From: Rhodoferax potami
GTDB taxonomy: Bacteria; Pseudomonadota; Gammaproteobacteria; Burkholderiales; Burkholderiaceae_C
Direction of reading: 5' to 3'
Assembly (NCBI RefSeq): GCF_032193765.1
Contig: NZ_JAVBIJ010000001.1
Coordinates: 1,116,001 to 1,180,000, forward strand
DNA: 64,000 nt
Part shown: piece after piece, positions 1 to 64,000 of the stretch
Position numbering within the stretch: position 1 is the stretch's first letter
How the letters are laid out: each line of letters begins with the position of its first letter
Notes under the pieces: model-generated
Databases searched by the model: none
What the model was told of the DNA's origin: nothing
What the model saw: the letters and a program-made list of their open reading frames with translations, nothing else
Translations under genes and position numbers: made by a program

Positions 1-873
1 GACTTGGTGGTGCCCGGCACCGTTTTCGCCAAGCCACAAATTGAAGGCGGCTTGCTGCAGCCCCTGGACAAATCAAAGATCAAAAACTTGGCCAATCTGG
101 ATCCGGCCCTGATGGCCACCATGACCAAGGCAGATCCGGATAACAAGCACCTCGTGCCGTGGGCTTGGAGCTTTACCACCGTGGGTATCAACAAGACCAA
201 AGTCGAGAAAGCCTTGGGAGGCATGCCCATGCCCGAAAACGCGTGGGATCTGGTATTCAACCCTAAATACACTGCCAAGCTGAAGTCTTGCGGTATTGCT
301 TACCTTGATTCACCCACTGAAATTCTGCCTGTGGCCTTGCATTACATCGGTAAAGACGCGTATTCCAATAGCGCCGATGACTACAAAGAAGCAGGCGCCA
401 TGTTGGCGAAAGTCCGCAAAGACGTGCGTTTGTTCAGCTCTACCATGATTGACGATCTCGCAGGCGGCAAGGCTTGTGCATCCATCGGCTGGGCTGGCGA
501 CATCAACATTGCAGCAGTTCGCGCCAAGGAGAACGGCTCCAAAGACGTGATCGAAGCGATGTTGCCCAGCACAGGCGCTCTGATTTTCATTGATGCGATG
601 GGACTGACCAAGGACGCCAAGCACCCTAACAATGCCCACGCATTCATTGACTTCTATCTTCGCGCTGAGAGCGGTGCATCCATGACCAATGAGATGAACT
701 ACAACACCGGCAACAAGGCTTCGGTTGAGAAAATCAAACCAGAGATGACTGCCAACAAGAGCATTTTTGTCGAGGCAGATTACTTCTCCAAAATGATCCC
801 ACCAAGCAGCTTCACCAACGAAGCTCGTGAATCAATGGCGAACGCCTACAACGCGTTCAAAAAAGGTAAGTAA
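1..873 (+). CDS. Polyamine-type ABC transporter periplasmic binding protein (PotD/PotF-like), 5' partial
   Basis: The reading frame is open from base 1, so the N-terminus with signal peptide lies outside the window; about 290 C-terminal residues are visible. The protein resembles spermidine/putrescine-binding proteins of the family 1 solute-binding type: a VPWAWSFTTVGIN segment near the hinge, an FNPKYTAKL segment, and a C-terminal SMANAYNAF helix. It should capture a polyamine or similar cation in the periplasm and hand it to the two permeases encoded downstream. An ATPase and two permeases follow on the same strand, so this is the first visible gene of a pot-type operon. A strong intercistronic hairpin follows the stop codon. 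The ligand cannot be told from sequence. Confidence 0.85.
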   Translation, partial: DLVVPGTVFAKPQIEGGLLQPLDKSKIKNLANLDPALMATMTKADPDNKHLVPWAWSFTTVGINKTKVEKALGGMPMPENAWDLVFNPKYTAKLKSCGIAYLDSPTEILPVALHYIGKDAYSNSADDYKEAGAMLAKVRKDVRLFSSTMIDDLAGGKACASIGWAGDINIAAVRAKENGSKDVIEAMLPSTGALIFIDAMGLTKDAKHPNNAHAFIDFYLRAESGASMTNEMNYNTGNKASVEKIKPEMTANKSIFVEADYFSKMIPPSSFTNEARESMANAYNAFKKGK

Positions 874-894
874 GCCCCGTATTCGACGTACCTC

Positions 895-931
895 AGGGCT
901 GTTTGTACCCCCGGTATGAACAGCCCTTTTT
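895..931 (+). terminator. Intercistronic terminator-like hairpin after the binding-protein gene
   Basis: AGGGCTGTTTGTACC (895-909) pairs with GGTATGAACAGCCCT (913-927) through a 3-base loop, 15 pairs including two G-U wobbles, followed by TTTT. It sits between the binding-protein stop and the ATPase start, so it probably stops part of the transcription and leaves the binding protein more abundant than the membrane components. This is an inference from structure and position. Confidence 0.75.
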
Positions 932-962
932 GTATCTAGAGACATCATCAAAGGTCAATCAC

Positions 963-2063
963 ATGGCAGTGCAACCCGACAAAGTGGGATATCTTGTCAC
1001 CGAGAAACTGGTAAAGCGCTTTGACGAAGCTGTTGCTGTCGACGAAGTCTCGCTATCCATCGCCCAAGGTGAAATCTTTGCCCTCTTGGGGAGCTCGGGC
1101 TGTGGCAAATCGACCTTGCTGCGCATGTTGGCTGGTTTTGAGTCGCCTACCTCGGGGCGCATCCTGCTCGGTGGGCAAGATGTCGCCAAGTTGGCACCCT
1201 ATGACCGGCCGATCAACATGATGTTTCAGAGCTACGCGTTGTTTCCCCACTTGGATATCTGGGAGAACGTCGCTTTCGGTTTGAAGCGGGAAGGCTTGCC
1301 CAAAGATGAAATCAAGCAGCGTGTAGGCGAGATGCTGGATTTGGTTCAGCTGGGCGCCTATGCCAAGCGCAAGCCCCACCAACTGTCAGGCGGGCAGCAG
1401 CAGCGGGTGGCGTTGGCGCGCAGTTTGGCCAAGCGACCCAAACTGTTGTTGTTGGATGAACCCTTGGGCGCGCTCGACAAAAAGCTGCGCGAGCAAACCC
1501 AATTCGAGTTGGTCAACATCATCGAAAAGGTGGGCGTTACGTGTGTCATGGTGACCCATGACCAGGAGGAGGCCATGACCATGGCAAGCCGGATTGCGGT
1601 AATGAGCAAAGGCCGTGTCCTGCAAGTGGGGACGCCTGAAGAAGTCTATGAACATCCGGCCAACCGGTTTGTAGCGGGTTTTATTGGCAATGTGAATGTG
1701 TTTGAAGGTCGCCTCAGCGTAGACGAAGTTGACCGCTGTGCCGCAGTCACCGGTATCGGCGAGATACAAGTCGGCCATGGTGTGAGCGGCACGCTCAACA
1801 TGCCGGTCGGCATCGCTGTGCGGCCTGAAAAAATAGAAATCAGCAAGACGCGCCCGCCTGTCAATGTAAACGTGTTCACCGGGAAGGTGAAAGAGATCGC
1901 TTATTTCGGCTCGTACAACACCTTCATCGTGGTCGCAACGGACGGAACCCGGGTCAAGATCACCGAGGCCAACACCTCGCGCCAAGACCTGAGTGACATC
2001 ACCTGGGAGGACGATGTGTTTTTCTGGTGGGGCGATCGTTCCGGCATCGTGTTGCGGGATTGA
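963..2063 (+). CDS. Polyamine-type ABC transporter ATP-binding protein (PotA/PotG-like)
   Basis: 366 residues. Visible parts are the Walker A motif GSSGCGKST, a Q-loop (FQSYALFPH), the signature LSGGQQQRVALARSL, Walker B LLLLDEP with D-loop GALD, the switch histidine in VTHDQEEAMT, and a C-terminal TOBE-like region ending WWGDRSGIVLRD. This matches the Pot/Fbp type of importer ATPase, which is about 350-380 residues long. I chose the ATG at 963 because homology starts there; a TTG 60 bases upstream lies within the terminator hairpin and is unlikely. The stop is 8 bases before the first permease, so the genes are translationally close. Function: ATP hydrolysis driving uptake on the cytoplasmic face. 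Confidence 0.93.
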   Translation: MAVQPDKVGYLVTEKLVKRFDEAVAVDEVSLSIAQGEIFALLGSSGCGKSTLLRMLAGFESPTSGRILLGGQDVAKLAPYDRPINMMFQSYALFPHLDIWENVAFGLKREGLPKDEIKQRVGEMLDLVQLGAYAKRKPHQLSGGQQQRVALARSLAKRPKLLLLDEPLGALDKKLREQTQFELVNIIEKVGVTCVMVTHDQEEAMTMASRIAVMSKGRVLQVGTPEEVYEHPANRFVAGFIGNVNVFEGRLSVDEVDRCAAVTGIGEIQVGHGVSGTLNMPVGIAVRPEKIEISKTRPPVNVNVFTGKVKEIAYFGSYNTFIVVATDGTRVKITEANTSRQDLSDITWEDDVFFWWGDRSGIVLRD

Positions 2064-2071
2064 GGTCGCTT

Positions 2072-2988
2072 ATGTCCATGAACTCTCTTCCTTCCCCCGG
2101 ACGCCGATTTGTGATCGGTGTGCCATTCAGTTGGTTGCTGATTTTCTTTTTGTTGCCTTTTCTGATTCTGGTCTACATCAGCTTTGTAGACATGGGCAAT
2201 GACATCAACCCGTTCAAGCCGATCTGGGATTCGGGAACGGGCCTGTTGAAGTTGAAGTACGAGAATTACTGGTCCATCTTCCGCACCGGAGAGGGGGGGC
2301 GCTTTTCCAGACGCTCTACATTGAGGCCTATCTGCGCTCCATTTGGTATGCGCTGTGCACGGCGGTGCTGTGTCTGTTGATTGGCTACCCGTTTGCGTAT
2401 TTCATCGCCCGTTCCAAGCCGAGTGTGCGGCCCGCGCTGTTGATGATGGTGATGTTGCCGTTTTGGACATCCTTTTTGCTGCGGGTCTACGCATGGAAAG
2501 GGATCTTGGCGGATCAGGGGGTCATCAACCAACTGCTGATGGCGGTGGGGCTGACGTCGGAGCCGATTCAGATGCTCTATACCAATGTGTCGATGTTGGT
2601 CGGTATGACCTATGTCTACCTGCCCTTCATGATCTTGCCGCTTTACGCCAACTTGGTGAAGATGGACTTCCGCCTTCTGGAGGCGGCCTACGACTTGGGA
2701 ACCTCGCCGTTCAAAGCCTTTTGGTTGGTGACGGTGCCATTGTCCAAAGCGGGTATCGTGGCCGGTTTCATGTTGGTGTTCATCCCTTCGGTCGGTGAAT
2801 TTGTGATTCCCTCGCTCTTGGGTGGGCCAGAGAACATCATGATTGGCCGGGTGGTCTGGGATGAGATGTTCACCAGCAACAACTGGCCCCGTGCCAGCGC
2901 CTTGGCCGTTGTGATGATTGGCCTGATTGTGGTGCCGTTGGCTCTGTACTACCGCTACACCGGCGAAGCCGCTGAGCCCAAGCATTAA
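2072..2988 (+). CDS. Polyamine-type ABC transporter permease 1 (PotB/PotH-like), frameshifted
   Basis: Two overlapping frames together encode one inner-membrane permease of about 305 residues. The first (from ATG 2072) gives the N-terminal membrane helix (WLLIFFLLPFLILVYISF) up to GEGG. The second continues ALFQTLYIEAYLRS and the permease core with an EAAYDLGTS coupling-helix motif (EAA loop). The break is at the G run 2293-2299: seven Gs are present and eight would restore one frame. The likeliest reading is a base missed in sequencing or a recent single-base deletion; slippage on the G run is a less likely alternative. Neighbours (ATPase upstream, second permease 8 bases downstream) argue the gene is functional. 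It forms the transmembrane channel with the next gene product. Confidence 0.82.
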
Positions 2989-2996
2989 GGATCGCC

Positions 2997-3863
2997 ATGA
3001 AAGCCTGGATAGAAAAACATTTCGGCAAAGCTTGGTTGGCTTTGGTGTATCTGTTCCTCTACATGCCGCTGTTGTTTATGGTGGTGTTCTCGTTTAACAG
3101 TACCCGTCAGGATGCCAACTTCACGGGATTTTCCCTTCGCTGGTACGAAGCCCTGACGCGGGATACCAAAATTGTGGAAGGGTTTTGGTTGTCCATACAA
3201 GTGGCACTGGTCACAGGCGTGCTGTCCGCTGTATTGGGCACTTTTGCCGCATTTGTTCTGGTGCGATACCGCCGCTTTCTCGGCCGTACCGCCTTCTCCG
3301 GCATGGTCAACGCACCTTTGGTGATGCCAGAGGTGGTGATCGGTTTGTCGCTTTTGTTGTTGATGGTCGGCGCCCAGAATGTGTTCGGGTGGCCCGAACG
3401 CGGCATGTTCACCATTATTTTGGGCCACACCCTGTTGGGAATGGCCTATGGCATGGTGGTGATTCAGTCCCGCTTGCTGGAGGTGAATCGTTCGCTGGAA
3501 GAGGCCGCCATGGACTTGGGTGCACGACCCCATGAGGTGTTCTTTCTGGTCACGCTCCCCAACATCGCACAAGGCATTTTGGCGGCCTTTTTGCTGAGCT
3601 TTACTTTGTCGTTTGACGATGTGGTGATCTCAGAGTTTCTGTCGGGTCCGGGGGTGAATACCTTGCCTCAGGTCATCTTTGGCTATGCCCGCCGCGGTAT
3701 CAACCCTACGATCTATGCAGCCGCCACTTTGCTGATCGTTACAGTGACCACTGTGATTGTGGGCTACAGCATCTGGGTGGCACGCCAGACGCGTAAACGT
3801 GAGCGTGAGATTGCTGCAGCCTCAAGGGCTGTGACAGGTGCACTGCAGTCGCCCACCGCTTAA
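2997..3863 (+). CDS. Polyamine-type ABC transporter permease 2 (PotC/PotI-like)
   Basis: 288 residues with several hydrophobic segments, beginning with an N-terminal helix (WLALVYLFLYMPLLFMVVFSF). The permease coupling motif appears as EEAAMDLGARPHEVFF, followed by LPNIAQGILAAFLLSFTLSF, typical of PotC/PotI. AAGGA overlapping the previous stop is a good ribosome binding site for the ATG. It is the second half of the membrane channel. The C-terminal tail is charged (RQTRKREREI) and cytoplasmic by the positive-inside rule. The gene closes the transport operon; the next gene, a glutamine-synthetase relative, follows after 67 bases. Confidence 0.92.
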   Translation: MKAWIEKHFGKAWLALVYLFLYMPLLFMVVFSFNSTRQDANFTGFSLRWYEALTRDTKIVEGFWLSIQVALVTGVLSAVLGTFAAFVLVRYRRFLGRTAFSGMVNAPLVMPEVVIGLSLLLLMVGAQNVFGWPERGMFTIILGHTLLGMAYGMVVIQSRLLEVNRSLEEAAMDLGARPHEVFFLVTLPNIAQGILAAFLLSFTLSFDDVVISEFLSGPGVNTLPQVIFGYARRGINPTIYAAATLLIVTVTTVIVGYSIWVARQTRKREREIAAASRAVTGALQSPTA

Positions 3864-3930
3864 AGGCTGTTGATTTGCTATTGTTTTTGTAGCGCGATCC
3901 GCTTTGTTGGTGAGCGCCATAGGGATTTTT

Positions 3931-5259
3931 ATGCATGATTACCCGGCGCTGATTGGGGCCTTGCAAGCGCAAGGCATTCATTCGCTACTAGCTCAGTTCA
4001 CAGATATCCACGGGGTCGCCAAAGGCAAGTTGGTACCTGTGGCGAACTTGAAGGAGTGGGTGGAGGTCGGCGCTGGCTTCGCCGGGCCTAGCATCTGGGG
4101 TACGGGTTTGCCTCGTTTTGGTCCGCGTAGCGAGTACTACGGGCGCATCATTCCGGAAACCATACGCCCTTTGCCTTTCATGCCCGGAGTGGCGCACGCC
4201 GTCTGTGATGGCTATGCCGGCGGCGTTCCGCTGGAAACGTGCTCGCGGCAGTTGCTCCTGAAAGCCGTTGAGCGGCTGCGCTCGCGCGGTTGGACCATGT
4301 GGGTTGGCATAGAGCCTGAGTTCTTTTTGCTGAATAAGCGAAATGGCCGTTGGGTGATTGCCGATGACGGCGACCAGTTGTCCAAACCGTCTTACGACCT
4401 GAAGTCGATACACCGCAACGCGGCCTATTTGGATGACATGCGCCAGACTTTGGTGAGTTTGGGTTTTGATCTCCAGCAAATCGACCATGAAGATGCGACA
4501 GGGCAGTACGAGGTGAACTACCGATTCGACGACGCACTTGCCGCCGCAGATCGATTCATGCTGTTCAAGATCGCGGCCCATGCGGTGGCCGAGCGGCACG
4601 GAATGGTGTTTAGCGGCATGCCCAAGCCACTGGCCCACGCACCCGGCAGTGGATTGCATTTTCATGTGAGCATTACCAATGCCCAGGGGGAGGCGGTGTT
4701 TAGTAGTGAGCAGGACGCTTTGGGGCTGAGCCCTTTGGGGCACCAGTTTGCAGCTGGTTTGCTGGCGCATGCAGATGCGCTTTCGGCGATTTGCGCACCG
4801 ACCGTTAACAGTTACAAGCGGTTGGCGAGTAGTGCCAGTGCATCCGGGACGACTTGGTCGCCTGTATGGAAATCCTATGGCAACAACAACCGGACCTGTC
4901 TGGTGCGCACAGTGGCGGGGCGCCTGGAATGGCGGCTGCCTGACCCGTCTTGCAATGTGTATGTAGCGATAGCTGCCACTTTATTGGCAGGTCTAGACGG
5001 TATCGACAAGGCTTTAGTGCCTCCGGAGCTTTGCGATGTAGATCTTTATGCGGTGGCGGCCAGCGGTGCCGCTTTACCGCCAGCTCTTCCGCGTACCTTG
5101 ATTGATGCACTTGACTGCTTGGCGAATGACACCGTTTTGGCTGAGGCATTGGGTCATGAGTTCGTCGAGCAGTTTCTGGTCGTCAAGCGGCAGGAGTGGA
5201 GCGAGTTTCATCAAGCTGTCAGTGATTGGGAATTAAATCGCTACGCTGATGCGTATTAA
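3931..5259 (+). CDS. Glutamine-synthetase-family enzyme (type III/GlnT-like; possible gamma-glutamyl-polyamine or -amine synthetase)
   Basis: 442 residues. The GS N-terminal beta-grasp is seen in FTDIHGVAKGKLVP, the catalytic domain in the metal-ligand segments WVGIEPEFF and QYEVNYRF, the GSGLHFHVS motif, and the C-terminal RVETR-like region RLEWRLPDPSCN. The closest remembered family is type III glutamate-ammonia ligase/GlnT, which includes gamma-glutamylmethylamide and gamma-glutamylpolyamine synthetases. Because it follows a polyamine-type transporter, ATP-dependent glutamylation of the imported amine is a reasonable inference, but substrate is not fixed by sequence. ATG 3931 is chosen for the AGGG six bases upstream; an in-frame TTG at 3904 is less likely. 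Confidence 0.8.
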   Translation: MHDYPALIGALQAQGIHSLLAQFTDIHGVAKGKLVPVANLKEWVEVGAGFAGPSIWGTGLPRFGPRSEYYGRIIPETIRPLPFMPGVAHAVCDGYAGGVPLETCSRQLLLKAVERLRSRGWTMWVGIEPEFFLLNKRNGRWVIADDGDQLSKPSYDLKSIHRNAAYLDDMRQTLVSLGFDLQQIDHEDATGQYEVNYRFDDALAAADRFMLFKIAAHAVAERHGMVFSGMPKPLAHAPGSGLHFHVSITNAQGEAVFSSEQDALGLSPLGHQFAAGLLAHADALSAICAPTVNSYKRLASSASASGTTWSPVWKSYGNNNRTCLVRTVAGRLEWRLPDPSCNVYVAIAATLLAGLDGIDKALVPPELCDVDLYAVAASGAALPPALPRTLIDALDCLANDTVLAEALGHEFVEQFLVVKRQEWSEFHQAVSDWELNRYADAY

Positions 5260-5419
5260 CGGCGTGTAGTGTTCTTCGATTTTTTGCGACTTACATTTCA
5301 ATGTCGCATTGTGGAAATCTTCTGCTTGATTCGACGTGTTTGATTTTCAGATCGTATGAAGTCATTTCATATTGCAGTACATCTCAGTTAAGTCATTGAT
5401 TTTTAATGAGAAAATTTAT

Positions 5420-5463
5420 GTCTTATATAAGACATAAGATTGGACTTCTGTCTTATATAAGAC
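5420..5463. promoter_or_regulatory. Paired palindromic operator upstream of isocitrate lyase
   Basis: Two identical 14-base perfect palindromes, GTCTTATATAAGAC, occupy 5420-5433 and 5450-5463. Their centres are exactly 30 bases apart, close to three DNA turns. They lie 65 bases upstream of the aceA start in an otherwise AT-rich 268-base gap. This geometry suits two dimers of one regulator binding the same DNA face. Which regulator (for instance a GntR-, IclR- or RamB-type acetate/glyoxylate regulator) cannot be read here. Confidence 0.65.
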
Positions 5464-5527
5464 TTAGAATTCACTCATCGACAGCGTTAAGGCTGCCGAA
5501 CCATTCAATCAACCTAGGAGTGTTCAC

Positions 5528-6859
5528 ATGCCGCAATCCATCAAAGAACAATTGAGCCGCGAACAGCAAATCGCAGCCCTGGAAAAAGACTGGGCGACCA
5601 ATCCCCGCTGGAAGGGCGTCAAGCGCGGTTACTCCGCTGCAGACGTGGTTCGCTTGCGTGGCAGCGTGCAGCCTGAATACACCTTGGCTCAGCGCGGTGC
5701 CGAAAAATTGTGGGAAAAAGTCAACGGTGGCGCCAAGAAGGGCTACGTGAACGCGTTTGGCGCCATCTCTGCAGGCCAGGCCATGCAGCAAGCCAAGGCC
5801 GGCTTGGAAGCCGTGTACCTGTCTGGTTGGCAAGTGGCTGCTGACGGCAACACATCCGAGACGATGTACCCCGACCAGTCCTTGTACGCCTACGACTCGG
5901 TGCCGACCATGGTGCGTCGCATCAACAACACGTTCAAGCGCGCTGACGAAATCCAATGGGGTCGCGGTATCAACCCCGGCGACAAAGAGTTCATTGATTT
6001 CTTCTTGCCAATAGTGGCGGATGCTGAAGCAGGCTTTGGCGGCGTGTTGAACGCTTTTGAGCTGATGAAGAACATGATTGCATCGGGTGCAGCCGGTGTG
6101 CACTTCGAAGATCAATTGGCGGCTGTGAAAAAGTGCGGTCACATGGGCGGCAAGGTTCTGGTACCTACCCGCGAAGCGATCGAGAAGCTAATCGCAGCGC
6201 GTTTTGCAGCGGACACCATGGGTGTGCCCACGATCATTCTGGCTCGTACGGACGCTGAAGCAGCCAACCTGATCACCAGCGACTACGATGAAAACGATAA
6301 GCCGTTCATCACCGGTGAGCGTACGCAAGAAGGCTTCTACCGTGTCAAAAACGGCTTGGAGCAGTCCATCAGCCGTGGTGTTGCATACGCACCGTATGCG
6401 GATCTCGTGTGGTGCGAAACCGGCGTGCCTGACATCGGCTTTGCCCGTGAATTTGCCCAAGCGGTTCACGCGGCATGCCCCGGCAAGTTGCTGTCTTACA
6501 ACTGCTCGCCTTCTTTCAACTGGAAGAAGAACCTCAGCGACAGCCAGATCGCTTCCTTCCAGGAAGACCTGTCCGCACTGGGTTACAAGTATCAGTTCAT
6601 CACCTTGGCCGGCATTCACATCAACTGGTTCAACACCTTCCAGTTTGCCCACGCTTACGCCCAGGGCGAAGGCATGAAGCACTACACCGAAATGGTGCAA
6701 GAGCCTGAATTCGCCGCACGTGAAAAGGGTTACACCTTCGTGTCCCACCAGCAAGAAGTGGGTGTCGGCTACTTTGACGACGTCACCACCGTGATCCAGG
6801 GGGGGTCCTCCTCAGTGAAGGCGCTGACTGGTTCCACTGAAGAAGAGCAGTTCCACTAA
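5528..6859 (+). CDS. aceA: Isocitrate lyase
   Basis: 443 residues, the usual length for the bacterial short form. The catalytic signature KKCGHMGGK is at about residues 201-209, with Cys203 as the expected general acid/base. [13 protein letters not shown] metal-binding segment lies at about 161-172 and the NCSPSFNW active-site loop is in the C-terminal third. It cleaves isocitrate to glyoxylate and succinate in the glyoxylate shunt, allowing growth on acetate, fatty acids or PHB-derived acetyl-CoA. AGGAG seven bases before ATG 5528 is a good ribosome binding site. It is monocistronic: paired palindromes upstream and a terminator downstream. Malate synthase is not in the window. Confidence 0.97.
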
Positions 6860-6879
6860 GCGACCCGCTGTGGAGCGAA

Positions 6880-6914
6880 GGCCGGGCAGCTCACAAGGCG
6901 CCCGGCCTTTTTTA
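6880..6914 (+). terminator. Rho-independent terminator of aceA
   Basis: GGCCGGGC (6880-6887) pairs with GCCCGGCC (6900-6907), followed by a T run. It lies 20 bases after the aceA stop. Confidence 0.88.
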
Positions 6915-6967
6915 TTGGGTAAAATAGAGGCTCAACTTTGTATAAGAGCGAGAAAGGCAGTTTGGTT

Positions 6968-7009
6968 ATGACACCGCGAACTACCCCGGCAACATTCACT
7001 GTGCAATAA
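6968..7009 (+). CDS. Threonine-rich leader peptide of thrS (attenuator peptide)
   Basis: A 13-codon reading frame, MTPRTTPATFTVQ, starts at ATG 6968 and stops at TAA 7007-7009. Five of 13 residues are threonine. AAAGG at 6953-6957 sits ten bases upstream as ribosome binding site. It lies between the aceA terminator and thrS and is followed by mutually exclusive hairpins. By analogy with classical leader peptides (thr, his, phe operons), ribosome stalling at Thr codons when charged tRNA-Thr is scarce would favour thrS transcription. The peptide itself probably has no other role. The composition and placement are seen; function is inferred. Confidence 0.75.
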   Translation: MTPRTTPATFTVQ

Positions 7010-7016
7010 GGCCGTA

Positions 7017-7089
7017 GTCCGCGCGCCTTGTGCGCAATCTGCTACCAAATTCATAGTAAAGCGCGGACCGTTCCGCGCTTTTTGTTTTT
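7017..7089 (+). promoter_or_regulatory. thrS transcription attenuator (antiterminator/terminator switch)
   Basis: The terminator is AAAGCGCGGA (7058-7067), loop CCGT, TCCGCGCTTT (7072-7081), then TTGTTTTTC. An upstream copy GTCCGCGC (7017-7024) is exactly complementary to GCGCGGAC (7061-7068) and can form an 8-pair antiterminator that breaks the terminator. The 5' arm begins 7 bases after the leader stop codon. A ribosome that finishes the leader would cover it and allow termination, while one stalled on Thr codons would leave it free. thrS starts at 7115. Confidence 0.75.
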
Positions 7090-7114
7090 CTGAATCCTCT
7101 TTTTAGACACCACC

Positions 7115-9025
7115 ATGATCAACATCACACTTCCTGACGGTTCCAAACGTGAATTCCCCGGCCCGGTAACTGTCGCTGAGGTCGCGGCCTCTATTGGTGC
7201 CGGATTGGCAAAGGCCGCGCTGGCGGGCAAAGTGGACGGCAAGGTGGTCGACACCAGTTTTCAGATGTCAGCGGACAGTGCGTTGTCTATCATCACCGCC
7301 AAAGATGCAGATGGGCTGGAGGTCATTCGACATTCCACTGCCCACTTGTTGGCTTATGCCGTCAAGGAGTTGTTTCCTGATGCGCAAGTGACGATCGGCC
7401 CTGTGATTGAGCATGGATTCTTTTACGACTTCTCGTACAAGCGACCCTTCACCCCCGAAGATTTGGTGGCCATCGAAAAGAAGATGACTGAGCTGGCGAG
7501 CAAAGATGAACCGGTAGTTCGCCGCGTATTGCCGCGTGACGAGGCGGTGGAGTACTTCAAGAGCTTGGGTGAGCAGTACAAAGCGGAGATCATTGCCAGT
7601 ATTCCCGCAAACGAAGATGTCTCTCTTTACCGAGAAGGTAAGTTCGAGGATCTGTGCCGTGGTCCCCACGTGCCCAGCACCGGCAAGCTCAAGCACTTCA
7701 AACTGATGAAGGTGGCAGGCGCCTACTGGCGCGGTGATCACAAAAATGAAATGTTGCAGCGGATTTACGGTACTGCGTGGGCCACCAAAGATGAGCTGCA
7801 GCAGTACTTGACCATGCTGGAAGAGGCCGAGAAGCGAGATCACCGCAAGCTCGGCCGCGAGCTCGACTTGTTCCATATTGACGAGCACTCGCCCGGCACC
7901 GTGTTTTGGCATCCCAAGGGCTGGACGCTATGGCAGGGTGTTGAGCAGTACATGCGCAAGGTGTACCAGGACAATGGCTACCAGGAGGTCAAGGGGCCGC
8001 AGATCATTGACAAAAGCTTGTGGGAGAAAACAGGCCATTGGGACAAGTACCGCGAGAACATGTTCACGACAGAGAGTGAAAAGCGCGACTACGCCCTGAA
8101 GCCCATGAACTGCCCGGGCCACATCCTGATCTACAAGCAGGGCATCAAGAGCTACCGAGATTTGCCACTGCGCTTTGGTGAATTCGGCCAGTGCCACCGT
8201 AACGAGCCTTCGGGTGGCTTGCACGGGATCATGCGTGTCCGCGCATTCACCCAAGACGATGGACATATTTTTTGTACGGAAGCTCAGATTCAGGAGGAGG
8301 TGAAAACCTTCACTACGCTGCTGCAAAAGGTTTACAAAGACTTCGGTTTCACCAACATCATTTACAAATTGTCGACTCGCCCCGAGAAGCGTATCGGGAC
8401 CGAAGAGAGCTGGGATCGTGCGGAAAACGCTTTGGCAGAGGGCTTGCGCGCCTCCGGCTGCGACTTTGAGTATTTGCCGGGCGAGGGCGCTTTTTACGGC
8501 CCCAAAATTGAGTACACATTGAAAGACGCGTTGGGTCGGCCGTGGCAATGCGGCACCATCCAAGTGGATCCTAACCTCCCAGAGCGCTTGGATGCCGAAT
8601 TTGTCGGGGAGGACGGCAGCCGCCATCGCCCTGTGATGCTGCACCGCGCGATCGTCGGAAGCCTAGAGCGGTTCATCGGAATCTTGATCGAGGAAAGCGC
8701 GGGAGCGTTGCCTGCTTGGTTGGCGCCAGTGCAAATTGCCGTGCTCAATATCACGGATGCACAGGCTGAATATGCCCGGAACGTCGCGAAAACGCTGCAG
8801 GATCAAGGGCTTAGGGTCCATTTAGATCTGCGCAACGAGAAAATAACCTATAAAATACGAGAGCATTCGATGCAGAAGCTGCCGTACCTGATTGTTATTG
8901 GTGACAAAGAGATGGCAGCAGGCGCTGTCGCAGTGCGTGCCCGGGGTGGTCAAGACCTCGGTGCAATGCCTCTGGAGTCGTTCATTGAACGTATCACCTC
9001 AGACATTGCCAACAAAACTTCCTGA
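7115..9025 (+). CDS. thrS: Threonyl-tRNA synthetase
   Basis: 636 residues, normal for bacterial ThrRS. In order: an N-terminal TGS domain ([14 protein letters not shown]...), an editing domain with the HSTAHLL zinc/hydrolysis motif near residue 72, the class II catalytic core with motif 2 around [17 protein letters not shown] with a zinc-ligand cysteine, motif 3 in the [18 protein letters not shown] region, and a C-terminal anticodon-binding domain ([17 protein letters not shown]). It charges tRNA-Thr in the cytoplasm. Expression is probably set by the leader-peptide attenuator just upstream. The conserved neighbours infC-rpmI-rplT-pheST follow. Confidence 0.98.
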
Positions 9026-9114
9026 AGATATTTCCAAGGATTGACTGGTTTGTTGGCGCGCGCTGTGCGGCAACCGCTACAGTTTGTGTAGCAGATATTG
9101 TGAAGGATTGAGCC

Positions 9115-9702
9115 ATCGCTACTGAATTTCGTGACCGCCGCCAGCGCGAAGAACGTAAACACCGTTTGAACCGTGAAATCATGGCCCCCGAGGTTCGCCT
9201 CTCCGGGCCTGAGAACGAGCCTTTGGGTGTCGTCAGCCTGATGGAGGCGCTCCGCATGGCGGGCGACCTCGACGTTGACTTGGTTGAAATTGCCGCTACT
9301 GCCAACCCGCCTGTGTGCCGGTTGATGGACTATGGCAAGTTCAAGTACCAAGAGCAAAAGAAGGCAGCGGAAGCGAAAGCCAAGCAGACGGTCATTGAGA
9401 TCAAAGAAATCAAGTTCCGCCCGGGTACCGATGACGGCGACTACAACATCAAGATGCGCAACATCAGGCGTTTCTTGGCGGATGGCGATAAGTGCAAGAT
9501 CACTTTGCGTTTCCGTGGTCGTGAAATCACCCACCAGGAAATCGGTTTGGCGATGTTGCAGCGGATGCGTGATGAGTTGGGTGACACCATCCTCGTTGAG
9601 CAGTTTCCGAAGCTCGAAGGTCGCCAGATGATCATGATGATCGCACCAGGCCGTAAAAAGCCGGGTGGTTCACCAAAGCCTGCTGCCGAAGCAGCAGGTT
9701 AA
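9115..9702 (+). CDS. infC: Translation initiation factor IF-3, ATC start codon
   Basis: 195 residues. The conserved IF-3 N-terminus, [18 protein letters not shown], begins just after an ATC codon at 9115, which is preceded at seven bases by AAGGA. The first ATG (9166) would remove 17 conserved residues. Non-AUG starts (AUU, AUC, AUA) are a known feature of infC and underlie its autoregulation, because IF-3 rejects initiation at such codons. Domains are an N-terminal domain, a lysine-rich linker helix ([15 protein letters not shown]) and a C-terminal domain with [13 protein letters not shown] and GREITH motifs. IF-3 binds the 30S subunit and polices start-codon choice. Confidence 0.96.
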
Positions 9703-9863
9703 ATTTTGCAGACAGGTCTGGTCACCTGTTTGTGATGAGCAGGGTTGCGTAAGCGGCCTTGCAAAGCGAGGTCTGAAATAGCCTCGCACAAGTGGCTCGG
9801 GGCCAACAAGGCTGGGAAAGTTTCTCAGACGCCTCACGAGCACAAATGAAAAGGAGCATGAAT
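9703..9863 (+). other. infC-rpmI intergenic leader
   Basis: A 161-base gap within the operon. A short hairpin (CAGGT CTGGTC ACCTG) follows the infC stop. In other bacteria the region before rpmI/rplT carries an L20-binding repression site; placement fits, but I see no specific structure that proves it. AAAGGAG about eight bases before ATG 9864 is the rpmI ribosome binding site. Confidence 0.35.
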
Positions 9864-10067
9864 ATGCCCAAAATGAAGACCAAGAGCGCGGCGAAGAAAC
9901 GCTTCCGCGTCCGTCCAGGTGGTACCGTGAAACGCGGTCAAGCCTTCAAGCGTCACATCTTGACCAAGAAGACCACTAAAAATAAACGCCACTTGCGCGG
10001 CTCCACTGGAGTTCATGAGACCAATATGGGTCACATGGCACAGATGCTGCCCGGTCGTGGTATTTAA
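9864..10067 (+). CDS. rpmI: 50S ribosomal protein L35
   Basis: 67 residues, basic, with the family start [16 protein letters not shown] and ending MLPGRGI-like as in many proteobacteria. ATG 9864 is chosen over the TTG/GTG-type starts upstream because the family begins exactly here and AAAGGAG precedes it. It is a component of the large ribosomal subunit and lies in the invariant order infC-rpmI-rplT. Confidence 0.97.
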
Positions 10068-10092
10068 TTAACGACGTACAAGGAGTAATCAC

Positions 10093-10452
10093 ATGCCTCG
10101 CGTCAAACGTGGTGTAACGGCTCGCGCCCGCCATAAAAAAGTTCTGGCCCTTGCTAAGGGTTTCCGCGGTCGCCGCGGTAATGTCTACCGTATCGCTAAA
10201 CAAGCGGTAATGAAGGCTGGGCAATATGCCTACCGCGACCGCCGTACCAAGAAACGTGTGTTCCGTCAGTTGTGGATTGCGCGTATCAACGCTGCAGCCC
10301 GTCAATGTGGCATGACATACAGCCAGTTTGCCAATGGTCTGAAGAAAGCCAGTATCGAGATCGACCGTAAGGTTTTGTCCGATATCGCAATCCATGACAT
10401 GGCTGCTTTTGCTGGCATCGTGGAACAAGTGAAAGCCAAACTGGCTGCTTGA
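10093..10452 (+). CDS. rplT: 50S ribosomal protein L20
   Basis: 119 residues. The typical start is [18 protein letters not shown], with a basic N-terminal extension, then a folded domain containing [13 protein letters not shown] and the C-terminal ISDIAIHD-like segment (seen as [12 protein letters not shown]). It binds 23S rRNA early in 50S assembly and in several bacteria represses its own operon. AAGGAG lies before ATG 10093. Confidence 0.97.
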
Positions 10453-10501
10453 GTCCGCAGCAGAGTGCTATTGATTCAGTAGCACTCCGCGCACCAGAAA
10501 C

Positions 10502-10538
10502 AAGGGCTAGCGCTTGAAAAAGCACTAGCCCTTTTTCA
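10502..10538 (+). terminator. Terminator between rplT and pheS
   Basis: AAGGGCTAGCGCTT (10502-10515) pairs with AAGCACTAGCCCTT (10520-10533) across a GAAA loop with one mismatch, followed by TTTC. An upstream hairpin AGTGCTA...TAGCACT could partly compete. It lies just before pheS, where enteric bacteria have the pheM attenuator, but no phenylalanine-rich leader peptide is visible here. Confidence 0.75.
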
Positions 10539-10565
10539 TTGATCTGAATCGTCAAGTACCTATTT

Positions 10566-11636
10566 ATGACCGAGTTGAACGACATCGTTGACACCGCTAA
10601 AGCTGCATTCCTGCAAGCTCTCACGCCGGCTGATCTGGAAAATGCCAAAGCCCTGTTTTTGGGAAAATCCGGCAAGATCACCGAGCTGATGAAGGGCATG
10701 GCTGCCCTCAGCGTGGAGGAGAAGAAATCCCGCGGTGCCGCTATCAACTTGGCCAAGCAAGCCATCGAGAGCGCGCTCACAGAACGTCGCCAAGCACTGG
10801 CCGACGCCGAGTTGCAGACCCAGCTCCAAGCGGAAGCGCTGGACGTCACATTGCCAGGTCGTCAGCGCGGGCAGGGCGGTTTGCACCCGGTGTCCCTGAC
10901 ACTAGAGCGGATTGAAGCCATCTTTGGTTCGATGGGATTTGATGTGGCCCAAGGCCCCGAAATTGAATCCGACTGGTTCAACTTCACAGCCCTCAATACG
11001 CCCGAAGACCATCCGGCTCGCTCGATGCACGACACCTTCTATGTAGAAGGTGGCTCCGAGGCAGCGCCGAACCTGCTCCGCACCCATACCAGCCCGATGC
11101 AAATCCGCTACGCGGTGCAGCACGTCAAAGCCCACCGCGCGGCCGCTGGCGCTTCAGCGGAAGGCCTCTACTCCGGCAATATGCCAGAGATCCGTGTTAT
11201 TGCTCCAGGCCGCACCTACCGTGTGGACAGCGATGCGACACATTCACCCATGTTCCACCAGTGTGAAGGCCTGTGGGTGGGTGAGAATGTGAGTTTCAAA
11301 GACTTGAAGTTCGTCTTTACCGACTTTTGCCGTACCTTCTTTGAATCGGACGATCTTGTGTTGCGCTTCCGCCCCAGCTTCTTCCCGTTCACCGAGCCCA
11401 GCGCAGAAATTGACATCCAGTTCCAAACCGGCCCGCTCGCTGGTCGCTGGCTGGAAGTCGCAGGCTCTGGCCAAGTGCACCCCAATGTGATCCGCAACAT
11501 GGGTCTCGACCCTGAAAAATTCATCGGATTTGCCTTCGGTATGGGGCCTGATCGCTTGACGATGTTGCGCTATGGCGTGAACGACCTGCGCCTGTTCTTT
11601 GACGGTGACGTCCGTTTCCTGTCGCAATTCCAGTAA
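10566..11636 (+). CDS. pheS: Phenylalanyl-tRNA synthetase alpha subunit
   Basis: 356 residues. An N-terminal coiled coil (about 1-90) is followed by the class II core: motif 2 near [15 protein letters not shown] and motif 3 in [18 protein letters not shown], with [18 protein letters not shown] in between. The subunit holds the aminoacylation site and works as (alpha-beta)2 with PheT, encoded 33 bases downstream. Start at ATG 10566 matches family length; no strong Shine-Dalgarno is seen. Confidence 0.98.
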
Positions 11637-11669
11637 TCCACAAGAACAACACACACGCCGGTCCCGAAC

Positions 11670-14105
11670 ATGCAATTCTCAGAATCCTGGTTGCGCACTT
11701 TCTGCAACCCCGCCATTTCTACTGCCCAACTCGCCGAAACCCTGACCATGGCAGGGCTCGAGGTAGAAGAACTCAAGCCAGTTGCACCACCTTTTACCCA
11801 TATAGTCGTCGGTGAAATCAAGGAAGCCGAGCAACACCCTAATGCCGACCGCTTGCGCGTTTGCAAGGTCGATGTAGGCCAGACCGAGCTGCTGAATATT
11901 GTTTGTGGTGCACCCAATGCACGCGTTGGTATCCGTATTCCATGTGCCATGGTGGGTGCAGAGCTGCCCCCAGGCGAAGATGGCAAGCCTTTCCTGATCA
12001 AGGTCGGCAAGCTGCGCGGTGTGGAAAGCCAAGGAATGTTGTGCTCTGCACGCGAGCTCAAGCTTTCTGAAGACCATGGTGGCTTGATGGAGCTGCCATT
12101 GGATGCACCGTTGGGCACAAACATTCGCGAATATCTGGACTTGGATGATACCTTGTTCACCCTCAAACTGACGCCCAACCTTGCACACTGCCTGAGCGTG
12201 TACGGGGTGGCGCGTGAGGTGTCCGCATTGACCGGTGCCCCCTTGCTGACGCCCGAGTTCCCGCAAGCATCTGTCGCAATCCAAGATAAAGTGGCGGTCA
12301 AGATCAGCGCACCCGACCTCTGTGGGCGGTTCTCCGGCCGGGTGATCCGCAACGTCAATACCAAGGCAAGTACACCGCAATGGATGGTGGATCGTTTGGC
12401 TCGCTGTGGCCAACGCAGTGTCAGTCCATTGGTCGATATTTCGAACTACGTCATGTTCGAGCTCGGCCGCCCCAGCCACATTTTTGACCTCGACAAAATC
12501 CACGGTGGTCTCGACGTCCGCTGGGCCAAGCCCGGCGAGCAGCTCAAACTCCTCAATGGCAATACGGTAACCCTCGATGAAAAGGTGGGCGTCATTGCGG
12601 ATGACCAGCAAGTCGAATCGCTGGCCGGCATCATGGGCGGGGACGCTACCGCAGTGTCTGACGACACCCGTCACATCTACCTCGAAGCAGCTTTCTGGTG
12701 GCCCAAGTCCATCGCGGGTCGTTCACGCCGTTTCAATTTTTCGACCGATGCTGGCCACCGGTTTGAGCGCGGTGTAGATCCCCAGCAGACGGTGGAGCAC
12801 ATTGAGCGCATCACCCAGCTCATCATCGAGATTTGCGGCACGCCCGAGACTCAATGCGGTGCGGTGGACGATGTAGTGGCAGCCTTGCCTGCTGCAACTC
12901 CGGTGACCTTGCGCGTTGCACGCGCGGTCAAAGTGATCGGCATGCCGCTGACCCAAGCGCAATGTGCGGATGCGCTGCGCCGCCTCGGTTTGCCGGTGCA
13001 AGAAGAGCCCGGGTTGATCACGGTGACACCCCCATCTTTCCGCTTCGATTTGCAAATTGAAGAAGACCTGATTGAAGAGGTCGCCCGCATGGTGGGTTAC
13101 AACAACCTGCCGCACACACCACCCCAAGCGCCCATTACTGCCAAGATCCGACAGGAGGCCGAGCGTAGCGCGTTCGCAGTGCGCCGCTCGCTGGCCGCTT
13201 TGGGCTACCAGGAAACCATCAACTTCAGTTTTGTGGAAGAGCGCTGGGAACACGAGCTGGCGGGTAACCTCAATCCGATCAAGTTGCTGAACCCGATCGC
13301 CAGCCAAATGAGTGTGATGCGCAGTAGCTTGATTGGCTCCTTGTTGCAAGTGCTGAGGTTCAACCTCGCCCGCAAAGCGCCGCGTGTGCGGGTGTTTGAA
13401 ATCGGACGCGTATTTCTGCGCGACGCCACAGTGAAGAGCACGGATACGACCGTAGAAGGTTTCGATCAGCCCATGCGGGTTTCCGGCTTGGCCAGCGGTG
13501 GGGCAGACACCTTGCAATGGGGACGCAAAGAGCAATCCGTTGATTTCTTCGACGTGAAGGGCGATGTGGAAGCCTTGCTCGCGCCACTCAAAGCCGCGTT
13601 CGTGCCTGCAACCCATCCCGCATTGCATCCCGGTCGTACCGCAGAGGTCAAGATCCAAGGGCGTTCGATCGGCTTTGTGGGGGAGTTGCACCCCAAGTGG
13701 CGTCAATCGTATGAGTTGGCCGCAGCCCCGGTGGTGTTTGAGTTGGAGCTGGATGCGGTGTTGGCGCGCCAAGTGCCTGCTTTCCAAAGCGTTGCCAAGT
13801 TCCAAGCGGTTCAACGGGATATCGCTGTGGTGGTGGCAGATCAGGTCACCCATGCCGACCTGATCGCTGCTGTCAAAAGCGCACCAACTCAAGGCTTGTT
13901 GCGTGATGTTCAGTTGTTCGACGTTTACCGCCCCAAGCTGGCCAAGGATGCCGAAGTCATTGCCGGCAGCACCGATCGCAGCTTGGCATTGCGCGTGACA
14001 TTGAACAGCGACGAGTCCACCCTCACCGAAGACCAAATCGAATCCGCCATGAAAGCGGTGGTTGAGCAATTGGTTGCCTCGGTGGGTGCCCGCCAGCGCG
14101 CCTGA
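11670..14105 (+). CDS. pheT: Phenylalanyl-tRNA synthetase beta subunit
   Basis: 811 residues. In order: a B1 tRNA-binding OB-fold domain (VGEIKEAEQHPNADRLRVCK), the B3/B4 editing domain (HIFDLDKIHGGLDVRWA), the B5 domain, catalytic-like B6/B7 regions (FSTDAGHRFERGVD precedes), and a C-terminal ferredoxin-fold anticodon-binding domain (FQAVQRDIAVVV to the end). It binds tRNA-Phe, supplies proofreading and pairs with PheS. The long antisense frame beneath it is a codon-usage shadow. Confidence 0.98.
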   Translation: MQFSESWLRTFCNPAISTAQLAETLTMAGLEVEELKPVAPPFTHIVVGEIKEAEQHPNADRLRVCKVDVGQTELLNIVCGAPNARVGIRIPCAMVGAELPPGEDGKPFLIKVGKLRGVESQGMLCSARELKLSEDHGGLMELPLDAPLGTNIREYLDLDDTLFTLKLTPNLAHCLSVYGVAREVSALTGAPLLTPEFPQASVAIQDKVAVKISAPDLCGRFSGRVIRNVNTKASTPQWMVDRLARCGQRSVSPLVDISNYVMFELGRPSHIFDLDKIHGGLDVRWAKPGEQLKLLNGNTVTLDEKVGVIADDQQVESLAGIMGGDATAVSDDTRHIYLEAAFWWPKSIAGRSRRFNFSTDAGHRFERGVDPQQTVEHIERITQLIIEICGTPETQCGAVDDVVAALPAATPVTLRVARAVKVIGMPLTQAQCADALRRLGLPVQEEPGLITVTPPSFRFDLQIEEDLIEEVARMVGYNNLPHTPPQAPITAKIRQEAERSAFAVRRSLAALGYQETINFSFVEERWEHELAGNLNPIKLLNPIASQMSVMRSSLIGSLLQVLRFNLARKAPRVRVFEIGRVFLRDATVKSTDTTVEGFDQPMRVSGLASGGADTLQWGRKEQSVDFFDVKGDVEALLAPLKAAFVPATHPALHPGRTAEVKIQGRSIGFVGELHPKWRQSYELAAAPVVFELELDAVLARQVPAFQSVAKFQAVQRDIAVVVADQVTHADLIAAVKSAPTQGLLRDVQLFDVYRPKLAKDAEVIAGSTDRSLALRVTLNSDESTLTEDQIESAMKAVVEQLVASVGARQRA

Positions 14106-14131
14106 TCTTTGCAAAACAGAACGGTACAGTG

Positions 14132-14461
14132 ATGGAATTTTCTGTAGAAAGTCTGGAAACCCCGGCGCTGACCAAGGCTCAACTTTCCGATCTGCTCTTT
14201 GAGCAGATCGGACTGAACAAGCGTGAGTCGAAAGACATGATTGACGCCTTTTTTGATCTGATTGCCAGCAGTCTTGTCGAAGGCACTGACGTCAAGATTT
14301 CCGGTTTTGGCAACTTTCAGATCCGAACCAAAGCGCCCCGGCCTGGTCGCAATCCACGGACCGGTGAGGCGATTCCAATTCAGGCTCGACGCGTGGTCAC
14401 TTTTCACGCCAGCCATAAGCTCAAAGAGCAAATTCAGGACGAAGGCAAGTCCGGTTCTTGA
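14132..14461 (+). CDS. ihfA: Integration host factor alpha subunit
   Basis: 109 residues (110 if the adjoining GTG at 14129 is used). It has the DNABII fold: an N-terminal dimerisation helix pair (LTKAQLSDLLFEQIGLNKRE), then KISGFGNFQIR and the DNA-minor-groove arm tip RNPRTGE, with HASHKLKEQI at the end. It forms a heterodimer with IHF-beta, bends DNA sharply, and assists sigma-54 promoters, replication and recombination. The position directly after pheT is conserved in proteobacteria. Confidence 0.96.
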   Translation: MEFSVESLETPALTKAQLSDLLFEQIGLNKRESKDMIDAFFDLIASSLVEGTDVKISGFGNFQIRTKAPRPGRNPRTGEAIPIQARRVVTFHASHKLKEQIQDEGKSGS

Positions 14462-14570
14462 GCCTTGACGTGGCGTCAGGTTTATTTCTCGCCACATCTC
14501 CATCGAAACTTTGCAGACAGGTAAAACTTAGAGTAACCTCTACGCTTTGTCTCGTACAGCATTGATTTCA

Positions 14571-15023
14571 ATGGAGAAAACGCTCCCACCCATCCCTGCA
14601 AAGCGCTATTTCACGATCGGTGAAGTAGGTGACCTGTGCGGTGTCAAACCTCACGTGCTACGTTATTGGGAGCAGGAGTTCACGCAGTTGCGCCCAATGA
14701 AGCGGCGCGGCAATCGCAGGTACTATCAACACCACGAGGTCTTGATGATTCGCCGTATTCGCGATTTGCTGTACGACCAAGGTTTCACGATCAGCGGTGC
14801 GAGAAACAAGATGCAGGAAATCCTGCAAACCGAACGCGACAAAAAACGTCACGGCGAAGTCATGCTCGATGGTGTCGAGGTTCTTGAACTCGGCGACATG
14901 GAGTTGGACGACTTGGAAGAGTCTGCTGAAGATATTCCGGTGGTTGCCGAGGTCTCCATGGAATGGCAGCAGGTAAAAAAGGAATTGCTCGATATTCGTG
15001 AACTTCTGATGATCGAAGCCTGA
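14571..15023 (+). CDS. MerR-family transcriptional regulator
   Basis: 150 residues. A winged helix-turn-helix of the MerR type lies at about residues 12-80: YFTIGEVGDLCGVKPHVLRYWEQEF followed by RRGNRRYYQHHEVLMIRRIRDLLYDQGFTISGAR, stated here as two separate stretches of the same domain, then an acidic C-terminal tail (about 100-140) and no metal-binding cysteines. It is the MerR gene usually found after ihfA in proteobacteria; its effector and targets are unknown to me. ATG 14571 is used because upstream TTG 14547 has no ribosome binding site either. Confidence 0.85.
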   Translation: MEKTLPPIPAKRYFTIGEVGDLCGVKPHVLRYWEQEFTQLRPMKRRGNRRYYQHHEVLMIRRIRDLLYDQGFTISGARNKMQEILQTERDKKRHGEVMLDGVEVLELGDMELDDLEESAEDIPVVAEVSMEWQQVKKELLDIRELLMIEA

Positions 15024-15041
15024 AGCACCTGAAACTCACGC

Positions 15042-15047
15042 TATAAT
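15042..15047 (+). promoter_or_regulatory. Probable -10 box for tRNA-Pro
   Basis: A consensus TATAAT stands at 15042-15047, 12 bases before the tRNA 5' end. No good -35 box is seen at the usual spacing. Confidence 0.5.
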
Positions 15048-15059
15048 TTGAGGCTCGAT

Positions 15060-15136
15060 CGGTGTGTGGCGCAGCCTGGTAGCGCACTTGCATGGGGTGC
15101 AAGGGGTCGAAGGTTCGAATCCTTTCACACCGACCA
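15060..15136 (+). tRNA. tRNA-Pro (anticodon GGG)
   Basis: A 77-base cloverleaf with encoded CCA. The acceptor stem CGGTGTG pairs with CACACCG, the D arm contains AGCCTGGTAGCGC, the anticodon stem CTTGC/GCAAG encloses loop ATGGGGT with anticodon GGG, and the T arm contains GGTTCGAATCC. It reads CCC (and CCU) proline codons. It is preceded by a TATAAT box and followed by a strong terminator. Confidence 0.97.
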
Positions 15137-15145
15137 AAATAAGAT

Positions 15146-15180
15146 AAAGCCGTTAAGCACTAATGCTTAACGGCTTTTTT
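15146..15180 (+). terminator. Terminator of tRNA-Pro
   Basis: AAAGCCGTTAAGCA (15146-15159) and TGCTTAACGGCTTT (15164-15177) form a perfect 14-pair stem with a four-base loop, followed by a T run. It may also serve the convergent tdk gene. Confidence 0.93.
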
Positions 15181-15238
15181 CTTGCCTGTCTGGTTTTGCA
15201 GGAGCCTAGTATCGCAAAGCCCCAGGCCTAACGGCCTA

Positions 15239-15808
15239 TCAGGTGGCGGCACCTTCATAAAAGCAACGCGCGCACGCTTGGTGGTAGCGGTCGTTTCCGC
15301 CGATCACGACCTGTTCGCCCTCACGGACTCTTTGGCCGTTATCGTCCACACGCACATTCATGGTGGCTTTGCGGCCGCATGCACAGATGGTTTTGATCTC
15401 TTCAATGTCATCGGCCAACGTGAGCAAATGGGCAGAGCCGGGGAATGGCTTGCCCTGGAAGTCTGAACGCAGGCCAAAACAAATCGTCGGGATATTGGCC
15501 ATGTGGGCAACCCGGTGGAGTTGGCGCACCTGCTCCGGTTGGAGAAACTGAGACTCGTCAATCAACACACAGGCCAAACCGCGGCGCTGCGTCAGCAGCG
15601 TTTCAAAATCGGTATGTTCATCAAAGGTTTCCGCAGCCCGCTGAATACCGAGGCGTGATGCAATACTTCCAACGCCGCAACGGTCGTCAATCTGTGCGGT
15701 GAACAAGGCTACCTGCTGGCCTTGCTCTTCGTAGTTGTACGCAATCTGCAACAAGGAGGTGGATTTGCCGGCGTTCATGGCCGAGTAGCGGAAGAAAAGT
15801 TTGGCCAT
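15239..15808 (-). CDS. tdk: Thymidine kinase
   Basis: 189 residues, type II thymidine kinase. Walker A is SAMNAGKST (residues 9-17), the catalytic region is LIDESQFLQPEQV, and FGLRSDFQGKPFPGS is the family motif. A C-terminal zinc site is visible as CACGRK and CARC. It phosphorylates thymidine to dTMP in the salvage pathway. It faces the merR/tRNA block convergently. The upstream 117 bases hold a dispersed Comamonadaceae-type repeat. Confidence 0.96.
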   Translation of the reverse strand: MAKLFFRYSAMNAGKSTSLLQIAYNYEEQGQQVALFTAQIDDRCGVGSIASRLGIQRAAETFDEHTDFETLLTQRRGLACVLIDESQFLQPEQVRQLHRVAHMANIPTICFGLRSDFQGKPFPGSAHLLTLADDIEEIKTICACGRKATMNVRVDDNGQRVREGEQVVIGGNDRYHQACARCFYEGAAT

Positions 15809-15855
15809 GAGAGCGAAAGTCGGGGCGGGCTAAAAGGGGGCTATTGTGACTGGAT

Positions 15856-15917
15856 TTGATTTGCTATCAAATAAATAGCAGTCTGCGCAGTTACTTGGTG
15901 GGCTCAGGGCAGATTTG
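15856..15917 (+). repeat. Dispersed GCTAT/ATAGC repeat, intergenic copy
   Basis: The gap contains TTGCTATCAAATAAATAGCA, then GTCTGCGCAGTTACTTGG and GGGCTCAGGGCAGATTTG. The same module (GCTAT, A/T-rich stretch, ATAGC, then GCGC-containing arm) recurs at 26941-27000, 44146-44200 and inside cob genes. Confidence 0.55.
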
Positions 15918-15925
15918 ATATAAAT

Positions 15926-16489
15926 CTACCCGCCAGTTGGCCCCTGAGTTTGGAAGAGATAGTGCGCATTTTTTGCCACCTGCAGGGTGTCGTAGTACGC
16001 ATACGCCCCCACGCCGACGGCACCCACCAATGGAACCCAGCGCGAGGCGCCTTTGCGCAGCGCAGTGCCCAAGAGCTTGCCGCTGATCTGCAGGGCCAGC
16101 GCTTCCAGTGCTTTCATCGTGCTAGAACGGACGACTACACGCTCACCCGCACGCACGGCAAAGTCGCGGAACAGCTGGGCCGATACATGTTTGAACAAGC
16201 AATACAGCATCTGTTCTTTGCCGAGTCGGCTCTGCTGGCCGTGCAGGGCTGCAATGTCAGAAACCATTTGCGCCTGGATCTTCCAGACACTGATCATCTC
16301 CGGCAGCACGGTAAGCCATCCCATCCAGCCCGGTGGTAGCGACAGGCCAGCCGCCACCATGCTGGCCTGTCGCGCCGCCTTGCGCGAGATGGCATGCACG
16401 CGCAGTGCGACGTCGACACCTACCTTCTCGGAGCTCTCGGGCACTTGCACGACGAGTTCTAGGAGCGCATGGGCGATCTGTGCGCGCAC
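15926..16489 (-). CDS. EcsC-family protein
   Basis: 187 residues. The C-terminal glycine-rich hydrophobic segment WVPLVGAVGVGAYAYYD with TLQVAKNAHYLF is characteristic of the EcsC family; a second hydrophobic region lies around GLSLPPGWMGWLTVLPEMI. Members are named after a Bacillus ABC-transporter gene neighbour and have no firm biochemical role. The start is GTG 16489, four bases after the stop of the exonuclease gene, so the two are probably co-transcribed with the Nudix gene upstream. Membrane association is likely. Confidence 0.7.
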   Translation of the reverse strand: MRAQIAHALLELVVQVPESSEKVGVDVALRVHAISRKAARQASMVAAGLSLPPGWMGWLTVLPEMISVWKIQAQMVSDIAALHGQQSRLGKEQMLYCLFKHVSAQLFRDFAVRAGERVVVRSSTMKALEALALQISGKLLGTALRKGASRWVPLVGAVGVGAYAYYDTLQVAKNAHYLFQTQGPTGG

Positions 16490-16493
16490 AGGG

Positions 16494-17924
16494 CTAGGCG
16501 GCTGAGACAGGGTGTCCTCCCAAGTGCAAAACCTCGCGCGAACGCAGTCCTGTGCCTGTGAGCCGCTTCACCAACAGGCGATAGGTGTCGAGGTCAAAGG
16601 CCAGCACCTGCCGCTGGGCAATAGCCTCTTGCAGCTCCGCCTCGTCATGCACAGTGGCCACATGGCACCATTGGTCAAACACATGGATATCTGTGCGGCC
16701 GGTGATGGGGTTGTGCTCGCGGATACCCATACGTCCGGCATGGGGCCACGATTGCAAGCGATGCTCGGCCAGCGCTATTTGCAGGCGCACCCGGTGCAGT
16801 GGCGCTGGCTCCCGCCCGGCGCACACCCCTTTGCAACGCCCAATCTGGCTGGCAAAACAAGCGCCTTTGCCGGACTCCAGTCCGAGCACCAGCGGGCAGA
16901 ACTGGTGCATGTCGGCAAGGCTGCGCAGCGCCTCCATCGCTTGTCGTTTGGAGCGGTAAGCCCCGTAGAGCTGGCCCATGTCAGACGGGTCTACCTGATC
17001 GAGCCGCACCAGTTGCACAAGGGGTCGGGTGGCGGGGTCGTCGTGAAGTTTCCAAGCGGTGAGTTGTTTCTCGCGCCGCAGCAGCCGGTTGTGGATGGGT
17101 TGCAGTTCTTTCACGAGGCGCGACTCCAGCAACAGGGCCCCGAGTTCGCCAGCCGTCTCGCGCCATTCGACGCGCCGGATTTCTTGCAGGATGCGCATCT
17201 CGCGTGCAACCTTGGTAGACGCCTGAAAGTGCGACATCACCCGGCTGCGCATGGTCACACTCTTGCCCACATACAGCGGGATGCTGCTTTCGCCGTAAAA
17301 GAGATACACACCCGGTGTGTCGGGAATGTCAGACACCGGTGTTTCCAGCATGGGCGGTACGGCGGCACTCCCTTGCATAAGCCCTTGCGCCTCGCGCGCC
17401 AAGGCCTCCGCGCCTAACTCGCGGTTTGCCACATCCAGCCAGGCCAGCACCACGTCCACATCGCCCATGGCCCGGTGTCGTGCCTGGGTGTGCAAGCCGT
17501 GGCGCTGCAAGATAGCGTCGAGCCCGTGTCCCTTATGCTGCGGATACAAGCGCCGCGACAAGCGCACGGTGCACAGGGTTTTGACCTTCAGCGCGATGTC
17601 TAGCCGTGCTAATTCGTTCAGAACGAACCCATGGTCAAAGCGCACGTTGTGGGCCACGAAGACGGCGCCCTCCAACAAGGCCAGCAGCGGCTTGGCCAGC
17701 TGCTCGAAGGTGGGGGCATCCTCCACCATCGCATCGGTAATGCCGGTGAGGCTCTGGATAAAAGGCGGGATACGGACGCCCGGATTCACCAGACTTGACC
17801 AGCGCGCAGTTTCAACCCCGTTGTCGATCCGCACCGCGGCTATTTCGGTGATGCGGTCGTTGACGGCATTCCCGCCGGTGGTCTCAAGGTCGAGGACCAC
17901 ATAGCTGGGGAGCATGGCCGGCAT
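16494..17924 (-). CDS. DEDD exonuclease fused to a GIY-YIG (UvrC/Cho-like) nuclease domain
   Basis: 476 residues in two parts. Residues about 5-170 are a DnaQ-type 3'-5' exonuclease: VVLDLETTGG (ExoI, Asp and Glu), HNVRFDHGFV (ExoII), and a late HRAMGDVDV (ExoIII His and Asp). Residues about 195-290 are a GIY-YIG domain: PGVYLFYGESSIPLYVGKS with RSRVMSHF and a catalytic-type Glu in LLLESRLVKELQPIHN. The C-terminal part resembles Cho, including the cysteine set FCPLVLGL...CRCKGVC-type. Cho makes the 3' incision at bulky lesions; an attached exonuclease suggests cut-and-trim repair. The start TGATG overlap with the Nudix stop indicates coupling. Confidence 0.85.
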   Translation of the reverse strand: MPAMLPSYVVLDLETTGGNAVNDRITEIAAVRIDNGVETARWSSLVNPGVRIPPFIQSLTGITDAMVEDAPTFEQLAKPLLALLEGAVFVAHNVRFDHGFVLNELARLDIALKVKTLCTVRLSRRLYPQHKGHGLDAILQRHGLHTQARHRAMGDVDVVLAWLDVANRELGAEALAREAQGLMQGSAAVPPMLETPVSDIPDTPGVYLFYGESSIPLYVGKSVTMRSRVMSHFQASTKVAREMRILQEIRRVEWRETAGELGALLLESRLVKELQPIHNRLLRREKQLTAWKLHDDPATRPLVQLVRLDQVDPSDMGQLYGAYRSKRQAMEALRSLADMHQFCPLVLGLESGKGACFASQIGRCKGVCAGREPAPLHRVRLQIALAEHRLQSWPHAGRMGIREHNPITGRTDIHVFDQWCHVATVHDEAELQEAIAQRQVLAFDLDTYRLLVKRLTGTGLRSREVLHLGGHPVSAA

Positions 17925-18469
17925 CACGTGATGTCGAGGGTGTGAATGCCGTAATGGCCCGCCTTACGGTCCGCGAAATAGCAGTCCAGCGTCTCTTTGA
18001 CAGTGCGGAACGCGATTTCATCCCAAGGGATTTCGTCCTCGCGGAAGAGCTTGGCTTCTATGGTTTCGGTTCCCGGCTCAAATTGATCGCTGGTTAGCCG
18101 GGCCCGGTAAAACAAGTGCACTTGCCCCACGCGCGCCACGTTGAGCAGGCTGAAAAGGCCTTCGAGTTCAAATTGGGCGCCTGCTTCTTCTACGGTTTCG
18201 CGGGCAGCACCTTCCGCGGTAGTCTCGTTGAGCTCCATAAAACCGGCTGGCAATGTCCATTTGCCAAAGCGTGGCTCGATGTTGCGTTTGCACAGCAACA
18301 CTTGATCGCCCCAATACGGGACGGTGCCCACCACGTTGAGGGGGTTTTCGTAGTGGATGGTGTGGCAGGCAGGGCACACCGCACGAGGCTTGGTGTCGCC
18401 GTCATCCGGCACGCGGTAGACCACTGCGGTACCGCATTCTTTGCAATGTTTGAGGGGAGCGCGCTGCAT
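17924..18469 (-). CDS. Nudix hydrolase with zinc-ribbon-like N-terminus
   Basis: 181 residues from ATG 18469. A CxxC...CxxC pair (KHCKECGTA and AVCPACHT) forms a zinc ribbon, as in NudC-like and related Nudix proteins. The Nudix box reads GFMELNETTAEGAARETVEEAG (given here as its start GFMELNETTAEG and end ARETVEEAG), with the REXXEE metal-binding core intact. It should hydrolyse a nucleoside diphosphate derivative; the exact substrate (NADH, ADP-ribose, FAD or other) is not clear. An in-frame start 34 codons upstream is rejected because conservation begins at MQRAPLKHC and CAGGG precedes it. Confidence 0.88.
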   Translation of the reverse strand: MQRAPLKHCKECGTAVVYRVPDDGDTKPRAVCPACHTIHYENPLNVVGTVPYWGDQVLLCKRNIEPRFGKWTLPAGFMELNETTAEGAARETVEEAGAQFELEGLFSLLNVARVGQVHLFYRARLTSDQFEPGTETIEAKLFREDEIPWDEIAFRTVKETLDCYFADRKAGHYGIHTLDIT

Positions 18470-18621
18470 GAAACCCTGGTGGAAGTGACGTTGAGTCGGG
18501 ATAAACAGTGCTTCACTGTAATGCAAGTGTCGCAAGCTTGCATTGCACTGATTGAATCGAATAACACACAAATAACAATTTGAGATATGATTGTGGCCGA
18601 CTCAGCATATCTGTTGAGTTT

Positions 18622-18710
18622 TTTGGGCAAACCGGTCGAAAGGTCGGGACGCAAAGCCACCGGGCTGTCGCACTTTTTCAGAGTGCCATGCCAGCGGGGT
18701 TGCCGGTTCA
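18622..18710 (+). ncRNA. Cyclic di-GMP-I (GEMM) riboswitch aptamer
   Basis: The conserved core is present in order: GGGCAAACC (18625-18633), CGAAAGGTCGGGACGCAAAG and CCACCGGGC, a variable GCACT...AGTGC hairpin, then GCCAGCGGGGTTGCCGG. The GGGCAAACC, GGGACGCAAAGCC and AGCGGGGTTgCCGG blocks match the Vibrio cholerae Vc2 aptamer as I remember it. It lies 71 bases before the start of the subtilisin-like protease. Downstream, CCTTGT (18750-18755) can pair with ACAAGG (18766-18771) and hide the AAGGA ribosome binding site, a plausible translational expression platform. Confidence 0.9.
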
Positions 18711-18780
18711 TGGGGCTGTTTGCCAGCGCCCGTGATTGGATTGCGTAGCCCTTGTGTATTTGTTAACAAGGAATCGCACC

Positions 18781-21084
18781 ATGTTTCAGCCTTCCCCCCT
18801 TTTTGCGGCATTGATCACTGCCTTTGCCTCCGGAGCCTATGCCCAAGTTCTGGAAGTGCATGAAGACGCTGATAGCGGCTGGGAGGCCCTTGCGGCTGCT
18901 GCAGCACCCAAGCTGAGCGCATCTACCTTGGCGAAGGCAGCGCCCACGGCGGCAGAAGCCCGTGCGCGCAGTTACCAGACCTTCTTGAATCAAGTCAACA
19001 AGCCCTATGCCAATCAGCTGGGTAGCGGCAATGGCAGCGGTGTCGTTGTCGGGGTTGTGGACTCCGGGGTGCAAGTCAGCCACCCTGAGTTGCGCGGTCA
19101 AGTGATTGCGACTTACAACGCCTTCAATGGCGGCACCGATGTCACCGACCAAATGGGCCACGGCACCCACGTGAGTGGCTTGGTCGCAGGAAGTCTGGCG
19201 AACGGGTCTCTGCTCGAGGGCGTTGCGCCCGGTGCGAAGCTGGTAGTCGCCAAGGTGTTCACCACCGGTGGTTCTGACAGCCTCACGATCGGCCGGGGTA
19301 TTGACTGGGCGGTGAATGTACAAAAGGCGCCCATCGTCACGCTCAGTCTGGGCAGTAACGCTGCGGCCATGCAGTCCAACATCCAAAACGCTGTCAACAA
19401 GGAGGTTCTGATCACGGCCGCTTTGGGCAATGACGGACGCGCCAGCGGCAGCTGGCCTGCCGCTTACGCCAAGCAAACGTGGGCAAAGGGGCAAATCATC
19501 GCGGTGGGCGCACTCGACGCCAACAACAAGCGCGCCAGCTTCAGCAATTACGACGCCACCTTGGCCAACTGGACTGTGTTTGCGCCCGGGGTCAACATCG
19601 CCTCCAGCTACTCCACACCTGCCATGCCCGGCAGCTACGTCTATATGTCGGGCACCTCCATGGCAACGCCGATTGTGGCGGGCCAAGCGGCATTGATCAA
19701 AAGTAACTGGAACTTCCTGCCTGCCACAGACATTGCGCAAATCATCTTTCAATCCGCCACCCGTTTGTGCAGCGATAACGTGGCCGCCTCTGTCTGCCTC
19801 TCTCGCAACAAGGCGGACGCTGTGTACGGGTGGGGCTTGGTGAACGTCGGTGCTTCTTTGCAGCCTATTGGCGGTCTTAACTTGGGTACCAAAACAGGCG
19901 CAGTGATTAGCTTTGCGGGCGCCAGCCTCGCCACGCCCAAAAGCGGGCTCGCCACAGGGCTCAAAACGGTCAATACCCTGGCAGTCGACAAGTTCAACCG
20001 GGCCTTTCAGGTCAATGTGGGCGCCAGTGTGAGCAGCACGTCGACAGCGACATCCGCTTTGCCCATCAGCAAGACCACGACCACAACGACCACCGGCGCC
20101 AAATTCAGCGCGGAGTACACCGCCTTGGTAACCGAGCAAACCATGCTGGGTTTGGCGGCAGAGCAGACGCCCCTGACCTTGGCCCGCATGAGCTTCTCCA
20201 GCCCGTCAAATGCGGGCTTTGCCTGGGGCGTTGGTACCGGTGGCAGCAGCGATGCATTTTTCGGCCTGCAGGCCACGGGCAGCGCGCCTTTGAGCCTGGC
20301 CGACGAGGCGAGCCGCTTCAATGCGCCGTATTTCAGCCTGGCGCAGAACGCCACCCATGCCGGCACTTCGTGGAAGCTTGCTAGCGGCGATGTTTTGCGC
20401 ATGGGCTCCGTGGTGCAAGGCAATCCCTTGAACAGCTCGCCGTGGCAATCGGCACCTTTTGCGGACACGCAGCGCTCCGTCGCGGTGTTGGAGTACCAAA
20501 GCCGCTGGGGTGATGCGACTACCGTCATCTCCGCGGGTCAGCTCCTCGAAAACAACTCCCTGCTGGGCGCCAGCGGCACCGAGGCCTGGGCCATGGAAGG
20601 CAAAGCCAGCACACGCTTTGTCACCTTGGCAGCCTCCAAGCCGGTCGCAGCCAATGTGTCTGCCTCGGCCATGTTGACCTTGGGGCAGGCCGATGCCTTC
20701 CGCAATGAAAGTGCGTCACTGATCGACGGAACCAGCGCGGTGCGGCAAATGGCCTGGAGTTTGGGTTTGGCGCGTGAGAGCTTGTGGCGCACCGGCGACA
20801 AGCTGGGTTTCAGCGTTTCCATGCCTTTGCGCACCATGTCCGGCGAGATGCAGCTCACCACCGCCGTAGAGCAAAGCCAGGAAGACGGCAGCCTGCGTTA
20901 CGCCCAGCAGACCCTGAACCTGGCGCCGAGCGGCATGCAAAAGGATGTGGCGCTCTCGTACCAAAGCCCCAAGGTGTGGGGCGGCACCGTCGCCGCTCAA
21001 GCCCTGCTGAAGCTCGAGCCCGGCCATGAAGCAAACGCCGAACCCCAGCTGGGACTCGGCGTGCGCTACCAGCGCAAGTTCTGA
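18781..21084 (+). CDS. Secreted subtilisin-like (S8) serine protease, probable autotransporter
   Basis: 767 residues from ATG 18781 (AAGGA eight bases upstream). A signal peptide ends near ASGAYAQ (residue 22). The peptidase domain shows the triad Asp94 (VVDSGVQVS), His127 (GHGTHVSG) and Ser293 (GTSMATP). The C-terminal 350 residues are Ser/Thr/Gly-rich with alternating hydrophobics and end GVRYQRKF; a terminal phenylalanine is the usual mark of an outer-membrane beta-barrel, so this may be a type V (autotransporter) protease. No standard barrel domain is obvious to me by eye. Control by the preceding c-di-GMP riboswitch links it to the biofilm/motility switch. Confidence 0.88.
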   Translation: MFQPSPLFAALITAFASGAYAQVLEVHEDADSGWEALAAAAAPKLSASTLAKAAPTAAEARARSYQTFLNQVNKPYANQLGSGNGSGVVVGVVDSGVQVSHPELRGQVIATYNAFNGGTDVTDQMGHGTHVSGLVAGSLANGSLLEGVAPGAKLVVAKVFTTGGSDSLTIGRGIDWAVNVQKAPIVTLSLGSNAAAMQSNIQNAVNKEVLITAALGNDGRASGSWPAAYAKQTWAKGQIIAVGALDANNKRASFSNYDATLANWTVFAPGVNIASSYSTPAMPGSYVYMSGTSMATPIVAGQAALIKSNWNFLPATDIAQIIFQSATRLCSDNVAASVCLSRNKADAVYGWGLVNVGASLQPIGGLNLGTKTGAVISFAGASLATPKSGLATGLKTVNTLAVDKFNRAFQVNVGASVSSTSTATSALPISKTTTTTTTGAKFSAEYTALVTEQTMLGLAAEQTPLTLARMSFSSPSNAGFAWGVGTGGSSDAFFGLQATGSAPLSLADEASRFNAPYFSLAQNATHAGTSWKLASGDVLRMGSVVQGNPLNSSPWQSAPFADTQRSVAVLEYQSRWGDATTVISAGQLLENNSLLGASGTEAWAMEGKASTRFVTLAASKPVAANVSASAMLTLGQADAFRNESASLIDGTSAVRQMAWSLGLARESLWRTGDKLGFSVSMPLRTMSGEMQLTTAVEQSQEDGSLRYAQQTLNLAPSGMQKDVALSYQSPKVWGGTVAAQALLKLEPGHEANAEPQLGLGVRYQRKF

Positions 21085-21091
21085 AAACGGT

Positions 21092-21787
21092 TCAGACCAC
21101 CCGCACGGTCAAGGGCTCCAGCCCTTCGACCGTGGCGTAGAGCACATCACCGCGCACCACCGCGCCCACACCCTCGGGGGTGCCGGTAAAGATCAGGTCG
21201 CCGGGCTGCAGGGTCCACGCGGCCGACAGCTGTTCAATGGTTTCAGCAATGTTCCAGATCAGCTTGGCCACGCTGCTGCGTTGGCGGCCCAAAGCGTTGA
21301 CGGTCAGTGCAATGTCGGCTGCCTCCACCCCCGGCACTTGTGCAGCAGGGGTGATCGGGCCGATGGGTGCCGAGTGCTCAAAGCCCTTGCCGATGCACCA
21401 GGGGCGACCTTGCTTTTTCATGTCGTTCTGGAGGTCTCGGCGGGTCATGTCCAAGCCCACGGCGTAGCCGTAAATATGGCGATGCGCGTCCTCTGCACGG
21501 ATGTTGCTGCCTCCTGTACCGATGGCCACCACCAGCTCCACCTCATGGTGCAGGTTGGAGGTGAGGGTGGGGTAGGGCATGTCGACCGCTTGTCCGGCAT
21601 CCGCCGCAAGCACGGCGTCTGCGGGCTTCATGAAAAAGAAAGGCGGCTCCCGACCGCTGTGCCCCATTTCTTTGGCATGTTCCTCGTAGTTACGGCCCAC
21701 GCAGTAGATGCGGTGCACCGCAAAGCGGCCGGCCGCTCCGGTCACCGCAATGCTGGGTACGGCAGGTGGTGGCAATACAAAACTCAT
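21092..21787 (-). CDS. Fumarylacetoacetate hydrolase (FAH) family protein
   Basis: 231 residues. The FAH fold motifs are YCVGRNYEEHAKEMG, FFFMKPADAV, the metal-binding Glu pair in HHEVELVVAIG, Asp in YAVGLDMTRRDLQ, and the C-terminal PGDLIFTGTPEGVG. Its short length fits acylpyruvase/FAHD1- or YcgM-like enzymes rather than full-size fumarylacetoacetase. It probably cleaves a C-C bond in, or decarboxylates, a 2-oxo acid. AGGAG precedes ATG 21787. It sits convergent to the protease and 39 bases downstream of the ABM-domain gene on the same strand; maiA, encoding another tyrosine/aromatic-pathway-type enzyme, is nearby on the other strand. Confidence 0.88.
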   Translation of the reverse strand: MSFVLPPPAVPSIAVTGAAGRFAVHRIYCVGRNYEEHAKEMGHSGREPPFFFMKPADAVLAADAGQAVDMPYPTLTSNLHHEVELVVAIGTGGSNIRAEDAHRHIYGYAVGLDMTRRDLQNDMKKQGRPWCIGKGFEHSAPIGPITPAAQVPGVEAADIALTVNALGRQRSSVAKLIWNIAETIEQLSAAWTLQPGDLIFTGTPEGVGAVVRGDVLYATVEGLEPLTVRVV

Positions 21788-21826
21788 CAGCAACTCCTGT
21801 AGATCAGCGTTGGGCTGGTTCGGTGA

Positions 21827-22129
21827 TCAGGCGGACTTCACCACCAGGTCAAAGTGTTCCACCACCGGTGGTTGTGCAAAAAACGGGCCGACGATCCCAC
21901 GCCACTGGGTAAACAGTTCACTTTCGCGAAAGCCCACCGTGTGGTCTTCCAGGGTGTCCCAAAAAATTTGCAGCACATAGCGCTCCGGGCTCTCGATGCC
22001 CTTGTTGACTTTGTAGCCCTGGCAACCCTTAGCTTTGCTGATCACGTCGCGCAAACCGCGGGCAATGGCTTCGTCAAAAGCGGCGTTCTGGCCGGGGTGA
22101 ATGCGGATGTCTGCAAGCTCAAGAATCAT
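21827..22129 (-). CDS. Antibiotic biosynthesis monooxygenase (ABM) domain protein
   Basis: 100 residues, a single ferredoxin-like ABM domain: MILELADIRIHPGQNAAF at the start, GCQGYKVNKGIESPERYVLQ in the centre, and FWDTLEDHTVGFRESELF. Such small dimers include monooxygenases and many uncharacterised proteins. It is followed at 39 bases by the FAH-family gene on the same strand, so a shared catabolic step is possible but unproven. Confidence 0.85.
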   Translation of the reverse strand: MILELADIRIHPGQNAAFDEAIARGLRDVISKAKGCQGYKVNKGIESPERYVLQIFWDTLEDHTVGFRESELFTQWRGIVGPFFAQPPVVEHFDLVVKSA

Positions 22130-22191
22130 GGGGTCTCCAAAAAAATCGGGGTAAGCGGGAATAGTAACGGCATCGGTTTATGCTCGCCGGC

Positions 22192-22860
22192 ATGAAGTTG
22201 TACAGCTATTTCCGCTCGTCCGCCGCCTTCCGGGTGCGCATCGCTCTGGGCCTCAAGGGCCTGCCCTTTGACTACGCAGCGGTCCACCTCGCCCACGGTG
22301 AACAGCTCCGCCCCGATTACCGCGCCACCCATGCTGATGGCTTGGTTCCGGTGTTGGACGACGGGGGCGAGCTGCTGACCCAGTCGCTGGCCATTATGGA
22401 GTACCTGGACGAGACACATCCGGCGCCCGCCTTGTTGCCGGCAAGTCCGCTTGCCAAAGCCAAAGTGCGGGCGCTGGCGCTGGCGATTGCGTGTGAAATC
22501 CATCCCTTGAACAATTTGCGCGTGCTCAGGTTTTTGAAAGACGACATGGGGCTTGCCGATTCCGCCAAAGATCAGTGGTACCACCACTGGACGCGGCAGG
22601 GCCTTGACAGTTTTGAAGAGCAGCTGCTTCGTCTGGACACCTGGCAGCGTGAACATGGGCGCTCCGCACCCGCCATTTTTTGCTTCGGCGACACGCCCAC
22701 ATTGGCTGATTGCTGTCTGGTCCCCTTGATCTTCAATGCCCGCCGCTTTGGGGTGTCGCTGGACGGCTTGCCCCGCACCATGGCAGCTTTTGATGCCTGT
22801 ATGGCACTGCCTGCCTTTCAAGCAGCCAGACCGGAGGCGTGCCCTGATGCCCCGCAGTAA
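22192..22860 (+). CDS. maiA: Maleylacetoacetate isomerase (zeta-class glutathione S-transferase)
   Basis: 222 residues. The zeta-GST active-site motif is MKLYSYFRSSAAFRVRIAL, with the catalytic serines near residues 8-9. The N-terminal thioredoxin fold continues to LTQSLAIMEYLDE, then an all-helical domain with FCFGDTPTLADCCLVP. It converts maleylacetoacetate, or maleylpyruvate, to the fumaryl form using glutathione. ATG 22192 is used because the family starts with MKLYSYFRSS. Its 3' end overlaps pgeF by 14 bases. Confidence 0.92.
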   Translation: MKLYSYFRSSAAFRVRIALGLKGLPFDYAAVHLAHGEQLRPDYRATHADGLVPVLDDGGELLTQSLAIMEYLDETHPAPALLPASPLAKAKVRALALAIACEIHPLNNLRVLRFLKDDMGLADSAKDQWYHHWTRQGLDSFEEQLLRLDTWQREHGRSAPAIFCFGDTPTLADCCLVPLIFNARRFGVSLDGLPRTMAAFDACMALPAFQAARPEACPDAPQ

Positions 22861-23659
22861 CACCCCCACGCAGGAAGGGCTTGCGCCCGACTGGCTGATT
22901 CCCGATTGGCCGGTCCCCGCGCAGGTGCGGGCCCTGTGCACCACGCGCCAAGGTGGCGTGTCGCAAGGGCCGTATGCCGGCTTGAATCTGGGCCTGCATG
23001 TGGCAGACGATGCCGCTCACGTGGCCATCAACCGGCAGCGCCTCGCCGCAGGTCTTGGCAGCAGGCCGGTATTTTTGAACCAGGTACACGGTACCGCCTG
23101 TGTGGCGATTAATGCCTCCACGCCCGATGGCACCGAGGCCGACGCCTGCACTACGGCCCAGCCCGGTGCGGTGTGCACCGTCATGGTGGCAGATTGCCTG
23201 CCGGTGCTGATTGCTGCCAGTGATGGAAGTCGGGTAGCCGCAGCACACGCGGGCTGGCGTGGCTTGCTAGGGCAGGGCGGTAAAGGCGTGCTGGAGGAGA
23301 CTTTAGAGTCATTTGGGCCTCTAGCCCACGTAAATGCTGCGGGGGATGCTCCTGAAGTGATAGCGTGGCTAGGCCCTTGCATCGGTCCATCGGCTTTTGA
23401 AGTCGGTGACGAGGTGCGCGCGGCTTTTGTGGAGGCGCACCCGGATACCGCTGCGTTTTTTGCCCCCCACACGGCTGGCAAGTGGTGGGCCGATTTGCCG
23501 GGGCTTGCGGGCTACCGCTTACACGCGGCCGGGGTACGGCAGATTTTTGGCAATGACGGCAGCACCGCGTGGTGCACCGTCAACAACCCTTCACGGTTTT
23601 TCAGCCACCGGCGCGACCGGGTCAGCGGCCGCTTCGCGGCTTGCATCTGGCTGGAGTGA
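22847..23659 (+). CDS. pgeF: Peptidoglycan editing factor / multi-copper-type purine nucleoside phosphorylase family (PgeF, YfiH)
   Basis: 270 residues. Family motifs are TTRQGGVSQGPYAGLNLG, NQVHGT, VMVADCLPVLIA, AAHAGWRGL and LGPCIGPSAFEVGDEV, and the two conserved His and a Cys of the active site are all visible. Members are linked to removal of wrongly incorporated L-Ser from muropeptides (YfiH/PgeF) and to purine-nucleoside phosphorylase/laccase activity (LACC1 relatives). GGAGG at 22832-22836 precedes the ATG, which lies inside maiA. The C-terminus overlaps the convergent small membrane-protein gene by 69 bases. Confidence 0.92.
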   Translation: MPRSNTPTQEGLAPDWLIPDWPVPAQVRALCTTRQGGVSQGPYAGLNLGLHVADDAAHVAINRQRLAAGLGSRPVFLNQVHGTACVAINASTPDGTEADACTTAQPGAVCTVMVADCLPVLIAASDGSRVAAAHAGWRGLLGQGGKGVLEETLESFGPLAHVNAAGDAPEVIAWLGPCIGPSAFEVGDEVRAAFVEAHPDTAAFFAPHTAGKWWADLPGLAGYRLHAAGVRQIFGNDGSTAWCTVNNPSRFFSHRRDRVSGRFAACIWLE

Positions 23660-23902
23660 CGGGCTGTCTCCGGCAGCGGCCTGGTGGGCTGCGATGGCCG
23701 CGTTGCGCTCCGCCAGCTCTTGGGCCCGCAAGGCCCGCTTGCGGGCGGGCGTGCCCATGAAATACATCATCAAGGCGACGGGCAACACGCCGTACAGCAC
23801 AAAGGTGAAGATCGCACCCAGCACCGAACCGTTAGTGTTGGTGGCCTCGGCAACGCTCATCATGAGCGCCACGTAAATCCAAGCGATGGGGACGATGTAC
23901 AT
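23591..23902 (-). CDS. Small hypothetical membrane protein
   Basis: 103 residues. Two hydrophobic helices (IVPIAWIYVALMMSVA and AIFTFVLYGVLPVALMMYFMG) are followed by a basic stretch (TPARKRALRAQ) and a long Ala/Pro-rich cytoplasmic tail. I do not recognise a family with a known job. The end overlaps pgeF by 69 bases tail to tail, where the tail is of low complexity, so the true C-terminus is uncertain only if there is a frameshift. It runs divergently from phaC. Confidence 0.6.
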   Translation of the reverse strand: MYIVPIAWIYVALMMSVAEATNTNGSVLGAIFTFVLYGVLPVALMMYFMGTPARKRALRAQELAERNAAIAAHQAAAGDSPSLQPDASREAAADPVAPVAEKP

Positions 23903-23997
23903 AAGGGTTTCGGAGGGTGCGATGTGTCAGGATATCGCAGCTTAAGACTGCCATACTTGCACGTTAGACTAGACCCACTAATTTTGAAGGTGATGGC

Positions 23998-25722
23998 GTG
24001 ACGCAACCCTCCTCTGACTTTATGGCCCAAGCGGCCGAGCAGTTCCAACAGGCATTGGCCCAAAGCTTTGCCAAAGCGCTGGAGTCCTTCAAAGGGCTGG
24101 ACGCAGGTGTCGCCGGGGCAGGGTTTCCGGCCATGGGCGAGGCGGTGCCGGACATCAAGTTTTCTCAGGACCGTTTGCAAGCCTTGCAAAAGTCCTACGT
24201 GGAAGAGGCCATCAAGCTCTTCAGCCAGGGCATGGGCCACACGCCGCCCCTGCCGGACCGCCGGTTTGCGGCACCCGCATGGGGTGACAACCCTGTGGCG
24301 GCCTATGCTGCTGCGGCTTATCTCCTCAATGCCCGCACCATGATGGGCTTGGCCGAGGCGGTCGAGACAGACAGCAAAACCAAAAATCGCATCCGCTTCG
24401 CGGTAGAGCAGTGGATGGCCGCCGCTTCCCCGAGCAACTATTTGGCGTTCAATGCCGAGGCCCAGAAAAAAGCCATTGAAACCAAGGGCGAGAGCATTGC
24501 CAAGGGCGTCAAAAACCTGGTGCACGACTTGCAGCAAGGCCATGTCTCGATGACCGACGAGAGTCTGTTTGAAGTGGGCAAAAACGTGGCGACCACCGAA
24601 GGTGCGGTAGTGTTCGAAAACGAGCTGTTCCAGCTTATAGAATACAAACCGCTCACCGCCAAGGTTTATGAAAAGCCGTTCCTGCTGGTGCCGCCTTGCA
24701 TCAACAAGTTTTACATCCTCGACTTGCAGCCGGATAACTCGCTGATCCGCTACGCGGTGGAGCAAGGCCACCGCACCTTTGTGGTGAGCTGGCGCAATCC
24801 TGATGAAACCTTGGCCAACAAGACCTGGGACGACTACATCGAGCACGCGGTGATCCGCGCGATTGGCGTGACCCGCGATATCAGCGGCTGGCCCACCATC
24901 AATGCGCTGGGCTTTTGCGTCGGGGGCACCATGCTGGGTACCGCGCTCGGCGTGTTGGCTGCACGGGGCGAAAAGCCGGTGGACAGCGCGACTTTCCTCA
25001 CCACCTTCCTCGATTTTTCAGACACCGGGATTCTCGATGTGTTCATCGACGAGGCCATGGTCAAGTTCCGCGAGGCAGAGCTAGGCAAGGGCGGCCTGAT
25101 GAAGGGCCAAGACTTGGCCAGCACCTTCAGTTTCCTGCGCCCGAACGACCTGGTGTGGAACTACGTGGTAGGCAACTACCTCAAGGGCGAGACACCTCCG
25201 CCCTTTGATTTGTTGTACTGGAACAGCGACAGCACCAATCTGCCCGGCCCGTATTACGCCTGGTACCTGCGCAATACCTACCTGGAAAACAACCTCAAGA
25301 AGCCGGGCAAGCTCACCGTGTGCGGCGAAAAGCTTGATTTGAGCGCACTCGATATTCCGGTCTACATCTACGGCTCGCGTGAAGACCATATCGTGCCAAT
25401 CGGCGGTGCGTATGCGTCCACCCAGCTGCTACCGGGCAAAAAACGCTTTGTGCAAGGCGCGTCCGGTCACATTGCGGGTGTGATCAATCCACCCTCCAAA
25501 AACAAACGCAGCCACTGGATCCGCGCCGACGGCAAGTTGCCCAAAACGCATGCGCAGTGGCTGGAAGGGGCGACCGAGCATGCAGGTAGCTGGTGGACTG
25601 ACTGGTCCCACTGGCTCAAAAGCCATGCTGGCAAGCAAATTGCTGCCCCCAAGACATATGGCAAAGGGAAGTACAAGGCCATAGAGGCGGCTCCAGGGCG
25701 CTATGTACAGGCGAAGGCCTGA
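23998..25722 (+). CDS. phaC: Class I poly(3-hydroxyalkanoate) synthase
   Basis: 574 residues, usual for class I synthases. The lipase-box-like nucleophile site is GFCVGGT with Cys307. The catalytic Asp is in YIYGSREDHIVPIGGAY and the catalytic His in QGASGHIAGVINPP. It polymerises (R)-3-hydroxybutyryl-CoA into PHB granules. The start is GTG 23998 preceded by AAGGTGAT; the ATG at 23992 runs into a stop after one codon. phaA and phaB follow on the same strand, giving the full set from acetyl-CoA to polymer. Confidence 0.96.
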   Translation: MTQPSSDFMAQAAEQFQQALAQSFAKALESFKGLDAGVAGAGFPAMGEAVPDIKFSQDRLQALQKSYVEEAIKLFSQGMGHTPPLPDRRFAAPAWGDNPVAAYAAAAYLLNARTMMGLAEAVETDSKTKNRIRFAVEQWMAAASPSNYLAFNAEAQKKAIETKGESIAKGVKNLVHDLQQGHVSMTDESLFEVGKNVATTEGAVVFENELFQLIEYKPLTAKVYEKPFLLVPPCINKFYILDLQPDNSLIRYAVEQGHRTFVVSWRNPDETLANKTWDDYIEHAVIRAIGVTRDISGWPTINALGFCVGGTMLGTALGVLAARGEKPVDSATFLTTFLDFSDTGILDVFIDEAMVKFREAELGKGGLMKGQDLASTFSFLRPNDLVWNYVVGNYLKGETPPPFDLLYWNSDSTNLPGPYYAWYLRNTYLENNLKKPGKLTVCGEKLDLSALDIPVYIYGSREDHIVPIGGAYASTQLLPGKKRFVQGASGHIAGVINPPSKNKRSHWIRADGKLPKTHAQWLEGATEHAGSWWTDWSHWLKSHAGKQIAAPKTYGKGKYKAIEAAPGRYVQAKA

Positions 25723-25752
25723 GTTTTCGATTTATCAAGAAGGAGACACCTG

Positions 25753-26931
25753 ATGGAAGATATCGTGATCGTTGCTGCAGCCCGAACTGCAGTTGGAAAG
25801 TTTGGTGGCTCTTTGGCCAAAGTGCCCGCGACCGAGTTGGGAAGCATTGTGATCAAGAGCCTGCTCGAGCGCAGCGGGCTGCCGGTGGACGCAGTGGGCG
25901 AGGTCATCCTCGGCCAAGTGCTGGCTGCTGGCGTAGGCCAGAACCCTGCGCGCCAGGCCGGTATCAAGTCCGGTTTGGCTAAAGAAACTCCCGCTCTCAC
26001 CATCAACGCCGTCTGCGGCTCCGGCCTGAAGGCCGTGATGCTGGCCGCTCAGGCTGTGGCTTGGGGCGACAGCGAAATCGTGATTGCCGGTGGCCAGGAA
26101 AACATGAGCGCATCCCCCCACGTGCTGCTGGGCAGCCGTGACGGCCAGCGCATGGGCGAGTGGAAAATGGCCGACACCATGATCACCGATGGCCTGTGGG
26201 ACGTGTACAACCAATACCACATGGGCATCACCGCTGAAAACGTGGCCAAGGCCAACGACATCACCCGCGACATGCAAGACGCTTTGGCGCTCGGCAGCCA
26301 GCAGAAAGCTGCTGCGGCACAAGACGCGGGTAAATTCAAGTCCGAAATCGTGCCGGTGGTGATTCCCCAGCGCAAGGGCGACCCCGTGGTGTTTGACGCT
26401 GACGAATTCATTAACAAGAAAACCAATGCCGAAGCGTTGGCCGGTCTGCGCCCCGCATTCGACAAGGCTGGCAGCGTCACCGCGGGCAATGCCTCCGGTA
26501 TCAATGACGGCGCTGCTGGCGTGATGGTCATGACCGCCAAGAAGGCTGCGGCTCTGGGCCTGACACCTTTGGCGCGTATTGCCAGCTTCGGCACCACCGG
26601 TCTGGATCCTGCCTTGATGGGCTTAGGCCCGGTGTCTGCGACCCAGCGCGCGCTGGCGCGCGCCGGCTGGAAGGCCGCTGACGTTGATTTGTTTGAGTTG
26701 AACGAAGCGTTCGCCGCACAAGCCTGCGCGGTGAACAAGCTGCTCGATATCGATCCTGCCAAGGTCAACGTGAACGGTGGCGCCATCGCCATCGGCCACC
26801 CCATCGGCGCGTCCGGCGCCCGTATCTTGGTGACTCTGTTGCACGAAATGCAGCGTAGCGGCGCCAAGAAGGGGGTTGCGTCCCTGTGTATCGGCGGCGG
26901 CATGGGCGTAGCCCTGGCCGTTGAGCGTTGA
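25753..26931 (+). CDS. phaA: Acetyl-CoA acetyltransferase (beta-ketothiolase)
   Basis: 392 residues, thiolase fold. The acyl-accepting cysteine is Cys88 in NAVCGSGLKAVM. The second-half signatures are NVNGGAIAIGHPIGASGARI with its catalytic His, and CIGGGMGVA with Cys near residue 380. It condenses two acetyl-CoA molecules to acetoacetyl-CoA for PHB synthesis. AAGGAG precedes ATG 25753. It lies between phaC and phaB, 30 bases after phaC. Confidence 0.95.
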   Translation: MEDIVIVAAARTAVGKFGGSLAKVPATELGSIVIKSLLERSGLPVDAVGEVILGQVLAAGVGQNPARQAGIKSGLAKETPALTINAVCGSGLKAVMLAAQAVAWGDSEIVIAGGQENMSASPHVLLGSRDGQRMGEWKMADTMITDGLWDVYNQYHMGITAENVAKANDITRDMQDALALGSQQKAAAAQDAGKFKSEIVPVVIPQRKGDPVVFDADEFINKKTNAEALAGLRPAFDKAGSVTAGNASGINDGAAGVMVMTAKKAAALGLTPLARIASFGTTGLDPALMGLGPVSATQRALARAGWKAADVDLFELNEAFAAQACAVNKLLDIDPAKVNVNGGAIAIGHPIGASGARILVTLLHEMQRSGAKKGVASLCIGGGMGVALAVER

Positions 26932-26940
26932 TTTGAAGTG

Positions 26941-27000
26941 TTTTTGGCTACTCGCGCTCAGAGGATAAGCGCTGGTAGCTATAAATTGAATAGCAAACTG
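26941..27000 (-). repeat. Dispersed GCTAT/ATAGC repeat between phaA and phaB
   Basis: The minus strand reads TTTGCTATTCAATTTATAGC then TACCAGCGCTTATCC and GAGCGCGAGTAGCC. It is the same module as at 15856-15917, in opposite orientation, within the phaA-phaB spacer. Confidence 0.55.
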
Positions 27001-27020
27001 ATTTAAAAAGAGGAAACAAA

Positions 27021-27758
27021 ATGAGTCAAAAAGTAGCGTATGTAACCGGTGGCATGGGTGGCATCGGGACCGCCATCTGCCAGCGTTTGCACAAAGACGG
27101 CTTCAAAGTGATCGCCGGTTGCGGCCCCACACGCGACCACGCCAAGTGGCTGGCCGAGCAAAAAGAGCTGGGCTACAGCTTCTACGCCTCGGTCGGCAAC
27201 GTGGGTGATTGGGATTCCACCGTCGAAGCTTTCAGCAAGACCAAGGCCGAGCACGGCAGCATTGACGTGCTGGTGAACAACGCCGGCATCACCCGCGACC
27301 GCATGTTCCTGAAAATGAGCCGCGAAGACTGGCAAGCGGTGATGAGCACCAACCTCGACTCCATGTTCAACGTCACCAAGCAAGTGGTGCCTGACATGGT
27401 GGAAAAAGGCTGGGGCCGCATCATCAACATCTCGAGCGTGAACGGTGAAAAAGGCCAGGCCGGTCAAACCAACTACTCCGCTGCCAAAGCCGGCATGCAC
27501 GGTTTCTCCATGGCTCTGGCCCAGGAGCTGGCCACCAAGGGCGTGACGGTCAACACCGTGAGCCCGGGCTATATCGGGACCGACATGGTCAAGGCTATCC
27601 GTGAAGACGTGCTGGCCAAGATCGTGGCAACTGTGCCGGTCAAGCGTTTGGGCGAACCTTCGGAAATCGCCTCCATCATCGCGTGGCTGGCGTCTGAAGA
27701 AGGCGGCTACGCTACAGGCGCCGACTTCTCGGTCAACGGCGGCTTGCACATGGGCTAA
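27021..27758 (+). CDS. phaB: Acetoacetyl-CoA reductase (NADPH)
   Basis: 245 residues, classical short-chain dehydrogenase. The nucleotide-binding glycine motif is TGGMGGIG near residue 7, NNAG follows in VLVNNAGITRD, the catalytic Ser is in NISSVNGEKG and the catalytic Tyr/Lys in YSAAKAG. The conserved SPGYIGTDMV follows. It reduces acetoacetyl-CoA to (R)-3-hydroxybutyryl-CoA for PhaC. GAGGAAA is its ribosome binding site; a terminator ends the phaCAB unit. Confidence 0.96.
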   Translation: MSQKVAYVTGGMGGIGTAICQRLHKDGFKVIAGCGPTRDHAKWLAEQKELGYSFYASVGNVGDWDSTVEAFSKTKAEHGSIDVLVNNAGITRDRMFLKMSREDWQAVMSTNLDSMFNVTKQVVPDMVEKGWGRIINISSVNGEKGQAGQTNYSAAKAGMHGFSMALAQELATKGVTVNTVSPGYIGTDMVKAIREDVLAKIVATVPVKRLGEPSEIASIIAWLASEEGGYATGADFSVNGGLHMG

Positions 27759-27776
27759 TTTCGCCCTGCGCATCCC

Positions 27777-27802
27777 AAAAACCCGCTTCGGCGGGTTTTT
27801 TT
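27777..27802 (+). terminator. Terminator of phaCAB
   Basis: AAACCCGC, loop TTCG and GCGGGTTTTTTT form a textbook rho-independent terminator 19 bases after phaB. Confidence 0.92.
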
Positions 27803-27928
27803 GCGTCTGTAGTGAGACAGCACCACAAGAAAGTAGGTGCGTTCTGCGATCGTTGGCGGGCGCTGGGGTATCCTCATTACGGTGTGTTTTGTTGGCCCGC
27901 AATCACCAAGGGCTAACCCCCGGAACCT

Positions 27929-29230
27929 ATGAAATCTGAAGAGTCTGTCTGGATCGATGTTGCGCTTTTGCGTGTGGGCCACTACGTGGAATTGGACGTG
28001 GGGTGGATGGCACACCCATTTCCGACCGGCAGCTTCAAAATCAGCTCCGCCAAGCAAATCGAAGTCATCAAAGGCTTGGGTAAAAAGCAAGTGCGTGTGG
28101 TTCCTCGCAAGAGTGATGAGCCCTCTTCGGAGGAGGCCGCTGATGTCCCCTCTGAATCGGCAGCACCCATTCCGCCTGAAGCTGCCAGCCTTTTGACCCA
28201 AGAGCAGGCAGACGCCGAGCAGCGCAGACTTCGCGCCGCCATGCTCACCGCCCAGGAGCGCAGTCTGATCGCTTGTGAGCGCAGATTCGCAGAGTCGGTG
28301 CGCCTGTATCGCAAAACGATGGACATGGTGCAGTCGCAGCCCAAGTTGGCGACTGAGCCCTGTCTCGGGATGGTCAACACCTATGTCACCGAGCTGATGG
28401 ACAACGGAGAGGCGGCCATCCGCTTGCTCTCCGAGGCGGCGGGTGACAAATCGGCCATGCACCCTGTCAACGTCACCGTGATTTCTTTGCTACTCGGCAA
28501 GGCGATGGGACTGAACAAATCGGAGTTGATCGACCTCGGTATGGCGGCTTTTTTGCACGACATCGGCAAAGTGAAATTGCCGGACCGGGTGCGCTGGTTG
28601 GAAGACAACTTTTCAAGCGCGGAGTACCGTCTCTATCAGGAGCACGTGCCCCAGGGTCTCGCTATTGGAAAGGGCATGGAGCTGCGTTCCCCCGTGTTGC
28701 TGGCCATGCTCCAGCACCACGAGATGGTGGACGGTAGCGGTTTCCCGTCACGCTTGCGTGGCGATGCTTTGGGCACCAGTGGGCGGATACTGGCCTTGGT
28801 AAACCGGTATGACAACCTGTGCAACCCTAGCCGGCCGGGCTCTGCGCTGACGCCGCATGAGGCGCTCTCGCTGATATTTGCGCAGTTCAAAGCCCGTTTC
28901 GACGCGGTGACCTTGAGTGCATTCATCCGCATGATGGGGGTGTACCCCCCGGGTTCCGTGGTGCAGCTGATCGACGACCGCTTCGGGATTGTGGTCTCAG
29001 TCAACTCGGCGCGGCCGCTCAAGCCGCGCATCATTCTTCACGAACCGGGTGTGGCGCGGGCTGAAGCGTTGATTTTGGATTTGGAGAAAATGCCGCAACT
29101 GGGCATCCGGCGCAGCTTGAAGCCCGGCAACTTGCCGGCTGCGGCGCTGGACTATCTGGCGCCGCGCCAGCGAATTGCGTATTTCTTTGAGCAGGCTTCG
29201 GAGCCGGATACGGCTAGTGCCGAAGAGTGA
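27929..29230 (+). CDS. HD-GYP-type cyclic-di-GMP phosphodiesterase with N-terminal DUF3391-like domain (GFP variant)
   Basis: 433 residues, no membrane segment. The N-terminus (about 8-60) resembles DUF3391, and an acidic Pro/Ser/Ala linker follows at about 60-95. The HD motif is FLHDIGKVKLP with His210-Asp211, and HHEMVDGSGFP stands where canonical proteins have HHExxDGxGYP, so the signature is GFP rather than GYP. Metal-binding histidines of the HD core appear present. It probably hydrolyses cyclic di-GMP to GMP in the cytoplasm. A c-di-GMP riboswitch stands 9 kb away in the same window. It is monocistronic. Confidence 0.85.
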   Translation: MKSEESVWIDVALLRVGHYVELDVGWMAHPFPTGSFKISSAKQIEVIKGLGKKQVRVVPRKSDEPSSEEAADVPSESAAPIPPEAASLLTQEQADAEQRRLRAAMLTAQERSLIACERRFAESVRLYRKTMDMVQSQPKLATEPCLGMVNTYVTELMDNGEAAIRLLSEAAGDKSAMHPVNVTVISLLLGKAMGLNKSELIDLGMAAFLHDIGKVKLPDRVRWLEDNFSSAEYRLYQEHVPQGLAIGKGMELRSPVLLAMLQHHEMVDGSGFPSRLRGDALGTSGRILALVNRYDNLCNPSRPGSALTPHEALSLIFAQFKARFDAVTLSAFIRMMGVYPPGSVVQLIDDRFGIVVSVNSARPLKPRIILHEPGVARAEALILDLEKMPQLGIRRSLKPGNLPAAALDYLAPRQRIAYFFEQASEPDTASAEE

Positions 29231-29249
29231 GGGCGTTCGCCCGGAGAAG

Positions 29250-29427
29250 GGTGTCTGCGAAACTCCACCGGACCCGCATCCTGAACCGGGGTTCAGGTGG
29301 GCGAGGTCAGCTGCCACTTTGGGTTCATCTGACGCGAGATGATCACGCTAGCGGAGCAATGTTCCAAGCCCTGGCTCAATGAGCATTGGTTCAAGGAAAT
29401 ATAAAGCCCGGCAGGTTCGCAGACACC
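29250..29427 (-). ncRNA. ssrS: 6S RNA
   Basis: The two ends, GGTGTCTGCGAA and TTCGCAGACACC on the minus strand, form a 12-pair closing stem around about 178 bases. Near the 3' end the minus strand reads CACCTGAACCCCGGTTCAGG, which matches the conserved 3' hairpin of E. coli 6S RNA (CACCTTGAACC...GGTTCAAGG). The location directly downstream of zapA is the classic one in proteobacteria. 6S RNA mimics an open promoter and sequesters sigma-70 RNA polymerase in stationary phase. Exact ends are approximate. A TACAAT box lies upstream at 29431-29436. Confidence 0.88.
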
Positions 29428-29484
29428 TGCATTGTAGGGGTCAACCCTGAGCTTGAGTGGGCATCAGGAGCTTATTTGCAGTGC

Positions 29485-29814
29485 TTAGAGCAAGCGGCCA
29501 TCGTCGCTCAGCGCGACGTCGAGTCGCTCCAGCAGCGAAGTCAGCAGCAGGGCGCTGTCGCCCTCAATGGCTAGCGGCGTGCCGGTGCCTGTAGCCACGG
29601 CGGCAGGGGCTGCAGACTTGTCAGAAAGGTCGAACGCCAGGTTTAGCGCTGCTAACACGGCAATCCGGTCACGGGCCCGCACCTTGCCTGCATCGCGGAT
29701 TTTGCACATGGCCGTGTCTACGCGCTCCACGGCTTCCAGCAAGCGGGATTCACCGCCTTCGGGGCAGCCAAGCAGGTAGCTCTGCCCCATGATTTGAACT
29801 TCCAGCTGTTTCAT
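29485..29814 (-). CDS. zapA: Cell division protein ZapA
   Basis: 109 residues. The N-terminal domain reads KQLEVQIMGQSYLLGCPEGGE and a C-terminal coiled coil follows LAALNLAFDL. It binds and bundles FtsZ at the Z-ring. It overlaps the upstream small coiled-coil gene by four bases (ATGA), and 6S RNA follows downstream, a conserved arrangement. Confidence 0.93.
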   Translation of the reverse strand: MKQLEVQIMGQSYLLGCPEGGESRLLEAVERVDTAMCKIRDAGKVRARDRIAVLAALNLAFDLSDKSAAPAAVATGTGTPLAIEGDSALLLTSLLERLDVALSDDGRLL

Positions 29815-30035
29815 GTCGGATCTTTATGGGTCAGCAGGTGATCGGGAATGCGCTCCAAAAGCGCATCGACCCGCGCTCGCGCTGCACTCAATCTTGATTT
29901 GAGGGAGTCCCGCTCGTGGCTGAGTGTTTCCACTTGGCTGGTGAGTAACGCGTTGGTCCGCTGAAGCTCCTCGTAGCGGAGCAACAAGCGTTCTACACGC
30001 TCGGCAATTTGGTCGATGGGAGTCTGATTCGCCAT
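29811..30035 (-). CDS. Small coiled-coil protein (ZapB-like/TIGR02449-type) upstream of zapA
   Basis: 74 residues, nearly all heptad-repeat helix: ERVERLLLRYEELQRTNALL, then a stretch around SHERDSLKSRL. Short coiled-coil proteins of this kind next to zapA are common in beta- and gammaproteobacteria and are presumed to be cell-division accessory factors. ATG 30035 is used; further upstream in the same frame lies the cobalamin riboswitch, so longer starts are rejected. ATGA overlap with zapA indicates translational coupling. Confidence 0.78.
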   Translation of the reverse strand: MANQTPIDQIAERVERLLLRYEELQRTNALLTSQVETLSHERDSLKSRLSAARARVDALLERIPDHLLTHKDPT

Positions 30036-30089
30036 AAGTGTTTCATTGTAGGGGTGGCGCAAGCATTCCCTGCGTAAAATGCGCGGTGT

Positions 30090-30295
30090 TGGTGCTCGCG
30101 GTGTGGTTCGCATGCCGCAGTTCAACGGGAAGCAGGAGAGGGTGCCGCACGCGGCGGTCCTTAACCTGCGCTGCCCCCGCAACGGTAAGTGGACGTGTCG
30201 CCTTGACACTGCTTTCATCAAAGTCACTGAACGCTTTGAACACGCGCTTGGGAAGACGATGAAGGTTGCCTCCATCAGCCCGGATACCGGCCAAT
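30090..30295 (+). ncRNA. Cobalamin riboswitch 1 (upstream of cobB operon)
   Basis: The conserved parts of the B12 aptamer occur in order: GGGAAGCAGGAGAGGGTG, CTGCCCCCGCAACGGTAA (30171-30188), GTCACTG, GGGAAGACGATGAAGG and the terminal AGCCCGGATACCGGCC (30278-30293). About 100 bases of expression platform follow, including the hairpin TGCGCC AA GGCGCA. No T-run terminator is visible, so control is probably at translation of cobB. It should shut down the synthesis operon when adenosylcobalamin is plentiful. Confidence 0.95.
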
Positions 30296-30393
30296 AAGGT
30301 GGATATGCGCCAAGGCGCATTTCCGTAACGCTCAAGCTCTGGCGGGGAAGCCGGGGAGAGTGAAGCAACACAAGGCATGAGACAGCGCCTGTA

Positions 30394-31863
30394 ATGTCAC
30401 GTTCCTGCCCGGCACTATTGATTACCGCCCCGTCCTCCGGACAAGGGAAGACAACGGTCACTTCCGCGTTGGCGCGTCTGCATACGCGCCAGGGACGGCG
30501 AGTGCGCGTCTTCAAATGCGGGCCTGATTTCCTAGACCCCTACTGGCACCAGCTCGCCAGTGGCGCACCGGTGTACCAGCTCGATTTGTGGATGACCGGT
30601 GAGGACGATTGCCGCCAGCGCCTGAGCCGGGCCGCCGAGGAGGCCGACCTGATTCTGGTGGAAGGCGTCATGGGCTTGTTTGATGGCGATCCCAGCGCTG
30701 CCGACCTCGCCCAACGCTTTGGCCTGCACGTCATGGCCGTGATGGATTCCGGCTCCATGGCCGGCACCTTTGGCGCGCTGGCCTACGGCCTGCAAACCTT
30801 CCGCCCCGGCCTGCGCTGGGCCGGTGCCCTGGCCAACCGCGTTGCCACCGAGCGCCACGCCGCCATGTTGCAACGCAGCCTGCGCAGCGACAGTCCGTGG
30901 CTGGGTGCAGTGATGCGCAACGCTGCGATGACACTGCCCGAACGCCACTTGGGCCTGACGGTGGCGAGCGAAGTCGCCGACGCCCAAGCCCGCCTGGACG
31001 CAGCCGCCGATGCATTGGCAGCAACTCCGCTGGGGCAAATGAGCGTCGAAGACCTCCAACAGTGGTCAGTGGAATTCCAAGACCAAGTGTCAGAGCTAGA
31101 GCCAGCCCGCCAGGGCGAAGCGGCAGAGCGCTCTGCGCAGGTCAAGGAGGAGCCCGCGAAGCGGGCGGGGGACACGGAGCAGAGCGCTCTGCCGCTTCGC
31201 TCGTCCCTCCAAGAGTCGCGCAACCAAAAGACCGCAAGCCCAAACCTCAAAGGCAAAACTATCGCAGTAGCGAGAGACACCGCCTTCTGCTTCATCTACA
31301 CCGCCAACCTCGATTGCCTGCAGTCCTTGGGCGCCGAGTTGGTGTTCTTCTCGCCGCTTAAAGACACTGCCTTGCCCACCTGCGACGCAGTCTGGATTCC
31401 CGGTGGCTATCCCGAACTGCACGCCAACACCCTTTCTGCCAACACCCGTTTGCGCGACAGTCTTGCCGCCCACGTGCAGGCCGGCAAACCCGTGTGGGCC
31501 GAGTGCGGCGGCATGATGGTTTTGTTCGATACGATCACGACCACCGACGGTGCACAACACACCCTTTGGGGCCTGCTGCCCGGCGAGGTCACCATGCACA
31601 AGCGCTTATCGGCTCTGGGCCCGCAACAGCTCAAACTGCAGACGGGTACCCTGCGCGGCCACACCTTTCACTACTCCACCAGCGCCAGCACGCTGGTGCC
31701 AGTCGCCCGCACCGCGCGCCCCGATCACGACCCCATGCCCGATGCAGGCGAGGCGGTATGGCAGCAAGGTTCTGTGCGGGCCAGCTACTTTCACGCTTGG
31801 TTTCCATCCTGCCCCGAGGCGGTGGTTGAGCTGTTCACCCCGGCGCATGAGGGGCCTGCATGA
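30394..31863 (+). CDS. cobB: Cobyrinate a,c-diamide synthase (hydrogenobyrinate type)
   Basis: 489 residues. The N-terminal dethiobiotin-synthetase-like ATPase has P-loop APSSGQGKTTV (residues 9-19), then KCGPDFLDP and LVEGVMGLFDG. The C-terminal type 1 glutamine amidotransferase domain has the nucleophile in WAECGGMMVLF and a late His in SYFHAWF. It amidates carboxylates a and c using glutamine and ATP. The linker, about residues 241-270, is unusual: it is encoded by an 86-base palindrome (31115-31200) and is Glu/Ala/Arg-rich with no domain resemblance, making the protein longer than the usual 430-460. Its stop overlaps the next gene. Confidence 0.95.
   Translation: MSRSCPALLITAPSSGQGKTTVTSALARLHTRQGRRVRVFKCGPDFLDPYWHQLASGAPVYQLDLWMTGEDDCRQRLSRAAEEADLILVEGVMGLFDGDPSAADLAQRFGLHVMAVMDSGSMAGTFGALAYGLQTFRPGLRWAGALANRVATERHAAMLQRSLRSDSPWLGAVMRNAAMTLPERHLGLTVASEVADAQARLDAAADALAATPLGQMSVEDLQQWSVEFQDQVSELEPARQGEAAERSAQVKEEPAKRAGDTEQSALPLRSSLQESRNQKTASPNLKGKTIAVARDTAFCFIYTANLDCLQSLGAELVFFSPLKDTALPTCDAVWIPGGYPELHANTLSANTRLRDSLAAHVQAGKPVWAECGGMMVLFDTITTTDGAQHTLWGLLPGEVTMHKRLSALGPQQLKLQTGTLRGHTFHYSTSASTLVPVARTARPDHDPMPDAGEAVWQQGSVRASYFHAWFPSCPEAVVELFTPAHEGPA
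31115..31200. repeat. In-frame palindromic element inside cobB
   Basis: The arms 31115-31136 and 31179-31200 are perfect 22-base inverted repeats (left arm starts GCGAAGCGGCAGAGC; each arm contains GCAGAGCGCTCTGC, itself a palindrome). A second small hairpin, CCCGC GAA GCGGG, lies between them. The element is translated as part of the linker between the two enzymatic domains of CobB and leaves the frame open. Confidence 0.85.
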
Positions 31864-32714
31864 CGCAAGACCTCTTGCATTTCAGCCCCGGCCCGCAGCG
31901 CATCGTCTGCTTGACCGAAGAGACCACCGAGTGGCTGTACCTGTTGGGCCAAGAGCACCGCATCGTAGGCATCTCGGGCTACACCGTCCGCCCTCGGCGG
32001 GCACGGGACGAAAAGCCCAAGGTCAGCGCTTTCCTGAGCGCCAAGACCGACAAAATCATGGCGCTGCAGCCGGACTGCGTGTTCGGCTTCTCGGACCTGC
32101 AAGCTGACATTGCGGCCGATCTGGTCAAGCGCGGTGTGCAGGTCACCATCTTCAACCAACGCAGCGTGGCCGACATTTTTTCCATGCTCTACCAAGTCGC
32201 GGCCATGGTGGGTGAGGCCGAGCTGGGCGCCCGGCGCATTGCACAGATGCAAGCCGACTTGCGGGCCATGCAAGCCGCGGTCGCTGCCCGCCTCGCGGCT
32301 GGCGCGCGCAGGCCCAAGGTGTTTTTTGAAGAGTGGGACGAACCCCATATCAGCTGCATCCGCTGGGTGTCAGAGCTGATGACGATTGCGGGCGGAGACG
32401 ACTGCTTTCCCGAGCTCTCTCTTGAGCCCATGGGCAAGCAGCGCATCATTGCCGACGGGGCGACTATCGTGCAGCGCGCGCCAGATATCGTGCTCGGCTC
32501 CTGGTGTGGCAAGAAATTCCGCCCTGAAAAGGTGGCTGCTCGCGAAGGTTGGGCCGATGTGCCTGCGGTGCGGGGCGGCCAGTTGTTTGAAATCAAGTCT
32601 GCCGACATTCTCCAACCCGGCCCCGCTGCGTTGACCGACGGCGTGCAGCAGATGCACCGCATCTTCATGCAGTGGATGGACAAGACTTTGCCCACCGATG
32701 GAGCACCCGCATGA
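31860..32714 (+). CDS. Cobalamin-binding (BtuF-like) protein without signal peptide
   Basis: 284 residues. The periplasmic-binding-protein fold of the B12/iron-siderophore class is recognisable: PQRIVCLTEETTEWLYLLGQ, SAFLSAKTDKIMALQPDCV, FFEEWDEPHISCIRWVSEL, and a C-terminal GPAALTDGVQQMHRIF. Oddly, no signal peptide is present: the N-terminus MTQDLLHFSPGPQRI is polar and starts by ATGA overlap with cobB, so it may act in the cytoplasm or have another role. Genes of this type are common in Burkholderiales cob operons. A separate, secreted BtuF-like protein is encoded at 35402. Confidence 0.78.
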   Translation: MTQDLLHFSPGPQRIVCLTEETTEWLYLLGQEHRIVGISGYTVRPRRARDEKPKVSAFLSAKTDKIMALQPDCVFGFSDLQADIAADLVKRGVQVTIFNQRSVADIFSMLYQVAAMVGEAELGARRIAQMQADLRAMQAAVAARLAAGARRPKVFFEEWDEPHISCIRWVSELMTIAGGDDCFPELSLEPMGKQRIIADGATIVQRAPDIVLGSWCGKKFRPEKVAAREGWADVPAVRGGQLFEIKSADILQPGPAALTDGVQQMHRIFMQWMDKTLPTDGAPA

Positions 32715-33292
32715 CAGACTTCACCATCGCCCGCAGCGAGCTCATTCTGGGTGGCCAGAAAAGTGGCAAGTCCCGCCGCGCCGAATTGCTGGCCCGCGAG
32801 TGGGTGCAGCAGTCGCCGGACCACCACGCCGTCATGATCGCCACCGCCCAGCCTTGGGATGACGAAATGCGCCTGCGCATCGCCCGCCATCAGCAGGAGC
32901 GCGCTGAGCGCGTGCCCGGCATGAAGACTGTGGAAGAGCCGCTGGCGTTGGCTGAGGCCATTGAGCAGCACAGCACCCCGGCAACATTGGTGGTGGTGGA
33001 CTGCCTGACGCTGTGGCTCACCAACCAGCTGATGCCGGTCGATTTTGAGCCCAATAGCCCTCCAGCCCAAGTAGATCCTGCGCGGGTAGCTTCTTTTTTG
33101 ATAGCAATCGCGCAGGCCCCTGGCCCTGTGGTGCTGGTGGGCAACGAGATCGGCCTGGGCGTAATCCCCATGGGGCGCGAAGTGCGCGCCTTTGTGGATG
33201 CGCTGGGCCGGCTCAACCAACAGGTGGCTGCCACCTGCGAACGCGTCACCCTCATGGCTGCCGGCTTGCCGCTGACCCTGAAGGCACCCTGA
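32711..33292 (+). CDS. cobU: Adenosylcobinamide kinase / adenosylcobinamide-phosphate guanylyltransferase
   Basis: 193 residues. The P-loop is LILGGQKSGKSRRAELLA (residues 10-27), followed by HQQERAERVPG, whose His is the guanylylation site in the family, then VVDCLTLWLTNQL and VLVGNEIGLGVIPMG. It activates cobinamide for nucleotide-loop assembly. Residues about 115-135 (NSPPAQVDPARVASFLIAIA) are encoded by a copy of the dispersed GCTAT/ATAGC repeat, replacing the helix usually found there. Starts at an ATGA overlap with the upstream gene. Confidence 0.93.
   Translation: MTDFTIARSELILGGQKSGKSRRAELLAREWVQQSPDHHAVMIATAQPWDDEMRLRIARHQQERAERVPGMKTVEEPLALAEAIEQHSTPATLVVVDCLTLWLTNQLMPVDFEPNSPPAQVDPARVASFLIAIAQAPGPVVLVGNEIGLGVIPMGREVRAFVDALGRLNQQVAATCERVTLMAAGLPLTLKAP
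33051..33106 (-). repeat. Dispersed GCTAT/ATAGC repeat inside cobU coding sequence
   Basis: The plus strand reads CCTGCGCGGGTAGCTTC then TTTTTTGATAGCAATCGC, the same arrangement as GCGCTGGTAGCT...TTGATAGCAATCGG at the end of cbiB and GCGCTGGTAGCTAT...AATAGCAAAC between phaA and phaB. It lies within cobU codons without breaking the frame. Confidence 0.55.
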
Positions 33293-33318
33293 AACATTTT
33301 TTACCAAGGAGCAAAATC

Positions 33319-33996
33319 ATGCACATCGAACCCGGTCTGGTAGACACCACCAAAATTTTCCTGAGCTACGCCACTGCCACCACCGCGGCCCTGTACGCCA
33401 CCAAACTGGCGGTCGATGCCGTCAAAAAAGACGGCCCCCTGGCCCTGATCGCCCGTGCCTTGCTGTGCGTAGGCTTGGTGTTTTGCTTTTTTGAAGTGGC
33501 GCCGCACCACCCCGTGGGCGTGTCCGAGGTGCATCTGATTCTGGGCACCACCCTGATGCTGATCTTCGGCGTGGCGCCTGCAGCCATCGGCCTGATGGGC
33601 GGCTTGTTGATCCAGAGCGTGTTTTTCGCGCAGCAAGACTTGCCCCAGTACGGCATGAACGTCACCACCTTGCTGGTGCCCTTGTTTGCCACCGCCGCCT
33701 TGGCCCGCCGCATCGTGCCTGCAAATGTGGCCTATGTAGACCTGACTTACGGCCAGGCTTTCAAGCTGTCTGCAGCCTACCAAGGTGGCATCGTGGCTTG
33801 GGTCGCCTTCTGGGCTATTTACGGCCGTGGCGTGGGTATGGAGAACATGAGCCAGATTGCCACTTTCGGCGCGGCTTACATGACCGTGGTGCTGGTAGAG
33901 CCCCTGGTGGACCTGGGTGTGCTGGCGGCTGCCAAGGCTATGCGTCGTTTGCAAGGCAACCCGCTGGTGAACCAGCGCGTGTACACCGCGGCCTGA
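33319..33996 (+). CDS. cbiM: CbiM-like cobalt ECF transporter substrate-specific component
   Basis: 225 residues, about six membrane segments. The N-terminus MHIEPGLVDTTK carries the conserved His2 and the amino-terminal metal site of CbiM/NikM proteins. EVAPHHPVGVSEVHLILG is the second conserved region. It should bind and admit Co2+ for corrin synthesis. Partner genes cbiN, cbiQ and cbiO are absent from the window, so either the partners lie elsewhere or this works alone. Located between cobU and cobO in the B12 run. Confidence 0.82.
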   Translation: MHIEPGLVDTTKIFLSYATATTAALYATKLAVDAVKKDGPLALIARALLCVGLVFCFFEVAPHHPVGVSEVHLILGTTLMLIFGVAPAAIGLMGGLLIQSVFFAQQDLPQYGMNVTTLLVPLFATAALARRIVPANVAYVDLTYGQAFKLSAAYQGGIVAWVAFWAIYGRGVGMENMSQIATFGAAYMTVVLVEPLVDLGVLAAAKAMRRLQGNPLVNQRVYTAA

Positions 33997-34024
33997 GCAT
34001 TTGCTGAACTGAAGGACTGTTGTT

Positions 34025-34594
34025 GTGGATTTGATCGCCCCCCCCGTAGACCGTGACACGCCCCGTCCGCAAGGCGAGCGGCGTGGTTTGATATTGGTGC
34101 ACACCGGCACCGGCAAAGGCAAGAGCACCGCCGCCTTTGGGCTGGCGCTGCGCGCCCATGGCCGGGGCAAGGCGGTCAAGGTCTACCAGTTCATGAAAGT
34201 GCCCACCGCGCGTTTCGGCGAGCACCGCCTGTTTGAGCAGCTGGGCATTCCTATCACCGGCTTGGGCGACGGCTTCACCTGGAAGAGCAAAGACCTGGAC
34301 CACTCCGCCGAGCTGGCCCAGGCCGGTTGGGAGCAAGCCAAAGCCACGGTGATGGCGGGCGAGCACTTCATGGTGGTGCTGGATGAAATTATGTACCCCC
34401 TGCGCTACGGCTGGATTCCTCTCGAATCCATCTTGTCCTGCCTGCGCGAGCGCCCGCCGCATGTGCACGTGGTGCTCACCGGTCGCAATGCCCCAGCGGA
34501 GCTGATTGAGGTCGCCGACACCGTGACCGAGATGACGCTCGTCAAACACCACTTCAAAGCCGGTGTGCCCGCCCAGCGCGGGATTGAAGACTGA
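34025..34594 (+). CDS. cobO: Cob(I)yrinic acid a,c-diamide adenosyltransferase
   Basis: 189 residues with the CobA/CobO P-loop HTGTGKGKSTAAFGLALRA (about residues 24-42), the motif AGEHFMVVLDEIMYPLRYG and VHVVLTGRNAPAELIEVAD. It transfers the adenosyl group from ATP to Co(I). The start is GTG 34025 with AAGGA upstream; the stop overlaps the ATG of the next gene (TGATG), coupling it to the ABC ATPase. Confidence 0.94.
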   Translation: MDLIAPPVDRDTPRPQGERRGLILVHTGTGKGKSTAAFGLALRAHGRGKAVKVYQFMKVPTARFGEHRLFEQLGIPITGLGDGFTWKSKDLDHSAELAQAGWEQAKATVMAGEHFMVVLDEIMYPLRYGWIPLESILSCLRERPPHVHVVLTGRNAPAELIEVADTVTEMTLVKHHFKAGVPAQRGIED

Positions 34595-35412
34595 TGACCT
34601 TGCCACGGGTCGCGTCCGCTGAGCCTGCTTTGTCCCTGGCTGCCGTGTCGTACCAGCGGCAGGGGCGGGCGGTGCTGGCGCAGGTGTCGCTGGACATTCC
34701 GTTTGGCCAGCACATTGCACTACTCGGGCCCAACGGCGCGGGCAAGTCCAGCCTGTTGCACCTGATGGCCGGTCGCTTGCGGCCTGAATCAGGGCAGGTG
34801 TTGCTCGGCGGCACCGATTTGCAGCAGATGCCCGGCCCCGACCGGGCGCGGCAGATGGCCGTGGTGCATCAGCATGAATTTATCCACGCCCAGCTCCGGG
34901 TGCGCGACTACGTAGCACTGGGCCGCACCCCCCACAGCGGTGCTAGCCGCGCTGCACATGTGCACGCCATCGACACTGCACTCAGCCGTTGCCGCCTGCA
35001 AGACCTGCAAGACCGGGCCATGGGCACACTCTCCGGCGGAGAGCAGCAGCGCAGCGCCATCGCCCGTGCCTTGGCCCAAGAGCCCCGCATTTTGTTGCTC
35101 GATGAGCCCACCAACCATTTGGACTTGCGCACCCGCTCTGATGTGCTGGACTTGCTGGCCAGCCTGGAGATCACGGTGGTGGCCGCACTCCACGAGTTGA
35201 GTCTGGTGCAGCGCTTTGCCCACCGCGCCGTGTTACTGGGCGAGGGCAGGGTGGTGGCTGACGATGTGCCCGCCCGGGTGCTCACGCCCGAGCTGGTGCT
35301 GGGCAATTTCGGGATGGATGTTTTTTATCTGCCGTTGCCCCACCGCGACCAACCGGTCGCCGTGTTTGAATCCCCCGGGCCCCGCCATTCGATTCGTGAA
35401 TATGAAAACTAA
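34594..35412 (+). CDS. Cobalamin/corrinoid ABC transporter ATP-binding protein (BtuD-like)
   Basis: 272 residues. Walker A is GPNGAGKSSLLHLM, the Q-loop VVHQHEFIH, the signature LSGGEQQRSAIARAL, Walker B ILLLDEPTNHLDL and the switch His in VVAALHELSL. This is the FecE/BtuD-type ATPase. Membership in the cob run and company of BtuF- and BtuC-like genes argue for corrinoid import, though iron-siderophore transporters share the family. The end overlaps the binding-protein gene by 11 bases. Confidence 0.88.
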   Translation: MTLPRVASAEPALSLAAVSYQRQGRAVLAQVSLDIPFGQHIALLGPNGAGKSSLLHLMAGRLRPESGQVLLGGTDLQQMPGPDRARQMAVVHQHEFIHAQLRVRDYVALGRTPHSGASRAAHVHAIDTALSRCRLQDLQDRAMGTLSGGEQQRSAIARALAQEPRILLLDEPTNHLDLRTRSDVLDLLASLEITVVAALHELSLVQRFAHRAVLLGEGRVVADDVPARVLTPELVLGNFGMDVFYLPLPHRDQPVAVFESPGPRHSIREYEN

Positions 35413-36373
35413 ACCTAATCTCACTTTTTCCTGCCGCTCCTGGCTTGCCGCTTGCGGCCTCTCGGTGCTGTCTTTGGCAGCACACGCCCAAACCTTCCCA
35501 GTGACGGTGGACAGCTGCGGCGAAAAGCTCACGTTCACAGCACCTCCAAAGGCCGCGCTGATCCACGACATCAACATGACCGACATGGCCTTGTCACTGG
35601 GGCTGCAAGGCCAGATGGCCGGCGTGAGCGGCATTACCGGCTGGTACAAGATGAGCCCCGAGTTCAAGCAGGCCCTGGGCAGCATCAAAGAAATAGCGCC
35701 CAAGCAGCCCAGCCTGGAAAACATCTTGGCGCTCAAGCCCGATTTCTTTTTTGCAGGCTGGAACTACGGCATGGCCGTGGGCGGCGAGGTCACGCCCACC
35801 ACGCTCAAAAAATACAAAATCCCCACGCTGGTGCTGAGCGAAAGCTGCATCCATGTGGACAAGGCCCGCCCGCCCGCCAGCATGGAGCTGCTGTATGCCG
35901 ACTACCTCAAGCTAGGCACCATCTTCGGCAAAGAAGCCCAGGCCAAGGCACAAATTGCCCAGTGGAAGCAGCGCCTGGCAGCTCTGCCCAAAGCCACCGG
36001 CAAAGAGCCGCTGCGCATGTTCTTGTTTGACTCGGGCGAAGACAAGCCTTTCACTGCCGGCAAATTCGCCATCCCCACCGCGATGATGGCAGCCGTGGGC
36101 GGCCGCAACATCATGGACGATGTGGACGCCAGCTGGGGCACCGTGGCCTGGGAGGCGGTGGCCGCCCGCAACCCCGAGTTCCTGGTGTTGCTCGACTATC
36201 AAAACGACGGCGGCGCTGAAAAGCTTCTCCAGTTCCTGCAAAAGCATCCGCTGATGCAGCACACCACGGCCGTCAAAAACAAGCGTTTTGTCGCTTTGCG
36301 CTACGAAGAGCTCACCCCCGGCCCGGCCAACGTGGCAGCCATTGAAAAAATGGCCCGGGCCGTCAACCGCTGA
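35402..36373 (+). CDS. Corrinoid ABC transporter periplasmic binding protein (BtuF-like)
   Basis: 323 residues with a clear signal peptide: basic start MKTKPN, hydrophobic LAACGLSVLSLAA and cleavage after AHAQ near residue 30. Class III binding-protein fold: LIHDINMTDMALSLGLQGQ, PSLENILALKPDFFFAG, and a C-terminal PGPANVAAIEKMARAV. The ATG at 35402 lies within the ATPase gene. The stop overlaps the next start (TGATG). Ligand, probably cobalamin or cobinamide, is inferred from context. Confidence 0.88.
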   Translation: MKTKPNLTFSCRSWLAACGLSVLSLAAHAQTFPVTVDSCGEKLTFTAPPKAALIHDINMTDMALSLGLQGQMAGVSGITGWYKMSPEFKQALGSIKEIAPKQPSLENILALKPDFFFAGWNYGMAVGGEVTPTTLKKYKIPTLVLSESCIHVDKARPPASMELLYADYLKLGTIFGKEAQAKAQIAQWKQRLAALPKATGKEPLRMFLFDSGEDKPFTAGKFAIPTAMMAAVGGRNIMDDVDASWGTVAWEAVAARNPEFLVLLDYQNDGGAEKLLQFLQKHPLMQHTTAVKNKRFVALRYEELTPGPANVAAIEKMARAVNR

Positions 36374-37422
36374 TGCCTGGGTCCGCCCCCATGCGCCTGG
36401 CACCTGCTGTGCGATCCACCAGCCTGCTGACCGTGTGTCTGCTGCTGTTGCTGGCGTGCGTGAGTTTGCTGTCGGTGGTGTCGGGTGCTACCGAGGTGGC
36501 GTGGTCGCAGGTTGGGCATGGCTTGGGTCTTTGGTTGCGCGGCGCGCCTGACGCGGACTACACCATGGTCGACCGCATCGTGGTGGATCTGCGCGTGCCC
36601 CGCATGTTGTTGGCGATTGTGGTGGGAGCCGGTCTGGCCTTGGTGGGTGCGCTGTTGCAAACCACCACCCGTAACGATTTGTCAGACCCCTACCTCTTTG
36701 GCCTGTCCTCGGGCTCTGCGGCCGGGGCCGTGGCGGTGATTACGCTCACCGGCGAGGTGCTGGGCGTCTGGACACTGCCGCTTGCTGCCTTTGTCGGCGG
36801 CATGGCGTCGGTGGTGGTCGTGCTGCTGCTGTTGCGCCGCTATCGCAGCCACACGCCGGAGCGCATGATTCTGGCGGGCCTGTCCGTCTCGTTTTTGTTC
36901 ACCGCACTGACCTATTACTTCACCTTTCTGGGCGACCAGCGTGCCGCCCAGTCGGTCATGTTCTGGACCATGGGCGGCCTGGGTTCCGCCCGCTGGGACA
37001 ACCTGTTTATTCCCCTGACTGGTTTGGCGGTGCTGTCGCTTTTCTCGTGGCACAGGCGCCACGCCCTGGACGCCATGCTCAGTGGCGACCACACCGCGCA
37101 CAGCCTGGGCATCGCGCCCGAGCGGCTGCGGGTGCAGGCCTTTGTGGTGTGCGCCTTTGCCACCGCGTGTTTTGTGGCAGTCTCCGGGGTGATTGGTTTT
37201 GTTGGGCTCATGGTTCCGCACCTCGCCCGTGCGCTGGCTGGCGCTCTGCACCGCCACATGCTGCACATTGCCATGCTGATTGGCGCCTTGCTGCTGTTGC
37301 TCAGCGATGTGGTGAGCCGGTCTATTTTGGCCCCGCAAGAGCTGCCGGTGGGCATCGTGACTGCCAGCGTGGGCGCCTTGTTTGTCATGTACACCTTGCT
37401 GCACCAGTCTGACGGCGCCTGA
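36373..37422 (+). CDS. Corrinoid ABC transporter permease (BtuC/FecCD family)
   Basis: 349 residues, about ten membrane helices. Typical FecCD sequence features are DLRVPRMLLAIVVGAGLALVG, LLQTTTRNDLSDPYLFGLSS, and VIGFVGLMVPHLAR with the following coupling region, ending VSRSILAPQELPVGIVTA. It forms the homodimeric inner-membrane channel for the BtuD/F-like partners. It starts by TGATG overlap with the binding-protein gene. Confidence 0.92.
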   Translation: MPGSAPMRLAPAVRSTSLLTVCLLLLLACVSLLSVVSGATEVAWSQVGHGLGLWLRGAPDADYTMVDRIVVDLRVPRMLLAIVVGAGLALVGALLQTTTRNDLSDPYLFGLSSGSAAGAVAVITLTGEVLGVWTLPLAAFVGGMASVVVVLLLLRRYRSHTPERMILAGLSVSFLFTALTYYFTFLGDQRAAQSVMFWTMGGLGSARWDNLFIPLTGLAVLSLFSWHRRHALDAMLSGDHTAHSLGIAPERLRVQAFVVCAFATACFVAVSGVIGFVGLMVPHLARALAGALHRHMLHIAMLIGALLLLLSDVVSRSILAPQELPVGIVTASVGALFVMYTLLHQSDGA

Positions 37423-37464
37423 TTGCTACCTGTTTTATTCATTTTTTACGTTCATTTCCACACC

Positions 37465-38511
37465 ATGCAAACCCGCAAAATCCCCGCCACCATCGTCACC
37501 GGCTTTTTGGGCAGTGGCAAAACCACGCTCTTGCGTAACCTGCTCACCAATGCACAGGGCCGCCGCATTGCGGTCATCGTCAACGAGTTTGGCGAGCTGG
37601 GCATTGATGGCGAGCTGCTGCGCGGCTGCGGCATCGGCTGTGACGAGAACGGTGAAGAAAACGGCCAGCTGTTTGAGCTGGCCAACGGCTGCCTGTGCTG
37701 CACCGTGCAAGAAGAGTTTGCCCCGGTCATGGAGCAGCTGGCCGCCCGCCGCGACCAGATCGACTATCTGGTCATCGAAACCTCTGGCCTGGCTTTGCCC
37801 AAGCCGCTGGTGCAAGCCTTCCAGTGGCCTGCGCTGCGCAACGCCTTTACCGTGGACTCGGTCATTACCGTGGTGGACGCGCCTGCGGTCGCCGCTGGCA
37901 CTTTCGCCGAAGACCCGGTGGCGGTCGACGCCCTGCGCCGCTCGGACGACAACCTCGACCACGAATCCCCGCTGGCCGAGCTGTTTGAAGACCAGCTGGC
38001 TACAGCCGACTTGGTCATCGTGCACAAGGTGGACGGCATGGACGCCGCGGCTTTGGAAGCGGTAGAAGCCACCATCCGCGCAGAAGCGCCTGCCGGTGTG
38101 AAACTGGTGCGCGCCTCGCACGGCAATGTGCCGATGGATGTTTTGTTGGGCCTGGAGCGCGCGGTGGAAGACGTGATCGACTCCCGCAAAACCCACCACG
38201 ACGAGGAAGAAGACCACGACCACGACGAGTTCGACTCCGTGTCCCTGACCCTGCAAGTGGCCGACCGCGCCAAGGTGATTCCGGCCCTGACCGCGCTGGT
38301 GCAGCGCCACGAGATTTACCGCATCAAGGGCTTTGTGTCCTTGCCCGGTGCGGCCATGCGCTTGGTAGTGCAGGGCGTGGGCCAGCGCTTTGACAGCTAC
38401 TTCGACCGCGCCTGGCGCGCCGATGAAACCCGTGCCACCCGCCTGGTGTTCATTGGCGACCACCTAGACGCGGCCACCCTGCAGGCTGAATTGCAAGCCG
38501 CGTTGGCCTAA
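37465..38511 (+). CDS. cobW: CobW, metal-binding GTPase of cobalamin synthesis
   Basis: 348 residues, COG0523 GTPase. Walker A is GFLGSGKTTLLRNLL (residues 11-25), the CxCC metal motif is in NGCLCCTV, the NKxD-like element is VIVHKVDGMD, and a His/Asp/Glu-rich stretch HHDEEEDHDHDE lies at about 246-258 before the C-terminal domain. It is thought to deliver Co2+ to CobN. The ATG at 37465 matches the family; upstream TTG is unlikely. It directly precedes cobN, the expected client. Confidence 0.94.
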   Translation: MQTRKIPATIVTGFLGSGKTTLLRNLLTNAQGRRIAVIVNEFGELGIDGELLRGCGIGCDENGEENGQLFELANGCLCCTVQEEFAPVMEQLAARRDQIDYLVIETSGLALPKPLVQAFQWPALRNAFTVDSVITVVDAPAVAAGTFAEDPVAVDALRRSDDNLDHESPLAELFEDQLATADLVIVHKVDGMDAAALEAVEATIRAEAPAGVKLVRASHGNVPMDVLLGLERAVEDVIDSRKTHHDEEEDHDHDEFDSVSLTLQVADRAKVIPALTALVQRHEIYRIKGFVSLPGAAMRLVVQGVGQRFDSYFDRAWRADETRATRLVFIGDHLDAATLQAELQAALA

Positions 38512-38537
38512 AGGCCGTTCATTAAAGGCAGTTCACC

Positions 38538-41500
38538 ATGCATTTGCTTTCCACCCGCCCTGGCGGCCATGTCGAAGACGATGGCAATGGCATCGTGCGC
38601 GTGGAGCAAACGCCCGGTGACATCGTGGTGCTCACCGTGGCGGACACTACCTTGTCGCTCCTAGCCGAGGTGGCCAGCAACCTGCCCGCCGATTTTCCGA
38701 GTGTGCGCCTAGCCAACCTGATGTGGCTGCGCCAGCCCGCGTCCACCGACTTGTACATGGACGATGTGCTGCGCCACGCCAAGGCCATCGTCATCGAACA
38801 CCTGGGCGCCCCCAGCGACTGGGCCTATATCGTCGACCAGGTGTGCGAATCTGCCGCCGCGCGCGGCCAGTGGCTGGTGATGGTGTCGGGCGAATGTGTG
38901 GAAGACGCGCAGCTGCTCTTGCGCAGCACCGCTGCGAAAGACGACTGCACCCACCTGTGGCGCTGCCTGCGCGAAGGTGGGCGCGACAACGCCAACAACT
39001 TCTACCAGCTGATTGCCCATGCCGCCTTTGGCCGGGGCGAGCGGCCTGCGCCTGCGCAGGTGCTGCCCGGCGCGGTGCGCTACGAGCCCTTGAATCAAGT
39101 GGCGCCTTGGCGCGAAGGTGCGCCCACAGCCCTGCTGGTGTTTTACAAAGCCCACTTGCAAGCCGGCAACACCGCCGCGTTTGACGCCATGCTGGCCGCG
39201 CTGGCAGGGGAGGGCCTCAACACCCTGGCGCTGGCGCTGGACTCGCTCAAAAACCCCGAGAGCATGGCGTTGCTGCAGACCATGGCAACAGAGCACCACG
39301 TCGATGTGGTGCTCAACGCCACCAGTTTCGCCGTGGGCTCCATCGACGGCAACGACAGCGGCGCCGAGGTACAGCCCGTGTTGCTGGCGGGGGATGCGCC
39401 GGTGCTGCAGCTCATCACCGCGGGTTGTTCGCAAGAGCAGTGGCAAGACGACCCGCACGGCCTCACCCCGCGCGACCTGGCCATGCAAATTGTGCTGCCT
39501 GAGGTGGATGGCCGCATCGGTACCCGGCCCATCAGTTTTAAGGGCTTGGCTTGGCGCTGCGAGCGCGCCGAGATTGATGTGGTGCGCTACCAGCCTGAGA
39601 CAGAGCGCATGGCCTATGTGGCCGCTCTCGCCCGTAAATGGTGCGCATTGCGCTATAAAAAGAGTAGCGACAAGCGCGTGGCGTTGGTGCTGGCCAACTA
39701 CCCGAACGACGACTCGCGGCTCGCCAACGGCGTGGGGCTAGATACACCGGCTTCCACGGTGGTCATCCTCCAAGCTCTGCAAGCCGCTGGCTATGCGACG
39801 GGCGATGTGCCGGCGGACAGCGACGCCCTGATGTCCGACCTGACCCGCGGCATCACCAACAACCTGGACGCCAACGACGCCCGCCCCGCAGGCCAGAGCC
39901 TCGCCATGGCCGACTACCTGCAAGACTTTCACGCGCTGCCGGCTGACAGCCAATCCGCCATCAACACGCTGTGGGGCCTGCCGGAGCAGGACCCGCTGGT
40001 GCGTCATGGCCGCTTCATGATTTCCGGCCAGCGCTATGGCAATGTATTCGTGGGCAATCAGCCCGCCCGCGGGCGCGACCTGGATTTGGTCGCCACCTAC
40101 CACGATGCTGACCTGGTGCCCACGCACAACTACCTGGCCTTTTACTTTTGGATGCGCCGCGTTTATGCGGTGGATGCCGTGGTGCACGTCGGCAAGCACG
40201 GCAACCTGGAGTGGCTGCCCGGCAAGAGTGTGGCGCTGGGTGCGGCCTGCTGGCCCGACGCCATCTTGGGCCCGTTGCCGCACCTGTACCCCTTCATCGT
40301 GAACGACCCCGGCGAGGGCGCGCAGGCCAAGCGCCGCACGCAGGCCGTCATCATCGACCACCTCATGCCCGCCATGACGCGGGCCGAGACCTATGGGCCC
40401 CTGCAGCAGCTCGAAGGCCGCATGGACGAGTATTACGAAGCCCTGTCGCTGGACCCGCGCCGCGCCAAGCTGCTGCGCAACAGCATCTTGGAGCAGGTGC
40501 TGGCCGATGGCTTGCACATTGAGCTGGGTTTTACGAAGCCGGCCGATGATGCTGAGCGCGAAGCGCTGTTGCGCCGGCTGGACGCCTACCTGTGCGAGAT
40601 CAAAGAGTCCCAAATCCGCGACGGGCTGCACACCTTCGGCCAGTCGCCCACAGGGCGCCAGCGGGTGGACACGCTGGTGGCGCTGGCCCGTTACCCCGGC
40701 GGCTCGGGTGCTGCGCAGGCCAGCCTGACGGTAGCCTTGGCGCAAGACTTGGGCCTGACGGACTTTGACGCCCTGAGCCCCGACTGGGCCGCCCCGTGGA
40801 CCGGCGCACGCCCCGCCGTGCTGCAAGCCTTGAGCGATGACCCCTGGCGTCACGCCGGCCACACCCGCGAGCGGGTGGAACTGTTGGCCTCCCGCGTGGT
40901 GCAAGACATGGCAGAGCAGGGCAGTGCGCTGCCCAGTGGCCCGGCAGACTCACCTGAATCTTGGCCCCACACCACCCAAGTACTGCAGCGCCTGCAAACG
41001 GTGCTGGCCCCGCGCCTCGATGCTTGTGGCCCTAATGAGATCACCCATCTGCTGCGCGGCTTGGATGGCCGTTTCATCCCGCCCGGCCCCAGTGGCGCGC
41101 CGTCACGCGGTCGGCCCGATGTGTTGCCCACCGGGCGCAATTTTTACTCGGTGGACACCCGCGCCATCCCCACCCAAACCGCCTACGCCATGGGCGCCAA
41201 GGGCGCAGACCGCGTGGTCGAGCGCCACTTGCAAGACCACGGCGCCTACCCCACGGCCATGGGCCTGTCGGTGTGGGGCACCAGCACCATGCGCACCGGT
41301 GGTGAGGATGTGGCCCAGGCCTTTTCGCTCTTGGGCGTGCGGCCCAAGTGGGCAGCCGGCAGCAACCGCGTCACCGACATCGAAGTCATGCCCATGACCG
41401 TGCTGGGCCGCCCGCGCGTGGATGTGACGCTGCGCGTGTCCGGCTTCTTCCGCGATGCCTTCCCCAATGTGATCGATTTGTTTGACACCGCCGTGCGCGC

Positions 41501-42344
41501 CGTGGCCGCCATCTCGCCCGAGGACGAGGCGGACGATGTCAACCCCATCCGCGTGCGGGTGCAGGCCGAAGCCGCGCAGGCCCAAGCCGCCGGCCATAGC
41601 GATGCGGACGCCGAGCGCGCTTCCACCTGGCGTGTGTTCGGCCCCCGGCCCGGTGGCTATGGCGCGGGCTTGCAAGCGTCGATTGCCAGTGGCAACTGGA
41701 CTGAGCGCTCCGAGTTGGCCGAGGCTTACCTTCGCGCCGGTGCCTTTGCCTACGGCCAGGACAGCGACGGTACAGCCGCCCCCGAGGCTTTTGCCCAGCG
41801 CATGGCCGGGTTGGACGCGGTGCTGCACAACCAGGACAACCGCGAGCACGACATCCTCGACTCCGGCGACTACTACCAGTTCATGGGCGGCATGGCCGCG
41901 GCGGTGGAGCATCTGAGCGGCAAAACAGCCGCCCTGTACCACGGCGACTTCAGCGTGCCCGGCGCACCGCAAATCCGCAGCTTGGGCGAAGAAGTGGCCC
42001 GCGTGGTGCGCTCGCGCGCCGTCAACCCCAAGTGGATAGACGGCATCAAGCGCCACGGCTACAAGGGTGCGTTTGAAATGGCGGCCACCGTCGACTTTTT
42101 GTTTGCCTTTGACGCCACTACCGGCGTGGTGGCCGACCACCAGTACGCGCTGGTGGCCGACGCCTATATGCACGACGACGACACCCGCGCTTTCTTGCAA
42201 CAACACAACCCCGGCGCTTTGCGCAGCATTGGTGAGCGCCTGCTCGAAGCCATGCAGCGCGGCCTGTGGGCCGAGCCCGGCGACCACCGCGAACGCATCC
42301 AAGACCATGTGCTGGCGCTCGAAAACCAATTGGAAGCATCCTGA
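38538..42344 (+). CDS. cobN: Cobaltochelatase subunit CobN
   Basis: 1268 residues, a full-length CobN/BchH-family large subunit. Markers include VVHVGKHGNLEWLPGKSVAL, PFIVNDPGEGAQAKRRTQAV, GYGAGLQA near residue 1040, and SGDYYQFMGGMAAAVEHLSG. It binds hydrogenobyrinate a,c-diamide and inserts cobalt in an ATP-dependent reaction with AAA+ and VWA partners. Here those partners are the chlI/chlD-type unit two bases downstream, not cobS/cobT of the Pseudomonas type. AAAGGCAG precedes the ATG. Confidence 0.96.
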   Translation: MHLLSTRPGGHVEDDGNGIVRVEQTPGDIVVLTVADTTLSLLAEVASNLPADFPSVRLANLMWLRQPASTDLYMDDVLRHAKAIVIEHLGAPSDWAYIVDQVCESAAARGQWLVMVSGECVEDAQLLLRSTAAKDDCTHLWRCLREGGRDNANNFYQLIAHAAFGRGERPAPAQVLPGAVRYEPLNQVAPWREGAPTALLVFYKAHLQAGNTAAFDAMLAALAGEGLNTLALALDSLKNPESMALLQTMATEHHVDVVLNATSFAVGSIDGNDSGAEVQPVLLAGDAPVLQLITAGCSQEQWQDDPHGLTPRDLAMQIVLPEVDGRIGTRPISFKGLAWRCERAEIDVVRYQPETERMAYVAALARKWCALRYKKSSDKRVALVLANYPNDDSRLANGVGLDTPASTVVILQALQAAGYATGDVPADSDALMSDLTRGITNNLDANDARPAGQSLAMADYLQDFHALPADSQSAINTLWGLPEQDPLVRHGRFMISGQRYGNVFVGNQPARGRDLDLVATYHDADLVPTHNYLAFYFWMRRVYAVDAVVHVGKHGNLEWLPGKSVALGAACWPDAILGPLPHLYPFIVNDPGEGAQAKRRTQAVIIDHLMPAMTRAETYGPLQQLEGRMDEYYEALSLDPRRAKLLRNSILEQVLADGLHIELGFTKPADDAEREALLRRLDAYLCEIKESQIRDGLHTFGQSPTGRQRVDTLVALARYPGGSGAAQASLTVALAQDLGLTDFDALSPDWAAPWTGARPAVLQALSDDPWRHAGHTRERVELLASRVVQDMAEQGSALPSGPADSPESWPHTTQVLQRLQTVLAPRLDACGPNEITHLLRGLDGRFIPPGPSGAPSRGRPDVLPTGRNFYSVDTRAIPTQTAYAMGAKGADRVVERHLQDHGAYPTAMGLSVWGTSTMRTGGEDVAQAFSLLGVRPKWAAGSNRVTDIEVMPMTVLGRPRVDVTLRVSGFFRDAFPNVIDLFDTAVRAVAAISPEDEADDVNPIRVRVQAEAAQAQAAGHSDADAERASTWRVFGPRPGGYGAGLQASIASGNWTERSELAEAYLRAGAFAYGQDSDGTAAPEAFAQRMAGLDAVLHNQDNREHDILDSGDYYQFMGGMAAAVEHLSGKTAALYHGDFSVPGAPQIRSLGEEVARVVRSRAVNPKWIDGIKRHGYKGAFEMAATVDFLFAFDATTGVVADHQYALVADAYMHDDDTRAFLQQHNPGALRSIGERLLEAMQRGLWAEPGDHRERIQDHVLALENQLEAS

Positions 42345-42346
42345 CC

Positions 42347-43447
42347 ATGCCCCTTAATCCTGACGTCCGTCCAGACATGCACACCGGCGCCCCGGCATCC
42401 GCGAGCGCGCCTGAGCCCGTGCCTTTCCCCTTCACCGCGCTGGTGGGCCAGCAGGCACTGCAGCGCGCTTTGCTGCTGGTGGCGGTAGACCCCGGCATTG
42501 GTGGGGTGCTCATTGGCGGGCCGCGCGGCACCGCCAAGTCCACCGCTGCGCGCGCCTTGGCCGCCTTGCTGCCGCAGGCTCCGTTTGTCACGCTGCCACT
42601 TGCTGCCAGCCTGGAGCAGCTGGTGGGCACGCTGAGCATTGAAGACGCCTTGCAAAGCGGCGCCGTGCGCCTCTCGCCTGGGCTGGTGGCGCGGGCGCAT
42701 CAGGGCGTGCTGTATGTGGACGAGGTGAATTTGCTGCCCGACGCGCTGGTCGACGCCTTGCTGGACGTAGCCGCCAGCGGCGTCAACACCGTGGAGCGCG
42801 ACGGCATTTCGCAGCGCCACGCCGCGCGCTTTGTGCTGGTGGGCACCATGAACCCGGAGGAGGGCGAGCTGCGCCCCCAACTGCTGGACCGCTTTGGCCT
42901 CTCGGTGTGGCTGCACAACCCTACTGACGCAGCGCAGCGCCAACAGATCGTGCGCAGCCGCTTGCTGTTTGACGCTGACCCTACTGCGGTAGCCGAGAGC
43001 CATGCCGACGCATTGCAAAACCTGGCCGCCAGCGTGCTGGACGCGCAAGCCCTGTTACCCCGCGTGCAGTGGCCGGACGACGCACTGGCCCACGCCGGTG
43101 CGTTGGCGCTAGCTGCCGGAGTCGACGGTGTGCGGGCCGATTTGGTGATGCTGCGCGCTGCCCGCGCATCTGCAGCGCTTGACGGGCGCGATGCGGTAAC
43201 CGTGGCTGATGTGGACGCTGTGGCCGAGCTGGCCTTGCACCATCGCCGGCAGGCTTTTGCCCAGCAACCCACACCACAAGTCTCACAGAAGTCACAACCC
43301 CCCAACCAAAGCCAAGACGCCAGCGCCCCCCAGACGGAATCGGCCGGTGCCGGTAGTGCCGATGGCGATTGGGGCGCCATGCCCCCTGTGCCCGTGGGCA
43401 CCGTGCGACAAGCGGCAGCAGGAGTGCTTCCGCCAAAAAAAGCCTGA
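42347..43447 (+). CDS. ChlI-like AAA+ subunit of cobalt chelatase (zero-frame product)
   Basis: 366 residues. The AAA+ domain has Walker A GGPRGTAKST (about residues 62-71), Walker B GVLYVDEVNLL, the insert typical of Mg-chelatase I subunits, sensor GTMNPEEGELRPQLLDRFGL with Arg finger, and a C-terminal helical lid. A Gln/Ser/Pro-rich linker ends PPKKA and stops. It should form a hexameric motor for CobN. The last codons sit on an A7 run (43435-43441); a one-base backward slip there joins this frame to the VWA domain frame, giving a ChlD-like protein of about 598 residues. ATG 42347 lies two bases after the cobN stop. Confidence 0.88.
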   Translation: MPLNPDVRPDMHTGAPASASAPEPVPFPFTALVGQQALQRALLLVAVDPGIGGVLIGGPRGTAKSTAARALAALLPQAPFVTLPLAASLEQLVGTLSIEDALQSGAVRLSPGLVARAHQGVLYVDEVNLLPDALVDALLDVAASGVNTVERDGISQRHAARFVLVGTMNPEEGELRPQLLDRFGLSVWLHNPTDAAQRQQIVRSRLLFDADPTAVAESHADALQNLAASVLDAQALLPRVQWPDDALAHAGALALAAGVDGVRADLVMLRAARASAALDGRDAVTVADVDAVAELALHHRRQAFAQQPTPQVSQKSQPPNQSQDASAPQTESAGAGSADGDWGAMPPVPVGTVRQAAAGVLPPKKA

Positions 43448-43495
43448 GCCACCCCGGCCCTGCGCCCCAGAGTGCGGCGCGCGGCGGGCGGTGGC
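43420..43495 (+). promoter_or_regulatory. Candidate -1 ribosomal frameshift signal in the chlD-type gene
   Basis: Three elements are in order. AGGAG at 43420-43424 could pair with 16S rRNA ten bases before the slip site. The heptamer A-AAA-AAA (43435-43441) is in phase with the zero frame (CCA AAA AAA GCC TGA). After six bases, GCCACC (43448-43453) pairs with GGTGGC (43490-43495), enclosing GCGCC/GGCGC (43462-43466, 43476-43480). The layout resembles that of E. coli dnaX. An alternative is that the run is really A8 and one base was lost in sequencing. Confidence 0.65.
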
Positions 43496-44142
43496 GCACA
43501 GCGGCTCTACCAGCCGGTGCCCAAGCACCGGCGGTAGCTGTGCGCGCGCCATCCGGCCCGGCAACACAACGGGGCGCCATCGCCTGGCTGCCCACCCTGC
43601 AAGCCAAAGGCCGCAATCCCCTGGTCGCACAGCACCTGCGCTGGCGCGAGCCCAAGGGCAAGCCGTCTACCTTGCATTTGCTGCTGCTGGACACCTCCGG
43701 CTCCATGCGCCAAGGCGGCCGCCTGGCGCGGGCCAAAGGCTACGCCGCCCAAGTGCTGGAGCAAGCCGCCCGCGCGGGCGACCATGTGGCGCTGTTGTGC
43801 TTTGGCGGGCAGGGCGTAGAAGTGCTGGTGCCCCCCGGCCCCGCACGCCGCGCGGCTGCAGTGCGCGTGCAACAGCGCGGCGGTGGTGGCGGCACGCCCA
43901 TGGCGCAGGCTATGGCGGCTGCCGACAACCTCATGGCCCAACACCGCCGGGTACGCGGCACCCTGGGCAGTGCCAACACCGTGCTTTGGTTGCTGACCGA
44001 CGGTCGTACCCTGGATCAACCGCGCACACCACAAGGCGCCGATCAATTGGTGGTGGTGGACTTCGACGACGCCAAGGTCAAGGTAGGGCGCTGTGCAGAC
44101 TGGGCTGTGCGCTGGGGGGCAGAGTACCGGCACGGTGACTAG
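43441..44142 (+). CDS. VWA (ChlD C-terminal) domain, read in the -1 frame
   Basis: 233 residues if entered by slippage at 43441. After a basic, Pro/Ala-rich linker comes REPKGKPSTLHLLLLDTSGSM, with the MIDAS motif DTSGS, then a threonine ligand in GGGTPMAQAM and an Asp in LLTDGRTLD. This is the integrin-I-like VWA domain of chelatase D subunits. As a free-standing gene it would need a TTG at 43369 with no ribosome binding site, inside the ChlI frame, so a fused ChlD product is more convincing. It should bridge the AAA+ ring to CobN. Confidence 0.8.
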   Translation, partial: SLSHPGPAPQSAARGGRWRTAALPAGAQAPAVAVRAPSGPATQRGAIAWLPTLQAKGRNPLVAQHLRWREPKGKPSTLHLLLLDTSGSMRQGGRLARAKGYAAQVLEQAARAGDHVALLCFGGQGVEVLVPPGPARRAAAVRVQQRGGGGGTPMAQAMAAADNLMAQHRRVRGTLGSANTVLWLLTDGRTLDQPRTPQGADQLVVVDFDDAKVKVGRCADWAVRWGAEYRHGD

Positions 44143-44145
44143 ATG

Positions 44146-44200
44146 CTATGGAATTAGGAGCTGCTCGCGCATATTCCACAGGCGCTAAGGCCTGTTTTTA
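44146..44200 (+). repeat. Dispersed GCTAT repeat copy carrying the chlD terminator
   Basis: GCTATGGAATTAGGAGCTGC then TCGCGCATATTCCACAGGCG, a form of the same family as at 15856 and 26941. Its tail contains the hairpin at 44178-44200. Confidence 0.5.
44178..44200 (+). terminator. Terminator after the first cob operon
   Basis: ACAGGC (44178-44183), loop GCTAAG, GCCTGT (44190-44195), followed by TTTTAG. It stands 36 bases after the VWA stop. Confidence 0.7.
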
Positions 44201-44578
44201 GTCACAAATTTTCGTTGGAAAGTAGCGCTGTGCCCCACTCTTTAGGCTAGAAATATAGTTATTGAAGCTGTTCTAAGTTCATAAGCACTTTCCGTTAATC
44301 GCTGAACATCAGTAGACGATTACGCTTGTGTTGCTTAGTAGGGCCTGGGTGTGAGTCGCGATTCGACCCAAAGCGGACTTCTGGCCTCTCGGATTCTTAA
44401 CCCGTCAGCGGACACTCGAATGGATCTCAGTCTGCGGGAACCCTTCACCGGCGCTTTACTGTTGATACGGAAGCTGCGTTGATCGGGAGCGTGAGCCTAA
44501 TGGACTATTGAACGATCTCAGGCCCCGCACTAAATTGGCCTAGGAATGGATGTAAAACCAACCGAGGGAGTAAGAAAG
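44201..44578. other. Gene-free stretch before first PEP-CTERM gene
   Basis: About 380 bases without a credible gene. It contains a copy of the short word CGACCCAAAGCGG (44364-44376) followed by ACTTCTGGCC, a pattern that recurs at 47957 and 49680-49727. No clear promoter stands out. GAGGGAG at 44564-44570 is the ribosome binding site of the following gene. Confidence 0.5.
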
Positions 44579-45301
44579 ATGGCCTCAATAAAGAAACATT
44601 TCGTCTGCGTTGCAGTTGCAGCTTTGCTAGCTGGTGCAGGTGCTTCCGCACAAACCGCAAAGCACCAATATCGCTTAGACGGTACGCTTAGTGACGACTT
44701 CGGTGGGCCAGCGCTTGTGGCTAGCGGCGGTACTTTGAATTCGACCGATTATGTTTTTGGGAGAAATCAAGGGCTCACACTGACAGAGTCACTGGGTTCG
44801 GTTTACACCATCGATTTGAGCTTCAGCTTTGATTCTCATGGTGGATGGCAAAAAATTGTTGACTTCAGCAATTTATCGTCTGACATCGGTATGTACACCC
44901 TCGGCACACAGTACCAATTTTTCAATTTGACATCAGATATCGGTGCCGCACCTGCAGTTGGTGTAGCGGGCCGCTTGACATTAACGCGCGACGCTTCAAG
45001 TTTGTTAAGCATCTACTCAAACGGCACTCTGCTCACAAGTTTCAGTGACCAATCAGCTGCAGATTTGACTGGACGCACAGCAAGCTTCTTTATAGACGAT
45101 TTCCCCACCGGACAATCGGAGTCAGGGACCGGTAAAGTGAATTACATCCGTACCTACGACACTGCTTTGAGCGCCATTCAAGTGGCCTCACTTGCATCTC
45201 CTTTGGCACCCGTTCCGGAACCCGAAACCTATGCCCTGCTGCTGGCAGGTTTGGGAATCATTGGCGCTGCTGTAAAACGCCGTAAGGCAATGCAAGCGTA
45301 A
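44579..45301 (+). CDS. PEP-CTERM-anchored exported protein (LamG/concanavalin-like)
   Basis: 240 residues. The signal peptide covers residues 1-25 (basic MASIKKH, then VAVAALLAGAGASAQ). The middle, beta-rich region with YRLDGTLSDDFGGPALVASG resembles LamG/concanavalin A-like folds. The sorting tail is VPEPETYALLLAGLG, a hydrophobic helix, then KRRK. PEP-CTERM proteins are processed by exosortase and often go to the exopolysaccharide matrix. ATG 44579 is used for the GAGGGAG eight bases upstream; an ATG 33 bases earlier is weaker. No exosortase gene is in the window. Confidence 0.85.
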   Translation: MASIKKHFVCVAVAALLAGAGASAQTAKHQYRLDGTLSDDFGGPALVASGGTLNSTDYVFGRNQGLTLTESLGSVYTIDLSFSFDSHGGWQKIVDFSNLSSDIGMYTLGTQYQFFNLTSDIGAAPAVGVAGRLTLTRDASSLLSIYSNGTLLTSFSDQSAADLTGRTASFFIDDFPTGQSESGTGKVNYIRTYDTALSAIQVASLASPLAPVPEPETYALLLAGLGIIGAAVKRRKAMQA

Positions 45302-45320
45302 TCAACGTTCACCCAAACCA

Positions 45321-45346
45321 ACGGGGGCTTAGGCCTCCGTTTTTCT
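45321..45346 (+). terminator. Terminator of first PEP-CTERM gene
   Basis: ACGGGGGC (45321-45328), loop TTAG, GCCTCCGT (45333-45340) and a T run. A close copy follows the third PEP-CTERM gene at 49576. Confidence 0.88.
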
Positions 45347-45462
45347 TTGTGGGGCTCGATCTCTGACAGCATCATTGAGCCTCTGCTTTATAAAGACTGC
45401 AGTACCCGCCGGAAGGGGTGCGCTAAGACACCCTAATTTGCTCTGAAAATTCAATTCAGAAA

Positions 45463-45488
45463 GTAAAACGGGAGCCGAAGCTCCCGCG
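45463..45488 (-). terminator. Terminator of the minus-strand PEP-CTERM gene
   Basis: On the minus strand CGGGAGC (from 45486), loop TTCG, GCTCCCG (to 45469) is followed by TTTTAC. It is 23 bases after the stop of the 721-residue gene. Confidence 0.85.
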
Positions 45489-45510
45489 AGTTTGAATTGT
45501 CTAGCGCTTC

Positions 45511-47676
45511 TTATGCAGACAGGCTGGCTCTGCGGCGGCGAACTATTGCTCCCATCAGCCCCAAGCCAGCCAACAACATGGCATAGGTTTCTGGTTCTGG
45601 TACCGCAGTAACACTCACACTGCCGTTTGTAGCCAACTGGGAAAAATCGAGTCGGCTGCGGTCATAGCCGGTGACCGTGATGTTGTCTTGCGTCAAAGAG
45701 CCATTGAAGGTGTTGAACCCGAACAATGCAAAGCTGCTGCCCGCCAAGGGCACATAACCATTCGAGAACACCAGGTTGAGCGTTCCGTTGAATGTCAGTG
45801 TGTTGATATTCACCAGCTGGTCATACTGGGCGCCTGGTGTACTGCCGAAGATTTCCATGTTCAACACCGAGCCGCTCTCAAAGCTGACGTTGCCACCATT
45901 AAAGCTGACTGCTGCAAGGCTGCTGCCAGGGTTGAATGCAGCTTTGAACGCCACATTGCCCGCATAGCTTCCGGCACCGTTCACATCGTTCAAGAAGTTA
46001 AGCGTGCCCTCATTTCCGCCTACGCTACCGTTGTTCGTGAAGTTGCCTTCAACAGTGCTGTCTCCAAGATAGGTGAGAGTGTTTCCTGCGCCCAAATTGA
46101 TGCCGTTGACCGCCTTGAGTTTGCCCGATCTGGAGAGGAACGTATCCGTACCCAATTGAGCTTGATTTGCGGACAGTAAATCAACTTGCCGGGACCCAAC
46201 AACCAGGTTACCGGCAAAAGCGTAGCCATTTGTCGACGCTACATTACCAAGATTCAGGTTGCCACCACTGGCTGTTATTGTTTTACCAGCTCCACCGGTG
46301 ACTGCGCCATCCAGCGAGCCGGAGCCCGTGATGTTGCCTGTACGAGAAACATCGATTGTGCCTGTGCTGCGAATAATGCCGTTGGTAAGGGTTGTCGCGT
46401 TAGCATTGACTTGCCCCCCATTCAACACCAACTCTTTGCCGCTACCAACCGTCAAAGTGTTGGTCACATTGAGTGTCTGCCCGGAGTCGAGTGTAGTGGT
46501 CGAACCCAAAAGGCCTGTACCAACACTCGCGCCACCAGCTCCAGTTAGATTTAAAGTTCCTTTGAGCCAGTTGAAGACGCTACCAGTCTTTAGGATAGCG
46601 CTGCTCGTTTGCAGTGTGCCGCCATCTAGGTTTACGCGCCCTTTGTTACCTACGGAGAGTTCAGACGTAGTCACTGTTCCAGAGTTACTGATGTTGAGTG
46701 TGCCCGTGCCGCTGCTACCAACGGATATCGTTGTGGAGTTGTTCCACTGCGAGCCTGCCCCCGTGACGGTAGCGGTACCTACACCTCCGGTAGAAAAACC
46801 AATCGCACCAATCAGGCTGTTTACAACGCCGCCGTTTTCAACATCCAGAGTGCCGTTCCCTGAGTTACCGACATACAAGGTGCTGGTAGTTTTCCATTGC
46901 GAACCTGCACCAGTGACTTTGGCACTACCAGTACTTCCACCCGAGTGACCCACGTACCCCTGCGCACTATTTACAACAGCGGCATTTTCAACATTCAACG
47001 TTCCTATTCCCTTAGCGTTATTTCCGACAATCAGGTTTGAGGAGCTTTTCCATTGTGAGCCGGCACCGGTAACTGTCACATTGCCAACACCTCCGGTGTT
47101 GGTGCCCAAAAAGGCGCTAGCTGTGTTAACCACGCTAGCATTTTGAACGATGAGCGAAGCAGCATTTGAAGAGCCAATATTCACATTGAACGCTGTGTTG
47201 TTCAAATTCGTTTTATTTGTCAATGTGAGTCCGTAGCCACGCAATGTGATCGCGCCGTAGACATTAAGGCCTTCGGCGCCACCATCCCAAGTCTGATTAG
47301 CGTTAACAATAGTGGGCGCGTAGAGTTTCTGTACTCTGCTGCTGTTATTGATGATGTCGCCTGTAGAAGTAATCGTGTTACCACCAATGTTGTACGCGCC
47401 TGCACCGGAAGCAAAGGTGATGCCGCTCACGGACAAACTCGAGAAGTTGTTGCTACTGGCAGTCTTTGTAGATGCTTGAAAAACAAGTGCGTCTCCGTTG
47501 ACAGGAGCTGCGCCCCCCTCCCAATTGCCACTGGAGGTCCAAGTATCACCAGTCGGAGTAGCTCTCCATACCTTTGTGGCGGCGCCTGCGTGCGTTGCAA
47601 AGCCTAGGGCGATTACTGCTGAAACTGCTGTCCACAATGGATGGCGACGGAAGATCGGGCTCTGGAGATTTGTCAT
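45511..47676 (-). CDS. Large PEP-CTERM protein with T5SS/PEP-CTERM-associated beta repeats
   Basis: 721 residues. A signal peptide (LWTAVSAVIALGFATHAGAA) ends near residue 34. From about 170 to 350 there are at least three tandem units ending VTGAGSQW, with GTLNVENAAVVNS-type strands between, matching the repeat family shared by autotransporter passengers and PEP-CTERM proteins. The rest is Asn/Gly/Thr-rich beta helix. The tail is VPEPETYAMLLAGLG, then RRRR. It is probably a long, fibrous surface or matrix protein. ATG 47676 follows a GTG; no strong ribosome binding site is seen. Codon use is less GC-rich than in the neighbouring cob genes. Confidence 0.85.
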   Translation of the reverse strand: MTNLQSPIFRRHPLWTAVSAVIALGFATHAGAATKVWRATPTGDTWTSSGNWEGGAAPVNGDALVFQASTKTASSNNFSSLSVSGITFASGAGAYNIGGNTITSTGDIINNSSRVQKLYAPTIVNANQTWDGGAEGLNVYGAITLRGYGLTLTNKTNLNNTAFNVNIGSSNAASLIVQNASVVNTASAFLGTNTGGVGNVTVTGAGSQWKSSSNLIVGNNAKGIGTLNVENAAVVNSAQGYVGHSGGSTGSAKVTGAGSQWKTTSTLYVGNSGNGTLDVENGGVVNSLIGAIGFSTGGVGTATVTGAGSQWNNSTTISVGSSGTGTLNISNSGTVTTSELSVGNKGRVNLDGGTLQTSSAILKTGSVFNWLKGTLNLTGAGGASVGTGLLGSTTTLDSGQTLNVTNTLTVGSGKELVLNGGQVNANATTLTNGIIRSTGTIDVSRTGNITGSGSLDGAVTGGAGKTITASGGNLNLGNVASTNGYAFAGNLVVGSRQVDLLSANQAQLGTDTFLSRSGKLKAVNGINLGAGNTLTYLGDSTVEGNFTNNGSVGGNEGTLNFLNDVNGAGSYAGNVAFKAAFNPGSSLAAVSFNGGNVSFESGSVLNMEIFGSTPGAQYDQLVNINTLTFNGTLNLVFSNGYVPLAGSSFALFGFNTFNGSLTQDNITVTGYDRSRLDFSQLATNGSVSVTAVPEPETYAMLLAGLGLMGAIVRRRRASLSA

Positions 47677-48436
47677 CACTGAAAAAATAAGCGGAACTGT
47701 ATTTACAGCGCCATCAAGAAAGGTAGAAATTTTACAAATTGAGAGCAGGAGCTTCAGTAGTTCTTTCGGACTAATGCTGGCTGTATTCCTTTGCCATTAC
47801 CGAACGCTACTTTGCCCACTCATCGCAGAAATGACAGAGCAAACTGAGGGGTAGTAACACTGACTTGCACGTCCAGGTGTTACCGCCTCACGGCCGATCG
47901 ATGCGACTGCTGAAAAGCGAGCATTCATCCAAATCAACTCATGACTAAGGTGGCTAACGACCCAAAGCGGTTGTACGGACCATCGACGTCGTAGCACTAA
48001 AGCAGACGTCGCATTGAAGATATCTGCAGTCGTCTTTGCATAGAGCTGTGTTACAGCGATTGCGGTCTCACCATGTCGGTCGAGCGCAATCCCAAACGTC
48101 GAGACTTTCTCAAATCGCAACTTGCTTTCACACCGCATCGAGCCTCGGCTTAATTGCGTCCGCCTTGTCTCTGCTGATCACAAGCAATAGAAGCCTGTAA
48201 TCAGGGCAAAGCGAGTTGTGTAATGGTCTTGCCCTTTTACTCGCCATGTGAATCGAGACATGCGTCGTGCGGAGTCACCCCAGCTTTATCACTCACCAAG
48301 CAATTGTCTGATCGGACTATTGTGCGAATGTATGTTCAACAGGACACTTTTCTAAATTTTCCAAGTGTCACGATGGGGATGGAATGCCGCGACAGTGAAA
48401 ATTTTTATCAAAGTAAATTAACAGTCAGGGGGAGAT
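47677..48436. other. Gene-free stretch between divergent PEP-CTERM genes
   Basis: About 760 bases. Short open frames exist on both strands but have no recognisable protein character or good starts. It holds ACGACCCAAAGCGG at 47957-47970. It must contain the promoters of the two divergent PEP-CTERM genes, which I cannot place. Confidence 0.5.
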
Positions 48437-49555
48437 ATGAAATTCAATAATTTTGTTGTTGCGGTGGTCGCCGCGATCGCTGGACTAGGGGCACAAACAG
48501 CAAACGCTCAGTGGTCTATTACCGACTTAGGTGACTTGCCTGGGGGCAGCAATCTGAGTCAGGCCTTTGGCATCAACAACACTGGGCAGGTGGTGGGCTA
48601 CAGCAGCGCTGCTACAGGCAACCGTGTCTTCTTGTGGCAAAACGGCATCATGACCAACTTGGGTGACGTGCCGGGGGAAGAGGTCAGTCCGAGACGGGCC
48701 CATAGCATCAACAACTCTGGGCAGGTGGTGGGCTACGGCTTCACCGCTTCTGGTACTCGTGCCTTCGTGTGGCAGAACGGCAGCATGACCAACTTGGGTG
48801 ACTTGCCAGGGGGGGCTGATAGCAGTACTGCCTATGGCATCAACAACTCTGGGCAAGTTGTAGGTGGCAGCGGGGCTGCTACTGGTGTTCGTGCCTTCTT
48901 GTGGCAAAACGGCAGCATGACCGACTTGGGTGACCTGCCGGGGGGGGGTGATTTCAGCGTTGCCAGTAGCATTAACGACTCTGGCCAGGTGGTGGGCTAC
49001 AGCGGCGCTGGTGCTAATACTAGTCGACGTGCCTTTTTGTGGCAAAACGGCATCATGACCAACTTGGGTGACTTGCCAGGGGGTTACGATAACAGCGAGG
49101 CCTATGGCATCAACAACGCTGGGCAGGTTGTGGGCAACAGCAGAAATGCTAGAGGCGATCATGCCTTCTTGTGGCAAAACGGCAGTATGACCGATTTGGG
49201 TGACCTAGCGGGGGGCGCAGATTTCGGCTGGAGCTATGCCTCTGGTATAAACAACTCAGGGCAAGTGGTAGGAAACAGCTGGAATGGTACTGGCGGACGT
49301 GCCTTTATGTGGCAGAACGGCGTCATGGCTGACTTGAATACGTTTGCTGGCGTGGCGGGCATGGGGTGGACCTTGGAGCGTGCAACAGCGATCAACGATG
49401 TGGGCCAGATCGTGGGCTACGGGACGAATCCTCAAGGTGTTGAGCATGCTTTTCTGCTCACCCCAGTTCCCGAGCCTGAAACCTACGCAATGTTGCTTGC
49501 GGGCTTGGGTTTGATCGGTGCCGCCTTTAAGCGCCGTGCACGCAAACAAGGCTAA
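48437..49555 (+). CDS. PEP-CTERM protein with HAF repeats
   Basis: 372 residues. Signal peptide is at 1-25 (NNFVVAVVAAIAGLGAQTANA). Six to seven tandem units of about 40-50 residues follow the pattern TDLGDLPGG, a variable part, GINNSGQVVGYS, RAFLWQNG, which is the HAF-type extracellular repeat and suggests a beta-propeller-like fold. The tail is VPEPETYAMLLAGLG with KRRARK. The repeats are also clear at DNA level, so expansion or contraction is likely. AGGGGGAG before ATG 48437 is the ribosome binding site. Confidence 0.88.
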   Translation: MKFNNFVVAVVAAIAGLGAQTANAQWSITDLGDLPGGSNLSQAFGINNTGQVVGYSSAATGNRVFLWQNGIMTNLGDVPGEEVSPRRAHSINNSGQVVGYGFTASGTRAFVWQNGSMTNLGDLPGGADSSTAYGINNSGQVVGGSGAATGVRAFLWQNGSMTDLGDLPGGGDFSVASSINDSGQVVGYSGAGANTSRRAFLWQNGIMTNLGDLPGGYDNSEAYGINNAGQVVGNSRNARGDHAFLWQNGSMTDLGDLAGGADFGWSYASGINNSGQVVGNSWNGTGGRAFMWQNGVMADLNTFAGVAGMGWTLERATAINDVGQIVGYGTNPQGVEHAFLLTPVPEPETYAMLLAGLGLIGAAFKRRARKQG

Positions 49556-49575
49556 GGGCCACATGCGCTAACCTG

Positions 49576-49598
49576 CGGGGGCTTCGGCCTCCGTTTTG
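49576..49598 (+). terminator. Terminator of HAF-repeat gene
   Basis: CGGGGGC, loop TTCG, GCCTCCG, then TTTT. It and its downstream flank CTTTGTGG resemble the terminator at 45321, so the two tails probably share origin. Confidence 0.85.
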
Positions 49599-49679
49599 CT
49601 TTGTGGCGTTCGACCGTAAGCAGCCCCGACTCTGACACCCGCTAATACTGCCCTTGGGAAGCTACCGCCCGGATCACGC

Positions 49680-49727
49680 CGCCCCAAAGCGGTCATTCAC
49701 CAAAGTCTGCTTCTGGCCCAAAGCGGA
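49680..49727. repeat. Short CCCAAAGCGG repeat pair at the right edge of the PEP-CTERM island
   Basis: GCCCCAAAGCGG (49680 onward) and CTTCTGGCCCAAAGCGGAA (49710 onward) flank 30 bases. The same word occurs at 44364-44376 and 47957-47970, so all three gene-free gaps that flank or separate the PEP-CTERM genes carry it. Confidence 0.5.
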
Positions 49728-49756
49728 ATTCGCCGTTGCACTCTTGAGTGCACGCT

Positions 49757-50530
49757 TCAGTCGATCACTCGCCTCATCAAATATATATCCATCACCCATC
49801 CATGCGCCGCGCGCGCGGATTGGCGCTCCGCCTGAATCCGCTCGCTCACTTCTGCCAGCGGCCCGGCGATGCAGATTTGTTGGGGCATGCCCAGGTAGGC
49901 GCCCCACCAGATGGTGATGCCCTCGGGCGGCAGGTGCTGGAAGGCGCAGTGGCCGTCCAGCATCACAGCAATGGTGTCGGCGCTCTCGGGCCAGCCGTGG
50001 TCGCGCAGTTGGCGGCCTGTGGTGATGGTGACCGGGGCGTTGATGTCGTTGAGCGCAATGGCGTGGGCGGCGGTCAGCGCTTGCAGTGCGGTGATGCCGG
50101 GCACCACCGACACCGTCAGCGGCAGTTGCAGCGCCAGCCGGTCTGCAATGCGCAGGGTGCTGTCATACAAAGACGGGTCGCCCCACACTAGCAGGGCCAC
50201 GCTTCCACCTTCGGGCAAATGGGCGCGGATTTTTGCCAGCCAGACCTCCGCAATGGCGTCGTGCCAGCGGTTGACGGCGCCGGGGTAGTCCGGGTCGTGC
50301 GCGTCGCGCACTGGCATGTCGAACTGCACCACCTGCGTGGCGGGGTTGGTGACCAGCTCTTGGCATAACTCCAGCCGCAGCTCGGCCAGGTCCGCCTTGC
50401 CTTCGCCTTTGTGCGGCACGAGGATGAGGTCCGCCGCGTTCAGCGCTTTCACGCCCTGGCGGGTGACGTGGTCAGGGTTGCCGGTGCCAATGCCGACCAG
50501 GCAAAGATCTACCTTCATGTCCGCTGTCAT
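49757..50530 (-). CDS. cobF: Precorrin-6A synthase (deacetylating)
   Basis: 257 residues, SAM-dependent tetrapyrrole-methylase fold. [12 protein letters not shown] is the N-terminal glycine motif, [11 protein letters not shown] the second conserved region and [14 protein letters not shown] the third. CobF methylates C1 and releases acetate after ring contraction; it belongs only to the oxygen-dependent pathway. ATG 50530 overlaps the cobM stop (ATGA). It is the last gene of the run cobL-cobE-cobM-cobF. Confidence 0.94.
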
Positions 50531-51324
50531 TCAGTGCCTGCCGGGAAGCGGGGCGCGGTGCCCAGCGGGCGGTAGCGGCGGTCGTAGTCGCCGGCGTAGA
50601 GGCGGCTGTGGGCAAAGTCTGCTTCGCCTAAGTTTTGGCCGAGTGTGTGGCCCACTAGGATCAGCGCGGTGCGCTCCATGCCCTCGCCAATCGCGGCTTC
50701 GATGGTGGCAAGCGTGGCGCGCACCACGCGTTCGTCCGGCCAGCTGGCGCGCCAGACCACGGCCACTGGACAGTCTGCGCCGTAGTGAGGCGACAGCTCG
50801 GCCACCACGCGCGGCAACACATGAATAGACAGGTGGATCGCCAGCACCGCCTGCGTGGCCGCAAAGTTGGCCAGCGACTCGGTGTCGGGCATGGCCGATG
50901 CGCGGCCCGAGGTGCGGGTGAGCACCACCGATTGGCTCAGGCCTGGCAGCGTCAGCTCGGCTTCTAGCGTGGCGGCGGCGGCGGCAAAAGAGGGCACACC
51001 CGGAGTCACTGTGTAGGGGATGCCCAGCGCGCGCAAGCCGCGCAGCTGCTCGCCCATGGCCGACCACACCGACAAATCACCCGAATGCAAGCGGGCCACG
51101 TCGTGCCCGGCGGCGTGCGCGGTGCTGATTTCCTCAAAAATTTGCTCCAACGACAGTGGCGCGGTGTTGACGATGCGCGCACCTGGTGGGCAGTGGGCCA
51201 ACACGCCCTCGGGCACCAGCGAGCCGGCGTACAGGCAGACAGGGCTGGCGGCAATCAGGTCACGCCCGCGCAGGGTCAAAAGGTCGGGTGCGCCGGGGCC
51301 GGCGCCAATGAAGTGAACAGTCAT
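50527..51324 (-). CDS. cobM: Precorrin-4 C11-methyltransferase
   Basis: 265 residues. Methylase motifs are [37 protein letters not shown] and [14 protein letters not shown]. It adds the C11 methyl group from SAM to precorrin-4. It overlaps cobE upstream and cobF downstream by four bases each, so the three are translationally coupled. Confidence 0.95.
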
Positions 51325-51728
51325 GGGGAGGTATTTTCTATGGAAGCCAGTGCCGCAGTGGCCATGCGGTCGGGGCTGATGCTGCGGCGGCCCAGCAGTG
51401 TTGCGCCGGGGCCAGCTGCTGCGAGTGCCGCCGCCTCGGCTACGCTGTGGGCGCCGTAGCGTTCAGGCACATGGGCACTGGGCGCAGCAGACTGCTCGGC
51501 CAGCGCGGGCAGGGGGATGGGGTGGATGGAGACTTGCAATTCGGCCGCCAGTTGCAGCAGGGCGGGGTGATGGGCTTTGTCTGCTGCAGTGGCGAGCGCG
51601 CTGAGTTGGGCTAGGGTGATGGGCTTGCCGTGCGCTTTAGAGGCAGCGTCCAGCGCGGTCTGCAAGGCGCTGCGAAGAGACTCCACTTCGCTCCCGACTC
51701 TGAAGCCCAAGCCCGCGACCAGCTTCAT
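51321..51728 (-). CDS. cobE: CobE/CbiG C-terminal domain protein
   Basis: 135 residues, a single CbiG_C-type domain: [18 protein letters not shown] at the start, [20 protein letters not shown] in the middle and [18 protein letters not shown] near the end. CobE is required for cobalamin synthesis in aerobic organisms; its exact chemistry is not settled as far as I know. It starts ATG 51728, 43 bases after cobL. Confidence 0.9.
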
Positions 51729-51771
51729 GCGGGTAATTCATTAAGGTGGGGGGACGCCAAGCGAGCGCAGT

Positions 51772-52980
51772 TCACAGCGTCACGCTCCACTGCACCACCG
51801 GTCGGCTGGGCTGCCAGCCTCGCATGCGGCCTAGGGGCGCGGCTTGCGCCAACTCGATGCGCAGCAGCTCGCCGCCATGCTGGGCGTGCAGGTGCAGCAG
51901 GGCAGACTCGGTTTCCAGCGTTACCGCGTTCACCACCAAGCGGGTGCCTAGCGGTGCAGTGGCTTGCAGCTGGGCAAACAGCGCCAAGTCAAACCCGCCA
52001 CCCACAAAAATGGCGTTGGGTTTGGGCAAGCTCGCCAGCATGTCGGGCGTGTGGCCGTGGTGCACCGTCAGGCGGTGGTCTATGCCGAAGTTCGCCGCAT
52101 TGCTGCGGATGTTGGTGACGCGCTCGGCGTGCTGCTCCACCGCGCTGGAGCTGCCACCTGCCAGGCACCACTCCACCGACACCGAGCCCGAGCCCGCGCC
52201 CAGGTCCCACAGGTGTTCGCCGGGGCGGGGCGCGAGTGCGGCCAGCGTCAAGGCGCGTATGGGTAATTTGGTGATTTGCCCGTCGCTGGCAAAGCCCGCG
52301 TCTGGCAGGCCGGGGCTGCGGGGCAGGCCTTTGAATGCGGTGTCCGTGCTCGCCACTTGCACGGCCACGGCCACCGGGGCTTGGATGTTGGCAAAGTCGA
52401 GTGCATCCGCAGTGGTGTGGCTGATGCGTTCACGCGTGCCGCCCAAGGCTTCCAGCACCCACACGTTAGAAGCACCGCAGCGTTGGGTTGTGAGCCACTG
52501 GGCAAATTCACCCACCGCCGCCGCATCGCGCAACAGGCAGATCAACTGCGCGCCGGGGTGCAGGCTACTGCGGGTGCGGGCAAAGGGCGCGGCGTGCAGG
52601 CCGAAGCAGTGCACCGCCTCCAGCCGCCAGGCCAGACGCGCGGCTGCCAGGGAAAGGGTGGAAGGTGCTGGGTGAGCCACCCATTCGCCCGCTTGCAAAT
52701 GCGCCGCCAGGCTACCACCCGCCCCAAACCAGAACGGGTCGCCCGAGGCCAGCACCACGACCGGCTGGCCGCGCAGGGCGAGCACAGGCGCCACGTCAAA
52801 AGGCACGGGCCATTCAATGCCCCGGCTGCCCACGTCTGCCAGCGCCAAGTGGCGTGGCCCGCCGAACACGTGCTGCGCGCGCGCCAGTGCCGAGCGGCTA
52901 CCATCGCCAAGACCATGCAAGCCATCTTCACCAATACCAATGATTGATAACCAGGGTTTAGAGAGCCAAGGTTCAGACAT
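51772..52980 (-). CDS. cobL: Precorrin-6Y C5,15-methyltransferase (decarboxylating)
   Basis: 402 residues in two domains, as in the fused CobL: an N-terminal tetrapyrrole methylase (CbiE-like, WLSIIGIGEDGLHGLG and VVVLASGDPFWFGAG) and a C-terminal Rossmann methylase/decarboxylase (CbiT-like, LWDLGAGSGSVSVEWCLA and FVGGGFDLALF). It methylates C5 and C15 and removes the acetate carboxyl on C12. Its ATG (52980-52978) lies on the same CATG as the cobK start on the other strand, so the two genes share no intergenic DNA. A GTG 42 bases upstream in cobK is a possible longer start. Confidence 0.94.
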   Translation of the reverse strand: MSEPWLSKPWLSIIGIGEDGLHGLGDGSRSALARAQHVFGGPRHLALADVGSRGIEWPVPFDVAPVLALRGQPVVVLASGDPFWFGAGGSLAAHLQAGEWVAHPAPSTLSLAAARLAWRLEAVHCFGLHAAPFARTRSSLHPGAQLICLLRDAAAVGEFAQWLTTQRCGASNVWVLEALGGTRERISHTTADALDFANIQAPVAVAVQVASTDTAFKGLPRSPGLPDAGFASDGQITKLPIRALTLAALAPRPGEHLWDLGAGSGSVSVEWCLAGGSSSAVEQHAERVTNIRSNAANFGIDHRLTVHHGHTPDMLASLPKPNAIFVGGGFDLALFAQLQATAPLGTRLVVNAVTLETESALLHLHAQHGGELLRIELAQAAPLGRMRGWQPSRPVVQWSVTL

Positions 52981-53728
52981 GGCGCGCGGCTCCTTGCGGG
53001 TGTTGTTGCTGGGCGGTACCACCGAGGCCAGTCGCCTGGCACAGGCCTTGGCGCAGGCCGGGGTGGATGCGGTGTTTTCTTACGCAGGCCGTACCGACGC
53101 GCCCATCGCCCAGCCGCTGCCCACCCGCGTGGGCGGCTTTGGTGGGGTGGCGGGGCTGCAGGCCTTTTTGCAAGCCGCGCGCATCAGCCATGTGGTGGAC
53201 GCCACCCACCCTTTTGCCGCCCAAATGAGCAGCAACGCGGTGCAGGCCTGTGCAGCCGCTGGCGTGCCCCTGCTGGCACTCGAGCGGCCCGCCTGGCAGG
53301 CGCAGGGTGGCGATGTGTGGACGCATGTGGCGAATATCGCAGCCGCCGTGCAAGCCTTGCCTGATGAGCCCGCCCGCGTGTTTTTGGCCATTGGCAAGCA
53401 GAACCTGGCGCCGTTTTTGGCATGTAGTCAGCACTGGTACCTGTTGCGCTTGGTGGACCCGGTGCTGGACTTGCCCGCCGCGCGCGGCCATGTGGTGCTG
53501 GACCGCGGCCCCTTCACGCTGCAGGGCGACCGCGCCTTGCTGCAGGCGCATGGCATCACGCACATCGTCGCCAAAAACTCCGGCGGCGCGGGTGCAGAGG
53601 CCAAGCTGACAGCCGCCCGTGAATTGGGCTTGCCCGTCATCCTGATAGACCGGCCGCACATTCCTAGCCGCCACACCGTGGGCAGCGTGCCCGAGGTGCT
53701 GCGCTGGCTGGGCGTGGCGGGCGGTTGA
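52979..53728 (+). CDS. cobK: Precorrin-6A reductase
   Basis: 249 residues. The family begins VLLLGGTTEASRLAQAL, with VVDATHPFAAQMS and the C-terminal IVAKNSGGAGAEAKLTAAREL. It reduces precorrin-6A with NADPH. The start ATG 52979 shares CATG with the divergent cobL start; an ATG at 52941 inside cobL is an alternative. It converges with cobJ, leaving five bases between their stops. It is the only plus-strand gene within the ring-modification block. Confidence 0.94.
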   Translation: MARGSLRVLLLGGTTEASRLAQALAQAGVDAVFSYAGRTDAPIAQPLPTRVGGFGGVAGLQAFLQAARISHVVDATHPFAAQMSSNAVQACAAAGVPLLALERPAWQAQGGDVWTHVANIAAAVQALPDEPARVFLAIGKQNLAPFLACSQHWYLLRLVDPVLDLPAARGHVVLDRGPFTLQGDRALLQAHGITHIVAKNSGGAGAEAKLTAARELGLPVILIDRPHIPSRHTVGSVPEVLRWLGVAGG

Positions 53729-53733
53729 AACTT

Positions 53734-54483
53734 TCATAGCGCCGAGCGCGGGGTGTAAACAAAGCGGCCCACGTGGCGGGTGGTGCTGTTGCCCACGATG
53801 ACCACAGTGCGCATGTCCGCCATTTCGGGGGTGGCGTCACCCAGTCGCACGGTGAGCAGCTTTTCTTCCGGGGTGCTCACAGCGCGGGCAAAGGTGATCA
53901 GGCGGTCCGGGCCGCAGGCTTCCAGCAGCACCTGCAGCACGCGGCCAAAGGTATGCGGGCGGCTAGTGGAGCGGGGGTTGTAAAACGCCATCGCAAAGTC
54001 GGCCCCGGCGGCGGCGCGCACCCGGGCTTCAATCAGCTCGGCAGGTTTGAGGTTGTCGCTGAGGTTGATGGCGCAAAAGTCGTGGCCCAGGGGCGCACCG
54101 GCTTTGGCTGCAGCGGCCAGCATGGCGGTGATGCCGGGCAGCACGCGAATATCGAGCGCCTGCCAGTCGGGCCGGCCTTCCAGCGCTTCAAACACGGCAG
54201 CCGCCATGGCAAACACGCCGGGGTCGCCAGAAGACACGATCACCACCTGCTTGCCCTCAGCCGCCATTTGTAGGGCGGCGCGGGCGCGGTCCATCTCGAC
54301 CCGGTTGTCAGATGCGTGCAGCGTCAGGCCGGGGCGCGGCGCAATGCGCGCCACGTAGGGGATGTAGCCCACGATGTCGGTGGCAGCGTCTATGGCGGCA
54401 GTCACTTCGGGCGTGACCAGTTGCGCGTCGCCCGGGCCCAGGCCGGCGATGCACAGCGTGCCTGCTGCCAGTGGTGTGGTCAT
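53734..54483 (-). CDS. cobJ: Precorrin-3B C17-methyltransferase
   Basis: 249 residues. Methylase motifs are LCIAGLGPGDAQLVTPEV, VVIVSSGDPGVFAMA and VLPGITAMLAAAAKAGAP, with AFYNPRSTSRPHTFGR typical of CobJ. It performs the ring contraction with C17 methylation, converting precorrin-3B to precorrin-4. ATGA overlap with cobI upstream. Confidence 0.95.
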   Translation of the reverse strand: MTTPLAAGTLCIAGLGPGDAQLVTPEVTAAIDAATDIVGYIPYVARIAPRPGLTLHASDNRVEMDRARAALQMAAEGKQVVIVSSGDPGVFAMAAAVFEALEGRPDWQALDIRVLPGITAMLAAAAKAGAPLGHDFCAINLSDNLKPAELIEARVRAAAGADFAMAFYNPRSTSRPHTFGRVLQVLLEACGPDRLITFARAVSTPEEKLLTVRLGDATPEMADMRTVVIVGNSTTRHVGRFVYTPRSAL

Positions 54484-55210
54484 TCCTGCACCTCGGGGCG
54501 GCGGCCGCTGCCGTGCACCAGCACGATGGCGAAGTAGGGGCAGTCGGTGCCGTCCACGTCGGCCAGCTTCATGACGCGCTCTCCGGGCATGGTGCCGCGC
54601 TCGACCAACCAGGCTTGGTCCAAGCGGCCGGCTTTGGCCAGCGCGCTGCGCACGCGGGGCAGGTTGCGGCCGGTTTTCATGACCACGAGTGCGTCGGCGG
54701 TTTGCATGTGGCGCACCAGCTCGTCTTCAGGCAGGGTGCCCATGAGCACGGTCATCACGTCGTCGCCCCAGGTGATGGGCACGCCGGTGGCGGACCAGCA
54801 GCCCACCATGCCGGGGATGCCGGGGATCACCTCCACCGTGGCGCGACCTTGCAGCCGGGTGTAGAGGTGCATGAAGGAGCCATAAAAAAACGGGTCGCCT
54901 TCGCAGAGCACCAGCACGTCTTCAGTTTGGGCAAGTGTGGCCAGGCGGTCCGCCCAGTCGTCGTAAAACGTGGCCAGGCAGTGGATGTATTCAGGGCTGT
55001 CAAAAGGCAGCTCGGTGGTCACCGGGTATTCCATGGGGTACTCGGTGGCGCCGGGCAGCAACATGCCTTCGACAATGCGGCGCGCCTGGCCGGGCCGGCC
55101 TTTTTTGCGGAAATAGGCCACGTGGCCGGCCGCTCGGATGGCGCGGTCGGAGCGCACGCTCATCAAATCGGGGTCACCGGGCCCAGGCCCGCGCAGAGGA
55201 TGCGTCCCAT
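54480..55210 (-). CDS. cobI: Precorrin-2 C20-methyltransferase, frameshifted near the N-terminus
   Basis: About 243 residues once restored. The ATG at 55210 overlaps the cobH stop (TGATG) and begins MGRILCAGLGP, the expected first strand and glycine motif; reading then passes into a stop within four codons (VTPI). One base later the frame continues GDPDLMSVRSDRAIRAAG and the rest of the enzyme (LVLCEGDPFFYGSFMHLYTR, VIPGIPGMVGCW). A single missing base near 55176-55181 (CCGGG where CCCGGG is expected on the plus strand) explains this. It methylates C20 of precorrin-2. Neighbour order and an intact body suggest a functional gene and a sequence error, but a true mutation is possible. Confidence 0.88.
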
Positions 55211-55842
55211 CAAATTTCCCTCCGGCTGGCGAGTGCATTCACTGCTGCCACGGTGATGGCGCTGCCGCCCAGGCGCCCGTGCACCACCATGCTGGGGGCG
55301 GGCAGGTCGGCCATGAGCGCGACCTTGGATTCGGCGGCACCCACAAAGCCCACCGGGCAGCCGATGATGGCCGCGGGGCGCGGGCAGGCTGGGTCTTGCA
55401 ACATATTGAGCAAATGAAAGAGTGCGGTCGGCGCATTGCCGATGGCCACCACGGCGCCTGCCAGATGGGGGCGCCATAGCTCCAGCGCAGCGGCGCTGCG
55501 GGTGGTACCCATGGACTTGGCGAGCTCGCGCACTGAAGGGTCTTGCAGGGTCGATATCACCTGGTTGTCGGCCGGTAGGCGGGTGCGGGTAATGCCTTCG
55601 CTCACCATGCGCACGTCGCACAAGATGGGTGCACCGGCTTCCAGTGCCGTGCGGGCGGCATCGGCCATGCCTTCAGAGAAGCGCACATGGGCTTCCAGCC
55701 CGACCATGCCGGCAGCATGGATCATGCGGACGACGGCCAGCTCTTCGATAGGGTTGAAGCGAGCCAGATCCGCTTCGGAGCGGATGATGGCAAATGACTG
55801 TCGGTAGATGGCGTCGCCATCGGTTTCATACGTATGGCGCAT
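55210..55842 (-). CDS. cobH: Precorrin-8X methylmutase
   Basis: 210 residues. Motifs are SFAIIRSEADLARF, RMIHAAGMVGLEAHVRFS with the catalytic His, ILCDVRMVSEGI, and the C-terminal IIGCPVGFVGAAESKVAL. It moves the C11 methyl to C12 to give hydrogenobyrinate. The 5' end overlaps cobG by 17 bases and the 3' end is coupled to cobI. Confidence 0.95.
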   Translation of the reverse strand: MRHTYETDGDAIYRQSFAIIRSEADLARFNPIEELAVVRMIHAAGMVGLEAHVRFSEGMADAARTALEAGAPILCDVRMVSEGITRTRLPADNQVISTLQDPSVRELAKSMGTTRSAAALELWRPHLAGAVVAIGNAPTALFHLLNMLQDPACPRPAAIIGCPVGFVGAAESKVALMADLPAPSMVVHGRLGGSAITVAAVNALASRREI

Positions 55843-56941
55843 GCAATCGTTGTTGTTCTAGGTAGGCGGCAATGCCTGCTGCGTCGAGGCCGGTGGCGTC
55901 GGGCGTGCTTTGGGCGGTGCCGTGGTCAATCAGGTGGTAGCCCGCATCACTCGCCACCAATGTGAGGGTGGCGCCGTGGTGGGCGCAGCCCTTGGTACAG
56001 CCCGACACATGGGCCGTGCGGCCGGCGGGCAACAAAGGGGCAAGAAGGCGGGCCAGCGCGCGGGTGGGGCCCAGCGCCTGGGTGCAACCGGGGGCACCGG
56101 TGCAGGCCATGACGCGCAGTCGGGCATCGTCAGGGCGGCTGATCAGCTCGGGCAGGTTCGGCGCGGTGTTCAGGCCTTCGAGCACCAAACTGCGCCAGGG
56201 GGTGATGCGGAGTGGGGCGAGGGCTGCGAGCTGGTGCAGGGTTTCGGCGGGCAATTGGCCGAATTCCAGGCCGACCACCCTGCCGGTGGCGGAGGGGCCA
56301 ACCGTGAATGCTTGTGCTGTGGCTTTTGGCACTAGTGTACCGGTGAATTTGGCGGGCAGGGCCTGGCGTTGTAGCAGGCTGGCCATGCGGCCACGGCCGT
56401 TGACCACACCACCAGACGCTACAAACCAGCGGGCCAACTCTATGGCGCTTTGGGCTGCTTGCGCTGGATCCACGCAGGCGCCGGTGTTAGCGCCATCGGC
56501 ATAGACCAGCACCTGATCGCCCATGCGCTCCAGACGGATGTCGGCAGAGCCCGCCCGCAGCACCGGCTGTGCGCCCAAGTCGATGGCGAAGCCGAATTTG
56601 CTGGGCAGGGTGGGTGCGTCGGGCGCTGCCAGTGCGATGGTTAGCGCCTCGCAAATGGCGGGCGTGCCGTCAGAGTCAGTCCAGAAAGGACTAATTAACA
56701 GGTTGCGGCGAGCTTCGATGTCAGCACGCTCATCGAGCAAGCCCAAAGAGCGCAGGCCGTTGATCAAGGCGGGGTAGCTGTCGGGGCAAACGCCGCGCAG
56801 CTGCAGGTTGGCCCGGCTGGTGAGTTCCAGCACGGGTGATGCGTATTGCTGCGCCAATCCGGCCAGTCCTTGCGCCTGCATGGGCGTGAGGCACCCCAAG
56901 GTCGGCCGGACTCGCACCACCAGCCCGTCGCCGGACGGCAT
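55826..56941 (-). CDS. cobG: Precorrin-3B synthase (O2-dependent), N-terminus probably frameshifted
   Basis: 371 residues from ATG 56941. It is related to sulfite/nitrite reductases: LTSRANLQLRGV, and the [4Fe-4S]/siroheme-type cysteines in CTGAPGCTQAL and SGCTKGCAH. CobG hydroxylates C20 and forms the lactone using O2, the hallmark of the aerobic route. Homology-like sequence continues upstream of the ATG (PRIQGWCPGALRP) in the same frame without a start codon. One additional base in the C7 run (plus 56993-56999) would connect it to a GTG at 57015 and give about 396 residues. Confidence 0.9.
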   Translation of the reverse strand: MPSGDGLVVRVRPTLGCLTPMQAQGLAGLAQQYASPVLELTSRANLQLRGVCPDSYPALINGLRSLGLLDERADIEARRNLLISPFWTDSDGTPAICEALTIALAAPDAPTLPSKFGFAIDLGAQPVLRAGSADIRLERMGDQVLVYADGANTGACVDPAQAAQSAIELARWFVASGGVVNGRGRMASLLQRQALPAKFTGTLVPKATAQAFTVGPSATGRVVGLEFGQLPAETLHQLAALAPLRITPWRSLVLEGLNTAPNLPELISRPDDARLRVMACTGAPGCTQALGPTRALARLLAPLLPAGRTAHVSGCTKGCAHHGATLTLVASDAGYHLIDHGTAQSTPDATGLDAAGIAAYLEQQRLHAPYV

Positions 56942-57174
56942 GGGCCGCAGCGCGCCGGGGCACCAGCCCTGAATGCGGGGCTCGCTGGCAGTGGGGGGGA
57001 AAGATGGCTTTGCACGAGGGGAAACGCGTCGGTAACTCTCAAGTATCTCACTATCCCCTCTCTAAAAACCTCACTATGCATGACCAACCTTAATGCAGCT
57101 TGACGCACGTATGATCGTGCGCCCAGCCCTGTTGCAAGCCCCGTTTCGGCACCGTTACCAGATTCGTTCTCTCC

Positions 57175-58161
57175 ATGACTACTGAATTCACCCCCCAGCA
57201 TTGGGCCGGCGCCGTGGGCGTCGCCCTGATCGTTGCCCTGTGGGTAGACCGCCGCTGGGGCGAGCCCCCGGTGCGCATGCACCCGGTGGTGTGGATGGGT
57301 AACTTCTTGGGCCGTGCGGGTGATCGGGTGCAGCGGCTGGCACTGCAAGACCCGGAGGCCCGGGATTTAAGGGCTTTTGTGCTCGCTGCGCTCATGTGGA
57401 TTGCGGGTGCTGCTCTGTTTTTGATAGCGGCTTTGCTACTGCAAGGGGCTACTTTAGAGCTGCCCTGGTGGGCTGCCGGCGTGCTGATGGGTCTGCTGCT
57501 CAAGCCCATGCTCGCACTGGCCATGCTCAAAAGCGAGGTGCAGGCCGTGGAGGCGGCGCTCTCCGTATCGCTGGACGCCGGGCGGGAACGCCTGCGCTGG
57601 CTGGTGAGCCGGGATGTGACGCAGCTCACCGAAGTGCAGGTGCGCGAGAGCGCTATCGAAACCCTGGCCGAGAACCTCAACGATTCGGTGGTGGCGCCCA
57701 TGTTCTGGTTTTTGCTGCTGGGTTTGCCGGGCGCCGTGCTCTACCGCTTTGCCAACACGGCCGATGCCATGTGGGGCTACCCGGGTGTGTACAAGGGGCA
57801 AAACTGGGCCTGGGCCGGCAAGTGGGCCGCCCGCGCCGACGACGTGCTGAGCTGGGTACCAGCGCGCATTACGGCCGTGCTGCTCTTGCTGGTCGCCGGC
57901 CGGCGCGGCTGGGCCCTGCGCAGCCCACTTCGCGCCGAGGCCCGCAAAACCCCGTCACCCAACAGCGGCTGGCCCATGGCCGCCATGGCCTTGGTGCTGG
58001 GTGTGGCCTTGCACAAACCGGCGGTGTATGTGCTCAACCCCGAGGGGCGCGCGGCACAGGCGGCTGACACCAAAGCGGCACAGGTTTATGCATCAAAAGC
58101 AGTGCTGGCGCAGGTAGTGATTGCGCTGGTAGCTCTTCTTTTGATAGCAATCGGGGTTTGA
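57175..58161 (+). CDS. cbiB: Adenosylcobinamide-phosphate synthase
   Basis: 328 residues, membrane protein. WVDRRWGEPPVRMHPVVWMG is the family N-terminus; RESAIETLAENLNDSVVAPMFWFLLLG (quoted as ESAIETLAENLNDSVVAP) and NTADAMWGYPGVYKGQNWA are its conserved loops. It attaches the aminopropanol phosphate arm to adenosylcobyric acid. Two parts look repeat-derived: a hydrophobic stretch near residues 79-96, and the C-terminus (VVIALVALLLIAIGV), which lies in a dispersed GCTAT/ATAGC repeat. It runs divergently from cobG across about 160 bases. Confidence 0.93.
   Translation: MTTEFTPQHWAGAVGVALIVALWVDRRWGEPPVRMHPVVWMGNFLGRAGDRVQRLALQDPEARDLRAFVLAALMWIAGAALFLIAALLLQGATLELPWWAAGVLMGLLLKPMLALAMLKSEVQAVEAALSVSLDAGRERLRWLVSRDVTQLTEVQVRESAIETLAENLNDSVVAPMFWFLLLGLPGAVLYRFANTADAMWGYPGVYKGQNWAWAGKWAARADDVLSWVPARITAVLLLLVAGRRGWALRSPLRAEARKTPSPNSGWPMAAMALVLGVALHKPAVYVLNPEGRAAQAADTKAAQVYASKAVLAQVVIALVALLLIAIGV
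58088..58156 (-). repeat. Dispersed GCTAT/ATAGC repeat forming the cbiB 3' end
   Basis: The minus strand reads ATTGCTATCAAAAGAAGAGC, then TACCAGCGCAATCACTACCT and GCGCCAGCACTGCTTTTGAT. The element supplies the last 20 or so codons of cbiB up to its stop. Confidence 0.6.
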
Positions 58162-58162
58162 G

Positions 58163-59152
58163 TTGGACGCGGTAATACGAATCCACGGCGGGCCCGACGC
58201 GGGCGGGGTGGCGCTGCACGACTTCTCAACCAACAGCAACGCCTGCGGCCCGTGCCCCATCGCCCAGGCCGCAGTGCAGTCCGCCGACGCGACCCGCTAC
58301 CCAGACCCGCAATACATCGCCTTGAAAGCGGCCTTGGCTGCCCACCACAGTGTGGAGCCCTGGCGAGTGGTGCTGGCGGGCAGCGCCAGTGAATTTATCT
58401 TTCGTATCAGTGCCTGGGTGCGCCAAGGAGGCGGGAGCAGGGTGCACCTGCCACAGCACGCCTATGGCGACTACGCACATGCGGCGCAGGCTTGGGGCTT
58501 GGCGCCCTGCGCCGATGCAGATGCCGCCGATCTGGTCTGGGCCTGCGACCCCGCCAGCCCGACGGGCCAGAACCACACCGGCTGGCCCCAAGTGCTGGAG
58601 CGCAGCACGCTGGTGCTGGATGGGGCGTATGCGCCCTTGCGTTTGAGCGGCGAGTCAGCGTTGGGCGCAAAGCAGCGCGATACCGTGTGGCAATTGTTTT
58701 CCCCCAACAAGGCGCTGGGCCTGACGGGTGTACGCGCCGCCTACGCGATTGCACCCGTACATGCGCGGGCGGCTGCACTTGCGCTGGACGCAATGGCGCC
58801 CTCGTGGGTGCTGGGCGCGCATGGCGTGGCCATGTTGAGCGCTTGGGCGCAAGCGGACACGCAGGCGTGGGTAACCGAGAGTCTGGGCACCTTGCGCCAG
58901 TGGAAGCAGCACCAAGTGGACATGCTCGAAAACGCCGGCTGGACGGTGATGCCCAGCAATGCCAATTTTTTCTGCGCCCGCGCGCCTGAGGGTATCGATT
59001 TGCCTACCCTGTTGGCAACCTTGCGAACCCACGGCATCAAGCTGCGCGACGCGACCTCTTTCGGCCTACCCGGCTGGGTGCGGCTGGGTGTGTTGCCAGT
59101 GCCAGCAGTGACTGATTTGTTGCAGGTAACTGCACAAGCTACCAACCGATAA
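58163..59152 (+). CDS. cobD: Threonine-phosphate decarboxylase-like aminotransferase
   Basis: 329 residues, fold-type I PLP enzyme. HGGPDAGGVALHDFSTNSN with ACGPCP is the family N-terminus, and the PLP lysine lies in QLFSPNKALGLTGVRAAYA. It makes (R)-1-amino-2-propanol phosphate from threonine phosphate for CbiB (CobC in Pseudomonas naming). The start is TTG 58163, one base after the cbiB stop; no alternative keeps the conserved N-terminus. Confidence 0.92.
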   Translation: MDAVIRIHGGPDAGGVALHDFSTNSNACGPCPIAQAAVQSADATRYPDPQYIALKAALAAHHSVEPWRVVLAGSASEFIFRISAWVRQGGGSRVHLPQHAYGDYAHAAQAWGLAPCADADAADLVWACDPASPTGQNHTGWPQVLERSTLVLDGAYAPLRLSGESALGAKQRDTVWQLFSPNKALGLTGVRAAYAIAPVHARAAALALDAMAPSWVLGAHGVAMLSAWAQADTQAWVTESLGTLRQWKQHQVDMLENAGWTVMPSNANFFCARAPEGIDLPTLLATLRTHGIKLRDATSFGLPGWVRLGVLPVPAVTDLLQVTAQATNR

Positions 59153-59161
59153 CTTTGAAAT

Positions 59162-60763
59162 ATGACCGCTAAATGCATCATGGTGCTGGGCACCACCAGT
59201 GGCGCTGGCAAGAGCTGGGTGACCACGGCCCTGTGCCGTTACTACGCGCGGCAGGGCCTCAAAGTAGTGCCCTTCAAGGCGCAGAACATGAGCAACAACG
59301 CGCGGGTCGTGTCCTCGGCCAGCGGGCAGGGCGAGATCGGCAGCGCGCAGTACTTTCAGGCACTGGCAGCCCGCACCGTGCCGGAAGTGCGCATGAACCC
59401 CTTGCTCTTGAAGCCCGAGCGCGACACCCACAGCCAGGTGGTGCTCATGGGGCAGGTGAGCCTCGAGCTGAGCGCCTTGCCCTGGCGCGGCCGCAGCCTG
59501 AAGGTGTGGCCGCAGATTGCCGCCGCGCTGGACGAGCTGCGTGCGGAAAACGATGTAGTGGTGATTGAGGGCGCCGGATCACCCGCCGAGATCAACCTCT
59601 CTAGCAGCGATGTGGTCAACATGCGGGTGGCCAAGCATGCCGATGCGGCATGTTTGCTGGTGAGCGATATCGATAAGGGCGGCGCGTTTGCCCACTTGTA
59701 TGGCACCTGGGCTTTGCTACCTGAGGACGAGCGGCGGCTGATCAAGGGCTTTGTGCTGAACAAGTTCCGGGGCGATGCCAGCCTGTTGTCGCCAGCGCCA
59801 GAGCGCTTGCAGGAACTGACCGGCGTGCCCACGGTGGCAGTGTTGCCCATGTGGTGGCAGCATGGGCTGCCTGAAGAAGATGGCGTGTTTGACGACCGCA
59901 GCGTGGCGCGCGGTTCGGTGGACCTGACGGTGGCGGTGATTGCCTATCCGCGCATGAGTAACTTGGACGAGTTCCAGCCGCTCAAGAACATTCCCGGGCT
60001 CAAGTTGCAATGGGTGCGCAGCCCCAGCGAGCTGGCAGGGCTAAAGCCTACCGACTGGATCATCCTGCCTGGCTCCAAGCACACGAGTGGCGACCTAGCG
60101 TGGTTGCGTGCGCAGGGTCTGGATGCTGCGGTGGCTCGGCATGCGGGGCAGGGTGGGGCGGTGCTGGGGGTGTGCGGGGGCTTGCAGATGCTGGGCGAGG
60201 CCTTGATTGATCCGCACGGGATTGATGGGAATGCGCCGGGGTTGGGGCTGTTGCCGCTGGTGACGGTGTTTGCGGAGGACAAGACGGTTCGGCACACCTC
60301 GACGCGGTTTTTGGCTTCTTGGCAGGCGCGCGCCGAAGGGGGCACGGCCGGGGGCCTCATGCTGCCAAACGCGCAGAAATCGGCCCCCGGCCATGCCCCC
60401 TCCGGCGCGGGTGTGGGCGGCAGCGATGTCGGGACAGCCTCTCCTTGGGCAGCGTTAGCTGGCGTGCCTGTCGCTGGATACGAGATTCATCACGGGCAAA
60501 CGGCGCAGCATGTGGCCATGGCGGCGGCGGGTAATGTGGCCCACGCGGTGTTGCCGGACGACTTGGGTTGGTGCAACACGGCTGGCAACGTCATGGGTGT
60601 GTATTTGCACGGCATCTTGGAGGATGCAGCCGTCTTGCAAGCCTTATTTGGCGAGCGTCTGCAGGGCGAGGTGCCCACCTTGGACAAGGTGTTTGACGGG
60701 CTCGCGGATTACATCGGCAATCACTTTGGGCCCGGCGTGTTGGATGGGCTGGTCGGGCGCTGA
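59162..60763 (+). CDS. cobQ: Cobyric acid synthase
   Basis: 533 residues. The P-loop-like GTTSGAGKSWVTTALCRYY (residues 10-28), FKAQNMSNNARV, and VIEGAGSPAEINL mark the ATPase domain. The C-terminal amidotransferase domain has its Cys in VLGVCGGLQMLGEAL and its late His in VYLHGILED. It amidates carboxylates b, d, e and g. Residues about 390-417 (EGGTAGGLMLPNAQKSAPG and nearby) are an insert encoded by an 81-base palindrome and have no counterpart in typical CobQ, which is about 480-500 long. Confidence 0.95.
   Translation: MTAKCIMVLGTTSGAGKSWVTTALCRYYARQGLKVVPFKAQNMSNNARVVSSASGQGEIGSAQYFQALAARTVPEVRMNPLLLKPERDTHSQVVLMGQVSLELSALPWRGRSLKVWPQIAAALDELRAENDVVVIEGAGSPAEINLSSSDVVNMRVAKHADAACLLVSDIDKGGAFAHLYGTWALLPEDERRLIKGFVLNKFRGDASLLSPAPERLQELTGVPTVAVLPMWWQHGLPEEDGVFDDRSVARGSVDLTVAVIAYPRMSNLDEFQPLKNIPGLKLQWVRSPSELAGLKPTDWIILPGSKHTSGDLAWLRAQGLDAAVARHAGQGGAVLGVCGGLQMLGEALIDPHGIDGNAPGLGLLPLVTVFAEDKTVRHTSTRFLASWQARAEGGTAGGLMLPNAQKSAPGHAPSGAGVGGSDVGTASPWAALAGVPVAGYEIHHGQTAQHVAMAAAGNVAHAVLPDDLGWCNTAGNVMGVYLHGILEDAAVLQALFGERLQGEVPTLDKVFDGLADYIGNHFGPGVLDGLVGR
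60329..60409. repeat. In-frame palindromic element inside cobQ
   Basis: Arms 60329-60356 and 60382-60409 are inverted repeats matching at 26 of 28 positions (left arm CGCGCCGAAGGGGGCACGGC and on), with a 25-base loop. The element is translated within the amidotransferase domain of CobQ and does not interrupt the frame. Confidence 0.85.
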
Positions 60764-60827
60764 AACTGCGTTCTGGGCGGGTGTCGCTGGCGGTTATTCC
60801 AGCGGTGCGCCGCTGCTATCATTGACC

Positions 60828-60992
60828 GCTTCAGGTGCCCCTTGCCACGGCTTGGGGAGAATCGGGAAGACGGTGTGAATCCGTCGCGTGCCCAACGCTG
60901 TAAGGAGGATGACCCGCGCTGTATGCCACTGGCCGCCAAGGCCGGGAAGGTGCGTGGGGTCAGGTGATTCCGAGCCAGAAGACCGGCCTGAT
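60828..60992 (+). ncRNA. Cobalamin riboswitch 2 (upstream of cobT)
   Basis: The conserved parts are GGGAAGACGGTGTGAATCCG, GCGTGCCCAACGCTGTAA, ATGCCACTGG, GGGAAGGTGCG and the terminal GAGCCAGAAGACCGGCC. It lies between cobQ and cobT. CCGGCCT (60983-60989) can pair with AGGCCGG (61010-61016), which overlaps the downstream terminator loop, so ligand binding can decide between antiterminator and terminator. Confidence 0.95.
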
Positions 60993-61001
60993 GTTGTTTA
61001 T

Positions 61002-61029
61002 GCACAGCAAGGCCGGGCTGTGCTTTTTT
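61002..61029 (+). terminator. Expression-platform terminator of cobalamin riboswitch 2
   Basis: GCACAGC (61002-61008), an 8-base loop, GCTGTGC (61017-61023), then six T. It precedes ATG 61051 of cobT and would stop transcription when B12 is bound. Confidence 0.9.
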
Positions 61030-61050
61030 GATTCAGCACAGGGGAATGCC

Positions 61051-62223
61051 ATGAATACATCGCCGGCGCACGCCGCATCGGGCTCGTACGCCCAAACTTC
61101 CGAAATTCACCACGACATTGCAGCCGCTTGGGACCTCGCTCTCGGGCGGACTGCCTTGGCCGATATTGCCGATCCGGCATTGACGCAAGCACTGCAAGAG
61201 ACGCTCAACAACAAAACCAAGCCGCTAGGCTCGCTCGGGCGCCTGGAGGATGTGGCGCTCAAGATCGGCCAGATTTTGGGCAGCACCGCGCCGGTGCTGG
61301 AGCAGCCGCAAATGGTGGTGTTTGCGGGTGACCACGGGTTGACCGCCCGGGGCATCTCGGCGTTTCCGAGTGACGTGACCTGGCAGATGGTGGAGAACTT
61401 TCTGGCCGGTGGCGCTGCGGTGAGCGTGCTTTCCAAACAGAACGGTATTGCCTTGACGGTGGTGGACTGTGGTGTGAAGCACGACTTTCTGGCCGGTTTG
61501 CCAACGGGGGCCACCCGTTCTGGGCTGCAGGTTCGCAAGGCACAAGGTGCCGAGCAGGGAACGGCAGATTCCTCTGCACAGCCTGCCATGACTTCAGCTC
61601 AACGCGATCAGGCTTTGCAACATGGCATGGAGCTGGTGAAGGATTTGCCTGGCAATGCGCTTTTGTTGGGGGAAATGGGTATCGGCAACACGTCCGCCGC
61701 GTCTCTATTGCTGGCGCGGCTGGGTGGGTTGGGTATTGCCGTGTGCACTGGTGCCGGAACCGGCCTGGATGCACCTGCGGTCCAGCGCAAAACCGAGGTG
61801 TTGCGCGAGGTGCTGGCCTTGCATTCCAAAGCGACATCGCCGCTGGATGCATTGGCGGCCTTCGGTGGGTTTGAGATCGCGACCATGGTGGGCGCGGTGT
61901 TGCAGGCGGCCCAGGAGCGGCGGGTGATCGTGGTGGACGGCTTTATTGCCACCAGCGCGATTGTGGTGGCGCATGCCTTGCAGCCCCATGTGTTGCAGCG
62001 CTGTGTGTTTGCGCACCGCTCGGGCGAGCGGGGCCATGAATTCATGTTGCAGCACCTGGGCGTGCAGGCTTTGCTCGACCTGGGCTTGCGCTTGGGCGAA
62101 GGCTCGGGCGCGGCACTGGCTTGGCCGCTACTGCAGTCAGCCTGCACGGTTCTGCGCGACATGGCGAGTTTTGCGTCAGCCGGCGTGTCTGAAAAGTCAG
62201 ACGCCTCGGTAGCGGTGGGTTGA
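61051..62223 (+). CDS. cobT: Nicotinate-nucleotide-dimethylbenzimidazole phosphoribosyltransferase
   Basis: 390 residues. Motifs are TKPLGSLGRLEDVA, VVFAGDHGLTARGISAFP, VVDCGVKHDF, LLGEMGIGNTSAAS and the C-terminal catalytic Glu in LRLGEGSGAALAWPLL. It makes alpha-ribazole phosphate, the lower ligand. ATG 61051 has AGGGGA six bases upstream and follows the riboswitch terminator. The chain is slightly longer than the usual 350, with an N-terminal extension (first 25 residues). Confidence 0.95.
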   Translation: MNTSPAHAASGSYAQTSEIHHDIAAAWDLALGRTALADIADPALTQALQETLNNKTKPLGSLGRLEDVALKIGQILGSTAPVLEQPQMVVFAGDHGLTARGISAFPSDVTWQMVENFLAGGAAVSVLSKQNGIALTVVDCGVKHDFLAGLPTGATRSGLQVRKAQGAEQGTADSSAQPAMTSAQRDQALQHGMELVKDLPGNALLLGEMGIGNTSAASLLLARLGGLGIAVCTGAGTGLDAPAVQRKTEVLREVLALHSKATSPLDALAAFGGFEIATMVGAVLQAAQERRVIVVDGFIATSAIVVAHALQPHVLQRCVFAHRSGERGHEFMLQHLGVQALLDLGLRLGEGSGAALAWPLLQSACTVLRDMASFASAGVSEKSDASVAVG

Positions 62224-62241
62224 GCCCGGCGCGCGGTAGCC

Positions 62242-63114
62242 ATGCGTAGCTTCATCCGCCACTACCTGCTGGCCCTGCAGTTTTTCAGCCGCGTGCCGGT
62301 GACTGGCCGCTTGGCTGACTGGGTGGGCTTCAGCCCGGCCATGCTGCGCGCCAGTGCGGCGCACTTTCCCGGCGTGGGCTGGCTGGTAGGCGGCGTGGTG
62401 GCGCTGCTGACGTGGGGCTTGTTGGCGCTGTTGCCCGCAGGCCCTTTTGCCCCCTTAGTGGCTGCCACCTTGGGCACTGCCCTGAGCGTGGTGATGACTG
62501 GTGCCTTCCACGAGGACGGCTTGGCTGATGTGGCTGATGGCTTAGGTGGTAGCTACAACCGCGAGCGGGCGCTGGAGATCATGAAGGACTCGCGCGTGGG
62601 TGCCTTCGGGGCGATTGCGGTCATGATGGCACTGCTGTGCAAAGTGGCCTTGTTGACCATGCTGGGTTCGCTCAGCATGGGCTTGATGGTGGCAGGCGTG
62701 TTTGCTGCGCATGTGGTGTCGCGCACCTGGCCGCTGCTCACCATCCGGCTGCTGCCGCATGTGGGGGATAGTGCAGTCTCCAAGTCCAAACCGCTGGCGG
62801 CGCAGATCAGTCTGCCCGCCTTGGGGGTGGCCCATTTATGGTGTTTTATGGCTCTAGCTCTCGTAGGGTTTGCGCCTGATGCTATGCATTTGGTAGCAAA
62901 AAATGTGTCATCCTCAATCAACCTGTGGCCTCTCTGGGGCTTGGCGACTGGATTCAGCATGTTGGCGTGGGCCTGGATGCACCGCTGGTTTGCCAAGCGT
63001 TTGCAAGGCTTCACCGGCGACTGCCTTGGCGCAGCGCAGCAGGTCAGTGAAATTGCGTTTTACCTGGGTCTGGCGCTGGCTTGGGGGTTGTGGCCCGCGG
63101 GTGCCACGCCATGA
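62242..63114 (+). CDS. cobS: Adenosylcobinamide-GDP ribazoletransferase (cobalamin synthase)
   Basis: 290 residues, polytopic membrane protein. ALQFFSRVPVTGRL is the family start, GAFHEDGLADVADGLGG the Mg-binding and catalytic motif, and MKDSRVGAFGAIAVMMALL follows. It joins adenosylcobinamide-GDP with alpha-ribazole (phosphate). A stretch near residues 203-224 (ALVGFAPDAMHLVAKN) lies on DNA resembling the dispersed GCTAT repeat. ATGA overlap with cobC. Confidence 0.94.
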   Translation: MRSFIRHYLLALQFFSRVPVTGRLADWVGFSPAMLRASAAHFPGVGWLVGGVVALLTWGLLALLPAGPFAPLVAATLGTALSVVMTGAFHEDGLADVADGLGGSYNRERALEIMKDSRVGAFGAIAVMMALLCKVALLTMLGSLSMGLMVAGVFAAHVVSRTWPLLTIRLLPHVGDSAVSKSKPLAAQISLPALGVAHLWCFMALALVGFAPDAMHLVAKNVSSSINLWPLWGLATGFSMLAWAWMHRWFAKRLQGFTGDCLGAAQQVSEIAFYLGLALAWGLWPAGATP

Positions 63115-63659
63115 GCTTGTGGATCGTGCGCCATGCTGTGCCCCTGATTGCGCCCGGTAGCTGCTATGGCCAACTAGACATTCCGGCCGATGCGGCGCTC
63201 ACCGAGTCTGCGGCCCTTGCAGCGGCCCAAGTGCTGCCCATGAGTGCCCGCCTGCGCTATTCTCCGCTACAAAGATGTGAGCGCCTCATGCAAGCGCTGT
63301 GTGCGCTGCGGCCTGATTTGGCTCTTGATTGCCAGCCGGATGCGCGGCTCATGGAAATGGGCTTTGGCACCCACGAGGGCACGCTGTGGGCAGATATCTC
63401 CGCGCAGCAGATGGCAGCCTGGACCGATGATTTTGCGCACCACGCATTTGGCGGCGGTGAAACGGTGGCCGGGTTTATGGCGCGGGTAGCTGACGCCTGG
63501 GGCGCTTATCGCAGTAACACCGGGGATCACGAGGTGTGGATCAGCCATGCGGGTGTGGCCCGGGCTGCGCAGTTGCTGAGCGAGGGCCGACGCACGATCG
63601 CGCACGCCTCCGAGTGGCCGGTGGCCGGCCCGGCATTTGGCGAGTGGGTCTGTCTTTAA
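63111..63659 (+). CDS. cobC: Alpha-ribazole phosphatase (histidine phosphatase family)
   Basis: 182 residues. The phosphatase motif is LWIVRHAVPLI with the catalytic His8; the second His is in VWISHAGVARA, and CYGQLDIPAD follows the first motif as in CobC. It removes phosphate from alpha-ribazole phosphate or adenosylcobalamin phosphate. The start overlaps the cobS stop (ATGA). Last gene of the B12 locus seen here. Confidence 0.9.
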   Translation: MSLWIVRHAVPLIAPGSCYGQLDIPADAALTESAALAAAQVLPMSARLRYSPLQRCERLMQALCALRPDLALDCQPDARLMEMGFGTHEGTLWADISAQQMAAWTDDFAHHAFGGGETVAGFMARVADAWGAYRSNTGDHEVWISHAGVARAAQLLSEGRRTIAHASEWPVAGPAFGEWVCL

Positions 63660-63721
63660 CCAACGTTCACGGGCTTGTGTCACACTGCCACCGGTTTTTC
63701 AATTCACTCTAGGAGATGGGG

Positions 63722-64000
63722 ATGGGACTATTTGATTCCGTACTGAGCGCCGTGGCGCAAAACGGTGGCTCCGGCGGCCTGCAAGACATCATGGGAATGG
63801 TGCAAGGCAACCCGCAGCTCATGCAGTTGGCCAGCCAGTTGCTTGCAAATGATGGCAGCCTTGGCGGTTTGCAGGGTTTGGTCAGCAAATTCCAGGAAGC
63901 GGGCCTCGGCGATGTGGTGGCCTCGTGGATTGGCAGCGGTGCCAACCAGCCGGTCTCTGCAGACCAGTTGACCCAAGTGTTAGGGGGCGACGCCCTGTCT
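63722..64000 (+). CDS. YidB-family (DUF937) protein, 3' partial
   Basis: 93 residues visible before the window ends. The start MGLFDSVLSAVAQNGGSGGL, Gln/Gly/Leu-rich helices (MQLASQLLANDGSLGGLQGL), and GDVVASWIGSGANQPVSADQ are typical of YidB-like proteins, whose function is unknown. AGGAG at 63711-63715 favours ATG 63722 over the in-frame ATG at 63716. It does not look functionally tied to the B12 genes. Confidence 0.85.
   Translation, partial: MGLFDSVLSAVAQNGGSGGLQDIMGMVQGNPQLMQLASQLLANDGSLGGLQGLVSKFQEAGLGDVVASWIGSGANQPVSADQLTQVLGGDALS

Follow-up and report, generated by a model that had tools for sequence, protein, structure and literature searches.

Frameshifting in the chlD family was reported in 2013 by Antonov et al. 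as a "magnesium chelatase" frameshift cluster that took in Delftia, Burkholderia and Pseudomonas, and published cassettes of this family frameshifted in E. coli at 10%, 40% and 63% when they had 7, 9 and 11 As, respectively (PMC3711429). The subject was reviewed in 2016, when triplex formation and divalent cation binding were raised for the Pseudomonas stem (PMC5009743), and the fs-chlD genes were treated by Kuznetsov et al. in 2022 (PMC9227772). A sequence-only reading of the present DNA had stated that such frameshifting was already on record, and these three papers, in their accessible text, bear this out; among the matches listed in the open-licence literature, no other title on chlD frameshifting was found.

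The gene described here lies in a window of 64,000 nucleotides from the 4.0-Mb genome of Rhodoferax potami. As in the fs-chlD genes in the accessible parts of these descriptions, its AAA+ and VWA halves stand in a -1 relation, A_AAA_AAR occupies the overlap, a downstream structure follows and the context is that of cobN. The Rhodoferax-type gene is not named in the accessible parts of PMC3711429, PMC5009743 and PMC9227772, and the SD-like element, the stem fixed at +6 and the C_CCA_AAR sites are absent from the same parts of the published descriptions; Antonov 2020 may hold them. The dnaX gene of E. coli also combines an AAA heptamer with an upstream SD-like element and a downstream stem (accessible text of PMC5009743). 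It is an unrelated gene, with A_AAA_AAG where the chlD gene here has A_AAA_AAA. Furthermore, the shift in dnaX truncates the protein and gives the short product, whereas in chlD it would extend the protein and give the long one; the earlier label "dnaX-like" thus fits the layout of the signal but not its outcome. Systems with separate ChlI/BchI and ChlD/BchD, or CobS and CobT, follow the same logic of an AAA+ and an AAA+-VWA subunit, using two genes where there is one here.

Taking the comparisons below together, we conclude with a probability of about 0.92 that translation of a chlD-type cobalt-chelatase gene in the window involves a programmed -1 ribosomal frameshift, which very probably adds a well-supported case to the chlD frameshifts already published.

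The chlD locus and its genomic context

The coordinates of the locus are collected in Table 1. The zero-frame product matches the Pfam families AAA_lid_2, Mg_chelatase and AAA_5, its best solved relatives are BchI/ChlI, and it is 94% identical to the protein of Rhodoferax bucti, the nearest named relative in the searches. The -1 frame stays open as far as its own TGA and contains a Pfam VWA_2 match at about 43678-44004, which resembles the BchD VWA structure 2x31, so that a ChlI-like AAA+ half and a ChlD-like VWA half occupy different frames. The shifted product, by arithmetic from the frames, would have 598 residues; this size, the 366 residues of the unshifted product and the coordinates given earlier were all correct on direct reading of the sequence. 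The NCBIfam model of a putative cobaltochelatase, TIGR02442, has a cut-off of 779.45 bits that is not reached, the two halves, scored separately, giving 388.6 and 78.5 bits. Automatic annotation may label such a chlD gene as broken, or split it into two.

Table 1. Features of the chlD locus, in window coordinates
Feature	Position	Strand	Basis or detail
Cobalamin riboswitch heading the same-strand cobB...cobW-cobN-chlD run	30073..30309	+	Rfam RF00174, 73 bits
cobN, large cobaltochelatase subunit	38538..42344	+	TIGR02257, 1528 bits, cut-off 822
Zero-frame ORF, ChlI-like AAA+ product, 366 aa	42347..43447	+	ATG 42347, TGA 43445-43447
AGGAG, SD-like element	43420..43424	+	10 nt between AGGAG and A7
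A_AAA_AAA slippery heptamer, in phase	43435..43441	+	read directly; 127 distinct loci carry a heptamer
-1 frame after the slip: linker and VWA domain, end of predicted 598-aa product	43435..44142	+	TGA at 44142
6-nt spacer: one codon GCC and zero-frame stop TGA	43442..43447	+	read directly
Downstream stem	43448..43495	+	basal helix 43448-43453 with 43490-43495

At the junction the codons read CCG CCA AAA AAA GCC TGA. The AGGAG element and the stem, with arms GCCACC and GGTGGC, lie where the sequence-only reading had placed them, ten bases before and six bases after the A7 run, which is a layout of the dnaX type (an SD-like element some 10 nt before the heptamer and a stem some 6 nt after it) with no claim that the gene belongs with dnaX itself.

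Frameshifting of chlD was reportedly tied to cobN loci by Antonov in 2020. In the window, cobN ends 2 nt before the chlD start codon, and CobB, an adenosyltransferase, CobW and CobN are encoded on one strand behind the cobalamin riboswitch; we infer that the run from cobB through cobW and cobN to chlD forms one transcript. Further on are CobF, CobM, a CobL-type protein (CbiE/CbiT), CobJ, CobI, CobH, CbiB, CobQ and the DBI phosphoribosyltransferase, together with a CobG-like protein that scores just under its cut-off, CobG being a marker of the aerobic route. Riboswitches were seen at 30073-30309, 60816-61005 and 18616-18707, two of them cobalamin and one c-di-GMP-I. An ORF on the minus strand inside the cob cluster (52973-53737) had no NCBIfam match at 1e-10; from its position, we would guess at a CobK-type reductase.

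The host genome has cobN, but neither CobS (TIGR01650) nor CobT (TIGR01651) was matched at E <= 0.001, and the matches listed included no further ChlI/ChlD-like gene apart from weak AAA+ relatives. With no alternative subunit gene found, it is a clean case of chlD frameshifting. Each of 14 selected genomes, among them G387 with its fused gene, likewise had one ChlI-type match (E <= 1e-20), namely the chlD gene itself, and none had a CobS match over the cut-off, with weak CobS matches in 5. Among 80 named loci, cobN lay just upstream in 77; there was no match at L079 and L131, and L073 was outside the assessment.

Slip site, SD-like element and stem across relatives

A family survey found a chlD gene in 49 of 399 genomes, the window's included (E <= 1e-70). 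The VWA part was in the -1 frame with an in-phase slippery heptamer in 48 of these 49 loci and in an unbroken fusion in one (L149), and each of 23 genera had at least one slip-site locus. The programmed frameshift proposed in the sequence-only reading is supported by this distribution: the site in the overlap of the two frames is kept in relatives, and the stem, as described below, recurs at a fixed offset from it. For the larger comparison, 146 classified rows comprised 131 with the -1 relation, 2 fused (L131, L149) and 13 without a VWA match, these last being 12 ChlI-type relatives at 42-48% identity plus L073. Three more copies of the window's own gene brought the -1 set to 134 rows, and removing L079 and L011, which have no site, left 132 rows, or 127 distinct loci. 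L079, a MAG, has an early stop within its AAA+ match; in L011 a ChlI-like gene precedes a VWA match that lies in the -1 frame, with no slip site. Six genomes (L172, L174, L176, L178, L179, L180) stand outside the 127. We set four locus groups ourselves: Rhodoferax (8 loci), Comamonadaceae-like (51), Burkholderia type (21) and Pseudomonas type (47), the last defined by the A6G heptamer and including a few others, e.g. Denitromonas and Pantoea. At L073 (Cupriavidus basilensis OR16, near 5000-5035) the A7-GCC-TGA sequence is intact, with no VWA match found downstream.

The heptamers of the 127 loci were AAAAAAA (76), AAAAAAG (48), CCCAAAG (2) and CCCAAAA (1), and the zero-frame stop followed 3 nt after the heptamer in 123 loci, 24 nt after it in 3 and directly in 1. 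Upstream in the same zero frames, other in-phase X_XXY_YYZ heptamers numbered 20 in 43,670 codons; since 123 of 127 loci have theirs exactly 3 nt before the stop, the heptamer is there beyond chance. Lysine codons of the zero frames are mostly AAG (3 AAA versus 18 AAG in Rhodoferax). The heptamer, the SD-like GGAG and the stem at its fixed offset all exceed synonymous-codon nulls.

Pairing with the anti-SD sequence was scored in windows of 8 nt that ended 5-10 nt upstream of the heptamer, against 60 synonymous shuffles per locus. It was stronger than in the shuffles for Rhodoferax loci, with z to -5.9, and for Comamonadaceae-like loci, with z to -10; in the Burkholderia type it was weak in energy yet beyond the null (about -2.3 versus -0.9 kcal/mol, z to -5.6). 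Pseudomonas-type loci (part of L080-L139) showed no excess at 7-14 nt before the heptamer and a weak one 1-6 nt before it (z to -7.5), a spacing unlike that of Rhodoferax. A GGAG at spacer 10 was present in 24 of the 59 Rhodoferax and Comamonadaceae-like loci, compared with 25 of 20,044 in-phase positions elsewhere, and in 11 of the 23 genera one member or more had GGAG at spacer 8-12; 16 of the 59 loci were without any of the SD-like motifs sought.

In 51 of the same 59 loci the heptamer was followed, at a distance of exactly 6 nt, by a perfect 6-bp Watson-Crick helix, built from 10 different arms, while 20 shuffles gave a mean of 10.3. The corresponding counts were 17 of 21 for the Burkholderia type and 31 of 47 for the Pseudomonas type (2 arms each), and a helix at offset 5-7 occurred in at least one member of 21 of the 23 genera and in all members of 18. 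In L155, L156 and L157, where the stop comes 24 nt after the heptamer, the stem still begins at 6 nt, which indicates that it is placed relative to the slip site and not to the stop.

Folding energy was compared with 80 synonymous shuffles, the resulting z values, like those for anti-SD pairing, being overstated because related sequences are not independent. Over 0-70 nt, the mean z was -2.4 for Rhodoferax (8 of 8 loci at p <= 0.05), -1.8 for the Comamonadaceae-like group (31 of 51), -0.4 for the Burkholderia type (5 of 21) and -1.7 for the Pseudomonas type (22 of 47); over 0-50 nt, it was -1.2 for Rhodoferax (1 of 8) and -2.6 for the Pseudomonas type (38 of 47), and windows further downstream gave mean values of -0.4 to +0.7. 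On two measures a downstream RNA structure does not stand out, in opposition to the synonymous shuffles and the anchored arms. Taken alone, the window's stem had no stability advantage over dinucleotide shuffles (z -0.64), 43 of 200 of which folded at least as well, and an unanchored count on a MAFFT alignment found 73.0% of cells paired against a shuffled mean of 68.1%, and 81.9% with partners slid by -3. Because many 3' arms were out of register in that alignment, the anchored arm search was used in its place. Across the relatives, the nearly fixed parts of the cassette are the X_XXY_YYZ heptamer, the stop one codon on and the stem at +6, and the SD-like element, the letters of the heptamer and the sequence of the stem vary by lineage.

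Predicted mechanism and competing explanations

According to the layout, ribosomes would first translate the AAA+ half, and at A_AAA_AAA two lysine tRNAs would re-pair one base back, helped by the stem in front of them and by AGGAG, ten bases back, which would pair with the tail of the 16S rRNA. Unshifted ribosomes would read GCC-TGA and release a 366-residue AAA+ subunit in the role of ChlI/CobS, and shifted ribosomes would enter the VWA domain and complete a 598-residue AAA+-VWA subunit in the role of ChlD/CobT. Both proteins would thus come from one gene, slip efficiency would fix their ratio, and in aerobic B12 synthesis they may act together with CobN. That efficiency, the part played by each stimulator and the assembly of the enzyme are, like the two products, inferred. 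The six 5'-arm positions are 83% pyrimidine in Rhodoferax loci and 67% in Pseudomonas-type loci, and the cassette could conceivably also act as a regulator, its pyrimidine/purine stem, or the unfolding of the stem, sensing a metal ion or B12 intermediate. We consider this unlikely; if true, cobalt supply would tune how much of the short chelatase subunit is made relative to the long one.

If RNA polymerase slipped on the A run, mRNAs of varied length would arise and be read normally by ribosomes. The A7 run is a homopolymer, and a published survey states, in its accessible part, that A7 may cause transcriptional slippage (PMC4066793). However, the run is lost with the two-tRNA pattern kept in the 48 of 127 loci with A6G and in the three with C_CCA_AAR, to which three C_CCA_AAG genomes outside the 127 can be added, and the target of the conserved SD-like element and stem is the ribosome. 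The replacement takes place at the same codon (L144, L147, L145 and L173-L177 have C_CCA_AAG or C_CCA_AAA in place of the slip site). Genus g49, with the gene in 6 of 11 genomes, has A_AAA_AAA (1), A_AAA_AAG (1) and C_CCA_AAG (4) there, and the single gene found in the 21 genomes of genus g36 has C_CCA_AAA. The letters change but X_XXY_YYZ is kept, and this exchange, above all in g49, favours simultaneous slippage of two tRNAs over polymerase slippage, which we regard as quite unlikely. The natural replacement of A_AAA_AAR by C_CCA_AAG is in this respect an evolutionary argument for tandem slippage; C_CC.A_AA.G, with the IS3 pseudoknot, gave the highest frequency measured in E. coli, 54%, in the accessible part of PMC4066793.

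It is very unlikely that the VWA part is a separate gene translated by internal initiation or reinitiation. AGGAG does lie close to the junction, and 34 of the 127 loci have ATG, GTG or TTG with a loosely defined SD-like motif between the opening of the -1 frame and the VWA match; none of the 8 Rhodoferax loci, however, has an SD-preceded start, 30 of the 127 lack any ATG, GTG or TTG in that interval, and in 15 of 47 Pseudomonas-type loci the -1 frame becomes open just 15 nt ahead of the heptamer. Independent starts would also leave no reason for keeping the slip heptamer.

Long A runs are prone to error, and the sequence-only reading had allowed that one A was missed, so that the true gene would be an unbroken fusion. 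Such a fusion exists in the family: in L149/L181 (G387:C66:5464 onward, genus g113) AAA+ and VWA share one unbroken frame. L149 has no in-phase heptamer, and G387 yielded neither CobS nor another ChlI-type gene, so the shift is dispensable in some relatives; four other g113 genomes carry the A7 site. Two one-base differences common to both relatives elsewhere in the window also speak for faults in the sequence. On the other side, the 8 distinct Rhodoferax-type sequences (L002, the window's own, L003-L007, L032 and L061) all have A7-GCC-TGA with the -1 relation and include no A8 run or unbroken frame, the -1 relation recurs in 127 distinct loci, and at C_CCA_AAG and C_CCA_AAA sites there is no long run that could be miscalled. 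We consequently give a missed base hardly any credence. A pseudogene decaying through a frame break is just as hard to credit, given that the VWA frame is 87-92% identical in Rhodoferax-type relatives and the break falls at the same codon across genera, even though TIGR02442 matches only in pieces and under its cut-off.

Three other genes of the window had been said to lack one base. Two such one-base length differences from both relatives were located, near 55182 and 56995, close to the starts of the cobI and cobG ORFs, and may be errors in the window's sequence; the third was not identified. Between about 31 and 44 kb, a list of one- and two-base differences (gaps of at least 3 bases fall outside it) holds one difference within a T run at 33301, a pair at 42370/42374 whose members compensate each other, and a two-base difference at 43975 in the VWA part, with both frames still reaching their stops.
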